From Candidatus Babelota bacterium (lineage in GTDB: Bacteria > Babelota > Babeliae > Babelales > Chromulinivoraceae), in NCBI GenBank assembly GCA_016183005.1, contig JACPFN010000003.1:31323-95322 (forward strand): a DNA stretch of 64,000 nucleotides. Direction: 5' to 3'. The notes under the pieces are model-generated. The model saw only the letters and a list, made by a program, of their open reading frames with translations, was not told the DNA's origin and made no database searches. Below, one piece after another: positions 1-64,000 of this stretch. Numbering within the stretch: position 1 is the first letter of the stretch; each line of letters begins with the position of its first letter. Made by a program: the position numbers and the translations under genes.

Positions 1-2
1 TT

Positions 3-203
3 GAAGCGGCAAAAGCAAGAGGTCTTTCATTTGAAAAAGACCTTACTAATAATAATTTCTTTTACCGTCATACCGTTGGTATAGGTGTCAGAATGAAATC
101 GCCAAGCCCAATACAGATCGATTTTGGTATAAAACTCAATCCAAGCAAAAAATATAGAAAACATCTTACAGAGCTTCACTTTAGCATGGATCATTCATTT
201 TAG
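3..203 (+). CDS. C-terminus of an Omp85-family outer-membrane protein (partial)
   Basis: This reading frame enters from outside the window and ends at a TAG stop at 201-203. The visible 66 residues include GVGVRM-like glycine/charged strand residues, SPIQIDFG and a final FSMDHSF. That matches the last barrel strands of BamA/TamA-type Omp85 proteins, which usually end in an aromatic residue that serves as the barrel-assembly signal. The same ending pattern (GVRYDTPIGPLRFDIG, then a terminal Phe) is seen in the complete Omp85 protein at 33296-36244. It sits 10 bases upstream of the ftsL-like gene, so the two are probably co-transcribed. The POTRA region is outside the window, so BamA and TamA types cannot be told apart. 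Confidence 0.7.
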   Translation, partial: EAAKARGLSFEKDLTNNNFFYRHTVGIGVRMKSPSPIQIDFGIKLNPSKKYRKHLTELHFSMDHSF

Positions 204-213
204 TGAGATCTTT

Positions 214-489
214 ATGAATAATAAAATGTTATGCTTGTTAGTTATTATCATAAATATTATTATGATGTTTTTGTTGGTAGATAAACAAAATAAAATAATC
301 AAACATCTTTATCAATTGCAGCAGCTACAGGAACAAAAAAACTTACTACTTGAACAAAATAAAGAGCTAATGCTCGAACTTCATAAAGAAAAACAATTAT
401 CTATGATAGAATCTCAAGCAAAAAATAATTTACAAATGGAAAAAATAAAATTAAATGATATACAGAGGCTTCCCGAAAAAGTTGCTTAA
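214..489 (+). CDS. ftsL: FtsL/FtsB-like septal protein
   Basis: A 91-residue protein with one N-terminal membrane segment (about residues 4-22) followed by a Gln/Glu/Lys/Leu-rich coiled coil (about 25-80). This is the build of the small bitopic divisome proteins FtsL and FtsB, which recruit and activate FtsW and FtsI. These proteins diverge too much for sequence alone to decide, so the call rests mainly on topology and on ftsI starting 17 bases downstream, the usual ftsL-ftsI order. mraW (rsmH), which often precedes ftsL, is not here; an Omp85 gene is. A weak GAG precedes the ATG. FtsB is the main alternative. Confidence 0.65.
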   Translation: MNNKMLCLLVIIINIIMMFLLVDKQNKIIKHLYQLQQLQEQKNLLLEQNKELMLELHKEKQLSMIESQAKNNLQMEKIKLNDIQRLPEKVA

Positions 490-506
490 GAATATCAAGG
501 GACATA

Positions 507-2135
507 ATGGAAAGTTTAAATAATAACTTTATACGCTCAATGCTCATATTTATTCTGTGCTGTATTACGTATGGAATTATCATATTTAACTTATATCTTA
601 TTCAGGTCCAACAGAATAGCTTCTTTAAAGACCTTGCAGAGAAACAATATAATGTAACTATGCAAATCTTTCCCCAAAGGGCTTATATTTATGATCGAAA
701 TAATAACATTATTGCTTTAAACAAGGATAGCTTTGCAGCATTTATTTTACCTAAAACATTAATTCAAGAAAAAGAGACTTTAGCTTTTTTGAAAAAATAT
801 TTTCCTCAGGCTTATGAGCGCTTCTCTGATTATAAAAATAAAAATTTTATGTTTGTTAAAAGAAACCTATCTCAAGAAGATATACAAAATATTAAAAACT
901 ATGGTAATGCTGATATAAATCTACTCAAAGAGTCAAGCCGCTTCTATCCATATGAAAGCATGGGAACAATTTTAGGAATAACCGACATTGATAATCATGG
1001 ACAATTTGGACTTGAATTACAATACAATCAAAAACTACAAGGTAAACCAACTACGTTTAAATTAAAAAAAGATGCTAAAGCTCATCATTTTTATTTCTCT
1101 AAAGAAATGACCGAGCAAGGAATTGATGGGACACCATTAACTATAACTATTGATGCAAATTTACAACACAAACTCGAAACAGTTCTTAAAGAAGCAATCG
1201 AATTTCATGGAGCAAGCGAAGGAGGGGCTATTGTTTTAGATCCTGAAAATGGTGATATATTAGCAGCTGTTTCATCACCAACCTTTGATCCAAATACTAT
1301 TAAAAATCTCTGCATGGAAAACACCAAGTGCCGTCCGATCACTAACTGTTTTGAATTTGGTTCCGTTATAAAAACCTTTGCTGCACTGACAGCTCTTCAA
1401 GAAGGAGCCGTAACTCTTGATGAGGAAATAGACTGTGAAAATTGCAAAGAAACATACATTGATCGTCTTAAGGTAAGAACCGTATATCCAAATGGGAAAA
1501 TAAATTTTATTCAAGTCATGCAAAACTCAAACAACATTGGTGTTGTAAAAGTTATGAAACGCGTTGGTACAGATTTATATGATTATTATAAAATGTTTGG
1601 ATTTGCCGAAACAACAGGACTTCATTTTCCCGGAGAACAAAAGGGATTTGTAAATCATCCTTCAAAATGGTCAGCATATTCCATTCAATCTCTTTCATAT
1701 GGCTATGAAATAACTTGCTCACTACTACAACTCGCTCGCGCATTTAGTATGATTGTCAACGGAGGCTATCTTGTAAAACCACGTATTATTAAAGATCAAC
1801 AAATTGAATCTTCTGGACCATTTTTATCACAAAAAACCATTAAAGACATTAAAGAACTGCTTGTTGCAATTGTTCAAGAACATGGAGCATTAAAGGCTAA
1901 AATAGCTGGGTACAATACTTATGGTAAAACAGGTACGGCACATATACTTGAAAATGGAAAATATAATGAAAATAGACACTTATATTCATTTGTAGGCGCC
2001 CTAGAAAAATATAATTATAAACGAGTTATTGCATGCTACCTTAAAGATTCTACCAAGAAAACATATGCTTCTAACGTAACAGCACCATTCTTCAAGCAGT
2101 TAGCCGAAACTTTAATAATTCATGATAACATATAA
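507..2135 (+). CDS. ftsI: Division-specific class B penicillin-binding protein (FtsI/PBP3)
   Basis: This is the transpeptidase that cross-links septal peptidoglycan in the periplasm. The 542-residue protein has an N-terminal membrane anchor (about 10-32), a PBP-dimer region (about 50-200) and a transpeptidase domain containing all three active-site motifs: S286-V-I-K289 (nucleophile serine), S341-N-N343 and K474-T-G476. Length is normal for the family. It follows the ftsL-like gene closely and is probably in the same operon. SpoVD or PBP2 are alternatives for a class B PBP, but the FtsL-like partner favours FtsI. No PASTA domain is fused; a separate PASTA protein lies at 63114. Confidence 0.9.
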   Translation: MESLNNNFIRSMLIFILCCITYGIIIFNLYLIQVQQNSFFKDLAEKQYNVTMQIFPQRAYIYDRNNNIIALNKDSFAAFILPKTLIQEKETLAFLKKYFPQAYERFSDYKNKNFMFVKRNLSQEDIQNIKNYGNADINLLKESSRFYPYESMGTILGITDIDNHGQFGLELQYNQKLQGKPTTFKLKKDAKAHHFYFSKEMTEQGIDGTPLTITIDANLQHKLETVLKEAIEFHGASEGGAIVLDPENGDILAAVSSPTFDPNTIKNLCMENTKCRPITNCFEFGSVIKTFAALTALQEGAVTLDEEIDCENCKETYIDRLKVRTVYPNGKINFIQVMQNSNNIGVVKVMKRVGTDLYDYYKMFGFAETTGLHFPGEQKGFVNHPSKWSAYSIQSLSYGYEITCSLLQLARAFSMIVNGGYLVKPRIIKDQQIESSGPFLSQKTIKDIKELLVAIVQEHGALKAKIAGYNTYGKTGTAHILENGKYNENRHLYSFVGALEKYNYKRVIACYLKDSTKKTYASNVTAPFFKQLAETLIIHDNI

Positions 2136-2185
2136 TACGTATCTATTTTTTAGACATTGAGCTAAAATTTTATGATTATTAAATG

Positions 2186-3934
2186 CTATATCAAAGAATA
2201 AACTAACTCAGGTTCTTGAATTCCACACATTTTATAAACATCAGAGCCAATAACTGTTCCATCCGAAACAAGTTTTTTTGCAAGATCAAGTAATAAATCT
2301 TTATGTTTCATTAATATTGTTTCAGTTTCTTTGCGACACTCAGCAATAATTTTAGCAACAGCTTGATGTAATTCAGTTGCTATCTGATCAGGTAGATGAA
2401 CCTGTGCATATATATATTCCTTGAAGCTCACATCTTTAAAATCATCGGTCATCCCATACTCCATAACCATCTTTGTTACAAGATATCTTACTTTTTCAAG
2501 ATCATTAGATGCTCCAGCGCCACGTTGACCCAAGATAATTTCTTCTGCTACACTTCCACCCAATAGAACACTAATTTCTGCCTTGAGCTCAATATCTGTT
2601 CTAGAATATTTTTCTTTAGTTAACATTCCAAATGTTATCCCCAATGCTCCACCTCGCGGAGTAATACTAACCTTAAGTAAAGCTGCAGCATCTGGTTTAT
2701 ATACACGCATTAAAGAATGTCCAGCTTCATGTATGGCTGTATTCCAAGCCTCTTGAGAAGTAATGTCCATTCCTTTAGTTTCTCTGCCAAGTAAAATATA
2801 ATCTCGAGCTTCATCAATATGCTTCATGGTTACTACTTTACTTTTATTTCTAAGAGCCAAAAGCGCTGCTTCGTTAATAAGATTTGCAAGCTCTGCTCCA
2901 GAAAACCCTATTGTTCCTAATGCTATTTTTGCTATATCAATATCAACAGAGGCTTTTATTTTTTTTAAATACATGGATAAAAGTTCAATTCTATCATTAA
3001 AAAATGGTGGTAAAATTTCAATTTTTCTATCAAATCTTCCTGGGCGCAATAATGCTTCGTCAATAACATCAATTCTATTGGTTGCACCAATTACAATGAT
3101 TGGGCTTTTATTTTTTTCAAAACCATCCATCTCAGCTAACAACTGATTCAACGTTTGAGCATCAGAATTTCCCCCGTTTCCCCAAGCGCTTCTTTTGTGA
3201 CCGATAGTATCAATTTCATCGATAAAAACAATACAAGGGGCATATTTTCTAGCTATTTCAAATAAATCTCGTACACGAGCAGCACCAACGCCAACAAACA
3301 TCTCACTAAATTCTGTACCAGAAATATATAAAAATGGACACCCTACTTCTCCAGCTAAAGCTCTTGCTAATAAAGTTTTTCCATTTCCTGGAGCACCACT
3401 CATTAAAATCCCTTTAGGAACTTTTGCTCCAATAGTTTTAAATGTTTTGGGATTTTCTAAAAAATCCCTAATATCACTTAAATCTTCTTTTGCAGTACCT
3501 AAGCCCGCAACATCCTTAAATGTCTCTTTAATATCTCCTGGTTGATAAACACGAACAGAAGATTCTATCATAGAATCTAATTTAGAAATCGAATCAGCTC
3601 TATCCTGCTCATATTCATTCTCATCATTATTCTTATTAAGAAAGTATTTACTACAAACATGTGTTACATATCCTAATAAAATAACACTTACGCCTAGAGC
3701 AAAAATAGAATCTTTATTCTCATCTATAGCAGCTAAAACCTCTTTAGGATATAATCCACAAGTCAACAACCCAACAGAGGCAAATGTGGTTAAAAGAGGG
3801 TAGTTATGAATTATTTTTGTAATAAAAAAATCTTCTTGATCTTTTTGTGTTGATTTATAATCAGTAAATACTAAAGAATCAGAAAATATTACCCAAAAAA
3901 CACTTAGAAAAAGTATTTTTAATTTTTTAAACAT
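2186..3934 (-). CDS. ftsH: ATP-dependent zinc metalloprotease FtsH
   Basis: Membrane-anchored AAA+ protease that degrades misfolded membrane proteins and unstable regulators. In the 582 residues there are two or three hydrophobic segments near the N-terminus (about 7-23, 47-62, 76-94), Walker A GAPGNGKT (180-187), Walker B CIVFIDEID (234-242), the second region of homology ending LLRPGRFDR (about 295-303) and the zinc motif HEAGH (402-406). It is somewhat shorter than the usual 610-650 residues, mainly in the periplasmic domain and the tail. An AAGAAAG element precedes the ATG. It converges on ftsI with a 50-base gap and appears monocistronic. Confidence 0.93.
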   Translation of the reverse strand: MFKKLKILFLSVFWVIFSDSLVFTDYKSTQKDQEDFFITKIIHNYPLLTTFASVGLLTCGLYPKEVLAAIDENKDSIFALGVSVILLGYVTHVCSKYFLNKNNDENEYEQDRADSISKLDSMIESSVRVYQPGDIKETFKDVAGLGTAKEDLSDIRDFLENPKTFKTIGAKVPKGILMSGAPGNGKTLLARALAGEVGCPFLYISGTEFSEMFVGVGAARVRDLFEIARKYAPCIVFIDEIDTIGHKRSAWGNGGNSDAQTLNQLLAEMDGFEKNKSPIIVIGATNRIDVIDEALLRPGRFDRKIEILPPFFNDRIELLSMYLKKIKASVDIDIAKIALGTIGFSGAELANLINEAALLALRNKSKVVTMKHIDEARDYILLGRETKGMDITSQEAWNTAIHEAGHSLMRVYKPDAAALLKVSITPRGGALGITFGMLTKEKYSRTDIELKAEISVLLGGSVAEEIILGQRGAGASNDLEKVRYLVTKMVMEYGMTDDFKDVSFKEYIYAQVHLPDQIATELHQAVAKIIAECRKETETILMKHKDLLLDLAKKLVSDGTVIGSDVYKMCGIQEPELVYSLI

Positions 3935-4153
3935 AAGAAACTTTCTTGAAAAATAAAATAGAATAAAAAATAGCCACTGCTAATATTAAACTTTAACATA
4001 AAAAATATTATTAATAAATAAGCATAATTTTTTATTTGCATGACATGATTATTTATATTGATTTTTAATGTTATCAATCCTAAAGTTATGTGGTAAGGTG
4101 TCTAAGTTTTAATCAACAAGTCTTAGATTAGAATAGTTATGAAGGAAAAAGGA

Positions 4154-5836
4154 ATGAATTTCAAACAGTATTCAAGAATTTTAATTTTTTTAGGAATCAT
4201 AGTAGTACCGCTATCTATAATGCCAAGTAATTCTACAAAAATACCTAATCAATACGATTCAAACTTACTTAATGATTTTACCAATAACAGCTTCTTCTTT
4301 CCTCGACCAATATATGATTCAGTAGGGTTTGAACAAGCATCGTGGCACCACCTTATGTTTCACAAACAAAAGAATGGTTTTGCTATGCAAATAGCAGGAA
4401 TGTATGCACAAAGTTATGATAATTTATTTAATCCCGCTTACTTTTTGTTCGATTTTAAAAATCAACTTACTATCTCTGCAGGAAAACCGTCTACCTTTAC
4501 TCCTTTAATAGCATCATCAACAAGTATAATAAGTGGTAGCACAACAACAACAACAGCGAACTCAACAAGCCAACTAGTTGTTAAAAATGGTCAAATAGGA
4601 CAGATTTGTATTCCATCTGCAAATCGAGATGTTTTAGGACAATGGGTAGGTATTACTAAATCTGAAAATCTTCATTTAACACTCAATCCAAAACAGGAGC
4701 AAGGATGTATCTATATCGAAGCAAGCCAAGACATTAATAGATTTCTACAAAATTCTATATTTAACAATTGGTTTATCAATTTTTCAATGCCTGTCACATG
4801 GATTCAAAATAACCTTGGAGTACGCGGTGATCAAGAAGCAGTTGAAGCTTTTAGTCAACGAGCTTTCAAATATATTAAAATGTCTCCCGGCGATATGACC
4901 TCTATGCAAATTAGCCAAGCAACTATCTCGCTTGGAGCTCGATATCTAAGTCAAGATGATATCCAAATTATGACCACTTCTGGTGTAATAATTCCTCTTT
5001 CTGAACAACCTTGCGGTGGATCCCTCTTTGAACCAATACAAGGATTCAACTCACACTTTGGTTTTGACTTTCTTGTACATTTTCAATTTCCAATCATTCA
5101 AAAAGAAAGCAATCCCTCAAGAATTCTCTTTTTCATGGACCTTCACAACAATTTTTTAAGTAGAAACCATCAACTTCGTACTTATGATATAAAAAACAAA
5201 CCATTCTCTCGCTATATGCAGCTATATGATAACTTCACCAATGAACTTGTCCCCGCTATGAATGCTCTTACCATAAGATCTCGCGTAGAACCTTACAATA
5301 TTGTTAATTTTTCAACAGGATTTAGATTTGCTCATCATGCCTGCTATGGAGAAATTGGTTATGAGCTTTGGGCTCATGGCGATGAACGAGTAACACCAGA
5401 ACCCGTCGTGACACATTCAATAGGATGGTGGGATGACCTTCGCTATGGAATTGCCTTCATTAATAGCGATGGCAATATGGCAAAAATCGATACTGAAACA
5501 GGAACTGTCGTAGCTATAGACCCCAACAGTGAATTTGGACAAACTGCAAGTGAAAGTACTATTAACTTTGTTGCTCCACCAGATGGTAAATATAATTGTT
5601 GCCCAACACCAAGCTTTACTGCTCAAAATAAATACTTAATTCTCAGTGATCTAAATATTTATACCCCTGCATCTAGAAGCACTATTACTCATCGTGGCTT
5701 TGTAAGCGTCGGACTTGGCGATAATGGCAAAAAAAGAAATTATTTTGTAAACTTTGGAGCCTTTATTGAAGCACCTCAAAATAATGCGGCTCTCAATTTA
5801 TGGGGCGGATGGCTTAAAGGTGGCTTTACCTTCTAA
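4154..5836 (+). CDS. Large exported protein, probable outer-membrane beta-barrel
   Basis: About 560 residues with an N-terminal signal sequence (hydrophobic RILIFLGIIVVPLSIM) and a C-terminus ending GGFTF. A terminal Phe is typical of outer-membrane barrels. The body has alternating polar and aromatic strand-like segments (for example GFRFAHHACYGEIGYELWAHG). Near residue 130 is a Ser/Thr-rich tract encoded by an ACA-rich run. A second protein at 41664-43481 shares the Ser/Thr tract, a Cys-containing region and the Phe end, so the two look like one family. I recognise no named family. The start at 4154 is preferred over the in-frame ATG at 4139 because AAGGA lies 7 bases before it. Surface location and porin-like role are inferred. 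Confidence 0.6.
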   Translation: MNFKQYSRILIFLGIIVVPLSIMPSNSTKIPNQYDSNLLNDFTNNSFFFPRPIYDSVGFEQASWHHLMFHKQKNGFAMQIAGMYAQSYDNLFNPAYFLFDFKNQLTISAGKPSTFTPLIASSTSIISGSTTTTTANSTSQLVVKNGQIGQICIPSANRDVLGQWVGITKSENLHLTLNPKQEQGCIYIEASQDINRFLQNSIFNNWFINFSMPVTWIQNNLGVRGDQEAVEAFSQRAFKYIKMSPGDMTSMQISQATISLGARYLSQDDIQIMTTSGVIIPLSEQPCGGSLFEPIQGFNSHFGFDFLVHFQFPIIQKESNPSRILFFMDLHNNFLSRNHQLRTYDIKNKPFSRYMQLYDNFTNELVPAMNALTIRSRVEPYNIVNFSTGFRFAHHACYGEIGYELWAHGDERVTPEPVVTHSIGWWDDLRYGIAFINSDGNMAKIDTETGTVVAIDPNSEFGQTASESTINFVAPPDGKYNCCPTPSFTAQNKYLILSDLNIYTPASRSTITHRGFVSVGLGDNGKKRNYFVNFGAFIEAPQNNAALNLWGGWLKGGFTF

Positions 5837-5877
5837 AGAAGATTTAAATGATAAAACTATACATAAAAAATATTTAA

Positions 5878-6156
5878 ATGAAGTTACCTATGAAAATAAA
5901 AAATTTTACAATAATTATCTGCCTTTTTACAGTCTTCACACTATCAACATATTCATCTTCCGATAAGGAAAAGCCCATAAAAAAAATTCAATTAATCGAC
6001 GAAATAAATAGACTATCCTCTAACCTAGGTCCTCACACTAAACCAGATGCAGCATCTTTAGAAAAAAAATCTTTTCCTGAACTTTTAACATTACTGCAAA
6101 CTTTTAGAGCAGCTCATCACATCGCCTATCAGGACTTCAATGCCAAAATATCATAA
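5878..6156 (+). CDS. Small exported protein of unknown function
   Basis: 92 residues. A hydrophobic signal sequence (about residues 8-26, IKNFTIIICLFTVFTLSTYS) is followed by a short charged, helical region with no motif I recognise. It starts 41 bases after the barrel-like gene and could share its transcript. A second in-frame ATG at 5890 would give a more typical signal peptide start (MKIKN). Neither has a strong ribosome binding site. Confidence 0.5.
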   Translation: MKLPMKIKNFTIIICLFTVFTLSTYSSSDKEKPIKKIQLIDEINRLSSNLGPHTKPDAASLEKKSFPELLTLLQTFRAAHHIAYQDFNAKIS

Positions 6157-6763
6157 CAAACCCTACCTTTTACCTAAATTCAACCTCAAAGTTGAACTTT
6201 TTTAATAAAAGTATACTATTATTATTATCCATACAGCTTTTTTTAAAATTTTAGGGTGAAAATATAGAGATATCGAATATACAATATTCATATTGCTTTT
6301 TTTCGTAGATAGGGGTTTATAAATATATGAAAAAAAGATAATTATCATTTGGAAAAATAGAATTTTAAAACTAATTATACGATTTTAATAATAAAGTATT
6401 ATCTCATACAAATTTAAATAAAATTACAGATACATAACATACTGCAAATCTAAAAAAACTTGCCAACGATTTCGCCCATCCATTTAAATTACAACTCTGG
6501 TCAAGATACTAAAAATTATTAAATTCAAATAAAGATACTTACAAAAAAGAATAAATCATTACCATAATTACTATAAAAAACGCAAAAAAGTTCCGCAATA
6601 GTTTAACTAATTCTAATTATTCCATTTTACAAAAACAAAAAATATGATATTTAATAAAGGCTATAAAAATTCAAGTTTAAAATAAAATAATATTTATTAT
6701 ATATCTAAATATGTTCATTTATTTTTAATATTGATTATTGCATTACGGAAAGGTTATTCAAAT
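6157..6763. other. AT-rich intergenic stretch, no gene seen
   Basis: About 600 bases, very AT-rich, with stops in all frames and many homopolymer A and T runs. I see no tRNA, no clear hairpin terminator and no open frame longer than a few dozen codons. It must hold the promoter of the gene at 6764. It may also contain decayed sequence, but no recognisable remnant is visible. Confidence 0.5.
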
Positions 6764-7498
6764 ATGCAAAAAAAATTTTTTTTAGGAGCTATTACGCTTC
6801 TTTCAATGAAATGTTATACATCTGGGAAACCATCATCAGATTTAGAGATTGTTCCTCGTCGTGTTTGCGTACACCAGATAAATTCTAACACTCCTGTAGA
6901 AAGAAATTCAGCTGGTTTAGATATTAGAATGGTCACAACAGCTTATCTATCAGAATCATCTAAAAAAGCGCCAAATTTTAGTTCTCCTGTCAATCAAGAA
7001 ATAACACATTCGCCAATAAACCGTCAACCATCACAAACTCCTGTTCGTTCAAATTCAAAATCTACAAAAACAAATTCTAGTTATCCATCTACAACCCCTG
7101 AGGCTTTAGTTAATTTTTGTGGAAATAGTCCTCTTTGTGGAAACAACCCTACCGCTACCTCTGGTGTTTGCTGCGAAGAAATAAAATTCAACACAGCTAG
7201 AAATCAATCAAATCCAAACAATTCCTTTAGATTTATATCAAATAGAGAATTCAAATGTTTCATGCAAACAAAAAATACTGCCGAATTAGAAAGCTTTAGA
7301 AATTCACCTACATTTTCAATCACTGAACATCAACATTCTATGCTAGACAATGAAATTCGAAGAAAAGATCCTAATTTATTAGATGATTACCATAGCCAAC
7401 ACAATAACAATCAAAATGCAAAACATGAGTCTCTAGATGATTTCCTTGAAAAATATTTAGATCCTAATTTATTAAATGATTTACTTAATCGAAAATAA
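6764..7498 (+). CDS. Exported Ser/Asn-rich protein of unknown function
   Basis: 244 residues with a signal peptide (MQKKFFLGAITLLSMKCYTSG). The mature part is rich in Ser, Asn, Thr and Pro (largely disordered around residues 60-115), then has a Cys-containing segment (CGNSPLCGN, later GVCCEE) and an acidic tail with two related DPNLL(D/N)D motifs. I do not recognise the family. The start at 6764 is chosen over an in-frame TTG at 6731 because GGAAAGG lies 10 bases upstream and the resulting N-terminus is a normal signal peptide. The Cys before the tripeptide TSG does not form a proper lipobox. Confidence 0.55.
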   Translation: MQKKFFLGAITLLSMKCYTSGKPSSDLEIVPRRVCVHQINSNTPVERNSAGLDIRMVTTAYLSESSKKAPNFSSPVNQEITHSPINRQPSQTPVRSNSKSTKTNSSYPSTTPEALVNFCGNSPLCGNNPTATSGVCCEEIKFNTARNQSNPNNSFRFISNREFKCFMQTKNTAELESFRNSPTFSITEHQHSMLDNEIRRKDPNLLDDYHSQHNNNQNAKHESLDDFLEKYLDPNLLNDLLNRK

Positions 7499-7523
7499 AT
7501 TACTTAATCGGTATTTAAATAAT

Positions 7524-7556
7524 AAAAAGGGCTCGTATTTAATACGAGCCCTTTTT
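7524..7556. terminator. Bidirectional intrinsic terminator
   Basis: Perfect 11-base stem (GGGCTCGTATT with AATACGAGCCC) flanked by A5 and T5. It lies between two convergent genes and can serve both. Confidence 0.9.
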
Positions 7557-7571
7557 ATTATTATTTCTTTA

Positions 7572-8381
7572 TTATTCAAATTTAGAGGTAATAGCACTTT
7601 GAATTTTTAAAATTCTATCTTCTTTTGATGGGACAGCAAGATCTTCCACTGATACATTATCAATAAAATCTATACCAGCTCGTAAAGCTTGCTCATTATC
7701 ACATTTTTTTACTGCAAAATCATCTGCCTGAGGCACAGATACGTAACGTGAATATAAAATCATTATAGTTTCAATTGCCAAAGCCGCTGATAAAAATGAT
7801 AAAGTAGCATATGCAATATGTTTTCTTTCAACCATAGGGCCCCAGCTTTTTTTTATAGTCTGATCAGACAAAACAGATGAAGCCGTCGTAATCAAGAAAG
7901 TTTGTCCAAAACATACATAAAAAAAATCTTTAATTATGCCTAAATAAGCAAGAACCGTAATATGCTTATAATGAATATGGCCAAGCGCATTAAGCAATGC
8001 CCATTCTGCCCATTGTTGAGCTACTGAAATTTGAGATTCTAATTCTAACAACCATTGATAAGGAATTCCGATAACCGTATATCCCGCAAAAAGATTTGTT
8101 CCGCAAACTTTAAGAAAAATCACATTTTCAAATTCTTTAGGATATTTTTTTACCAATTCAACCAAAAATTTATATGATTCTGGAAAATTTTGCGCAGAAA
8201 TTTTTTGTGCACCATAAGTATTACAAATATTTTGATCTATCCAATTACTATCTTGGGGATAATCAAAATGCTTCTCAATATCTTCATTGGAAATATGACT
8301 GACTTCATTATATTCAAATTTCTTAAAATCTGACATTAAGGAATTAGTCATCGACAATAATAACAAAAAAAATAAAACCAT
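7572..8381 (-). CDS. M48-like membrane protein with a degenerate metalloprotease motif
   Basis: 269 residues: N-terminal signal or anchor, a soluble region, then two membrane segments (about 145-170 and 185-208). The segment LNALGHIHYKH aligns with the HELGHIHxxH zinc motif of M48 peptidases, but the first His and the catalytic Glu are replaced by Asn and Ala. Downstream, VPQADDFAV fits the ExxAD(x)FA third-ligand motif, with the ligand Glu replaced by Val. So what is seen is an M48 fold signature without its catalytic and most of its zinc residues; loss of protease activity is inferred. AGGGA precedes the ATG. It follows groEL, separated by a long hairpin. Confidence 0.6.
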   Translation of the reverse strand: MVLFFLLLLSMTNSLMSDFKKFEYNEVSHISNEDIEKHFDYPQDSNWIDQNICNTYGAQKISAQNFPESYKFLVELVKKYPKEFENVIFLKVCGTNLFAGYTVIGIPYQWLLELESQISVAQQWAEWALLNALGHIHYKHITVLAYLGIIKDFFYVCFGQTFLITTASSVLSDQTIKKSWGPMVERKHIAYATLSFLSAALAIETIMILYSRYVSVPQADDFAVKKCDNEQALRAGIDFIDNVSVEDLAVPSKEDRILKIQSAITSKFE

Positions 8382-8390
8382 AACAATCCC

Positions 8391-8448
8391 TAATACTAAA
8401 AGACAATGTGGAAAATAAAAAATAATTCCACCTTGTCTTTTAGTATTA
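8391..8448 (-). terminator. Long hairpin downstream of groEL
   Basis: The arms TAATACTAAAAGACAA-T-GTGGAA and TTCCAC-C-TTGTCTTTTAGTATTA pair over about 22 positions with one mismatch around a 12-base A-rich loop. It begins a few bases after the groEL stop. There is no T run on the distal side, so it may be an mRNA-end stabiliser or attenuator rather than a classic terminator. Confidence 0.5.
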
Positions 8449-8459
8449 TTACTTAAAAA

Positions 8460-10109
<1,650 letters not shown>

Positions 10110-10118
10110 TTAATTATA

Positions 10119-10403
10119 TTATTCTACAATACCCAAGATTTCATCTTCTTTGATAACCAAGAAACTTTCTCCAGCCTTTGTTCCTGAATACTTACCAAAA
10201 AAAATTTTATCACCAACTTTAACCTGAAGAGGAACTAGCTCGCCAATTTGATTGCGAATACCTGTTCCCACAGCCATTATAATTCCTGTTTGCGCTTCTG
10301 ATTTTGCCGCATCTGGAATATAAAGGCCACCAGCTGTTTTTGCTTCTTCTTCAACTCTTTTTACCCAAACATTGTTACCAAGTGGGCGAAAATTTTGAAA
10401 CAT
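10119..10403 (-). CDS. groS: Co-chaperonin GroES (Hsp10)
   Basis: 94 residues from the start MFQNFRPLGNNVWVKR; the reading frame extends 17 codons further up but the chosen ATG has AAAGGG upstream and matches the family start and length. The mobile-loop region (KTAGGLYIPDAA) and the C-terminal GTKAGESFLVIKEDEILGIVE are typical. It caps the GroEL ring. First gene of the groES-groEL operon. Confidence 0.96.
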   Translation of the reverse strand: MFQNFRPLGNNVWVKRVEEEAKTAGGLYIPDAAKSEAQTGIIMAVGTGIRNQIGELVPLQVKVGDKIFFGKYSGTKAGESFLVIKEDEILGIVE

Positions 10404-10425
10404 ATAAAACCCTTTACATATGATA

Positions 10426-10485
10426 GATATTTTTTGAATTGAAAAACCCGTCAAAATATGACGTCCCTACAATAAAAAATTGTAG
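10426..10485 (-). promoter_or_regulatory. Putative groES-groEL promoter with two inverted repeats
   Basis: Read on the minus strand, TTGACG (10449-10454) is followed by a 17-base spacer and AATATC (10426-10431), about 20 bases upstream of the groES start. The -35 element overlaps an inverted repeat CGTCA-N5-TGACG (10449-10463). Immediately upstream lies a second one, CTACAAT-N5-ATTGTAG (10467-10485). No CIRCE element (TTAGCACTC-N9-GAGTGCTAA) is visible. An operator role is inferred from position. Confidence 0.4.
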
Positions 10486-10560
10486 CTAAAATCTATTTTT
10501 TTTCAATCAAAGGTTCATAACAAAAAACTCAAAAATTATCATTCCTACTATTTTTTGTAA

Positions 10561-10851
10561 CTATTTAATTCTTGCTTCTAAGTCTCTTTGTTTATCAGAA
10601 ACCACTTGAACTTCCTGTGCCAATCTTTCTACTAAATTAAACACCCGTTTCATGACTGCTTCATGTTCTTCAAGTACCTTAAATACCGATAACAAAATTT
10701 CGCCTTGCGTTAGATTAGAAGATTTTTCTAATCTATTACTAGAAGAATTTCGTGGAGCATTAATTACAGGTTGAATATTGGTCCCATTCTGCTCTGAGGC
10801 AAAAGAATTAATCTTCCAACAAATAGCTACTATCAATACTTTATACAACAT
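10561..10851 (-). CDS. Small exported coiled-coil protein
   Basis: 96 residues. A signal peptide (MLYKVLIVAICWKINSFA) precedes a Ser/Asn-rich linker and a C-terminal heptad-rich helix (about 60-96, VLEEHEAVMKRVFNLVERL) that should form a coiled coil. No family recognised. The start at 10851 has GGGAA a few bases upstream; ATG at 10863 and TTG at 10875 are in-frame alternatives without such a site. Confidence 0.5.
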   Translation of the reverse strand: MLYKVLIVAICWKINSFASEQNGTNIQPVINAPRNSSSNRLEKSSNLTQGEILLSVFKVLEEHEAVMKRVFNLVERLAQEVQVVSDKQRDLEARIK

Positions 10852-10919
10852 AACTATTCCCATTTTTAAAAACAAAACTACAAGTAAGCCTAAATAAACT
10901 AGGCCTATATCCTATTTCT

Positions 10920-11321
10920 TTATTGTTCTTTATCTTTATTTGCTTCTACAAACTCTTTCATTTTTTCAGGCGTTGGCTGATATAAATCAAACACATTACC
11001 ACCTGTATCTTTAACTCCAACCATGACACCATGTGGAGCTGTTATTGGTTCATTGACAAAAAGAACACCGAGCTCTTTTAATTTTGCATGTAAGGTAATT
11101 AAATCTTCCATAACTTCAAAAACAACTCCAGTACGAACATTATCTTGAGATTGATCTGTCGGACACAGCCCTAATTTTACACAACCAAGATCAAACTCTG
11201 CCCAACGATTCGGAAGATGAAAATTAAGCTTTAAACCCAATTTTTGATAAAATTCAACAGCTTTTGCTAAATCAGATTGCATAAAAATAACCATACCCAA
11301 CTTCATACTTCCATGTTCCAT
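10920..11321 (-). CDS. VOC-family (glyoxalase/dioxygenase-fold) protein
   Basis: 133 residues with the vicinal-oxygen-chelate pattern: an N-terminal GMVIFMQSDLAKAVEFYQKLGL segment, FDLGCVKLGL in the middle and a C-terminal GVKDTGGNVFDLYQP strand, together one pair of beta-alpha-beta-beta-beta modules. Members include glyoxalases, dioxygenases and antibiotic-binding proteins. Substrate cannot be read from the sequence. The start at 11321 is preferred (AAAGGG upstream) over an extended in-frame start at 11387. Confidence 0.75.
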   Translation of the reverse strand: MEHGSMKLGMVIFMQSDLAKAVEFYQKLGLKLNFHLPNRWAEFDLGCVKLGLCPTDQSQDNVRTGVVFEVMEDLITLHAKLKELGVLFVNEPITAPHGVMVGVKDTGGNVFDLYQPTPEKMKEFVEANKDKEQ

Positions 11322-11477
11322 AATAAAACCCTTTAAGCTTTTTAAAAAATCACAAACGAAATAATCATTTATTAAGTATATCATCAAAAAGAATTAATTC
11401 ACAGAAAGATTAGAGCTTTACAGCCTAAAAAATTTATGCAAATTTTAAACTAAAAAGTTTAACAAGGGAAAGTATGT

Positions 11478-14400
11478 ATGAAAAAAAATTTATTATTGTT
11501 TTTACTACTACCAACTATTACAGCTCAGTTAAAATCTAGCTCCTATGGCCTTTCTAAAGGAAAATCAATTTTTCCCGAATGGCCAGCTAAAGCAAAGGGA
11601 TATGATACCCAAGTAAAAGATGCTGTATACCAGCAGGATAATCCACCAATCAGTCGCGCACCGAGCAAAATCTGGGGAAAAAATACCAAACCATTCCCAA
11701 CCAATCGATGGTTTACCACACTTGCTATCTCTGGAGACATTGCCTACACATCTGATACAACACCACCTGAATTCACCCAACCATTTTCCGTTGTAACATT
11801 TCCCTATATTATCCAAGCCTTAATCAATGGAACAGATCAACAAAAACAGGTCTATCCAGGACTTAATATAAGCTTGCCCGAAAAACAATATATCGCTGTA
11901 GCTGGCGATACATCAACGGCTTACAGCTGCCAATTCAACAGTTGCAGCGACAACCCGCTTGATAGCAGCACCATTCCAACACCAGCTGGACAGCCTACAC
12001 CAAATTATCCGTTTACCTCAAGCCTTCTAGCCATAACTCCTTACAGCGCCATACTTTCATGCCAAGAACAAGAAACTCTTCAAGATCCTATAATTGATTC
12101 AATCACCGATGATCCCTTTGATGTTAATAAAAATCAATTTGGAGTTAAACTTTTATTTAAATTAAAAGATGAAAAAACCAATATCAAAAAACAACGTTTT
12201 TCAACATTTTTAGTTCGCGGCATGCCCTTTGTCAGCACTGAATTTGAAAATCTTACACCAAACTTACAGTTTCCAGGACAGGCTATATTAAGATTTTGCA
12301 GCGAAACTAACTTAAATAGTTTAATAAATGGACAACCTATTTCTCTTGCGCCAAAATCCTTAACAGATACAGCTTTCATAGTACAACTTAATAGCAACCA
12401 AACCTGGTTTATTTTTGCCTCATCGCCAATCACATTCAATTATGATGCAACAACTAGCCAATTAACAGCAAATGAATCATTTAATGGATTGATTCAAATT
12501 ATTTCTTACTCGATACCTCAAATTCAACCGCCAGCTATCCCAATTCCACTCTCTGTAAGTCAAAATTGGCAAACACAAGCAACCCCAGATTATACAAAAT
12601 ACGAAGATTACTTTAACGAATTATTCTTTCCTGCTGTAAAAACTTGGTATGAATCTACATACTTAGGGACAGAATATTATAATGAAATGCCAGCATTTAT
12701 CATGCCTAGCAATCCAACAGGTACGAATATATACAATTATTACATGAATACTTACTACCAAGCGCTAAAAAATGATTGGCAATCAGATACATCTCCCAAA
12801 AATCAAAAAAATCTTAATAACTTTATTTTTAAAGCACTTACTAAACTGCAAACATATAGCGGTATCTATCCAACAGGAGGAATAATTCAGTTCTCTGGCG
12901 CAGAAAATAATCCGACGCTGAATATCAATTGGACTACTAATATTCCAGCTACTCCCAACAAAAATCTTGTTATGCTCACATTGCCTCACCATCAAAAACT
13001 ATTACCACAAACAAACAATTTGTGGGATAACAGCTTGACATACGATTCAACCCGAGGAGAATTATTTGGATTTATAGGAACAACTTGGACCCTAAGTTAT
13101 CAGAATCCTGGTCTAAATTGGTATTGTAAAAATATAGAAAATATAAGCAATCCAGAATTTCAACAAACTATAACTAATTACTTAGAAAAAGAGGCTACAA
13201 CAACCACAGCTACCGACAGTTATGGTTTTGGAAAAGAGATAGCACGATTAGCTCGTCTAGGACTAATTGCGCATCAAGTAAAAAATATCACCATAACAAC
13301 AACATTACTTCAATCAATTAAAAATGCATTTAAACCATGGATTAAAAATAAAAACGAAAATCCATTGTTTTATGATAGTCAATGGGGTGGAATCTGTACC
13401 CAAAATGGCCTTTTAAGTCATGAGCAGGACTATGGTATGGGATGGTACAATGATCACCATTTTCATTTTGGATATTTTATTTATGCAGCTGCGGTATATC
13501 TTCATCTTGCAGCAGAGCTTCAAGAACAAGATTCAAAATTTGATCCGATACTTATTAAATTCACACAAGAATTAATCCGTGATATTGCAAATCCTAATTC
13601 TGATGATGAATCATTCCCATATTTTAGACTTATGGATTGGTATTTAGGACATTCCCTTGCTGCAGGAATATTCCCTTTTGGTAACGGTAAAAACCAAGAG
13701 TCAACCTCAGAAGCTGTTAATGCCTGGTATGGAATCTATCTTTTTGGTATTGCAATCAATAATAACACATTACAAAATCTAGGTAACACATTAATGGCTG
13801 CAGAGATTAATGCTGCACAAACTTATTGGTACATGATGCCAGCAACTTCTGCTACTCAGCCATCTATTAATTCAGATATTTATCCATCTATATTCAATCA
13901 ACTTGGCTGCGTTGGCGTCCTTTGGGAAAATAAAGCTGATTATGCAACATTCTTTGGAACCAACGTTGAGTATATTAATTTAATTCACTTTTTACCTTTT
14001 ACTCCTGCAACAGAAGCCCTAATCCCTCAAGCCTGGAATACGTACCAGTATGAAGGCCCCAATCCAAACAATATAGATTCTTTATATAAAAATCTCGGAT
14101 TGAAACTAGGTCTAAAATCAAGCCTAACAAGAACTATAGATCCCGTAACTAAAGAAGCTGCCCCTCTTCAAGCTGCATGGCGTGGATTTGTACACATGAG
14201 TCAAGCTATGTCAAAATCACAAGAAGCTTTGAATAGTTTTACTCAAGATGTAAATTCAAAATTACAACCATTTGATAATGGAAATTCGGCAACCAATATG
14301 CTTTATTGGCTTTTGACTCGCCCTAATTTCACTCCTGCCGGAAAAATCCCTTCCTATATACCACATCAACCCGCACCAACACCCGCGCCTGCACCAACAC

Positions 14401-14972
14401 CCGCACCTGCACCAACACCCGCACCTGCACCAACACCCGCACCTGCACCAACACCTACTGCGGGCAAAATTATTCCAGGGCTTCCAGCGTCACCCGCGAT
14501 AGCTGAATCTATGGGATATTCAGGAGCAACCAAGTCAATAGCAATTTATATTGATTACATTAAAACTAATTACTTAGCTGGAATCATAAATTGGTATACT
14601 CAAACTTATCCTTCAAAATTTCCTGCTAATATCTCTTTTGAATTTAGTGGATCAACGTCACAAGATGTTTACCAAAATTTTGCAAATTCAGAATTTTACC
14701 AAACGCTCATACAACATTACAACAAACACAAAAAACCATATTTTCATATTCCAGCAGGAGCTCATCGCCCACCTCTTCCTGCAATAGGAAACGATATAAA
14801 CACCTTTATTCAACAAACATTTATTCCTACATGGTATGAGCCTAATCTTGGTGCCTACAAAGGGTATACTAGTGTTCCTACTGGTGATAATGCAATTCAA
14901 TTCTTTGAATTTTTAATACATATATACGCTCCTGCATATTTACAATGGATTAAAAAATTACAAAAATCTTAA
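11478..14972 (+). CDS. Exported GH81-family endo-beta-1,3-glucanase with accessory modules
   Basis: 1164 residues with a signal peptide. The N-terminal sandwich region has the family-like KPFPTNRWFTTL; the catalytic core carries YNDHHFHFGYFIYAAA (Y657, D659, H660, H661) and NQESTSEAVNAW (E741, E745), the two acidic signatures of GH81. The enzyme hydrolyses internal beta-1,3-glucan bonds (laminarin, chrysolaminarin, callose). A Pro-rich linker made of APTPAP units (about 966-993) leads to a C-terminal region of about 165 residues. Two segments there, and one inserted near residues 371-435, share a pattern of a Phe/Tyr helix then WY. GGGAAAG precedes the ATG. An extracellular role against host or prey glucan is inferred. 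Confidence 0.85.
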   Translation: MKKNLLLFLLLPTITAQLKSSSYGLSKGKSIFPEWPAKAKGYDTQVKDAVYQQDNPPISRAPSKIWGKNTKPFPTNRWFTTLAISGDIAYTSDTTPPEFTQPFSVVTFPYIIQALINGTDQQKQVYPGLNISLPEKQYIAVAGDTSTAYSCQFNSCSDNPLDSSTIPTPAGQPTPNYPFTSSLLAITPYSAILSCQEQETLQDPIIDSITDDPFDVNKNQFGVKLLFKLKDEKTNIKKQRFSTFLVRGMPFVSTEFENLTPNLQFPGQAILRFCSETNLNSLINGQPISLAPKSLTDTAFIVQLNSNQTWFIFASSPITFNYDATTSQLTANESFNGLIQIISYSIPQIQPPAIPIPLSVSQNWQTQATPDYTKYEDYFNELFFPAVKTWYESTYLGTEYYNEMPAFIMPSNPTGTNIYNYYMNTYYQALKNDWQSDTSPKNQKNLNNFIFKALTKLQTYSGIYPTGGIIQFSGAENNPTLNINWTTNIPATPNKNLVMLTLPHHQKLLPQTNNLWDNSLTYDSTRGELFGFIGTTWTLSYQNPGLNWYCKNIENISNPEFQQTITNYLEKEATTTTATDSYGFGKEIARLARLGLIAHQVKNITITTTLLQSIKNAFKPWIKNKNENPLFYDSQWGGICTQNGLLSHEQDYGMGWYNDHHFHFGYFIYAAAVYLHLAAELQEQDSKFDPILIKFTQELIRDIANPNSDDESFPYFRLMDWYLGHSLAAGIFPFGNGKNQESTSEAVNAWYGIYLFGIAINNNTLQNLGNTLMAAEINAAQTYWYMMPATSATQPSINSDIYPSIFNQLGCVGVLWENKADYATFFGTNVEYINLIHFLPFTPATEALIPQAWNTYQYEGPNPNNIDSLYKNLGLKLGLKSSLTRTIDPVTKEAAPLQAAWRGFVHMSQAMSKSQEALNSFTQDVNSKLQPFDNGNSATNMLYWLLTRPNFTPAGKIPSYIPHQPAPTPAPAPTPAPAPTPAPAPTPAPAPTPTAGKIIPGLPASPAIAESMGYSGATKSIAIYIDYIKTNYLAGIINWYTQTYPSKFPANISFEFSGSTSQDVYQNFANSEFYQTLIQHYNKHKKPYFHIPAGAHRPPLPAIGNDINTFIQQTFIPTWYEPNLGAYKGYTSVPTGDNAIQFFEFLIHIYAPAYLQWIKKLQKS
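14373..14458 (+). repeat. 18-base tandem repeat encoding the Pro-rich linker
   Basis: Four near-identical copies and a partial fifth of GCACCAACACCCGCACCT, encoding the APTPAP linker of the GH81 protein. The first copy differs at one base. The GC content is clearly above its surroundings. Confidence 0.95.
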
Positions 14973-14994
14973 TAATTTTTAAAAGGATATCTTT

Positions 14995-15534
14995 ATGGAT
15001 TTTACAAATTTAACAAAAAATATTAGCAATCCAATTATTGAACAAATAGCAAATGATATTTACCAACAAATTTTGTGGCAATATATCATCTATGCTATAA
15101 AGGTTGGTCTTATTGCTGGAATTATCATGGCAGCATTTGGCATGATACTTGGATTCTTTAAATTTAGCACACTTAATTTAACCAACTATACGGGCTGCAT
15201 GCTTACTAATCAAAATAAAGGAAAGGCTCCTTTTATTGCAGGATTTTTATTTCACATGCTCATCTCTGCAATCTTTGGAATTGTATATCTTTTTATAATT
15301 CATTATTTCAAAATTCCCGGAACAATTATATATGCTATCGCTTTAGGAGTTGCCAATTCACTCTTTTCTGGAACATGTATCTTACTTTTAGATATTATTA
15401 ATCCATGTGTTCGTAATGGAAAAGTACCTGCTTTAGGTTTTATGGCGACAGGTCAGGGTATGCAAGCAATGATTACCTATGTCATTATTCATATTGTTTA
15501 TGCATTTGTAGCGCTTTCACTTTTAACAAAATAA
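14995..15534 (+). CDS. Small polytopic membrane protein, unknown function
   Basis: 179 residues with four likely membrane helices (about 30-55, 75-100, 108-132 and 150-177). Gly-rich helix GLIAGIIMAAFGMILGFF and the polar pair NPCVRNGK between helices 3 and 4 are the notable features. No family recognised. AAAAGGA lies ahead of the ATG; it follows the GH81 gene by 22 bases and is probably in the same transcript, which ends at the hairpin at 15550. Confidence 0.65.
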   Translation: MDFTNLTKNISNPIIEQIANDIYQQILWQYIIYAIKVGLIAGIIMAAFGMILGFFKFSTLNLTNYTGCMLTNQNKGKAPFIAGFLFHMLISAIFGIVYLFIIHYFKIPGTIIYAIALGVANSLFSGTCILLLDIINPCVRNGKVPALGFMATGQGMQAMITYVIIHIVYAFVALSLLTK

Positions 15535-15549
15535 ATATATTCGACCTAC

Positions 15550-15590
15550 ATAAAGGATGTCTTTAAACATAAAATCAAGGCATCCTTTAT
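15550..15590 (+). terminator. Intrinsic terminator
   Basis: ATAAAGGATG-CTT pairs with AAG-CATCCTTTAT, leaving T-rich sequence on the 3' side, just after the membrane-protein stop. Confidence 0.75.
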
Positions 15591-15654
15591 TATTAAAAGT
15601 AAAACTATCTTAATAATTTATGGCTCAATATTTTTTTGAAAAAAACTTTAGCAT

Positions 15655-15683
15655 TTGACGCTTAATACAAATCAAAAAATAAA
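15655..15683 (+). promoter_or_regulatory. Possible promoter for the NlpC/P60 gene
   Basis: TTGACG followed by a 17-base spacer and AATAAA. The start codon is about 85 bases downstream. Pattern match only. Confidence 0.3.
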
Positions 15684-15767
15684 AATTTCAATTTAAATTT
15701 TTAAAATCATTTACTTCGCAACAAGAAAAAAATGATACTACTCAATAAATAAAGCATAGGTATAAAA

Positions 15768-16850
15768 ATGAAATGTTTAAAATATTTAACTTGTTGTTTA
15801 ATAATCAGCGCTATTACCAACACAAAATCAAATATCTTATCTGAAAAAATGATTATTTGCTCTCCTGTCGCTAATTTACGAGGTGCTCCCAAAAATATTT
15901 ATAATTTTACATTACCTGCATCATCTAAAACTAACCCATTTCAAACGACACAACTTTTATTCAATGATTACGTTATCGCACAACAAAAATTTATTAATCA
16001 ACAAAATAAAACCTGGTACCTCGTAGAGGCCTTACAGCAGTCCAATAAAAACAAAAATGGTTCATGGTCAGGATTGATGGGATGGATAGAGGGTAGTGAT
16101 CTACAAAAAGTTGAATGCTTTATAGAGCATAACTTAGTAATCACCAGTTTGTTTGCAGATATATATAATCAGGAAAATAAAAAAATAAATACTCTTTTTA
16201 TGGGTACAAGCCTAACGGGAAAATTTGATACAGAAAAAAATATGTGTCAAATAGAAATGCCAGACCGGTCTTATGGATGGATTAAAGCATCTGATGTTAT
16301 GCCTATATCCAAAGATAATGTACCCTTAAAGCCAAAACTAAGGACAAATATTACAGAAACTGCAAAAATGTTTTTAGGAAATCTATATTCTTGGGGAGGA
16401 AGAACACCTCAAACTGCCTTAATAAATATCTCAAGCGTTGACTGCTCTGGTTTAATAAATTTAGTTTTTGCCTCACAGGGACTTTCTATTCCTCGTAATT
16501 CAGTCAGTCAATACTTTAAAGCAAATGACATCAAGCACGGTAAAAATCTTCAGCCGGGTGATTTAATATTTTTTGGAAGTGATAAACATACAATAAATCA
16601 TGTTCTTTTATATATTGGAAACGGAGAGATTATTGAATCATCACTGACAGCTGGCAAAGTAATCCAATCATTATTTAAGCAAAGAATTGGTTTTGATCAT
16701 ACTACCATGAAATCAGGCGATTCTTCTGGTCCAATAAAAAATTTAGATTCAAAAAATCCAACTTTCTTTAAAGTATACTTCGCTTCATTTTTATCCAATA
16801 ACCGATTAATCGATAAATTACGCCTCGAGTTCTTACAGCATCACTATTAA
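15768..16850 (+). CDS. Exported NlpC/P60 cell-wall endopeptidase with SH3-like domains
   Basis: 360 residues: signal sequence, two bacterial SH3-like regions (about 35-110, starting NLRGAPKN, and 120-190, containing GWIKASDV), then an NlpC/P60 papain-like domain. The catalytic Cys is C226 in VDCSGL and the His is H278 in INHVLLYIG. The family cleaves peptidoglycan stem peptides, usually D-Glu-gamma-meso-Dpm bonds, in the periplasm. It stands alone between two terminatable units. Whether it remodels its own wall or acts elsewhere cannot be told. Confidence 0.88.
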   Translation: MKCLKYLTCCLIISAITNTKSNILSEKMIICSPVANLRGAPKNIYNFTLPASSKTNPFQTTQLLFNDYVIAQQKFINQQNKTWYLVEALQQSNKNKNGSWSGLMGWIEGSDLQKVECFIEHNLVITSLFADIYNQENKKINTLFMGTSLTGKFDTEKNMCQIEMPDRSYGWIKASDVMPISKDNVPLKPKLRTNITETAKMFLGNLYSWGGRTPQTALINISSVDCSGLINLVFASQGLSIPRNSVSQYFKANDIKHGKNLQPGDLIFFGSDKHTINHVLLYIGNGEIIESSLTAGKVIQSLFKQRIGFDHTTMKSGDSSGPIKNLDSKNPTFFKVYFASFLSNNRLIDKLRLEFLQHHY

Positions 16851-16895
16851 ATTATAAAAACAGAGGTTAAATTTTAAAAAAAGATGATATTTTAT

Positions 16896-16924
16896 TTGAC
16901 TTATACCAATATTTACTTTATTTA
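16896..16924 (+). promoter_or_regulatory. Possible sigma-70-type promoter for topA
   Basis: TTGACT, a 17-base spacer, then TATTTA. The topA start is about 57 bases downstream, and topA itself has no clear ribosome binding site. Confidence 0.45.
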
Positions 16925-16981
16925 TACACTACATAATCCTAATAAAAATATTATTTAACAATAAAGTTTCTAAAATAGAAT

Positions 16982-19237
16982 ATGAAAAAGCTACTGATCG
17001 TAGAATCACCTGGAAAAATTAAAACTATTTCAAAATTTATAGGTACAGACTTTAAAGTTATGTCAACGATTGGCCACATAAAAGATTTACCTACTAATGA
17101 CCTTGGCATCGAGATCAAAGATCAAAAAATTGATATTAAATACACAACTATCGCAGATAAAGATAAAGTTATTAATGACATTGTAAAAGCAGCAAAAAAT
17201 TCTGATGAAATATTTTTAGCTCCTGACCCTGATCGCGAGGGAGAAATCATAGCCTGGCATGCGCAACAAGAAATTAATAAAGTAGCATCTGAAGAAAAAA
17301 TTCATAGAATCACCTTTAACGAAATTACTAAATCAGCAATTTTAAATGCTATTGCTCATCCTTCAAAAATCGATATGCCCAAAGTAGCGGCACAACAAGC
17401 ACGGCGCGTTCTAGATCGATGGGTTGGATATGAAGTTTCCCCAATTTTATGGCGCAAATTAGCAAAAGGTCTATCTGCTGGACGTGTTCAATCAGTTGCC
17501 TTAAAAATTATTTGTACCCGTGAACTTGAAATTCGTGGTTTTAAGATTGAAGAATATTGGTCAATCGATGGAACTTTTCTATATGGAAAAAATCATTTCA
17601 ACGCAACACTCACACATATTGGATCAAAACCAGCTGAACTACCCAATGAAGAATCAACTAAAAAAATTTTAGTTGATCTAGAAAATAAAACATACTTAAT
17701 TGATAGCATTATCGATAAAGAACGCACTAAAAATCCTGTTGCACCATTTATTACAAGCACTTTACAACAAGCTGCTGCGAACAAAATCGGTTTTTCGGTA
17801 AAAAAAACTATGACCGTTGCACAAAGTATGTATGAAGGTATACCACTACAGGATCCAAAATCACCGATTGCACTTATTACGTATATGAGAACAGACTCAA
17901 CGCGTTTATCACAAACGGCAATTGACGGTGCCCGCGAGTTTATTGCTCAAACATGGGGTAATAAATATTTACCAACTAAACCAAATTTTTACGGTAAAAA
18001 AGAGGGAGCTCAGGATGCACACGAGGCTATCAGACCAATCGATATGCGTCTTAAACCGGAAGATATTAAATCATTTGTATCTCAAGATATTTATAAACTT
18101 TACAGCTTAATCTGGTCGCGCGCTCTTGCTTCTCAAATGACTCCTGCTATATATGCACAACGCCAAGTTGTCATCAAAGCTGATAAATATACATTTAAAG
18201 TAACTGGATCAACACTTACCTTTGATGGTTTCTTAAAGGCCTATGAATTAGATGAAGAAGATGAACAGGAAAAAACAATAAAACTTCCTGCAGATCTCAA
18301 AGAAAAAGAAAATTTAAAATTAGAAAAAATAACTCCCAAACAACATTTTACACAACCACCTGCTCGGTATTCAGAAGCAAGCTTAGTAAAGGAGCTTGAA
18401 AAACAGGGAATAGGTCGCCCAAGTACCTATGCAACAATTTTAAATACCATTCAAAGCAGAAGTTATGTAACACTTGAAAAAAAACGTTTTACACCGACTG
18501 ATCTTGGTATGAAACTAACACAAATGCTTGATGAAGCATTTCCAAAAATCATGGATCCAAAGTTTACAGCACATATGGAACTTGATCTTGATAAAATTGC
18601 ACAAGGTGAATTAGATCGAGATAAACTTCTTTTAGAATTCTGGAACTCGTTTGAAAAGGATCTTGATAATTTTAAAGGTAGTGCTACTGGTGGCAAAAAA
18701 ACTGTTGAAGCAACCAACATTTTATGCACTGAGTGCAAAGAAAAAAATCTTGTTATACGACTTGGCAAAACAGGAAGTTTTCTTGGTTGTTCAGGATTTC
18801 CCAAATGCACCTTTACTGCCAAATTTGAAAGAAAAGAGGACGGTTCAATTCAGATAGTTGAAAAAACAGAAGAAACACCTGAACTGCTTGCAGAGATTTG
18901 TGAAAAATGTAAAAAGCCAATGCGCAAAATGCAAGGACGTTATGGAGAATTTATTGCATGCTCTGGATATCCAGAATGCAAATATATCAAACAATCAACT
19001 GCTAATTTCCCTTGTCCTAAATGCAAAGGTTCCATTGTACAACGAGCATGGCGTGGTGGAAAGTTCTGGGGTTGTCAAAATTATCCCAAATGCAACTTTT
19101 CCATATTCTCCGACATTGAACAAACACAATGCCTAAAATGTAACCAAAGCCCCTATCTACTTAAAAAAACAAGCAAAGATGGTAAGGTTTCTCTGACCTG
19201 TCCAAGAACTGAATGTAAAGAAATAATTGAACAATAA
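16982..19237 (+). CDS. topA: DNA topoisomerase I
   Basis: Type IA topoisomerase that relaxes negative supercoils. 751 residues: N-terminal Toprim domain (KLLIVESPGKIKTI; acidic DPDREGE motif near residue 82), the hole-forming domains, the active-site Tyr in TYMRTDSTR (about residue 302), GRPSTYATI, and a C-terminal run of four zinc-ribbon modules with paired CxxC motifs. Full length and canonical. Followed by a strong terminator shared with the convergent gene. Confidence 0.97.
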   Translation: MKKLLIVESPGKIKTISKFIGTDFKVMSTIGHIKDLPTNDLGIEIKDQKIDIKYTTIADKDKVINDIVKAAKNSDEIFLAPDPDREGEIIAWHAQQEINKVASEEKIHRITFNEITKSAILNAIAHPSKIDMPKVAAQQARRVLDRWVGYEVSPILWRKLAKGLSAGRVQSVALKIICTRELEIRGFKIEEYWSIDGTFLYGKNHFNATLTHIGSKPAELPNEESTKKILVDLENKTYLIDSIIDKERTKNPVAPFITSTLQQAAANKIGFSVKKTMTVAQSMYEGIPLQDPKSPIALITYMRTDSTRLSQTAIDGAREFIAQTWGNKYLPTKPNFYGKKEGAQDAHEAIRPIDMRLKPEDIKSFVSQDIYKLYSLIWSRALASQMTPAIYAQRQVVIKADKYTFKVTGSTLTFDGFLKAYELDEEDEQEKTIKLPADLKEKENLKLEKITPKQHFTQPPARYSEASLVKELEKQGIGRPSTYATILNTIQSRSYVTLEKKRFTPTDLGMKLTQMLDEAFPKIMDPKFTAHMELDLDKIAQGELDRDKLLLEFWNSFEKDLDNFKGSATGGKKTVEATNILCTECKEKNLVIRLGKTGSFLGCSGFPKCTFTAKFERKEDGSIQIVEKTEETPELLAEICEKCKKPMRKMQGRYGEFIACSGYPECKYIKQSTANFPCPKCKGSIVQRAWRGGKFWGCQNYPKCNFSIFSDIEQTQCLKCNQSPYLLKKTSKDGKVSLTCPRTECKEIIEQ

Positions 19238-19285
19238 AAAAGATTGCTGGTTGCATTAAACTTAATGCAAACAGCAATCTTTTTT
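19236..19285. terminator. Strong bidirectional terminator
   Basis: AAAAAAGATTGCTG-TTGCATTAA and its complement, with one internal mismatch and T6 at the end, between topA and the convergent coiled-coil gene. Confidence 0.92.
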
Positions 19286-19319
19286 ATAAATACTTACACT
19301 TAATAATTATTTAACTATG

Positions 19320-20159
19320 TCAACCCCAAGAATGAACCCCCTTATTTTTCAACCAACCACTCGCTTCGGCTATATCAGACTCAAGTTTTCTATTAATCGC
19401 TAACTTTTTTTTACGTTCACGACGTATCATTTCTTTTGCTTCACGTTCTTTTTCTTCAGCCTCACGCTTTTTTTGCACTTCTTCTTTGCGTTTTATTTCG
19501 TCTTGCTTCTGTCTTATTTCTTCTTCCTTACGTTGCACTTCTTCTGCCTCACGCTTTATTAGTGCTTCCGCATTACGCTTTATTTCTTCTTGCTTACGTT
19601 GCGCTGCTTGTGCCTCACGTTTTATTTGTGCTTCTTCCTCAATTTTTTTTAGTTTGTCCATCTGTTTTCTATGTGCTACATTAGCTTGATGATGAAAAGC
19701 TAATAATCCTATTCCAGCCCCCGCCGCTCCAATCCCGAATCCACTAACCAATACATGAATTGGTTCAATCTCTGCAATATTACTCGAAAGAACACTTTTA
19801 AAATTATCATGAAAATCATTTAATTTACTACGTTGCTGAGCCAATTCATTCAATATTTTATGTTGCCGATCGGTTTCCTTCCATATATCTTGAGCACGTT
19901 GCAAGTGTCTCTTAACCTTAGAAATATTATTTAAATAAACAGAATTATATATATTTCTTCCAGCTTCGCTCACTTGATTACTAAGCCCTTCATGTAATAA
20001 TGACAAAGGTTTAGTCATAATTTTTGAAGATCCAGAAGTATATCTTGTCGCAACAGGAGATAAAAGAGAAGGAGCTCCCCTTTTTAACATGCCATCTACT
20101 CGACCTTGATAAGAAATTACAGCAAAAAGCAATAAAGACCGATAATGATAATTTAACAT
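19320..20159 (-). CDS. Membrane-associated Lys/Glu-rich coiled-coil protein
   Basis: 279 residues from MLNYHYRSLLLFAV (GGGGAAG upstream; a longer in-frame start at 20234 would read through the palindrome at 20181). It has an N-terminal signal or anchor, a helical region (about 70-125), one glycine-rich membrane segment (VLVSGFGIGAAGAGIGLLAF, about 137-156) and then about 90 residues of charged helix with repeated KREAEE/QRKEEEI units, a TolA-like long coiled coil. Repetitive composition makes homology inference unsafe. Function unknown; an envelope-spanning or host-contact role is possible. Confidence 0.55.
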   Translation of the reverse strand: MLNYHYRSLLLFAVISYQGRVDGMLKRGAPSLLSPVATRYTSGSSKIMTKPLSLLHEGLSNQVSEAGRNIYNSVYLNNISKVKRHLQRAQDIWKETDRQHKILNELAQQRSKLNDFHDNFKSVLSSNIAEIEPIHVLVSGFGIGAAGAGIGLLAFHHQANVAHRKQMDKLKKIEEEAQIKREAQAAQRKQEEIKRNAEALIKREAEEVQRKEEEIRQKQDEIKRKEEVQKKREAEEKEREAKEMIRRERKKKLAINRKLESDIAEASGWLKNKGVHSWG

Positions 20160-20623
20160 ATTTTTGACTTCCCCAATTAAAAAAATATCCTTAATAAGGA
20201 TATTTTTAATGCTTGTATTAATGCAACAATTCATTAAGAATTTGTTTAAAAAAAATTACTCTATCCAAACTTTTCCAAGCAATTAATAAACCAACTTAAA
20301 AAGTCTATACTCATAACTTTTCAAAAATTAACTTTATATTCGTACAAAATATAACTTTTAAAGGTTATCTCTAAAGTTTTCAACTGCTGCTACACAACTC
20401 GATCAATTGGCCTATTTCATAGATTTTTCTTCACCGTTTTATTGCTAATCTAAAGCCCATGATATCCTTATAAAGTAGAATAAAAACTGTACATTAACTT
20501 TTTTTAAGATATCATATTTTATTGGATAACGGTTACCCAAAATATCTTGAATTACAATTACTGATGCTGTCTTTGTATTTAAATATAAAAAAATAAAATT
20601 AATTTATACGAAAGGTCTAAAGA
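20160..20623. other. Divergent intergenic region with palindromes
   Basis: Contains the promoters of two divergent genes. A 27-base near-perfect palindrome occupies 20181-20207 (13-base arms AAAAATATCCTTA/TAAGGATATTTTT). A separated inverted repeat ATGATATC (20459-20466) and GATATCAT (20508-20515) lies upstream of the translocase gene. No RNA gene or open frame is supported here. Confidence 0.5.
20181..20207 (-). promoter_or_regulatory. Palindromic leader hairpin before the coiled-coil gene
   Basis: Thirteen-base arms with a one-base centre; on the minus strand it is followed by a run of T and then the GGGGAAG ribosome binding site 22 bases before the ATG. It resembles an intrinsic terminator placed in a leader, so attenuation or binding of a regulator are both possible. 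Confidence 0.4.
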
Positions 20624-22000
20624 ATGCTGTCTTCAGTTATTCATTTCTTTTATCCTGATATCAGACATGAAGATATCAAAAAAACATCCCTTCTTGGATT
20701 AACATTCTTTTTTATCATTGGTGCTTATTGGCTCCTCAGGCTCTTAAAGGATCTATTCTTTTATAACTCGCTTGCATTCCCTACATCACTTGGCTGGGAT
20801 GCTGACGCTGGTCGTCTGGCTCTTCCTTTTGCAAAAATGATTTCACCTTGGATCGTTCTTGGTGTTGTTATTATATATTCAAAGCTCGTTGATATGTTTG
20901 AAAAACATATTCTTTTCTACATTATCACAACTTTTTACAGCATCTGTTTTTCTATCGTCACAGGAATATTATTTATTCAAGCAAGCTATGGTGATGCAGT
21001 TTTAGGTAAAGATCTTTTAATGTATACCGGATATGCTGCTTACTGGTTAACAGAAAGCATGGGTTCCGTTCTTGTTGCATTCTTCTGGTCATTTACCGTA
21101 AGCTCAACTCCTTCAGAACAAGCAAAAAGAACATTTCCTTTAATCGTTGCTCTTGGTCAAATTGGATCAGTTGGTGGATCATCACTTCTTTTTTTACCAA
21201 TTAGCACATGGATGAAATTCTTAGTAGCTATCGCTCTTCTTATTGGCGTATTTATGGCAGTTCGCCATACAGTTTCTGTTATTCCTATGGAACATCAAGC
21301 TGCTGATCGTGACACAAAAAAATCTCGCCCAAGTATGTTTAGTGGTTTAGTGCTTCTTGTAACAAAACCATATCTCATGGGTATCTTAGTTGTTTCAACT
21401 TTCTATGAAATTGCTGGTACCATTGTTGACTATCAAATGAAATCTCAAGTTAAACTTGCTGGTATTGATTTTGAATGGTTCCAAGGTATCCTTGGTACTT
21501 CTGTTAACGTTTTATCATTCATTGTAGCTCTTCTTGGTACAAGCGCATTAATGAAACAATTCGGTATTAGAGTTTGTTTACTTATCTATCCAGCAAGCTT
21601 TGCTGTAATGCTTACAGGTCTTTATGTTTACTACTCAAGTGGACTTTCAACTCCTTTGGCTCTTGCATGGGCTGCATTTGCTGTGATGTTAGTTGTTAAA
21701 GCTGCTTCATATGCTGTTAACAATCCTATCAAAGAGATGATGTACATTCCAACAAGCAAAGACGTAAAATTCAAAGTAAAAGGTATCATTGATATGCTTG
21801 GTGGCAGATCTGCAAAAGCAACTGGTGCTACAATTGCTGGTAAACTTAATGTTGCCGGTGATACAGCTGCATCTATGCATAATCTTTTCTTCCTTGGATC
21901 ACTTATTGGTCTTGGAATAATCGGTGTATGGATCTTGGCTGCGCTATTCGTTGGCAATAAAAATAATCAACTTGTCAAAAGCGGTCACATCATCGAGTAA
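20624..22000 (+). CDS. tlc: ATP/ADP translocase (Tlc/NTT family), copy 1
   Basis: Inner-membrane nucleotide carrier that, in intracellular bacteria and plastids, exchanges host ATP for ADP or takes up nucleotides. 458 residues with 11-12 hydrophobic helices. Family landmarks: LRLLKD (R39, K42, D43) in helix 1, TESMGSVLVAFFWSF, FYEIAGTIVDYQMKSQ and the highly conserved KEMMYIPTSKD...K segment before the last helices. GAAAGG precedes the ATG. A second copy follows after a terminator. Substrate (ATP/ADP against other nucleotides) cannot be fixed from sequence. Codons and spelling here look slightly more regular than in copy 2, consistent with strong expression. Confidence 0.9.
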   Translation: MLSSVIHFFYPDIRHEDIKKTSLLGLTFFFIIGAYWLLRLLKDLFFYNSLAFPTSLGWDADAGRLALPFAKMISPWIVLGVVIIYSKLVDMFEKHILFYIITTFYSICFSIVTGILFIQASYGDAVLGKDLLMYTGYAAYWLTESMGSVLVAFFWSFTVSSTPSEQAKRTFPLIVALGQIGSVGGSSLLFLPISTWMKFLVAIALLIGVFMAVRHTVSVIPMEHQAADRDTKKSRPSMFSGLVLLVTKPYLMGILVVSTFYEIAGTIVDYQMKSQVKLAGIDFEWFQGILGTSVNVLSFIVALLGTSALMKQFGIRVCLLIYPASFAVMLTGLYVYYSSGLSTPLALAWAAFAVMLVVKAASYAVNNPIKEMMYIPTSKDVKFKVKGIIDMLGGRSAKATGATIAGKLNVAGDTAASMHNLFFLGSLIGLGIIGVWILAALFVGNKNNQLVKSGHIIE

Positions 22001-22035
22001 TTTAAACAATTTATATTGAAATATTGTTCGACATC

Positions 22036-22075
22036 AAAGACTCCGGCATACTATTGTCGGAGTCTTTACTTTTTG
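22036..22075 (+). terminator. Intrinsic terminator between the two translocase genes
   Basis: AAAGACTCCG pairs with CGGAGTCTTT over a 12-base loop, followed by ACTTTTT. Confidence 0.85.
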
Positions 22076-22098
22076 GGATATATCGATTAAGGGGATTT

Positions 22099-23484
22099 AT
22101 GTTCACAAATTTTATTCAATTTTTTTATCCGGATATTAAGCAAGAAGAGATTAAAAAATTTAGTCTTCTTGCTTTAGCATTTCTTTTCACCATTGGAACA
22201 TATTGGCTTATGAGACTATTAAAGGATTTAGTTCTTTATAAATTAGCCTTTCCCTGCTGCCTTGGTTGGGCAGAAGATACTGGCAGACTCTGGATCCCTT
22301 ATGTGAAAACTCTTTCTCCCCTATTCGTTTTTTTTATTGTCCTATTGTACGGTAGACTTGTTGATATTTTCAAAAAACATGTCCTAATGTATGTTGTAGC
22401 AACTTTTTACATTATTGTATTTTCGTACATGACTATCATCCTATTTTTAAAACATACATATGGTGATATCTTTATTGGAAAAACTTTACTTGCAGCCAGC
22501 GGAATAGTGGGCTATTTGTTTACAGAAAGTTTCGGTTCTTTGATGGTTGCTTTGTTCTGGTCATTTACTATAAGCTCTTCAACCACTGACCAAGCAAAAA
22601 GAGCTTTTCCTTTTATTGTTGCAGCTGGACAATTTGGCGCAATTGGAGGATCAAGCCTCATGTTAATTAAAACAGCAGTTATCTGGCCATTCTATGCCAC
22701 TGTTGTTCTATGTCTTATTTTTTTTATAACAACCATACAACACCTGATAAAAATAATTCCTAACGACGAACTTCAAAGTGATATAGTACATGAACACAAA
22801 AAGGAACATCATGCGTGGAGTGGGTTTACGCTTCTTTTTTCGCAACCCTATTTAATAGGCGTATTAATTGTTTCAACATTTTATGAAATAACAGGAACAA
22901 TCCTTGAATATCAAATGAACTCTCAAGCATCTTTTATATTTGATCATATACAATTTAAATGGTTTAAAGGTTTATACGGAGTATCGATTAACACGCTTGC
23001 CTTTATGATCGCACTTCTTGGTACCAGTTATATTATCAAAAAACTTGGCACACAGATCTGTTTACTTATTTATCCAATTCTTTTTGCCTTACTATTATTC
23101 AGCCTTTATAGTTTTTATTATCTCTCAGAGCATAATCCTTTTTATATCTTATGGGCCTTGTTTTTAGTTATGCTCATCATAAAAGCTGTATCTTATGCCG
23201 TTAACAGCCCAGTTAAAGAGATGATGTACATTCCAACAAGTAAAGATGCAAAATTTAAAACTAAAAGCATTATAGATATGTTTGGTTCTCGATTTGCAAA
23301 AATGTCTGGAGCTCGCATAGGGGGAACATTTAATATTGAAGGCAATCCAACCCTTTCTATCCATAATTTAATCACATATGGAACTCTTATTAGCCTTGGA
23401 GTTATAGGAATATGGATTATGGCTGCTATATATGTTGGTAAAACTAATTCAAAACTTTTAAAAGATAAAAAAATTATTGAATAA
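22099..23484 (+). CDS. tlc: ATP/ADP translocase (Tlc/NTT family), copy 2
   Basis: 461 residues, closely related to copy 1 throughout: FFYPDIKQEEIKKFSLL, LMRLLKD, TESFGSLMVALFWSF, FYEITGTILEYQMNSQ and KEMMYIPTSKDAKF are the matching landmarks. One visible difference is Glu in place of Asp in the ILEYQM/IVDYQM segment, near a residue important for transport in plant carriers. The start at 22099 (AAGGGGA upstream) is preferred to the in-frame start at 22024, which would include the terminator hairpin. The two copies probably arose by tandem duplication and may differ in substrate. Confidence 0.9.
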   Translation: MFTNFIQFFYPDIKQEEIKKFSLLALAFLFTIGTYWLMRLLKDLVLYKLAFPCCLGWAEDTGRLWIPYVKTLSPLFVFFIVLLYGRLVDIFKKHVLMYVVATFYIIVFSYMTIILFLKHTYGDIFIGKTLLAASGIVGYLFTESFGSLMVALFWSFTISSSTTDQAKRAFPFIVAAGQFGAIGGSSLMLIKTAVIWPFYATVVLCLIFFITTIQHLIKIIPNDELQSDIVHEHKKEHHAWSGFTLLFSQPYLIGVLIVSTFYEITGTILEYQMNSQASFIFDHIQFKWFKGLYGVSINTLAFMIALLGTSYIIKKLGTQICLLIYPILFALLLFSLYSFYYLSEHNPFYILWALFLVMLIIKAVSYAVNSPVKEMMYIPTSKDAKFKTKSIIDMFGSRFAKMSGARIGGTFNIEGNPTLSIHNLITYGTLISLGVIGIWIMAAIYVGKTNSKLLKDKKIIE

Positions 23485-23541
23485 TTAAAGATTTCGCCTA
23501 TAAGTTGTTGTAAATACCGATGTATAAAAAAGGAAGATAGC

Positions 23542-24720
23542 ATGAATAAAAAAATAATTATTAAATCTCTTTTGTTGATAATGCTATTTGAATATTCAAT
23601 TTTATATTCTAAAACAAAAAATATAAAAAACTCAGAGGTAAATGCTCGCTTACAGACTATTATTACTAAAATAAATGATCTTCCTGAAACATATCGCCCA
23701 ACGGATATTAAAAAAGCATTAAAGTTAATGCTTCAAGGAAAGTCAATTTGGAATAATATCAATAAAAACAAATCATACTCTGCACTAGAAGTTAAAATTG
23801 ATGAACCCCATGCTGCATTAATCATCAAAAATAGTTTTGATATGTCCCCTGATAATTTTTGGGTAGAGATTCATAATAATCAAAAAATACAACAAGCCAT
23901 TGAGCAAGCCAATATAGAATTCACTCGTGAAGCATCCAATAGTTCTGAATATTACATGCTTTTTCGCATGACTTATTTAAAAATCATGCTTAACAATGAT
24001 GAATTCATAAAAAAAATTATCGATGCATATCAACAAGCAATTATAGCCCTGCAATGGTTTTTGTATGCTCAAACCCTTCTTGAAAATGAACCTTTTCATT
24101 CTGCTGTCATAGCAATTCCAGATAAAGACCTATCCATCTTCTATTTCCTGGATGGATACGCAGAATTAATATCACCGCGTTACCGCCTTTACTCCGCATT
24201 AAGCATTCATTCATTTTGGCAATCAGATGCATATACACGAATAACTCGTCACTGGAAATATAAAAAACTTTTTAAAGATGCAGCATTTGGAATAAATTTT
24301 AAAAATCATATTCACAACAATGAATATCCTCTTCCGTTAAATAATGCTCATATACTATTTGGCACGTTGAACAATAATCTTACTTTTATAAAATGGCAAA
24401 AACATGGTCCACACGTTACTGATATTATAAAAAATAAAATTCAGACAAACCCAGAGTTTATCCGCAGCGATAAACTATCCAAAGATATTCTTTTACAATT
24501 TAAATCACTTTTTGGACATCCATTAACACGATATCAAAATCATCTGATTACAAAGGATGGTATAAGCGCTATGATACAAATGCTTAATAATGAATCTAGA
24601 ACTTTATTTATCAATTTTTTAAAGAAAATAAAAAAATATAACATGCTGGATAATAATATAAGAAAAGGTAATGAGATTATCCTTAATCCTCAACGATTTA
24701 AAGATTTTCAAACTATTTAA
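23542..24720 (+). CDS. Exported protein of unknown function
   Basis: 392 residues: N-terminal signal sequence (IIIKSLLLIMLFEYSILYS), then a mainly helical, Asn/Lys/Ile-rich body with no membrane segments or catalytic motif I recognise. AAGGAAG precedes the ATG. It follows the second translocase gene by 57 bases and may be co-transcribed. Candidate secreted protein; function unknown. Confidence 0.55.
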   Translation: MNKKIIIKSLLLIMLFEYSILYSKTKNIKNSEVNARLQTIITKINDLPETYRPTDIKKALKLMLQGKSIWNNINKNKSYSALEVKIDEPHAALIIKNSFDMSPDNFWVEIHNNQKIQQAIEQANIEFTREASNSSEYYMLFRMTYLKIMLNNDEFIKKIIDAYQQAIIALQWFLYAQTLLENEPFHSAVIAIPDKDLSIFYFLDGYAELISPRYRLYSALSIHSFWQSDAYTRITRHWKYKKLFKDAAFGINFKNHIHNNEYPLPLNNAHILFGTLNNNLTFIKWQKHGPHVTDIIKNKIQTNPEFIRSDKLSKDILLQFKSLFGHPLTRYQNHLITKDGISAMIQMLNNESRTLFINFLKKIKKYNMLDNNIRKGNEIILNPQRFKDFQTI

Positions 24721-24740
24721 AAAACAAAAAATTGTTTTTT
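24719..24740. terminator. AT-rich bidirectional terminator
   Basis: AAAAAACAA and TTGTTTTTT arms around AAAA, right at the stop of the preceding gene and before the end of the convergent one. Confidence 0.6.
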
Positions 24741-25056
24741 AAATTCTCTTGTTTTTTAATTCAGCTACTTTATTCCTATATTTTTTTAGACTTTCTTGAT
24801 AATTATATTGAGCAATTTTATAGCAAGATAATTGAAAGAGAACATATTCCATTCGTTCAAAAACTTCACCCCAATCACTATCCTGAGTCACTTTAAAATT
24901 TTGTATTAATCTTTGATATCTATTATCAAGCAAAAACATTTCTGCTCGATAATGAATCGGTAATTCAAGATGAAATTTAAAGAAATAATAATCTGAATTA
25001 TATATATGCTGCGTATATACACAAAAAATAATGATACTATTTTTAATATACCTCAT
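24739..25056 (-). CDS. Small exported protein, paralogue of the next gene
   Basis: 105 residues with an N-terminal hydrophobic segment. After it comes YRAE, then D-x-x-x-V-F-x-x-M-x5-QL-x5-AQ-x-x-Y, a spacing shared with the 105-residue product at 25134-25451. Strong GGGGAAAGGG ribosome binding site. Family and function unknown. Confidence 0.55.
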   Translation of the reverse strand: MRYIKNSIIIFCVYTQHIYNSDYYFFKFHLELPIHYRAEMFLLDNRYQRLIQNFKVTQDSDWGEVFERMEYVLFQLSCYKIAQYNYQESLKKYRNKVAELKNKRI

Positions 25057-25133
25057 AACCCTTTCCCCTTATAAAGAATTACTACATTAAAAATAGACTA
25101 GTTCATTTAAAGTATAAAAATAAATATATAAAG

Positions 25134-25451
25134 CTATAAATTATTTTTATTACGATATGTTGCTTCTAAAATAGAAACTTCTTTTTCTCTATCTTGAATC
25201 AAGGCTAAATATTGAGCCTGAGCACCATTTCTTATTGGTAATTGGGCAGCTAAAGAGGTCATCTGGCTAAAGATACTATCACAATCAACAGCTTTACCCT
25301 CTTTTAAATCTGCAAGAGCTTTTTTATACGCTATATTCAAAGTAGACATTTCTGCCCATTGTTCAAATGCTAATTCTGCGCGATAAGAAGGTACTACGGT
25401 ACGACAACAAAATAAACAAGAAATAATAAAGATACCTCTGATATATTTCAT
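25134..25451 (-). CDS. Small exported protein, paralogue of its neighbour
   Basis: 105 residues: signal peptide (YIRGIFIISCLFCCRTVVPS), YRAE at the start of the mature part, then the shared pattern D-x-x-x-I-F-x-x-M-x5-QL-x5-AQ-x-x-Y and a charged helical end. GAAGAGGA precedes the ATG. Same size and architecture as the gene at 24739, implying tandem duplication. Confidence 0.55.
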   Translation of the reverse strand: MKYIRGIFIISCLFCCRTVVPSYRAELAFEQWAEMSTLNIAYKKALADLKEGKAVDCDSIFSQMTSLAAQLPIRNGAQAQYLALIQDREKEVSILEATYRNKNNL

Positions 25452-25518
25452 AATTCCTCTTCTTTTTGAAATAAATTTAAATATAAAATTTCAATAAACT
25501 ATTTTCAACAAAATTCTA

Positions 25519-25887
25519 TTACATTCTATTTTTTCTTACCCACTCTCTATTTCTCTGAATAATATCCAGACAAGACAATCTACATGATGAACAGACCATA
25601 GAACCACAAAGCCTATCTAAAGCCTTAAATATACCTCTAAAGCCAGGTGATGCATTCCTAAGTAATGATGTTGATATATAACAATCAAATCTAGAAGGCA
25701 AGCCAATATTGCTACGCCAAATCTCAAAAGAATTTTTGTTTAATTTCTCTTGCTCAATTTCATATATCTCTAATAATTTTGCTAAACGCATCCACTGTTT
25801 AATATGGATTTCAGTATGATTATGCTCGGATGTATAAATTTGTAATGCGTAAAATATTATAAAGATAAACAATTTATAATTATACAT
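25519..25887 (-). CDS. Small exported Cys-containing protein, unknown
   Basis: 122 residues from MYNYKLFIFIIFYALQIYTSE, a signal sequence. The C-terminal part has CGSMVCSSCRLSC, four Cys within 13 residues, suggesting disulfides or a metal site. A longer in-frame start at 25992 is rejected because it would overlap metG and its terminator. No clear ribosome binding site. Third member of a run of small exported proteins, though similarity to the other two is not evident. Confidence 0.45.
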   Translation of the reverse strand: MYNYKLFIFIIFYALQIYTSEHNHTEIHIKQWMRLAKLLEIYEIEQEKLNKNSFEIWRSNIGLPSRFDCYISTSLLRNASPGFRGIFKALDRLCGSMVCSSCRLSCLDIIQRNREWVRKNRM

Positions 25888-25937
25888 TTTTGTAAAAATT
25901 ACTTTTTTTAAAAACAAAACTATACCTATGTAACTAT

Positions 25938-25970
25938 AAAAAAAGAGCGCACAATGCGTGCTCTTTTTTT
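25938..25970 (-). terminator. Terminator of metG
   Basis: AAAAAAAGAGC and GCTCTTTTTTT arms with an imperfect inner stem; T run on the minus-strand 3' side directly after the metG stop. Confidence 0.85.
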
Positions 25971-25972
25971 GC

Positions 25973-27922
25973 TTATTTAATTTTTGAACCAAGGGCTATA
26001 TCAGCTCCTGGTTGCAAAATTGAAAGGTTTCCATCAGATTCTGCTGTAAGCATCATTCCTTGTGATTCATATCCCATCATCATACGAGGAGCAAAATTTA
26101 TGACAAATATACCCTTTTTCCCTTGTAAGTCATCTACAGTTAAATATTTACGCACACCACTTAAAATTTGACGTTTACCAAGAGGTCCAAAATCAACCTG
26201 AAGCTTCATTAATTTATCAGATTTTTCAAGAGGTTCTGCATGCTCAATTAATCCAACTCGCATATCAACTTTTACAAAATCATCGATCGTAATAATATTT
26301 TTCATTGCTGTCTGACCTTCACTTATAGCTTGAGAGTGAATAAGTATCTTTTTCTCTTCTTCTGTTTTCTCTTCTATTTTTCGTTCATATTTTTGAAATA
26401 AAGGCTCTAACATAACTAAAGTACAAACACCATGCCATTTTATTGCTTGATAAAGAATATTCTGATCTGGTGTAATTTTTAAATTATATCCTAAAGACAT
26501 TAATAATTTTTCCATCTTTTCAGGCATAACGGGCCATAGCGCAATTCCAATAGTACGAAGACTAAATATTACTGCGGCTATCGTATCTTCAAATAAAGCT
26601 TTATCTAAATTTACGGTTTTCCAAGGTGCTTCTTGCTGCATAAATGCATTTACCAAATGTATAAAATCCCAAATTCTAGCTACAGCTCGATACAAATATC
26701 CAAGCTCAACTAGTTCTATAACCTCATGCGCCATTTTTCCACACTCAGTCTGTAATTTTTGAGCAGAATTTGACCAATTTGTTGATGACTGAATTGTTGT
26801 ATAGTTATACTTATAAGCAAGAACCAAACAACGATTTAAAAGATTACCTAAATCATTTGCAAGTTCATCATTAATACTTTTTTCAATATCTTCTAAACTA
26901 AACTGACTATCGTGCGTAATCGTCATTTTACGAGTCAAATAATATCTAATCACATCCACGCCATACGTATCTGCCAAAAATTTTGGATCTACTGCATTAC
27001 CCAAAGATTTAGACATTTTTTGTTCACCAACTTTAATCCAACCGTGAACCAACAATGTTTTTGGCATTGCAAGTCCTGTCGCCATTAAAAATGCTGGCCA
27101 ATAAACGGCATGAAATCTAACAATATCCTTACCCAAAATTTGCATATCTGCTGGCCACCAATACTCAAGCTCTTGCTCTTTACCTTGACTACCATAACCA
27201 ATAGCTGTGATATAATTATTTAATGCATCAGCCCAAACATAGGTAACGTGCTTAGCATCACCAGGAAATGGAATTCCCCAACTAATGGTAGTGCGAGAAA
27301 TACTTAAATCCTTTAAGCCTTCTTTGACAAAAGAGATAACTTCATGCAAACGTTCTTTAGGCGTTATAAAATCTGGATAATTTTGATATAATTCAAGCAA
27401 ACGATCTTGATATGCAGACAACTTAAAGAAATAACATTCTTCTGAAAGTTGATTTGTAGGCCTCAAGCATGATGGACAAGTAACCTCTTTAGCTCCTTGA
27501 GGAATATCTTTTTCTGTTACATACGTTTCACAAGGAGTACAGTACCAACCTATGTACTGCCCCTTATAAATATCACCCTGTTGCTGTAATTGAATTATCC
27601 ATTTTTGAACAGCATGAACATGATATTCATCGGTTGTACGCATGAATTTTGAATAATCAATGTTATATAATTTCCAAATATCTTTATATACCGGAATAAA
27701 ACTATCAACAAATTCCTTAGGATCTTTGTCAGCTTTCTTTGCTGCTTCTGCAATTTTTTGTCCATGCTCATCGGTTCCTGTTAAAAAAAATACCTCTTTG
27801 CCAAAAAGTTTATGAAAACGTGCTGCTACATCTGCAAGAAGAGTAGAATATAAAGAACCCAAATGAGGCGCTGCGGTTACATAGTAAATAGGTGTTGTTA
27901 CATAAAATCTATTTCTTTTCAT
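25973..27922 (-). CDS. metG: Methionyl-tRNA synthetase
   Basis: Charges tRNA-Met. 649 residues: HIGH-type motif (PHLGS near residue 19), the four-Cys zinc knuckle (CTPCETYV and CPSC around 127-151), KMSKS (about 303-307), an anticodon-binding helical domain and a C-terminal tRNA-binding OB fold (VDMRVGLIEHAEPLEKSDKL, from about 550). AGGAG lies before the ATG. It is downstream of the potABC cluster with a 9-base gap from the potD remnant, so likely shares the transcript. Confidence 0.96.
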   Translation of the reverse strand: MKRNRFYVTTPIYYVTAAPHLGSLYSTLLADVAARFHKLFGKEVFFLTGTDEHGQKIAEAAKKADKDPKEFVDSFIPVYKDIWKLYNIDYSKFMRTTDEYHVHAVQKWIIQLQQQGDIYKGQYIGWYCTPCETYVTEKDIPQGAKEVTCPSCLRPTNQLSEECYFFKLSAYQDRLLELYQNYPDFITPKERLHEVISFVKEGLKDLSISRTTISWGIPFPGDAKHVTYVWADALNNYITAIGYGSQGKEQELEYWWPADMQILGKDIVRFHAVYWPAFLMATGLAMPKTLLVHGWIKVGEQKMSKSLGNAVDPKFLADTYGVDVIRYYLTRKMTITHDSQFSLEDIEKSINDELANDLGNLLNRCLVLAYKYNYTTIQSSTNWSNSAQKLQTECGKMAHEVIELVELGYLYRAVARIWDFIHLVNAFMQQEAPWKTVNLDKALFEDTIAAVIFSLRTIGIALWPVMPEKMEKLLMSLGYNLKITPDQNILYQAIKWHGVCTLVMLEPLFQKYERKIEEKTEEEKKILIHSQAISEGQTAMKNIITIDDFVKVDMRVGLIEHAEPLEKSDKLMKLQVDFGPLGKRQILSGVRKYLTVDDLQGKKGIFVINFAPRMMMGYESQGMMLTAESDGNLSILQPGADIALGSKIK

Positions 27923-27931
27923 AAAATACTC

Positions 27932-28943
27932 CTAAGAAGCTTTAAATTGGATCCAAAAATTATTTAAAGCCTTTTGCGTCAGGCCATGATTGAAAATAAT
28001 TAATTTTTTAAATGAATTACTGCCTGGATATAAATCATCAACACCAATATATCTCGTATCTAGATTTTTATAAACATTTTTAACGGTAGGCAAAATACAA
28101 TATTTTTTTGCATGATGCATCATGACATCATAACTAAATAAATACTCCAAAAACTTATATATCATTGCATCTTTTTTTGTTGAAGCATGAATAACTACAT
28201 TATCAAGGCGCATCATAGAACCTTCAGGCAAAACAATGAATTTAATATTTTTATGCTGAAGCATCTGACGCACAATGATTTCACGATCAGAAGCCGCAAC
28301 GGCAAAAGTATCTGAAGCTAAGTAATATCCTTGCTGAGTATCACTATATGCCCCAACCCATTCTTTTTGCTGTAGAAATAATTTTCTAATTTTACTCAAT
28401 TCTGCTTCTGTAAAACTTCCTCGTAATGGAATACCTAGATACTGTGCGCCTAAAAATATCGATTCTTGGGGATCATCGGTCATTCCAATCTCTTTATCTA
28501 TAACACTTTTTTTATCAAACAACATCTTCAAACTTACATCCCGATTACCGACAATTTTAGTATTATATCCAATACCAAACACGTCCAAAATGGCATTTTT
28601 CTTTATCGATTTTTTTAATGAGCTCTTTTTCAATCATTCTTTGAATGATATAAGCAGATGGAATAATAAGATCACATTCAAGAGATGATGTTTTTTCAAT
28701 TTTTGTTAAAAGTTCTTCACTGCTTTCATAGTAATTAAGATAAATTTTTATACCTGTTTTATGTTCAAATTGACGTATTATATTCTCATCAATTCTATTG
28801 GCCCATGTATAAATACGCAGCGACTTTTCTTCTATTTTTTTAATCCCAAAAAATGTTGGCGCCATTAAAAAAAGATATATAAGCATCATCCATGCTACAA
28901 CAAAAGCTATACGCAAACCATACTTAAAAACATTCTGCATCAA
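27932..28943 (-). pseudogene. potD: Disrupted spermidine/putrescine-binding protein (potD)
   Basis: Two overlapping frames together resemble a PotD substrate-binding protein. The first (28943-28563) gives the signal anchor, LRIYTWANRIDENII and PSAYIIQRMIEKELIKKIDK. The second (down to 27932) resumes with FGIGYNTKIV and runs to a PotD-like end. The switch falls in an A-rich stretch near 28590-28600. The roughly 30 residues that normally carry the YSxPYxWG strand are also missing, so a deletion of a length not divisible by three would explain both the gap and the frameshift. Sequencing error or A-run slippage remain possible, but would not restore the missing segment. Confidence 0.7.
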
Positions 28944-28948
28944 TATTC

Positions 28949-29716
28949 CTAATCCTTAAAAAGATTTTTCTGAAATACCATCATAACTAATAAAAGCGTA
29001 CAACTTCCTACCAGCATGATCGTTGATAAAGCATTAACAACTGGAGAAATTCCCGAACGAATCATAGAAAAAATATATAGAGATAATGTTTGAACTGATG
29101 ACCCTGAACAAAAAAATGATATCAAAAAATCATCAAATGAAATGATCATAGATAATAAAAATGCTACCAAAAGAGATGGATATAAAAATGGTACAATAAC
29201 ATGAAAAAAGGTATACCGCATAGAAGCGCCAAGATCATAAGAGGCTTCAATCAAACTTTTATCAAGCTCATCATAACGATTTTTAATAATCGGCATCGCA
29301 AAACCAAATCCAAGAAGTGTATGACCAGCTATTAATGTAGTAAGCCCGAGCGGTATTATTAAATAGGAAAACAATGACATCATTCCAACCGCTAATACAA
29401 TATCAGGAATTAAGGCATTACTATAAAAAAGAGCAACTAAATTTTTATTAAAATAACGCATGCCATGAACAAATATCACTGACATCGTAACACTAAAAAA
29501 TGATGATACTGTTGCTACGATAACTGAATTATAAAATGCACGCCAAATATCCTCAGAGTGGAACAGATCAAAATACCAATGAAATGAAAATCCTTTCCAT
29601 GCGTCAGGAAATCCACCTTGATTAAAAGAATATATAACTAAAACAATGATAGGCGTATATAAAAATAAATATACAAAACCTGCAAAAATCGGAAGAGTCG
29701 ATTTCGATATATTCAT
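28949..29716 (-). CDS. potC: Polyamine ABC transporter permease PotC
   Basis: 255 residues with six membrane helices and the EAA loop (EASYDLGASMRYTFFHVIVP) that docks on the ATPase. Start at 29716 (AAAGGG 9 bases upstream) rather than 29743, which would overlap potB. Part of potA-potB-potC-potD order, all on the minus strand. Confidence 0.9.
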   Translation of the reverse strand: MNISKSTLPIFAGFVYLFLYTPIIVLVIYSFNQGGFPDAWKGFSFHWYFDLFHSEDIWRAFYNSVIVATVSSFFSVTMSVIFVHGMRYFNKNLVALFYSNALIPDIVLAVGMMSLFSYLIIPLGLTTLIAGHTLLGFGFAMPIIKNRYDELDKSLIEASYDLGASMRYTFFHVIVPFLYPSLLVAFLLSMIISFDDFLISFFCSGSSVQTLSLYIFSMIRSGISPVVNALSTIMLVGSCTLLLVMMVFQKNLFKD

Positions 29717-29720
29717 AATT

Positions 29721-30578
29721 TTATACCCTTTGCAAACGTTCAACTATTTTTTTAAACAAAAATTGATACATAAGAATAGATCCTATAAAAATACAGGAAC
29801 TAAATACTGTAAAGGCTGCTCCCACATGCCAATCCTTTCCTATGAAAAAATATTCCGAAATTAAATTTCCTACAAAATAGTTTCTCTGTCCTGCTATTAA
29901 TGATGGAATTGCATACTCACCAAATGATGTCACATATACCAAAAAAAATCCTGCCTTAACACCATGAATGGTCAAAGGCAATATTACTCGACAAAATGTT
30001 TGAAAATAAGATGCACCCAAATCAAGCGAAGCCTCTATCCAACGAATATCAACCTTTTCAACAACCGGATATAACGACATAATCATAAAAGGTAGATAAA
30101 CATGAAACATAACCAAATACATAGCAAACTGACTATTTAACAGATTTCCAAAATCAAATCCTAAAAAATATAATACTTTATTAAAAATTCCCTGTTTTTC
30201 TAAAATAAAAAACCATGCATAAACCTGTACCAATAAATTAGTTAAAAAAGGAAGCACAATTAAAAATATTAAAATTGAACGCATACGAATTGGTGCCAAT
30301 AATGCAACATAATATGCAACAGGGTATCCAACAAATAAACAAAGCACTGCCGTTATACTTGCCAACAATATTGATCTTAAGATAACAAGAATGTGCGATA
30401 TTTTTACTATTTGGACAAAATATCCCAAAGTAATACCCTGAAACAATTCAGAGCAAAAACTGAGCTGAATGACAAACAAAAGTGGCAAGAGACAAAAACT
30501 AATCTGCCAAGCAAGCGCTGGTACCATGAAAAAAAATGATTTTTCAGATTTTAAAAAATTTTTTAAAAATTGCACCAT
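29721..30578 (-). CDS. potB: Polyamine ABC transporter permease PotB
   Basis: 285 residues, six helices, EAA loop EASLDLGASYFQTFCRVILP. AAAAGGGG precedes the ATG. Four bases separate its stop from the potC start, indicating tight coupling. With PotC it forms the membrane channel for spermidine/putrescine uptake. Confidence 0.9.
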   Translation of the reverse strand: MVQFLKNFLKSEKSFFFMVPALAWQISFCLLPLLFVIQLSFCSELFQGITLGYFVQIVKISHILVILRSILLASITAVLCLFVGYPVAYYVALLAPIRMRSILIFLIVLPFLTNLLVQVYAWFFILEKQGIFNKVLYFLGFDFGNLLNSQFAMYLVMFHVYLPFMIMSLYPVVEKVDIRWIEASLDLGASYFQTFCRVILPLTIHGVKAGFFLVYVTSFGEYAIPSLIAGQRNYFVGNLISEYFFIGKDWHVGAAFTVFSSCIFIGSILMYQFLFKKIVERLQRV

Positions 30579-30607
30579 AGACCCCTTTTAAACTCATGAA
30601 ATTGTAA

Positions 30608-31696
30608 CTATTTTTTCAATAGAACAACATTTTCTTTTTGCCAATATACATAAACACGATCATCATAATCGATTACTTCTTTGGTAAAATGTTCTTCATT
30701 CTGTTCAAACACCTGCAAAATATATCCATTATCCAAACGAACATTGTACTGAGTAAAGCGTCCTTGATATACAATTGCATGAACCTTGCCTGATAAATTA
30801 TTTGAAAACCCTATAAGCATGGTTTTACTAATCAATATTTTTTCTGGTCGAATCCCTATACATGCATCTTCACCAACCGCTATTTCAAAATCAACTGGAA
30901 CTTTAATGGCAATACATATCATCTTATCAACATCCAAATACCAATCATCACCCTGCTGCGTCATAATTCCTTGAATAATATTGGTTGTTCCTACAAAATT
31001 TGCCACAAAAACGGATTTGGGATTTTCATAAATCTCTTTAGGTGCTCCAACCTGCTCAATTTGACCATTTTGATTCATTACAGCCATTTGATCAGCAACA
31101 GTTAAAGCTTCTGTCTGATCATGAGTAATATATACAAATGTTGTTCCCAAACTATCCTGTAACTCAATTAACTCAAGTAAAACCTTTTCCCTGAGCCTTA
31201 AATCAAGCGCAGCAAGCGGCTCATCAAAAAGCAAAACATCAGGCTCATTAACCACGGCACGAGCAATTGCTACACGCTGCTGTTGACCACCAGAAAGCTG
31301 CCTGACGCTTTTATAAATATGTTGTTCGAGATGAAACATTCTAATAACTTTTTCAACTTTTTGCTGAATAATATCATTCTTCAAGCCACGAACACGTAAG
31401 CTATACGCAATATTATCAAAAACATTTAAGTGTGGAAAAAGTGCATAGCTCTGAAATACAGTATTAACGCTACGCTTATTAACCGGAACATGTGTAATAT
31501 CTTCATCACCTAAATATACATATCCAGAATCTGGAATCTCAAGCCCTGCGATCATCCGCAAAATAGTTGTTTTTCCACAACCACTTGGACCAATAAGAGC
31601 AAAAAATTTACCACCCGGTATCTTCAAATTTAAATTATCAAGAATTACATCATTGTCGTAAGACTTGGTAATTCCCTGTAAAACAATACCCTTCAT
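30608..31696 (-). CDS. potA: Polyamine ABC transporter ATPase PotA
   Basis: 362 residues. Walker A GPSGCGKTT, Q-loop TVFQSYALFP, signature LSGGQQQR, Walker B VLLFDEP, H-loop YITHD, then a C-terminal TOBE domain (from about 240). Its ATG overlaps the stop of the upstream membrane-protein gene (ATGA), implying translational coupling. The transporter genes are intact while the binding protein is broken. Confidence 0.93.
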   Translation of the reverse strand: MKGIVLQGITKSYDNDVILDNLNLKIPGGKFFALIGPSGCGKTTILRMIAGLEIPDSGYVYLGDEDITHVPVNKRSVNTVFQSYALFPHLNVFDNIAYSLRVRGLKNDIIQQKVEKVIRMFHLEQHIYKSVRQLSGGQQQRVAIARAVVNEPDVLLFDEPLAALDLRLREKVLLELIELQDSLGTTFVYITHDQTEALTVADQMAVMNQNGQIEQVGAPKEIYENPKSVFVANFVGTTNIIQGIMTQQGDDWYLDVDKMICIAIKVPVDFEIAVGEDACIGIRPEKILISKTMLIGFSNNLSGKVHAIVYQGRFTQYNVRLDNGYILQVFEQNEEHFTKEVIDYDDRVYVYWQKENVVLLKK

Positions 31697-32427
31697 TTCT
31701 TATTTACCATCCGTGCCCAAAGAACTGGTACCACAACGTCAGAAAGCGTACATGGAATAACAACAGTTATAAGCATTAAAACAAAAAACATTCCTAAATA
31801 ATCATAAAAATTTTCAAGACCATGCCCAATAGCATAAAAAATAGATGCCATAGCGCTAATAAAAGTATGAACAAAATGTAACGAAGAAGAATGATGCTCA
31901 GTGTGTCCCTCTTTTCCACGGGGTATTATAATTCCATTAATCACACCAATAGCTAAGAAAGGCAAAATATTGGATAACTCAGAACGAAAACAGATATGAA
32001 GCTCCATATCAACTCCTAAAAGCCTACCAGCTGCATAAGGAAGTAATATGTCTGCAATCGTACAAAAAATTACTGAAGAAGCAATCCCAATAAATATTCC
32101 AGCCCAAAGATTTTTAGAGTATCGGTAAAAAGTAACCATAGTTCCACTTGCAGCAAATAAAATGTGCGCAAAGTGAAAGCTGTGAAATAAAACATCTAAC
32201 CCTGAAAGCATGCTACATGCATGCTCTGCACCATCATGCACATGATGATGCGTAATACCCGACAAACCAAAAAGAACGGTAATCATGCTCAAAAGCATTA
32301 AAGCTAACGCTACTGACAATGTCCCATAAGGTAAATGATGAACTAATTCATGTGCAAAAATTTGCCACATCGATTTTTGAGAAATATGATGCTCTTGCAA
32401 ACAACTTGTATTAACTTCTAAAGACAT
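31693..32427 (-). CDS. His-rich polytopic membrane protein, unknown
   Basis: 244 residues with about six membrane helices. Histidines cluster in the N-terminal region (EHHISQ, ELVHHLPYG), in THHHVHDGAEHA (about 59-70), in LFHSFHFAHILFA and in EGHTEHHSSSLHFVH, suggesting metal handling. It is the first gene of the pot operon and overlaps potA by 4 bases, so a partner role in transport is possible. I recognise no family. AGGGTG precedes the ATG. Confidence 0.6.
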   Translation of the reverse strand: MSLEVNTSCLQEHHISQKSMWQIFAHELVHHLPYGTLSVALALMLLSMITVLFGLSGITHHHVHDGAEHACSMLSGLDVLFHSFHFAHILFAASGTMVTFYRYSKNLWAGIFIGIASSVIFCTIADILLPYAAGRLLGVDMELHICFRSELSNILPFLAIGVINGIIIPRGKEGHTEHHSSSLHFVHTFISAMASIFYAIGHGLENFYDYLGMFFVLMLITVVIPCTLSDVVVPVLWARMVNKK

Positions 32428-32890
32428 TTTTCACCCTAATTTTTAGAAAAAATATATAGTTTTTACAGTATAACAACCAACTAACTTTTTGCTATAAAAA
32501 TTTATATTTTTAAACATTACCAATTATAGAAAGATTTAATCCACAAAAATGTAGATAATATCCACAGGCACTAATCATAAAAGCAGATCCTACTTTAAGC
32601 GTATTAACTTTATACAAAAACACCTTAAAAGTAAGTTATAGGATAAAAAACAACACATATTAAAAGTAGACAAAATGCCTAAACTAATTACAGTTATATA
32701 TATTACAAGAATAAACTCTTTAAGATCTACACAAAAAAGATCTATAAGTTGGTCTTTGATTACGATTACTTTTTCTAATTTTGTCAGAAATTGGAGCTTG
32801 GCTAAGAACTCCAACATCAATAATCCCACGGCTATTTTTGAAAGACTTACGATAATTATTTTTTAAAAACTGTAACCAATAGAGAACTCT
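32428..32890. other. Intergenic region without a supported gene
   Basis: About 460 bases. Short open frames exist on both strands (63 and 79 codons) but lack ribosome binding sites and protein-like character. Two DnaA-box-like 9-mers in the same orientation occur at 32537-32545 (TAATCCACA) and 32558-32566 (ATATCCACA), each one mismatch from TTATCCACA. No tRNA or known small RNA recognised. Confidence 0.45.
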
Positions 32891-33238
32891 ATGAATATTA
32901 TATATATTTCAGCTATTACATGTATTTCAATATCACTGCTGCCCTGTAGCAACAATACTGCACCATCCTCACAGGCTATCCAAAGATTACATAGCGTTAC
33001 AACACAAGAACAAATACCGCATTATTCAGAAGCAGAACATATCAAAATATTTCGAATATATGGAATTCATACACGTCAAGATGAGCTTGTGTACAGATTG
33101 GGGGATACAGAACGCAAAGTTACTACCAATACGCAAGAATTCAATGATATTGTTAACAGATGCCAAGGAGATACGCAACAACAGAAATTTATGCAAGCCA
33201 TATATCACATGGCCTTTAGAAACAATACAAACAAATAG
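32891..33238 (+). CDS. Small exported protein, possible lipoprotein
   Basis: 115 residues with a signal sequence ending SLLPC-S (Cys at about residue 19; Pro before the Cys makes a poor lipobox). The remainder is polar with GIHTRQDELVYRLGDTERKV and no known motif. Followed by a terminator. Confidence 0.5.
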   Translation: MNIIYISAITCISISLLPCSNNTAPSSQAIQRLHSVTTQEQIPHYSEAEHIKIFRIYGIHTRQDELVYRLGDTERKVTTNTQEFNDIVNRCQGDTQQQKFMQAIYHMAFRNNTNK

Positions 33239-33242
33239 TAGA

Positions 33243-33276
33243 ATAAAATGGACCAAGAAATTGGTCCATTTTATTT
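33243..33276. terminator. Bidirectional terminator
   Basis: ATAAAATGGACCAA and TTGGTCCATTTTAT arms around a four-base loop, between two convergent genes. Confidence 0.9.
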
Positions 33277-33295
33277 AATCTTATAATTCAATAAA

Positions 33296-36244
33296 TTAAA
33301 ATGCCTGCCCAAAGCTTAAGTACCAAACTTGACGTGATTCAAAATCCGGTTTTTCTATATGCCACTTAACACCAATATCAAAACGTAATGGACCTATGGG
33401 GGTATCATATCTAACACCAGCTCCAGAACCATTAAAATTTCTTCTTGTAGCACCTGGCATAACCTGAGAAATGCTATCTTGAATTAAAGCACCCCAATCA
33501 TTAAACAGAACAAAACCTAAATTCTTATAAACTGTAAATCTCATTTCAGCATTTAAATTAAACATGGTCCTTCCACCTTGAGAAGCATAACGCCAAACAT
33601 CATTTGCACAGGAAGGAAGCCCTGCATGTTGATCATAAATAGGTTCAGTTAATTTTCCAAATGGCGGACAATAATCAATCATATAACCACGAATCGAAGC
33701 TCCACCCCCTAAATAAAAACGCTCAATTGGGTGAATCTGCTCAAACAACTGATTAAATACATGACCAGCACGGGCACGAAGCGCTAATGTCGCAGCATGA
33801 GCAATCGGTATATACTGGGTATATTCTGCATTTACCCTGCAAAAGGTAGTCTTATGATTACAATCAAACATAACTTTGCATGACACAAAAGACTGAAAGC
33901 CCCTGCGTGGATTTAATTCATTATCAACAGACCGCCAAATAGCTATAGGCTCACAAAAAACATATGCTATTTTTTTACCCAAAAGCTCTCGATCATATTT
34001 AATAATCTTATGCAAATATGGCTGATCCTGCTCATAAAGTCCTAAAAATTGAACCCCCAGAGAACCACTTAAAGAAAGATCTTCAAATTTACGCGTGGCA
34101 TTCCACATGCAACCCTGCCGTGTCGCTTTATATAAAAAATCTTGGCTACCGATGTAAACAGGCTTTTGATACAAAACATCATACCCTTTAAATTGACATC
34201 GCACCTTACTATTCTTAATCCAAGGAACATCATACGTCAGGCCTATGTCGCGATAAAAACGGGTTATATCTCCATATACACAAAATTTATCAACAGCCGT
34301 AAATAACCGATTAACACCTATGCTCGCACCAACTTTATAGGTAAATCCCCTTTTAAGCTGCCAATTTCTACCCATCTGTTGAAGACCGAATGTAGATTTA
34401 ATTTCAAACCGATCAATATCTTGTAATTTAATAAAAACAGGCTTATAACCCAGAGGGTCCAAATCTTGACCAGGATATATTTGAACAGAATCAAAAACTT
34501 TCATGTCTTTAAAGTTTTGCAATGTTTGGTCAAGCCTTTTTTTATTCCAATCATCACCTGCCTTAAATTCACATTCTTTTAAAAGCTTGCTATACGCGGC
34601 AGAAGGATTTCCTAAAATAATTGGTTGACCAAATTTAACGCAAGCTCGAGAAACATTGATACTCCAAACAATATCAAAAACATCTTTATTTGCATTATCT
34701 AAAACTAATTCATATTCAACCGAAACGGTTGAATAACCCAAAGATTTAAAATATTTATAAATCCACATTTTCTGCTCAGTTAAAAGCGTAGCATCAAAAC
34801 CATTACCCTCTTTTTTTTGCCATACTTTTAAAAAACTTTGTTCTAATTCGCAATTATCCTTAAAGCGATGCTTTCCTAATTTACGACAAAGCCCCTCTTC
34901 AAGAGTTATAACATATTCATAATGCCCCGCCTCAGGCAAAAAAACTAACTCTTGCCTTAATATTTTCACATCCCAAAAGCCTGCGGCTTTATAAAGTTTA
35001 ATAAAATTATCTAAAGATTTTTTTAGAAGATCCTGGTCATAATATGACGATCTAATCACAGACTTAAATGCTTCATGAGTAATATCAGAAACATTACTAT
35101 AAATAGCCCCAATAACGGATACAGAACTTATTTTACTACGAGCATTTTCAAGAATAGAACAAAATACACGTTGTCGATTCTCCTTGACAACAACTTTGAC
35201 ATCAAAAAAACCTTTGTTTTTATATAAAGTCTCTATCTCATCTTCAATAATCGATAAAGGAAAATACCAAGCTGATTTTCCATACAAAAGCAAATGAGAC
35301 AATATCTCTGAATTTTTAAAAAACTTATTGCCCCAGAAAACAAATTCTCGCTTCTTTTCAAGATTTACATCAACATAAACAGTAACCATTGCGCTACCAT
35401 CTTGAATCTCGTATTTAGAATCTATATGAACATCTAAAAAACCTTGATTTATAAGTTTTGCTTGCAGTTTTTTTTGAGTATGCTCAAGTAATACACTGCT
35501 ATACCCCTTACCCTCTAAAGATCTTTGTAAAAATCCTGATACCTGTAACTGTATATGCTGATTATCAACTTCATCGAGATTTCCGACATAATTAGTAGTG
35601 ACAACCACCTTTTGAATAGTAAATCTACTACCCAACGCAAAGCCACAAGAAACCAAAACCTTTTTTTTATAAGAATCTAAAAGCGCCGCATCATAAACAC
35701 TTGTATTTAAATATCCTTGTTGCTTAAAATGGTTCTTCATATTCTCTAAGGAATATCGATGCTTCTGTTCATCAAAAACATCACCACTTTCAATAACATA
35801 TAAACCTTTAATGCGTTGCTTATTTCTTAAAAAACCATCTATCTTAATATAATCAAGTAATGCATGCTGACGCAGTAAAAACTTAAAACTATAAATATCT
35901 TGGCCAATTTTAATGATATCAACAATGACACTCTTAAAAATTCCTAACTGATAAATATAAAACAAAGAGTTTAAAAACTGCTCTCTTGATATCATCCCCA
36001 GGCTAAATCCACAAAGATGCTGTATGTCTTCTGCGCTATATGACCCATCAATATCATATAAAACTTCCTTTAAAAGGAATTTTTGTGGCAACTTTTCCTC
36101 TATTGTTGAAGTATATTGATCAGACAAAACATCAACCGAAATAGTGAATTTCTCTAAATTTCGCGAGTCATCTTCAGAGGCAAAAAAATTATTAAAAATT
36201 GTAAAAAAAAGACAAAATAAAAGTAACACTGTAGATTTTTTCAA
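33296..36244 (-). CDS. Omp85-family outer-membrane assembly protein (BamA/TamA type)
   Basis: 982 residues: signal peptide (STVLLLFCLFFTIFNNFFA), a long periplasmic region of repeated beta-alpha-alpha-beta POTRA-like units (about 35-610), and a C-terminal 16-strand-type barrel. The barrel has the diagnostic YLGGGASIRGY (lid-lock RGY) and GVRYDTPIGPLRFDIG, and ends LSFGQAF with terminal Phe. It is longer than typical BamA (about 800), mostly in the POTRA region. BamA inserts barrels into the outer membrane. The first codon is TTG (36242-36244), and no ATG fits the signal peptide; no strong ribosome binding site is seen. BamA is more likely than TamA because of the length and essential role. 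Confidence 0.85.
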   Translation of the reverse strand: MKKSTVLLLFCLFFTIFNNFFASEDDSRNLEKFTISVDVLSDQYTSTIEEKLPQKFLLKEVLYDIDGSYSAEDIQHLCGFSLGMISREQFLNSLFYIYQLGIFKSVIVDIIKIGQDIYSFKFLLRQHALLDYIKIDGFLRNKQRIKGLYVIESGDVFDEQKHRYSLENMKNHFKQQGYLNTSVYDAALLDSYKKKVLVSCGFALGSRFTIQKVVVTTNYVGNLDEVDNQHIQLQVSGFLQRSLEGKGYSSVLLEHTQKKLQAKLINQGFLDVHIDSKYEIQDGSAMVTVYVDVNLEKKREFVFWGNKFFKNSEILSHLLLYGKSAWYFPLSIIEDEIETLYKNKGFFDVKVVVKENRQRVFCSILENARSKISSVSVIGAIYSNVSDITHEAFKSVIRSSYYDQDLLKKSLDNFIKLYKAAGFWDVKILRQELVFLPEAGHYEYVITLEEGLCRKLGKHRFKDNCELEQSFLKVWQKKEGNGFDATLLTEQKMWIYKYFKSLGYSTVSVEYELVLDNANKDVFDIVWSINVSRACVKFGQPIILGNPSAAYSKLLKECEFKAGDDWNKKRLDQTLQNFKDMKVFDSVQIYPGQDLDPLGYKPVFIKLQDIDRFEIKSTFGLQQMGRNWQLKRGFTYKVGASIGVNRLFTAVDKFCVYGDITRFYRDIGLTYDVPWIKNSKVRCQFKGYDVLYQKPVYIGSQDFLYKATRQGCMWNATRKFEDLSLSGSLGVQFLGLYEQDQPYLHKIIKYDRELLGKKIAYVFCEPIAIWRSVDNELNPRRGFQSFVSCKVMFDCNHKTTFCRVNAEYTQYIPIAHAATLALRARAGHVFNQLFEQIHPIERFYLGGGASIRGYMIDYCPPFGKLTEPIYDQHAGLPSCANDVWRYASQGGRTMFNLNAEMRFTVYKNLGFVLFNDWGALIQDSISQVMPGATRRNFNGSGAGVRYDTPIGPLRFDIGVKWHIEKPDFESRQVWYLSFGQAF

Positions 36245-36467
36245 TGATAAATTGTAAATTAATCCCTACTTATCAAATTATACCAATTTTTATAATAATA
36301 TATATAAGCATCTCACAGCCATTTAACTGGCCCATGGTTTCAAAAAACTCTACACTTTAGACCAAGTATCACGTTCTCTTCATAGTTCCAATCAGAATTG
36401 GATCAAAATTTTAAAATTTGTTATGCTTAAAAAAATTGTTATTAATTCATTAACGATAAAAATTATT

Positions 36468-37883
36468 ATGAACAGAGTCAGAACAAGATTTGCCCCATCT
36501 CCAACAGGTATCATGCACATAGGTAACGTTAGAGCCGCTTTACTTAATTATCTCTTTGCAGCTCAAAACAATGGTATATTTATCTTAAGAATCGAAGATA
36601 CCGATCAGCAACGCAATATCGATCAAGGAACTCAGTTCATCATTAAGCATCTCAACTGGCTTGGTCTTATGTTTCAAGAGGGTCCTAATATAGGCGGTGC
36701 TTATGCCCCATATTTTCAGTCGCAACGTTCTGATATCTATAAAAAATATCTACAAAAATTACATTCAAAAAATTTGGCTTATCAATGTTTTTGTACCCCC
36801 GAAGAGCTTGAAACTCGAAAAAATCGTCAAATAGTAATGAAAAAACCACCACGATACGAAGGAACTTGCTTAAAGATCTCTCAAGCCCAAATTGCTCAAA
36901 ATATCGCACAAGGCAAAAGCTTTATCTGGCGAATGAAAATTGATAGTAATAAAAAAGTTCAATTTAAAGATATGGCTCGTGGAACACTAGAATTTGATTT
37001 ACAGCATTTTTCAGATTTTCCATTAACCCGAGAAGATGGATCATTTACCTTTATTTTTGCAAATTGCGTAGATGATTGCGAAATGGCAATAAGTCACGTA
37101 TTTCGCGGAGAAGAACATTTATCAAATACAGTAAGCCAGACAGTTTTATATCACGCATTTGATTATCCATTACCAACATTTTGGCATTTACCCATCCTTT
37201 GCAACCAAGATGGTAAAAAGCTCTCAAAACGTGACCGCGGATTTTCACTTGAAGATGTGCAAAACCAAGGATACTTACCAGAAGCAATCTGCAACTACCT
37301 TGGTATCTTGGGCTGCTCATTTGAAAAAGAGATTATGTCACTTGAAGAAATGTCTAAAATTTACCGATTTGATAATCTACACGGCGCAAGCCAAATTCGT
37401 TATGATATTGAGAAACTTAAATGGCTCAATCATAAATGGATTGCTGATTACAACATAAAAAAACTAACTCAGCTTTGCAAACCATTCCTGGCAACAACCT
37501 ATAATATCGCTAGCGTTTCAGATCAAGCCCTTGCAAAACTGATCAAATCAATTCAAACAGATATGCAAACACTAACACAAGTTACCGAACTGCTTAAATT
37601 TTACTTTGTAAGACCGCATATCAATACCTCAATTTATAACGATACAGCTGACCAAACAACCTTTATAAAGATCAAAAAGATCTTACTTGAATCAAAACAT
37701 GAAGACTGGACTACTTTTATTAATACAGCTAAAGCAAAAACTCTAGCATTAGGCATAGAAAATAAAATACTTTTTGCCACAATACGAATATTTATCACTG
37801 GCTCGGCAAAAGGCATGCAGGTTCAAGATCTCTTTACAGACTTAGGCAACAAGGAGTTTTTTGAACGCATTGAAAATGCATAA
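36468..37883 (+). CDS. gltX: Glutamyl-tRNA synthetase
   Basis: Charges tRNA-Glu (and possibly tRNA-Gln where GatCAB is present). 471 residues from MNRVRTRFAPSPTG; an in-frame ATG at 36423 adds 15 residues not expected for the family. Motifs: TGIMHIGN (HIGH class) and KKLSKRD (KMSKS class), RIEDTD near residue 43. C-terminal helical anticodon-binding domain present. No clear ribosome binding site at either start. Confidence 0.94.
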   Translation: MNRVRTRFAPSPTGIMHIGNVRAALLNYLFAAQNNGIFILRIEDTDQQRNIDQGTQFIIKHLNWLGLMFQEGPNIGGAYAPYFQSQRSDIYKKYLQKLHSKNLAYQCFCTPEELETRKNRQIVMKKPPRYEGTCLKISQAQIAQNIAQGKSFIWRMKIDSNKKVQFKDMARGTLEFDLQHFSDFPLTREDGSFTFIFANCVDDCEMAISHVFRGEEHLSNTVSQTVLYHAFDYPLPTFWHLPILCNQDGKKLSKRDRGFSLEDVQNQGYLPEAICNYLGILGCSFEKEIMSLEEMSKIYRFDNLHGASQIRYDIEKLKWLNHKWIADYNIKKLTQLCKPFLATTYNIASVSDQALAKLIKSIQTDMQTLTQVTELLKFYFVRPHINTSIYNDTADQTTFIKIKKILLESKHEDWTTFINTAKAKTLALGIENKILFATIRIFITGSAKGMQVQDLFTDLGNKEFFERIENA

Positions 37884-37991
37884 AGATAAAATCTTATTCA
37901 TATTTTTTATAAAAACTATTCCTTTATCTATTGTTAATTTTTAATAACTTTTATAAAAGATTATTCACATTTACAAAAAATTAGGAATCTT

Positions 37992-38297
37992 ATGAAAAAA
38001 CTTATATTACTATGTATATTTTTTACACTATCTATATTTTCAGCTGAATTTACAGTAACGCTACCAGCAGAAAGTGTAGTTTTATCATTACTAACAGTAC
38101 ATATAGGATCATGGTCAGAGCTCACTCTTAGCGATATATCAAAAGAGATCGCAAAAAAAGATTTCTCTCAAATCTCTTTAGAAAAGTACCTTTTACAAAG
38201 AATGCTTGGCGATACTCACGTAATATGTCCAGAATTATCCAATGCTGCAGAAGCAATTATAGCAAGAAGCTATCCATCGAAATCATTAAGCAATTGA
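37992..38297 (+). CDS. Small exported protein, unknown
   Basis: 101 residues: signal peptide (LILLCIFFTLSIFSA), then a short helical domain (ISKEIAKKDFSQISLEKYLLQRML) with one Cys. AGGA before the ATG and a terminator after the stop support expression. Confidence 0.5.
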   Translation: MKKLILLCIFFTLSIFSAEFTVTLPAESVVLSLLTVHIGSWSELTLSDISKEIAKKDFSQISLEKYLLQRMLGDTHVICPELSNAAEAIIARSYPSKSLSN

Positions 38298-38338
38298 AAA
38301 ATACAATATCTTAATTACACACTTTACCAAGAACAAAG

Positions 38339-38366
38339 AAGAGCAAGAAACATCTTGCTCTTTTTA
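38339..38366. terminator. Intrinsic terminator
   Basis: AAGAGCAAGA and TCTTGCTCTT arms, AACA loop, T run. Lies between convergent genes. Confidence 0.9.
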
Positions 38367-38405
38367 ATCATCTTAAAACTATATTCTTATTTTTTTAAAC
38401 TAAGA

Positions 38406-47446: not shown

Positions 47447-48391
47447 ATGGATGCACTATATATTATTTTATCTACTCTTCCCGCAGTTCTTTCTGGAATT
47501 GGAACAAGCATAGGCCAAGGAATTATCAACAAAAATGCTATGGAAAGTTTAAACCGACAGCCATCAGCATCTAGTTCAATCTCTAAAATCTCCATTATTG
47601 GCATGGCAATTGTTGAAACAGCCGCCATTATGGGCATGGTTATCTCTATCTTGCTTATCAATGACCCAAAAATTAATGCTGATACATTTTTTTCTAATCT
47701 TGCAGCTGCTGGTATCGCACTAGCTTTAGGCATATCAGGACTTTGCGCAGGGATAGCAGCTGCTCTTCCTGCTGCTAAAACTTGCCAAAGTATTGCTCAT
47801 CAACCATTCATGTATACCAAGCTCTTAAACATGATGCTCATTGTCCAAACACTTATTATGACTCCGAATATGTTTGGCATGATTATTGCCCTTTTAATTA
47901 AAAATAAAATAACTGCAATTGAAATTTTACCAGAAGCTATGCAACTTTTTGCAAGCGGACTGAGTATTGGTATTGGTTGCATTGGACCATCTATCGGTCT
48001 TAGCATTTTTGCAAGTTCAGCATGCAGCGCAGTTGGAATTAATAAAAAATCCTTTAATAAAATTATGACATTTACGTTTGTATGCGAAGCAATTATCGAA
48101 ACACCTGCAATATTCGCTTTACTTATTTCACTGATTATCTTAACAACAACTATCAAACCTGAATCAGCAATACAGGGCTGGCAATTTATAGCTGCTGCAC
48201 TTTGTATGGGCTTAAGTACCATAGCTCCAGGAATTAATGCAGGAAAAACAGGTGCTGCCGCATGCAAACAGATGGGATTAAATTTAGAACAATATCCATC
48301 CCTTTCAAAGCTTGCACTACTTGCTTTAGCTATGATCGATTCTTTTGCTATTTACGGGTTACTCGTCTCAATTGTCCTACTTCTACTTTAA
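47447..48391 (+). CDS. atpE: Fused four-hairpin c subunit of rotary ATPase
   Basis: 314 residues, eight helices arranged as four c-type hairpins with an 80-81-residue period. The ion-site position carries E57 (IVETAAIMG), M138 (LIMTPNMFG), E218 (IIETPAIFA) and D298 (AMIDSFAIYG). Hairpin 1 has GIGTSIGQG with Q24 and Thr after the Glu, as in sodium-binding c subunits; hairpin 2 keeps a loop HQP (118-120) like hairpin 1's RQP (37-39), while 3 and 4 do not. Ordinary bacterial c subunits are 70-90 residues with one hairpin. Fusion, not frame error, since the reading frame is unbroken. Three of four ion sites remain. A ring of such subunits should transport fewer ions per turn. Confidence 0.88.
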   Translation: MDALYIILSTLPAVLSGIGTSIGQGIINKNAMESLNRQPSASSSISKISIIGMAIVETAAIMGMVISILLINDPKINADTFFSNLAAAGIALALGISGLCAGIAAALPAAKTCQSIAHQPFMYTKLLNMMLIVQTLIMTPNMFGMIIALLIKNKITAIEILPEAMQLFASGLSIGIGCIGPSIGLSIFASSACSAVGINKKSFNKIMTFTFVCEAIIETPAIFALLISLIILTTTIKPESAIQGWQFIAAALCMGLSTIAPGINAGKTGAAACKQMGLNLEQYPSLSKLALLALAMIDSFAIYGLLVSIVLLLL

Positions 48392-48404
48392 TAAAGGATT
48401 TTAC

Positions 48405-49316
48405 ATGAAAAAAGACTTACTTCACGCAATTGGAAATACACCTCTTGCCAAAATATTTGAACATAATCCTGGATCAATCTATGCAAAACTCGAATATCTC
48501 AACCCTGGTGGAAGCATTAAGGACAGATCTGCGCTATACATGGTTGAATGGGCAGAGCATCGTGGACTTTTAAAACCTGGCATGACTATAATCGATGCTT
48601 CATCGGGAAATCACGGCATCGCACTTGCTATGATTGGTGCAATTAAAGGATACAACGTTATTATCTGCTCAACAGAAAAACATAGCAAAGAAAAAATTAA
48701 CACTATCAAAGCATATGGCGCACAAGTACGAACATTTGCCCCAACAGATAGCTTAGAAGACCCAAATAGCTATCATTCTCAAGCGGTACTTTTACAAAAA
48801 AACACTCCGAACTCTTACATGCCTAACCAATATTGCAACCCACTCAACGCAGAAGCACACTATCATGGAATTGGTAAAGAAATCTGGCAACAAACCGATG
48901 GAAAAATTACTCACTTAATCGCTGCTGCTGGAACTGGCGGCACCGTAAGTGGTGCTGGAAAATTTTTAAAAGAGATGAACCCAAATATTAAAGTTATTGG
49001 AGTTGACGCTGCTAATTCATACCGCTCAACCAAGGGTAACCCTAAACCCTACAAACTCGAAGGTATGGGCGTTGATTCTGAGTCTATTGTTTTGGATAAT
49101 TCAGTGATTGATGAATTCATTGAGGTAACAGACGACCAAGGCATTGATATGATGAAAAATTTAGCGCACAAGCATGGATTCTTAGTCGGTCCAAGCAGTG
49201 GAGCCGTTGCATACGCAGCGTACGTATACAGCAAAAACTTAAGGCCTAATGATATAGCCGTGATTCTTTTTGGTGACTCTGGACGAGCTTACCTTTCCAA
49301 AGGTTTTTACGAATAA
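48405..49316 (+). CDS. cysK: Cysteine synthase (PLP-dependent, CysK/CBS family)
   Basis: 303 residues from MKKDLLHAIGNTPL (AAAGGA upstream; an in-frame ATG at 48345 overlaps the c-subunit gene). PLP Lys in GGSIKDRSA, phosphate loop GTGGTVSGAGKFL, SSGNHG and a C-terminal GPSSGA. Catalyses beta-replacement on O-acetylserine to Cys, or is a CBS-type enzyme. No cysE in the window. Confidence 0.85.
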   Translation: MKKDLLHAIGNTPLAKIFEHNPGSIYAKLEYLNPGGSIKDRSALYMVEWAEHRGLLKPGMTIIDASSGNHGIALAMIGAIKGYNVIICSTEKHSKEKINTIKAYGAQVRTFAPTDSLEDPNSYHSQAVLLQKNTPNSYMPNQYCNPLNAEAHYHGIGKEIWQQTDGKITHLIAAAGTGGTVSGAGKFLKEMNPNIKVIGVDAANSYRSTKGNPKPYKLEGMGVDSESIVLDNSVIDEFIEVTDDQGIDMMKNLAHKHGFLVGPSSGAVAYAAYVYSKNLRPNDIAVILFGDSGRAYLSKGFYE

Positions 49317-49357
49317 AAGAAAAAGAGCCTGCAAATAATGCAGGCTCTTTTTCTTTA
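49316..49357. terminator. Bidirectional terminator
   Basis: AAAGAAAAAGAGCCTGCA and TGCAGGCTCTTTTTCTTT arms around a short loop, between two convergent genes. Confidence 0.93.
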
Positions 49358-49377
49358 CTTATCATTCGCCGATCATT

Positions 49378-50238
49378 TTACTTTAACCAGCTTTCAACCT
49401 TAGAAATCCAAGGTTCATTTTGTAACTCTTGTTCATTTTCTGCAAAAGTTATAAAACCATATAGTTCACGATTATCAATATATTGTGTAACATTATTTCT
49501 TCGTGCTACATCACTAAAGATTACATACTCATAGCGATAACTATTATCATCGTAAGTTATAAATGGAATACATTCATAACGAAGTAAATAGGTACAATGC
49601 ACAACTGGAACTTGAATAATCCCTTTAATAACTTGATCATATATCATTTGAGCTAAATCAGATGCAACAAGATATCCATTTTTATCAATGGCTGCATGAA
49701 AATTAGAATAATAACGACCATGAACAATCATAAATGGTGCAACGATTGGCAATTTTAATTTCATTAAATTTTCTAACGTTGTTGGTTTAATAAAATTATC
49801 ACAATCAACTACAAAATAATGTGAATTATTCTTATATGCCCAAACCGCTGAATCATTTCGAATTTTTCCTAAAATTTTAAATCTAATAGAATTCCATTCA
49901 TGCTGCCCAAATTGTTGAATATTCTCGCTGCAATCAGTGTCATCAAAATAGATTCCGGCATACAAATCTTTTATTTTAAATATCCAATCTTTCAAAATTT
50001 CTACGGTATTGTCATTATTATTATTCGTTTTTATATATAAAAATATTTTTTTCTTAAGCCATGTTTGCGCTTCAATACATTTAAGAAACAAAGGCAATGT
50101 ATGTGCTTTATCCTTAGCTAAGATAGCTATGGTGACAAAATCAGATTCCGTTGAGTCAGGGTATATAAAAATAGATAAAAAAAGAAAAGAGGTAAATACA
50201 AAATTATAAAAAAATATAACTAATCCTTTTTTATTCAT
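49378..50238 (-). CDS. Procollagen-galactosyltransferase-like GT domain protein (eukaryote-like)
   Basis: 286 residues: signal sequence, then a glycosyltransferase domain. VTIAILAKDKAHTLPLFLKCIEAQ, DNTVEILKDWI, FVVDCDNFI (DxD, D147 and D149), IVAPFMIVHGRYYSNF, VPVVHCTYLL and NRELYGFI closely follow the N-terminal GT domain of animal COLGALT/GLT25D (YILFIDVDNFL, APMLESRGLYSNF, VPMVHSTFLI, NREHYGYL), which adds galactose to hydroxylysine. Such domains also occur in giant viruses. Origin by transfer from a eukaryote or virus is inferred. The start at 50238 (GAAAG upstream) is used; a TTG lies 6 bases earlier. Confidence 0.8.
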   Translation of the reverse strand: MNKKGLVIFFYNFVFTSFLFLSIFIYPDSTESDFVTIAILAKDKAHTLPLFLKCIEAQTWLKKKIFLYIKTNNNNDNTVEILKDWIFKIKDLYAGIYFDDTDCSENIQQFGQHEWNSIRFKILGKIRNDSAVWAYKNNSHYFVVDCDNFIKPTTLENLMKLKLPIVAPFMIVHGRYYSNFHAAIDKNGYLVASDLAQMIYDQVIKGIIQVPVVHCTYLLRYECIPFITYDDNSYRYEYVIFSDVARRNNVTQYIDNRELYGFITFAENEQELQNEPWISKVESWLK

Positions 50239-50308
50239 GATCAATCTTTCAAATATTGAAATATAATAATTACGCTAATCACTAAATTTTAATATTTTTA
50301 ATTTTTTT

Positions 50309-51340
50309 TTAAAGTGTAATTTGCCCAGACTTTTGAGCAACTGAAATAATAATTTTTTGAGTTAAATCTGAAGCAAGCTCGCCAAATTTTAAAATTCTTA
50401 AATTTTTAGAGACTAATTTATCTGCCGCCTTAAGCTGCATTGTTTTCCAAGATTTTTTTAAAAGCTCAATCGGTGCAAAATATTCATCAAAACCTAAATG
50501 ATAGGTTCCCCAATGCATTGGAATCAAAGTACGAGCATTTAGATCAAGACAAGCCCTAACAGCTTCCTCTGCATTAATATGTGTATCCTTCATCCAAGAA
50601 CGAGGTTCTCCTGGAGCTATTGGAAGCAATGCTACATCAATATCTTTAAACTCTTTTCCAATCATTTTAAAATGATTCCCCCAGCTTGTATCACCTGCAA
50701 AATAAAGAGTGAAATCTTTATCTTGAATCATCCAACTCCCCCAAAGTGACTTGTTTTTATCAAACAATGTACGCTGAGACCAATGATTTGCAGGTAAAAA
50801 TGTAAATTTTAAAGAAGCATTGTGCTCATCAATAAATTCATCCCACCACATATGCTCAGAGACATGCGTAAACATACGACAATCAAACCAATCTTTATCA
50901 CCCATAGGTACCAAAATTTTTACATTACTAAAACGTTCTTTGATTGCCATTAATGACGCAGAATCCATATGATCAAAATGATTGTGTGATATGATTACGT
51001 AATCAATAGGAGGAAGCTCTTCTATTTTAATAGAGGGAGTTACTAATCTACGAAAAATTACTGATAATGTACTAAAAATAGGATCTGTTAGAATATTTTT
51101 ACCCGCTACCTGGATTAAAAACGTTGAATGCCCTATCCAAGTAATTTCAGGTTCATATGACCGCTCTTTAAATGTTGGCTTAATAGATATTTTGTTTAAA
51201 TCTAACTTTAACTCTTTATCCCAAAAAATAGCCTTAACTGAATGAACAAATGTCTTAATAATAGGCATCACCCACTCATGACTTAAACCGTCAAGGCACA
51301 AAAATCTTCCGTAACTACGCTCTGGATATAACCGTTTCAT
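50309..51340 (-). CDS. NAPE-PLD-like metallo-beta-lactamase-fold hydrolase
   Basis: 343 residues. The zinc motif is SHNHFDHMD (HxHxDH), with later ligands PANHWS, AGDTSWG and PMHWGTYHL. LWGSWMI, LPIAPGEPRSWMKDTH and the order of motifs match NAPE-hydrolysing phospholipase D and its bacterial relatives. Substrate could be a phospholipid or another acylated molecule. No signal peptide. AGAGG precedes the ATG at 51340. Position between the eukaryote-like GT gene and ferredoxin. Confidence 0.8.
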   Translation of the reverse strand: MKRLYPERSYGRFLCLDGLSHEWVMPIIKTFVHSVKAIFWDKELKLDLNKISIKPTFKERSYEPEITWIGHSTFLIQVAGKNILTDPIFSTLSVIFRRLVTPSIKIEELPPIDYVIISHNHFDHMDSASLMAIKERFSNVKILVPMGDKDWFDCRMFTHVSEHMWWDEFIDEHNASLKFTFLPANHWSQRTLFDKNKSLWGSWMIQDKDFTLYFAGDTSWGNHFKMIGKEFKDIDVALLPIAPGEPRSWMKDTHINAEEAVRACLDLNARTLIPMHWGTYHLGFDEYFAPIELLKKSWKTMQLKAADKLVSKNLRILKFGELASDLTQKIIISVAQKSGQITL

Positions 51341-51511
51341 CAAAAAACCTCTAAAAATGATCTAAAAAATACCCCCCACCCAGATATAAAATATCACGGA
51401 TAGGGGAAATGGAGGTTACGTTTATTTCTAATTTAAATACAATACAATATTAAGACTAACCAAAGAGATAAATAAAATCAAATTAATTTTGTAAAATAGG
51501 TCTTTTTATAC

Positions 51512-51697
51512 CTATTCTTCGTACTTAATCACTTGAACGGGGCAATGCTTTGAAGCCTCTTTAATCAATTTTTCATAACCTGCAGGATCAACGTCTTTTT
51601 TAACATATGCAATGGCTAAAATTTCAAACACCTCTGGTGCTATAAATTCACACTTGCCACAGGTAATACACCCTGGCTCAATCCAAACTTTTTTCAT
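51512..51697 (-). CDS. Single-cluster ferredoxin
   Basis: 61 residues with CITCGKC (C10, C13, C16) and C52-P53, the ligand set of a single [4Fe-4S] ferredoxin. Small electron carrier; partner not in the window. Confidence 0.88.
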   Translation of the reverse strand: MKKVWIEPGCITCGKCEFIAPEVFEILAIAYVKKDVDPAGYEKLIKEASKHCPVQVIKYEE

Positions 51698-51712
51698 GTA
51701 ATTATTAATTTC

Positions 51713-51967
51713 TTAATGAGATTTTATTCCATCTTCTAAATTTGTTAGTTCTGTTTCAGAATTTGTTAACGGTAAACCTTGATTTTCTTTTTGTGCTATT
51801 CTAAAAAGTTTTTCCCAAGTTTCCACCTGTTCTTGTGTATAATTCATACGTCTCAAAAGTGCCACATAATTTAAAGGTGACTGGAATATTTCGTTACTCT
51901 CAGGTATTTGAGAGCTAAAAACTTTACCAAAAGTTACAAAAACTAAAAGAACTATTAATTTTTTCAC
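51713..51967 (-). CDS. Small exported protein, unknown
   Basis: 84 residues starting with GTG (AAAGG seven bases upstream). Signal peptide KKLIVLLVFVTFGKVFSS, then a short helical domain (MNYTQEQVETWEKLFRIAQKEN) and polar tail. Unknown family; located just after the ferredoxin gene's partner strand order. Confidence 0.5.
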   Translation of the reverse strand: MKKLIVLLVFVTFGKVFSSQIPESNEIFQSPLNYVALLRRMNYTQEQVETWEKLFRIAQKENQGLPLTNSETELTNLEDGIKSH

Positions 51968-52064
51968 AGCAAAGCCTTTATGTTTTAACTAAAATAGAAA
52001 TATCAAACTTAAGAATATCTCAAAAATTTTATAGTTCAAGAATAAAGCCATTTTTCAAAATCAC

Positions 52065-52697
52065 CTACTTAACGAATAAAACCTCTGAACAATATAAGTA
52101 TTTTAAAGGATTCAAACTTTCACCGTAACGCCTAATCTCAAAGTGTAAATGAGAAGGATCCTTTTTACCTCTAACGTTACCCTTAGCGCCGACTGTACCA
52201 ACAACGTCACCCTTTTGAACAAAATCGCCAGGTTGAACCAAAATCTCCTCTAAGTGACCGTAACGTGTTGTAAAGCCTTTAGCGTGCTTAAGTTCAATAA
52301 GCGACCCATAACCAACAACATCTGTCGAAGCAATATCAACTTTTCCATCAGCAGCTGCTTTGACAACCGTTCCTTTCAAAGAAGCTAAATCAATTCCATG
52401 ATGCATCTTTGTTACTCCTTTATAAGTACGTGGTCCAAATAAAGAACTTACCCAAAAATCACATAAATCAACAGGCCAATCAAAATCTAAAGAATGCTTA
52501 GAAGAAATTTTATCAGCCAAACAGATAGCTACAGCCTCTTTTCGATCTAAGCCAACCATAGTTTTTCGAAACTTAACAACTGATTCATTAGAATGGGCAC
52601 AAATATGATTAAGATCTGGTCTAAGGCCATTGAAATTAAAAACTAAAAATGTAGAAAAAACAACATATGACATATAACCTAATTTACGATACACCAT
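52065..52697 (-). CDS. Exported M23-family peptidase (LytM type)
   Basis: 210 residues: N-terminal anchor or signal, then an M23 domain with zinc ligands HHGIDLA (HxxxD) and HLHFEIR (HxH); YGHLE precedes them in the usual place. It either cuts peptidoglycan cross-links or acts as an activator. The start at 52697 has a perfect GGAGGT five bases upstream, the strongest ribosome binding site in the window. Confidence 0.88.
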   Translation of the reverse strand: MVYRKLGYMSYVVFSTFLVFNFNGLRPDLNHICAHSNESVVKFRKTMVGLDRKEAVAICLADKISSKHSLDFDWPVDLCDFWVSSLFGPRTYKGVTKMHHGIDLASLKGTVVKAAADGKVDIASTDVVGYGSLIELKHAKGFTTRYGHLEEILVQPGDFVQKGDVVGTVGAKGNVRGKKDPSHLHFEIRRYGESLNPLKYLYCSEVLFVK

Positions 52698-52786
52698 GGT
52701 AAACCTCCATTTCCCCATTTACCAAAAGTATAGCCGTCAAGGCCTATTAAAATCAATACATTGCGTAAAAACTTAATAAAAAAGTT

Positions 52787-55700
52787 TCAAATCCGCCTAT
52801 AAACATAGGTGATAAATACTGAAAATATAATTAAACTTAAAAAAAACTGCATTGCAATACCTGGATATACCAAACACCAAACCGACGGCAGCATTTTCAT
52901 AATTGAAGCACCAAAAGATATTAAAAATGCTGCTTTTATATCATTAGATATAATATATTTATTCAACAAGTAATATACAATGCCAATAACTATTCCTGAT
53001 GATATCCATAAAGGTATGCTAGAAAAGGATACAACATCACTAAGAAGAATCCCCACCAGAATAAAGAATGGCCACTGCAAATATGCTTTTCCCTTATCAT
53101 GTAGGTACTGCGCAACAATAGAAAAACTCATGTACTGTAAAGATCCCACCAAAACTGCTTGTAAAAAATAAGCAACCAGCATACCATACACGGGGAACTT
53201 AAATTTAATAAACTGATATTCATAATCTAATGCCTCATGCATTACCGCAAACTGTTTAAACCAAGAAGAAAATGAGTACCATGACATTCCTACAAGTATA
53301 AGAAGCACCATCCAAGATATATACCTACTACAAAGCGACTTTGTACCATCGAAAATAAAAATAGCTACCGCAAATAAAGATACAAAGCCAACTGCAACAA
53401 AGTACAATGCATATGAACTTACGATAGATATCACCTGATTTATAAATGGTTCAGCAGTGCTTAAATGGAATAATATTTGATCCCATCCATTCAACAGACT
53501 AAAAATTTTAATGACAAAATAAATTATAGTGAAAAATAAAATTGGTGTTAAAAACCTACTTGTTAATTTAATTTTTCTGATAGAAATAAAACAAGCAAGG
53601 AGTAAAATCATAACATATAGCGCATATACAATCACATAGAACATAAGATCAAGTGAAGCTCTATTTTGTTCTGATCTTTGCCAAACTTCTGGAACATGTA
53701 TATTTTTTTTAATTTTACATAATTGATCACCGGAAAGTTTTACCATTATTTTTGCCTGACCTAAGTCATCTTCAAATGGATAGCGATCAGTTTGTTTATA
53801 CATAATAGTATAATCTCTACGATTCTCATGCTTTATGCTCTGACAAGAGATTAAGACAACCTGATCTTGGTGAATATCATAAATATTTTCTATTAACTCT
53901 AAAGCAACTTTCCTCGCCTGATTTTCATCTAAATCAGCTCCTTTTTGAAATTCTGGGATAACATGCGATATTGACAACACGGTTCCATCAACGCTAACGC
54001 AAACTTCAAAATTCTCTGATCGATCTTCAACGGATCCTGTAAATTTTTTCCATAAAACTTTCCAGTAATGCGCAGGAATATAATCTTTTTGCAAGTCTTG
54101 ATAAACGAGGCCGCCATACTTTTGCCAAATAAATTTATTTTCTAAGGATTCATTCTCACTCACAAATTCAGCAACAAGAGTCCATTCTTCATTTTTATCA
54201 AATCCGTACTGCTTTACAGATTCTTGTGCAACTTTAAATGCAGTATCACGCGTAATTTGACAGCTATAATTAAAAAAATTCCATTGATTTGAAAAATAAG
54301 TAAAAATAAAGCCAATCACAGTACATAGTGTTATATACGCAACATGCTTAAATTCTATATGACAACGTACTGGTTTTTGAAAAAAATCTTCACTTTCCAT
54401 AATTTCATTATATTGCATTGCATCATTATAAACATCTAAGGGCGCTTGCTTAAACTTTCTACCCTGCAACCACCAATAAACTAGAACAAATAATAATGGA
54501 ATTGAAATAAATACAGCAGCGCAAATTTTATGTATCAATAAATCTGAAGCCCAAATAGGAATACACATCAATACTGCATCATAAACGAAATGAGTGATGA
54601 TACCCGGTAAAAGTCCAAACACATAATAAAAAAGTGCAAACATAATACTTGGTGCAAATATTTCTACAATTCTATTATATGCAGGCTGTTGTGGATAATT
54701 TGCGTGAAGTGCCCCAAAAATAATTGCTTGCGCAACCAAAATCAATAAAAACCACCATTTTTTTGATTTGCTATCTCTTGTTAAAAACGCTACGCCGGCA
54801 AGAGGTAATCCTCTAAAAACAAACTCTTCCCAAAAACCTGCCTTAAAAGCATTTGCTATTGGAGTAAGAAATGGCAAATAGGTTGACAAAATATTAGGAT
54901 CAAACAGTTGTCCCAATGGTGACCACCAGCCCATAGATTGAGTCCAAAATGCATAAACAACTTGATACCCCAAGAAGATAGCAGCGCCAGAATATCCAAC
55001 AAGAGTCATCTGAAATATTTGATATGATCCAGCAGCACTCGATGACCAAGATTTTAAAAATTGAATATGCTTTCTAAACATATAGCGATCAGCTGCATCA
55101 ACCAAAATACAAACCGCTCCAACAAAAAGAGAAAAAATAACTGATATTAAAAACATTACTGCTAACTGCTTTATTCCAAATAAAAAGGGTGAAATATTTG
55201 TAGGATAAAAATTCCAAAAGAATGACCAATTATTCAAGCTTGATAATAAAGTGATTGCAAAAAAAATCATGGTTAAAAACGCATGTTTTTTAAGTAATAA
55301 ATAATAAGAATCACGATAAAAAAATAAAAACAGCAAAAGTCCGATAATAAAAATATAGAAAAATATTGCGATATTTTGCGCAACGCTGGCAATTAATTTA
55401 TTATCAGCAAACATCTGTTGATAACGTCGAATAAATTCATCTGGAATTTTAACTAATCGCTCTAATCCAGAAAACTGATCTCCAAATACTTTTAATTTAA
55501 TTCTATATAAACCCTTGCCTAATTTTATATCATTACGCTCATACACAAAGGTATGATCTATTCTTCCCGATGGTTGCTCCTGCATATTATGTTCAACTAA
55601 ACAATAACACTCCATATCAACATGCATTTCAGATGCCTTATCTAAAGCTATTTTAAGCGCTTGATCTTTACCAAGAGCAGCTCCTTTTTGATTTTCAGGA

Positions 55701-56089
55701 ATTTTAGATAAAAAACCATTCAATGTCCCATCAGGAGCAAAGTTCACGAATAACTCATTAATAGTATTGGGCTTATAAAAACGAACGGACCATTCATAAG
55801 GTTGATGATATCTCTTGGTAATCATCTCCTTAAAAGCTTCTTTTCCACCACCTTCAAGCTCAACAAAAGCTTGTAACATTCCATCCTCTTTAAACTGTAA
55901 TGCTGTATCATAATCTTGAACTAAGAATTGATTTTCTTTGGCAAATTCAAAAGCTTTTTGTTTTGCTTCATGACGGTCCATAGTAATAGAAAGATTTATT
56001 ATAGGAAAAACTTTATCAAAATATTTCCAAAAACTAAAAATTGAAACTAATGATAAGAAGCCTAACATTATCCATGTTACTTTTTTCAT
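52787..56089 (-). CDS. Duplicated CPBP (Abi/CAAX-like) intramembrane protease
   Basis: 1100 residues built as two similar halves, each a soluble domain then a cluster of membrane helices. The first half (about 35-560) has a CPBP active site: E421-E422-x3-R426, H462 (GALHANY) and H500 with D504 (HFVYD). The second half (about 580-1100) repeats the soluble domain (DGTVLSISHVIPEFQKGADL matches DGTLNGFLSKIPENQKGAAL) but its membrane part has no EExxxR or matching His. So one site is active-looking and the other lost. Substrate unknown. AAAGGG before the ATG. Confidence 0.8.
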   Translation of the reverse strand: MKKVTWIMLGFLSLVSIFSFWKYFDKVFPIINLSITMDRHEAKQKAFEFAKENQFLVQDYDTALQFKEDGMLQAFVELEGGGKEAFKEMITKRYHQPYEWSVRFYKPNTINELFVNFAPDGTLNGFLSKIPENQKGAALGKDQALKIALDKASEMHVDMECYCLVEHNMQEQPSGRIDHTFVYERNDIKLGKGLYRIKLKVFGDQFSGLERLVKIPDEFIRRYQQMFADNKLIASVAQNIAIFFYIFIIGLLLFLFFYRDSYYLLLKKHAFLTMIFFAITLLSSLNNWSFFWNFYPTNISPFLFGIKQLAVMFLISVIFSLFVGAVCILVDAADRYMFRKHIQFLKSWSSSAAGSYQIFQMTLVGYSGAAIFLGYQVVYAFWTQSMGWWSPLGQLFDPNILSTYLPFLTPIANAFKAGFWEEFVFRGLPLAGVAFLTRDSKSKKWWFLLILVAQAIIFGALHANYPQQPAYNRIVEIFAPSIMFALFYYVFGLLPGIITHFVYDAVLMCIPIWASDLLIHKICAAVFISIPLLFVLVYWWLQGRKFKQAPLDVYNDAMQYNEIMESEDFFQKPVRCHIEFKHVAYITLCTVIGFIFTYFSNQWNFFNYSCQITRDTAFKVAQESVKQYGFDKNEEWTLVAEFVSENESLENKFIWQKYGGLVYQDLQKDYIPAHYWKVLWKKFTGSVEDRSENFEVCVSVDGTVLSISHVIPEFQKGADLDENQARKVALELIENIYDIHQDQVVLISCQSIKHENRRDYTIMYKQTDRYPFEDDLGQAKIMVKLSGDQLCKIKKNIHVPEVWQRSEQNRASLDLMFYVIVYALYVMILLLACFISIRKIKLTSRFLTPILFFTIIYFVIKIFSLLNGWDQILFHLSTAEPFINQVISIVSSYALYFVAVGFVSLFAVAIFIFDGTKSLCSRYISWMVLLILVGMSWYSFSSWFKQFAVMHEALDYEYQFIKFKFPVYGMLVAYFLQAVLVGSLQYMSFSIVAQYLHDKGKAYLQWPFFILVGILLSDVVSFSSIPLWISSGIVIGIVYYLLNKYIISNDIKAAFLISFGASIMKMLPSVWCLVYPGIAMQFFLSLIIFSVFITYVYRRI

Positions 56090-56224
56090 AAAACCCTTTT
56101 TATGATTAATTAAATTTTAATAACAATTTTAAACACATAACAAAAAATCATAAACTTTTTTTAGTTTTTTCATATACTATTGCTAAAGATACCATTGATA
56201 ATATTAATTAAATTTTTCTTACTT

Positions 56225-56659
56225 ATGAATCACATAAAAAATATTATAGGCCGAATTGTAAAACCATCCTCTTCTCAAACAGGATGGAAAAATACGATAA
56301 TGCAAAATTGGCAAGAAATTATGGGACCCTTATCTGACAAAATTTTTATAGAAAAAATACAAAAAGATTATATTGTTTTAGGAGTAGTAGACTCTTGCTG
56401 GATGCAAGAACTTCATATGCTGTCTGATGTTATTAAAAAAAAAATCAACGAAAACCTTGATAAACCATATATTCAAAATATTCAATTTAAATATAGCTCT
56501 AAAAAAATTGCTACTATTTCAAAAATAAAAAAAATAACACCTTCTGCTTATGAATTTAAACCACTAACAAATTTAGAAGCTGAAGCTCTTAGTCATATTA
56601 AAGATCCTGAATTATCAAAAGCTCTAACGAGGTTTTTACAAAAATGTCACCACTCTTAA
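56225..56659 (+). CDS. dciA: DciA/DUF721-like protein
   Basis: 144 residues from MNHIKNIIGR; an in-frame ATG at 56180 is possible. The DUF721 pattern W-x2-IMGPLS...DKIFIEKIQKDYIVLGVVDSCWMQELHMLSDVI is present. DciA loads the replicative helicase DnaB in bacteria lacking DnaC. No clear ribosome binding site. It overlaps the murG start by 16 bases. Confidence 0.7.
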   Translation: MNHIKNIIGRIVKPSSSQTGWKNTIMQNWQEIMGPLSDKIFIEKIQKDYIVLGVVDSCWMQELHMLSDVIKKKINENLDKPYIQNIQFKYSSKKIATISKIKKITPSAYEFKPLTNLEAEALSHIKDPELSKALTRFLQKCHHS

Positions 56660-57684
56660 CCAACACCATCATGACCATCTGTTTTGTTGCCGGAAAATCT
56701 GGCGGACACTTAGTCCCTTGCTTGACTAAAGCAAAAGAATTTCAACAACAAAATCAGCATGCAAAAATATATCTTTTTTCATCTGGATCAATATTAGATC
56801 ATGCAATTATTGATAAACAAAAAGAGATAAAACATGTTGTTCCAACAAACCTTGACAATCCTCCATACAGCAAGCCTTGGCTACTACCCTGGTTTACATG
56901 TAAAACTATATGGTATTTTACTAAATCTCTATATTATTTACACCAAATCAAACCACAAAAAGTTATATGCTTTGGTGGCTTTGTTTCAATTCCTACAATA
57001 CTTGCTGCAAAAATTTTAAAAATACCTTTTGAAATTTATGAACTTAATGTAGAGCCAGGAAAGGCTACTAACTTTTTATCAAAATTTACCGATACTATTC
57101 ATATCTGCTTTAAAGCTACAGCTCAATATTTTTCCAAAAAGAACTGTGTCTATTTTGAATATCCTATTAGATTTACGTCTAAAGATTTAATACTCGACAA
57201 AACAACCCTACTAGAAAAATATAATCTAAAAAAAAATAAAATGACCTTTCTTATCTTAGGTGGTTCACAAGGCTCTATATTATTAAACGAAGTTTTTAAA
57301 AATATGATTAAAAATCATCCTGATATTGCTTCAAAAATTCAGATAATTCATCAAACAGGAAATAGTGATCCTTTTGATTATAAAATTTTTTATAAAGAAC
57401 ATGAAATTCCCTCTGTTGTCTTTGACTATCACAGTCAACTAGAAGATTTTTACAATCTTGCAGACTTCATTATTTGCAGAGCTGGAGCTGGAACACTTTT
57501 TGAAATAAGATTTTTCAAAAAAAATTGTCTAACGATTCCTCATAAAACCGGACAAACAAACCATCAAATTCAAAATGTACTCGAACTACAAAAAGAATTT
57601 CCTGATCAATTTAATATCATCGAGCAAGATAACTTCACAGATTGTACCCTTTTTAATTATCTTACGACATTGCATATGCTGTAG
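56644..57684 (+). CDS. murG: UDP-GlcNAc:undecaprenyl-P-P-MurNAc-pentapeptide transferase MurG
   Basis: 346 residues, last membrane step of lipid II synthesis. GT28 landmarks: FVAGKSGGHLVP, ICFGGFVSIP, LGGSQGSILLN and RAGAGTLFE. Start at 56644 has GAGG upstream and overlaps dciA; 56671 is an alternative. Its 3' end overlaps the convergent gene by 23 bases. Confidence 0.92.
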   Translation: MSPLLTNTIMTICFVAGKSGGHLVPCLTKAKEFQQQNQHAKIYLFSSGSILDHAIIDKQKEIKHVVPTNLDNPPYSKPWLLPWFTCKTIWYFTKSLYYLHQIKPQKVICFGGFVSIPTILAAKILKIPFEIYELNVEPGKATNFLSKFTDTIHICFKATAQYFSKKNCVYFEYPIRFTSKDLILDKTTLLEKYNLKKNKMTFLILGGSQGSILLNEVFKNMIKNHPDIASKIQIIHQTGNSDPFDYKIFYKEHEIPSVVFDYHSQLEDFYNLADFIICRAGAGTLFEIRFFKKNCLTIPHKTGQTNHQIQNVLELQKEFPDQFNIIEQDNFTDCTLFNYLTTLHML

Positions 57685-59320
57685 GAGCATAAGTATTTAT
57701 AGCCAATGAAGAAGGCATACCTTTTGGTGCTGTCACAAAGAGATTCTCAATTGCACTTATTGGCAATGGAGTTTGCTGATTTGCTGTATATGATGGATAT
57801 AATACATAATAAAATGGTCCCGCCCCAATGCCGAGCGGCAAAAATATATCATATCCTAATAAAAAGCCGGTAACGTCTGTTAATGAATCAACGATCTGTC
57901 CCCGACTTAAATCAAATGAACCTGCTACTATTTGGTTAATTAAAGCTTGCGAAAAATCTGCTTTATTTGAAGATGCTGCAGCCTCTTTAGAAAGAGCTAA
58001 AGGATTTAACTGTAATGCACTATCTGGTATCACTGAAGATAAATTTTCTTGATATTTTTTTATAACATCACTTCCTATTTCTCCCGACAAGAATCTATTT
58101 AGAAATGATTGTACTTTTGTAGTATCTGCCTGATTAACATACAAAAAATAGATCTCCTTTTTGTCCACAAGTTTTGGTCTTTCTATATTAAATGTTAAAA
58201 CTTGTCCTGGTTGAACCGCTCCAAGAATTTTTCCAACTTTACTGTTTTTTTCTATAGATACAACCCAAACCGTACCAGGAAGATCGATTAGATTTTTCCC
58301 TTTTAATTGTGCCACCGACTGATACCACAAACATCCTATAATTGGCGTTATATCTTTAACTCTATTTACAGCCACATCATAATGTCCAGGAGTAATTCCT
58401 TGCCACTGACAAGAAATATTTTGCTGTCCTACGTCTTGATAAATTTCAAGCGTATACGAAAAATTATCAAATCCATGCCCAGGAATCTTCATAGTCAAAA
58501 TAGCAGGAGATTCTAAATCTTTAAAAATACCGATTAACCCTGGACGTAAACTTTGAATACTTCCTGTTACTGACAACAGGCCAAATGAATTATGTTCAAG
58601 TAATCCAACCATTTGGCACAGAGATATTTTAATACTAGAAGGGTTTTGCGTTGTAAAGCCTATATAATAATCTTGATCAGTACTATTTTTTATAGTTAAT
58701 GAAGGTAAGTTAGAACTTATGCTAATAGCATTTTCATCCTTAGGACTGGCTACAATATTTTCATAACCAATGTACTCAGATTTAAGTGAATGTTTATATG
58801 AACCATTTGAAAAATCTTTTCCCATGTAGACACGAAAATGATTTCTATGCTGTGAATTTTTATCACCTGGAATTAAATTAATTTTTTCAGTTTGATACAA
58901 AACATCATCATGCTGTAAATAAGGCATATGATTTGAATAAGATTTAGGGGTGGTTTTTATAAATAATTCAAAATAATATTCTTTATAATCCTGACCGTGT
59001 ACTGTATATGGTGAAACCATATCACAATCCCAACCTGAAGCAACTGGAAAAACCCCTCCCATAACAGAAGCCAAATTTTGAGTTGCAATCCAAATTGTTT
59101 GATCAGTATCATTATGCACCATAAAACTATATACATATCCGGTCGGTGGAGCGCCAAATCCTTGGCCTATCCCTTTCCAAAAACTTACCTTAAACAATGG
59201 AAAACTTTTAATCGATGACCAAATTCCTTTAAATGTATCAATACTGCTATCCGCATGCACCTGACAAGAAACAAAAAAAAATGAAAAGATTATAAATAAA
59301 TAGATTCGCAAAGATTTCAT
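57662..59320 (-). CDS. Large exported protein of unknown function
   Basis: 552 residues. Signal sequence ends SC-QVHA (possible lipobox VSC or Sec cut after HA). The mature part is beta-rich with two related openings: VHNDTDQTIWIATQ near residue 68 and KNSTDQDYYIGFTTQNP near 210, suggesting repeated beta-sandwich modules; the C-terminal part is more hydrophobic. Family not recognised. AAAGGG precedes the ATG. It runs 23 bases into the murG end. Confidence 0.6.
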   Translation of the reverse strand: MKSLRIYLFIIFSFFFVSCQVHADSSIDTFKGIWSSIKSFPLFKVSFWKGIGQGFGAPPTGYVYSFMVHNDTDQTIWIATQNLASVMGGVFPVASGWDCDMVSPYTVHGQDYKEYYFELFIKTTPKSYSNHMPYLQHDDVLYQTEKINLIPGDKNSQHRNHFRVYMGKDFSNGSYKHSLKSEYIGYENIVASPKDENAISISSNLPSLTIKNSTDQDYYIGFTTQNPSSIKISLCQMVGLLEHNSFGLLSVTGSIQSLRPGLIGIFKDLESPAILTMKIPGHGFDNFSYTLEIYQDVGQQNISCQWQGITPGHYDVAVNRVKDITPIIGCLWYQSVAQLKGKNLIDLPGTVWVVSIEKNSKVGKILGAVQPGQVLTFNIERPKLVDKKEIYFLYVNQADTTKVQSFLNRFLSGEIGSDVIKKYQENLSSVIPDSALQLNPLALSKEAAASSNKADFSQALINQIVAGSFDLSRGQIVDSLTDVTGFLLGYDIFLPLGIGAGPFYYVLYPSYTANQQTPLPISAIENLFVTAPKGMPSSLAINTYAPTAYAMS

Positions 59321-59336
59321 TTCTACCCTTTTTAAA

Positions 59337-61226
59337 TTACCCTAAAAGCGGAACCGTATCGGGATAATTTTTATTTTTATGCATTGTACCATCAATCCAG
59401 TTTACAAAAATATCTTTAAGTTCTGTATCATAATAAAAACTTGTTCTATTTTTTGCAATATTGCGATGCATATTAAACCAAATTGGAAAAGCCGTACGAG
59501 AAGCAAAAACATATTTCCCCAAAGACTCATTGCTATCAGAACCAATATAGATAGCTGTTGTCAAATCTGGCGTTGCTCCACAAAACCAGCAGGTACGGCA
59601 ATCATTATTGGTACCAGTTTTGCCAAAAGCCTGAATATCAAGCTTAGTATCCGTTATCAAACTTTCAAGGCGTTGGATTCCAAAAGATAAAACCCTTGCT
59701 ATCTGGCTTGCTATTTTAGAACTGATAGCCTGATGGACAACTGGTTTATTTTTATAAATCTTCTGCCCATGTACATCTTTTACCCATGAAATTAAATATG
59801 GCTTTACGTACATACCATGATTAGCAAGTACGTTAAAAGAACCAACCACTTCAAGTGGAGTTACATCAACACATCCTAAAGCAAGAGATGGATACGCTGG
59901 CATTGATTTTGAAATATGACATCTTTTGGCAACATCGATAATATTTTCTATGCCAGTTTTTAAAAGTGTCTTTATGGTTACAATATTATTAGAATGCGAT
60001 AAAGCATATGCACGAGTCATAGATCCTAAAAACTTATCATTATAATTTTTAGGTGCCCAAATAGTCCCATTTAAAGCAAGTTCAAACGGCTCATCAATCT
60101 CTACATCCCAAAAATTTAGTCCCTGTTCAAGCGCTGCGGCATATACAAATATTTTAAAAATAGATCCCATTTGCCGATGCGCTTGTATCGCCCGATTAAA
60201 TTTAGATTTTTTAAAATCATACCCACCAACCATTGCACGAATAGCTCCTGTCTGTATATCAACAGACAAAAGACCTCCATCAATATTTTTATGTAACTTT
60301 TTTTTAAGATCGGTAACATGTTCTTTAAAAGCTACCTCTGCATTCTGCTGTATACCAAAGTCCAAGGTTGTTTGAATCGTAAGCCCCCCTGTATACAACT
60401 GTTCCTTTCCAAACTCTATCTCTAAAATTTGACGAATCATCTCTTTAGCGTGTGGCGCCATAGAACTATTATTATTTTCTATAATCCCCAAAGTTTTTTT
60501 CTGAGCATTTTTCATCTGATCCAATGAAATAAGATTTGAATCATGCATTATTTTTAAAATCAAATTACGACGAGCAAAAGAATTATCGGGCGAATATATC
60601 GGCGAATACATCAATGGAGATTTCATAATACCCGCCAATGTTGCAGCCTGCTCAAGAGAAATGTCTGCAATATCAATTCCCCAAAATCGATGTGCGGCCG
60701 CCTGAACGCCATAAATACCGTACCCAAAATATACATTATTTAAATATGCTTCAAGAATCTGTTCCTTACTCCATTCACGTTCTACCAAAATAGCATAAAA
60801 TTGCTCTTTAATTTTTCTCACCAATGTTTTTTTTGAATATAAAAATTTGAGACGTACAAGCTGTTGAGTAATAGTACTTGCTCCTTGCATACGACGGCCA
60901 TATAGAACATTTACAAAAATTGATCGTATAATCCCTCGAAATGATATTCCTGGATGTTTAAAAAAATTTCTATCCTCAGTAACTAAAAATGCCTGTATCA
61001 AATATTCAGGCATCTGTTCAAGAGTAACATATTTTCTTTTTTCAAGTTCAAATCGTCCCCATTGATAACCATGAACATCCAACAATATAGACGGTTTAGC
61101 CTGCATATCTTGCTGCAAAGAAGAAAAATCGATTGTATGATTATGAACAATAAAGCAGAGAAATCCAATCAAAAACGAAAATAATAGAAAAGATGTTACT
61201 AAAATAATAAAAAATAATTGACGCAT
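59337..61226 (-). CDS. Class A penicillin-binding protein
   Basis: 629 residues: N-terminal anchor, GT51 glycosyltransferase (EDRNFFKHPG with the catalytic Glu, then GASTITQQL, LEAYLNNVYFG) and transpeptidase (GSIFK, SHSNN and FGKTGT). It polymerises and cross-links glycan. Shorter than E. coli PBP1A/1B. The start at 61226 (GGGTG before ATG) is preferred to a TTG at 61235. Confidence 0.93.
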   Translation of the reverse strand: MRQLFFIILVTSFLLFSFLIGFLCFIVHNHTIDFSSLQQDMQAKPSILLDVHGYQWGRFELEKRKYVTLEQMPEYLIQAFLVTEDRNFFKHPGISFRGIIRSIFVNVLYGRRMQGASTITQQLVRLKFLYSKKTLVRKIKEQFYAILVEREWSKEQILEAYLNNVYFGYGIYGVQAAAHRFWGIDIADISLEQAATLAGIMKSPLMYSPIYSPDNSFARRNLILKIMHDSNLISLDQMKNAQKKTLGIIENNNSSMAPHAKEMIRQILEIEFGKEQLYTGGLTIQTTLDFGIQQNAEVAFKEHVTDLKKKLHKNIDGGLLSVDIQTGAIRAMVGGYDFKKSKFNRAIQAHRQMGSIFKIFVYAAALEQGLNFWDVEIDEPFELALNGTIWAPKNYNDKFLGSMTRAYALSHSNNIVTIKTLLKTGIENIIDVAKRCHISKSMPAYPSLALGCVDVTPLEVVGSFNVLANHGMYVKPYLISWVKDVHGQKIYKNKPVVHQAISSKIASQIARVLSFGIQRLESLITDTKLDIQAFGKTGTNNDCRTCWFCGATPDLTTAIYIGSDSNESLGKYVFASRTAFPIWFNMHRNIAKNRTSFYYDTELKDIFVNWIDGTMHKNKNYPDTVPLLG

Positions 61227-61296
61227 ATCACCCAAAACCTAAACTTGAATTATATATAGTTTAATACGTATACGAAAAACGACAAATAATTATCAA

Positions 61297-61779
61297 ATGA
61301 AAATTAATAATAAATATAAACTAATGAAATCTCTTTTAAGAATAATATTCAAGACTTTAGCCTTAATCACATTATTAAGTATTCAAATTTGTCTAATAAA
61401 ATATGAACACACCATAAATTTTAATATTCTTTTGATACTTTATAACTATATTCTTTTTAATAACATAGCACCATGCATATCAGCTATCTTACTACTGATG
61501 ATGGATACTATAAGCTTTTTAATGACTGGATATTTTGGATTTATAACCATTTTTATCACAATATTTTCAATATTAGCACTAAAATATGACAATCATTTTT
61601 ATAACAAATTAATAATGCCAATACTTTCAATTATTTTATTTAGTGTTATTCAAAATATACTTTTGTACTATGCCTTAGGGTACACAAATTGCGTAGCTGA
61701 TCTAATCACATCATCACTACTTAATGGCGGCGCCTTAATATTACTTTGGATTATAACAAAACAACCAATTCATAAATAA
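61297..61779 (+). CDS. mreD: MreD-like rod-shape membrane protein
   Basis: 160 residues, about five helices, with the MreD-type pattern LMMDTISFLMTGYFG. This family scaffolds MreB/MreC for side-wall growth. Neighbouring class A PBP fits. MreB and MreC are not seen here; confidence is modest because MreD diverges strongly. Confidence 0.4.
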   Translation: MKINNKYKLMKSLLRIIFKTLALITLLSIQICLIKYEHTINFNILLILYNYILFNNIAPCISAILLLMMDTISFLMTGYFGFITIFITIFSILALKYDNHFYNKLIMPILSIILFSVIQNILLYYALGYTNCVADLITSSLLNGGALILLWIITKQPIHK

Positions 61780-61795
61780 TCAGATCATTCAAAAT

Positions 61796-61834
61796 AAAAA
61801 AAGAGTCGTACATTTCTGTACGACTCTTTTTTTA
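61796..61834. terminator. Bidirectional terminator
   Basis: AAAAAAAGAGTCGTACA and TGTACGACTCTTTTTTT arms, TTTC loop, between convergent genes. Confidence 0.95.
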
Positions 61835-61851
61835 TTAATTATAATTAATTT

Positions 61852-62487
61852 TTAAAAAGTATCTAAATCTTCAGCATCCTGAGAAGCATCTGAAAAATAG
61901 TTTGAAACTTGAAGCGTTACAAATGCTGTCAAAGCTATAGCTGTTAACGGATAAGTTGAAATGATATCACGAACTGAATTCTTTGTATTAAGAATAAAAT
62001 TTGGTGTAATTTTTTCTACTGATCCAGTAACTACATCATATGTATGAGCTACGCCATTCTTAACAAAAAGAACACCGTTGCCAGCTTTTGAAAAAAGAGC
62101 TGAACCCTTACCTTTTAAGAAAGAAGCAAATCCTGATCCTTTATTTACAGAAACATTTGACTTGTTATCCAATACAACAACACTGTCTTTTTTACTTGAA
62201 GTGCTTACTGAACTAACTTTTTCAACTACTACTGCTTTATGAGCTGGCTGAGATGCTACTACATTATTAACCGGTTGAGAAGCTACCACTGTCTTGTTAA
62301 TTGGTTGAGATACTACGGTTTGTGCTGGTTTATCGACTTGTACAGGTGCAGGTGCTGTTACTGGTGCTGGTGTATTACTTAAAGATATAGTTGCTGCGCT
62401 AGCGTCTACAATTGCGTCTTCATCTTGAACTCTTATATTCATTGGAACTACAACTAGCAATGATAACGTAAACAATGTTTTTTTCAT
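61852..62487 (-). CDS. Exported Val/Pro/Ser-rich protein with short repeats
   Basis: 211 residues: signal peptide, a Pro/Ala/Val-rich region with three imperfect copies of VVxSQPxNK (about 58-85), a glycine-rich segment, then one hydrophobic segment near the end (TAIALTAFVTLQVSNYF). ATG at 62487 with AAGG 6 bases upstream; an ATG two codons earlier abuts the SD. Function unknown; surface protein possible. Confidence 0.55.
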   Translation of the reverse strand: MKKTLFTLSLLVVVPMNIRVQDEDAIVDASAATISLSNTPAPVTAPAPVQVDKPAQTVVSQPINKTVVASQPVNNVVASQPAHKAVVVEKVSSVSTSSKKDSVVVLDNKSNVSVNKGSGFASFLKGKGSALFSKAGNGVLFVKNGVAHTYDVVTGSVEKITPNFILNTKNSVRDIISTYPLTAIALTAFVTLQVSNYFSDASQDAEDLDTF

Positions 62488-62745
62488 AAACATCCTTATG
62501 TATTAAATTATATGATTTTTTATAATTTTATTTTTTCATAACTACAGATCGCTTTTTATAGCTAATACAATAACAGAACGTTTCTGCCTGTCAAGAATAA
62601 CTACATCAAAAGATGCTTTACGAAAAATAACCACTTAAATTTTCTCTATTATCTCTTTAATACAACAACCAACAAAACCTTCAGTGCTTTTGCATTTTAA
62701 ATTTTCAAATGTTATTATAAAAATAACGATTTGATATTAAAGATT

Positions 62746-63096
62746 AGGGCAGACTAGGCAATCGCGTAGATTAAAAATCTATGAGGAAAGTCCGGACTCC
62801 TTTCAAGCATGATGCCTATGGAGAACTAAAAATCAACATAGGGCATACAGCGATGTATGACGGAAAGTGCCACAGAAAATAACCGCTTATATTCAAATAT
62901 AAGTAAGGGTGAAAATGTGTGGTAAAAGCACACAGGTGTATTCAGTAATGAATATATCGGGTAAACCCCTTCAGGAGCAAGACAAAATATGCAGGCTAGG
63001 AGCTTGAACCATTGCTTGCGGGTATGTCGCATTAGATAAATGATTGCTACATTGGAAACACCAATGCACAGAATCCGGCTTATTGTCTGCCCAACT
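62746..63096 (+). ncRNA. rnpB: RNase P RNA (bacterial type A)
   Basis: About 350 nt with the conserved GAGGAAAGTCCGGACTCC block near the 5' end and CAGAATCCGGCTTAT near the 3' end. The outer helix P1 is GGGCAGAC (62747-62754) with GTCTGCCC (63085-63092). It is the catalytic RNA that trims tRNA 5' leaders. Ends were set from P1 and are approximate. Confidence 0.95.
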
Positions 63097-63113
63097 ACAC
63101 AACTCAGGATAGT

Positions 63114-63818
63114 ATGAAAAAATATACCACATACATTATAGCCATTATACCCTTCTTCTTTTTTATCTTAGGCTATATTTTCTCTTCCTTTGTAATGAGA
63201 TCAACTGTTTACCAAACCCCTAATCTTATTGGACTTAAGCTTTCACAGGCTCTTGCTGTTGCTGCTCAAAATCATGCTACAATCAAATTACTTCACGAGC
63301 AAGAATGTCCTGGAGTAGAAGCAGAAACAGTTATTTCTCAAAAACCTTGTGCTGGAAGGCTTATTAAACCAAATCAAGCAATTCTGATCAGCATTGCCAA
63401 AGAAGTTACTCCCCTATTAACACCAGATTTAAAGCTTAAAAGATTATCGGATTGTGAAAAAAACTGCAAAGAAATGGGCATTAAACTAAAATGGTACCCT
63501 ATTACATACCCACTTCCTGCCGAAACATGTATAGGCCAAATACCACAACCCAACGAAAATTTAACTAATAAAAAAATGACTATTTATACAGCACAAGAAA
63601 AATCAAATATCTACATCATGCCAAATTTCATACAACAAAAGCTAAATAAAGTTATACAATGTTTTTCTAGTCAAGATATTAAGTACTCAATATTTTCAGA
63701 ATATGAAAAAATAGAACCTGCTCATGATGATAACTTTACTGTTATTGATCAAAAACCAAAACCGGGTTCATTAATTCAAATTAATAAATCATTACAAATT
63801 CAATTAGCAGTTGCTTAA
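63114..63818 (+). CDS. Membrane-anchored protein with three PASTA domains
   Basis: 234 residues: short cytoplasmic tail, one membrane helix (about 6-27), then three PASTA domains (about 38-100, 103-166 and 168-234; PNLIGLKLSQA, then SQKPCAG, IPQPNEN and QKPKPG turns). PASTA domains bind peptidoglycan. No kinase or transpeptidase is fused, unlike PknB or PBP2x. It starts 17 bases after the mapped 3' end of rnpB, with AGGA close to the ATG. Confidence 0.85.
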   Translation: MKKYTTYIIAIIPFFFFILGYIFSSFVMRSTVYQTPNLIGLKLSQALAVAAQNHATIKLLHEQECPGVEAETVISQKPCAGRLIKPNQAILISIAKEVTPLLTPDLKLKRLSDCEKNCKEMGIKLKWYPITYPLPAETCIGQIPQPNENLTNKKMTIYTAQEKSNIYIMPNFIQQKLNKVIQCFSSQDIKYSIFSEYEKIEPAHDDNFTVIDQKPKPGSLIQINKSLQIQLAVA

Positions 63819-63823
63819 TATAT

Positions 63824-64000
63824 CTATTTGCCAAAATTCTTTTTTGAAAGTAAACAATCTTGCATGGTTTTATCTAATAAATCTTTAGTTAATGCAGGCC
63901 AAAAACAATCCAAAAATCTTATTTCACTGTAAGCAGATTGAAATAGTAAAAAATTACTTAATCTTTCAACTCCACCCGTACGAATAATAATTTCAGGATC
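63824..64000 (-). CDS. uppS: Undecaprenyl diphosphate synthase, C-terminal part
   Basis: Runs out of the window; only the last 58 residues are visible, with IIIRTGGVERLSNFLLFQSAYSEI-like and LDCFWPAL motifs that match the UppS C-terminus (RTSGExRLSNFLLWQSAYSE). Produces the carrier lipid for murein synthesis. Stop at 63824-63826. Confidence 0.9.
   Translation of the reverse strand, partial: DPEIIIRTGGVERLSNFLLFQSAYSEIRFLDCFWPALTKDLLDKTMQDCLLSKKNFGK

Follow-up and report, generated by a model that had tools for sequence, protein, structure and literature searches.

A four-hairpin c subunit behind subunit a

The stretch of DNA analysed here (the window) comprises 64,000 nucleotides from a Candidatus Babelota bacterium, a member of the Dependentiae (TM6). 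Its forward strand carries, at 46675..47430, the genome's only gene for subunit a of an F-type ATP synthase (PF00119, E 1.5e-36; single copy) and, directly downstream at 47447..48391, a gene for a c subunit of unusual length (c4). The c4 frame is open from ATG through stop and codes for 314 residues. The protein has four matches to PF00137 (Pfam; total E 5.8e-39, 132.6 bits, above the cut-off), which followed each other end to end within a single frame of 315 codons when the genome was searched in all six frames. AlphaFold2, using 53 orthologues, models the protein as four helical hairpins (pLDDT 96.8, pTM 0.91), not one or two. The best fold match in the PDB found by Foldseek is 4bem_J, a c1 chain with two hairpins from the ring of Acetobacterium woodii (E 1.9e-4), and the best sequence match is likewise the double-hairpin c1 of A. 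woodii (E 2.6e-13). All this agrees with an original prediction, made from the letters of the sequence, which had proposed an uninterrupted 314-residue frame with four c-type hairpins and had anticipated four adjacent PF00137 hits.

The residues at the ion-binding positions are also those that had been predicted: E57, M138, E218 and D298, at spacings of 81, 80 and 80. Hairpin 1 (residues 1-76, 47447..47674; modelled helices 2-37 and 39-71) has the cytoplasmic loop R37-Q38-P39 and a sodium-type Q..ET arrangement made of Q24 and E57-T58; its carboxylate, E57 (GAA, 47615..47617), is E in 91 and D in 4 of 95 orthologues. Hairpin 2 (residues 81-155, 47687..47911; helices 81-104, 106-118 and 120-155) retains the loop as H118-Q119-P120 and has no carboxylate in its second helix, where M138 (ATG, 47858..47860) takes its place. 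Hairpins 3 (residues 161-233, 47927..48145; helices 161-177, 179-198 and 200-233) and 4 (residues 241-313, 48167..48385; helices 241-256, 259-278 and 280-313) lack the loop motif, again as predicted, and of the sodium-type motif they have the T/S and not the Q. Both carry a carboxylate, E218 (GAA, 48098..48100), which is E in 90 of 95 orthologues, and D298 (GAT, 48338..48340), which is D or E in 94 of 95. The stator arginine of subunit a (R173, in RLFGN) is invariant in 33 of 33 orthologues, so that the stator looks functional.

Upstream of a, at 46393..46662 on the same strand, lies a gene for a hydrophobic protein of about 90 residues, in the place of AtpI/AtpR and presumably accessory; its identity is weak. 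A comparable small gene is found there in most of 52 relatives; the protein is very divergent and is kept in most of the phylum. Among the 35 members of the family, PF03899 is matched in eight (best E 0.0035) and PF12966 (AtpR) in two (best 0.073); the window's own protein matches neither. An identity as AtpR was discarded, since these matches fall below all family cut-offs.

One dispersed ATP synthase with two c genes

Besides c4, the window's genome (92% complete; a draft of 905 kb in 17 contigs) encodes an ordinary c subunit (c1, 84 residues, at G000:C4:134391-134579) on another contig, and c1 is present throughout the phylum; the idea of a single-gene c subunit, part of the original prediction, had to be given up. 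The order at this locus is c1, b-like, b'-like, delta, alpha. Delta (PF00213, E 2.1e-21) and alpha were confirmed by Pfam; the names of the two b-like genes, neither of which has a Pfam match, come from their position only. Beta and epsilon (PF02823 in Pfam) adjoin each other elsewhere in the genome, and gamma (PF00231) stands alone on a third contig. ATP synthase genes are thereby spread over at least four places, the window and contigs C4, C12 and C17: a-c4, c1-b-b'-delta-alpha, beta-epsilon, and gamma by itself. This genome yielded a single gene each for alpha, beta, gamma, delta and epsilon; a third PF00006 match, in a frame of 603 residues, we take to be Rho. Since a, gamma and the alpha/beta pair are each present once and c genes twice, the inventory points to one ATP synthase with two kinds of c.

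Conservation across the Dependentiae

PF00137 was matched in 100 of 101 genomes of the phylum, most of them with five matches, one in a single-hairpin frame and the others sharing a frame some 320 codons long; nearly every genome has one c1 besides the hairpins of c4. Subunit a was matched in 95 of the 101, including all 68 near-complete ones, and two extra hits are fragments. The original prediction had called for a search of other Dependentiae for c subunits of the same length, and these exist: c4 was read in 95 genomes, the window's included, always with 310-351 residues, adjacent to a and on the same strand. At every locus holding both genes c4 comes directly behind a; one more genome (G012), beyond these 95, has its c4 at another contig end. 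The gap between a and c4, scored in 94 cases, is at most 35 bases in 93, and in 42 the genes overlap by 4 or 1 base. No c4 was read in five genomes (G010, G021, G039, G045, G061), each of them 53-78% complete. In one relative the a gene (G064:C66:14698-15402, locus L063) has an in-frame TAG, which is either an error or real.

In 29 of the 31 loci read, the genes that follow c1 are b-like or delta (the remaining two loci are cut by contig ends), and none of the 31 has an a gene nearby. Its ion site has a sodium-type core, with the carboxylate E and a Y in all 31 loci, and Q and S/T in 29 each.

The ion sites of c4 are more variable. Written from hairpin 1 to hairpin 4, the 95 proteins read EQED (43), EEEE (21), EQEE (13), EMED (7), DQED (3), EQGE (2) and six single combinations, which gives three live sites in 69, four in 22 and two in 4. 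Hairpin 2 is without carboxylate in about 72 of the 95, its residue being Q in 61-62, M in 7, V in 2 and G in 1, and E in 23. The predicted dead site stands for this hairpin of the window's protein. The methionine is a local form: in the window's own family the position is typically M or V, in most of the phylum it is Q, and in roughly a quarter E. Proteins with E at hairpin 2 make up one deep clade and those with Q the other (SH-aLRT 100% on each side), apart from one stray E in family f19. Outside the phylum the position is Q or S. The history of the site appears to come down to one split between two deep clades, in which either Q or E may be ancestral.

Related operons outside the phylum

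In a scan of named genomes, 35 of 36 matches to c4 were four-hairpin genes, mostly labelled TM6, Dependentiae or Babeliales, some just 'bacterium' and one Proteobacteria, so that the original prediction had the taxon right. The restriction of multi-hairpin F-type c subunits to the Dependentiae that this suggested was overturned by a wider sample. A c4 profile applied to 374 genomes, of which some 273 lie outside the phylum, gave long matches in 16 of the latter. The 16 loci read there have the order a, multi-hairpin cN, single-hairpin c1 (contig ends truncate two of them, L185 before c1 and L193 before a). Four hairpins are found in L178, L179 and L180, and probably in L185, three in six loci and two in another six; in the phylum to which L180 belongs, each of the four genomes has a multi-hairpin cN. 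The original prediction, which knew of no described four-hairpin form in a bacterium of this type, has to be widened: the trait is shared by the whole phylum, and F-type c genes with two to four hairpins occur in unrelated bacteria as well.

These operons resemble the Dependentiae in that they are F-type, with a single a directly before the multi-hairpin c and a single-hairpin c1 also encoded. They differ in that c1 is adjacent, whereas it belongs to a separate operon in the Dependentiae, and in that most cN sites are dead (GQQQ in L178, ESSQ in L179, ESQQ in L180, typically EQQ when N is 3), whereas c4 mostly has three live ones. In four loci cN has no carboxylate at all (L178:1034-1999, GQQQ; L186:4510-5253, SQQ; L191:4741-5223, GQ; L193:5-475, QQ), and each of these genes is followed by an intact single-hairpin c. 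On the established rotary mechanism such a cN should be unable to drive rotation alone, so that a mixed ring would be required in these organisms.

Origin of the four hairpins

In a tree of single hairpins, which rests on 76 columns, each of the four hairpin positions of the Dependentiae forms its own clade (bootstrap 99-100), implying that the four-hairpin gene predates the radiation of the phylum. Hairpin 1 groups with the first hairpins of the outside proteins (98/85), hairpin 2 with their middle hairpins (98/86), and hairpins 3 and 4 with c1 from the Dependentiae themselves (96/92). This topology suggests, as a lead and not as a result, that c4 may have arisen when two c1-like hairpins were joined to a two-hairpin cN of older date. 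That one hairpin was simply quadrupled within the gene is disfavoured, the tree speaking against it; an AU test retains a single clade of all four hairpins (p 0.26). A direct descent of hairpins 1 and 2 from the double-hairpin c1 of A. woodii found no support: the two hairpins of that protein pair together (100/97), and being each other's closest relatives they appear to stem from an independent duplication. A viral origin of c4 was likewise dropped, as viral contigs gave no match and one loose pattern only.

Comparison with known rotors

The combination of a multi-hairpin and a single-hairpin c in one F-type system with one a, found in the window's genome, has a precedent. The hybrid rotor of A. 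woodii, with its double-hairpin c1 and c2/c3, was reportedly described by Matthies et al. in 2014 and by Brandt and Muller in 2015, whose review is said to mention further hybrid rotors and about twelve species with the double-hairpin form. To our knowledge, it is the only bacterial hybrid rotor to have been solved. In A. woodii and Clostridium aceticum the double-hairpin c1 has a live first hairpin (E) and a dead second one (Q), and a single-hairpin c2 accompanies it (PMC7911925). The likeness to the Dependentiae extends from the F-type setting and the pairing of a multi-hairpin with a single-hairpin c to the sites themselves, hairpin 1 having Q..ET and hairpin 2 no carboxylate (QT in A. woodii). 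The differences are that A. woodii has two hairpins where c4 has four, with sites retained in hairpins 3 and 4, and that both c genes of A. woodii lie in one operon behind a, whereas the c1 of the Dependentiae is found on another contig or in another operon, before b-like, delta and alpha. In this gene order A. woodii and C. aceticum agree with the outside a-cN-c1 operons.

Fused c/K subunits are also known from V/A-type enzymes, with 2 hairpins in E. hirae, 3 in Methanocaldococcus jannaschii and 13 in Methanopyrus kandleri (PMC2359735). They share with c4 the tandem fusion of hairpins and the loss of carboxylate in some (M. kandleri excepted), but their partners are of V/A type, whereas those of c4 are F-type: a (PF00119), delta, alpha, beta, gamma and epsilon. 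The Burkholderia N-ATPase has a c17 ring of single-hairpin c, in which a sodium-type motif mispredicted the ion used (PMC5376962). The Dependentiae have in common with it an AtpR/AtpI-like gene before a (here a weak match) and a sodium motif in c that may mispredict the ion; they differ in that N-ATPases have single-hairpin c, lack delta and always occur besides another complete operon, while the Dependentiae have delta and no second F1 set. In the open-access literature searched we found no account of an F-type enzyme with a four-hairpin c, nor of such a trait in the Dependentiae, in keeping with the earlier suggestion that a bacterial form of this kind was undescribed. Hybrid rotors as such are already known; the four-hairpin F-type version, new as far as this search goes, is well supported at the level of sequence.

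A probable hybrid ring and its alternatives

The best explanation, which sequence and analogy make probable, is that these cells build one F1Fo-ATP synthase with a hybrid rotor of c4 and several copies of c1, in the manner of A. woodii. As a rotor subunit of the cell's sole F1Fo-ATP synthase, c4 would share the ring with several single-hairpin c1, its four hairpins forming an arc that would turn against subunit a. Hairpins 1, 3 and 4 would carry one ion each and hairpin 2 would pass the stator empty, so that the number of ions moved, whether per turn or per ATP, would be below the number of hairpins in the ring. We would guess at one c4 per ring, since each enzyme has one a and the gene for c4 is in most cases coupled directly to that for a. 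A ring of N hairpins with one three-site c4 would then move N-1 ions per turn, and (N-1)/3 per ATP. The co-assembly of c4 and c1 and the stoichiometry of the ring are what we infer from this evidence; a ring stoichiometry and ion-to-ATP ratio changed by c4, as the original prediction had it, is plausible, and Na+ rather than H+ may be the coupling ion.

The evidence does not all pull in one direction. The four outside cN without carboxylate, which would work only in a mixed ring, count for the hybrid rotor. So do the single a gene and F1 set beside two kinds of c, the close linkage of c4 to a, the preserved carboxylate of c1, and the likeness to A. woodii and C. aceticum in gene order and in the E-then-Q pair of sites, together with the fold match to A. 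woodii. Against it count the three carboxylates in 69 of 95 c4 (four in 22, two in 4), with which a ring of c4 only would be possible, and the placement of c1 and c4 in different operons, which could be expressed at different times. From these same observations one might imagine two alternative homomeric rings, c4-only or c1-only, assembled on the same F1, a and stalk and providing two gear ratios according to conditions: the carboxylates of most species' c4 would be sufficient for torque. This we hold to be unlikely, given that the outside relatives encode cN and c1 in one operon, some with a cN that would be useless alone, and that A. woodii, the characterised analogue, mixes both kinds of c in one ring (PMC7793690, PMC7911925). 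Somewhat less likely again is a ring made of one kind, either c4 alone, with c1 a minor or assembly part, or the reverse, c1 forming the ring and c4 a structural plug. The frequent translational coupling of c4 to a and the intact state of most c4 sites would agree with the first version, but the sodium-type site of c1 is intact in nearly every case and its gene lies in the operon of delta and alpha, so that c1 looks like a full rotor subunit; the live sites kept in c4 are unlike a mere plug. Very improbable is the idea that a and c4 are part of a second, separate rotary ATPase, for instance an N-ATPase: the AtpR/AtpI-like small gene upstream of a, and scores of the a protein on altF1 models (below cut-offs), lean that way, but the genome has no second a, alpha/beta or gamma set, and delta is present (PF00213) where N-ATPase loci have none (PMC4154653); on these grounds an N-ATPase was rejected. 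As for an assembly or frame error fusing separate c genes, to which a draft in 17 contigs might give rise, it is ruled out for practical purposes by the 95 independent orthologues (94 in further genomes, among them the single-contig G004, G024 and G097), all of similar length and without internal stop, and by the separate clade that each hairpin position forms across the phylum.

Possible consequences for the Dependentiae

How many ions are moved per ATP, a key quantity in the energetics of a cell, is set by the composition of the ring. Taken as a whole, a picture in which all Dependentiae run a single ATP synthase with a mixed ring of c1 and a mostly three-site c4, c4 being a fusion of an old cN (hairpin 1 live, hairpin 2 dead) with two hairpins of their own c1, and in which a-cN-c1 rotors of two to four hairpins, some lacking every carboxylate, are widespread in bacteria and largely undescribed, their idle positions setting the ion-to-ATP ratio, seems to us evenly balanced between right and wrong. 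The phylum-wide c4 and its relatives, with two to four hairpins and zero to four live sites, make a natural series for exploring how many idle positions a rotor tolerates, and for what reason.

At 20627-23439 the window also has two adjacent genes resembling TLC-type ATP/ADP translocases (PF03219), with more copies on contig C13, while COX1 and NuoH had no match in the window's genome. These observations would fit an enzyme that, in bacteria importing ATP, may often work in the pumping direction, driven by ATP. If such host-dependent bacteria do spend imported ATP in this way to energise their membrane, a ring that moves fewer ions per ATP would be well suited to the task.
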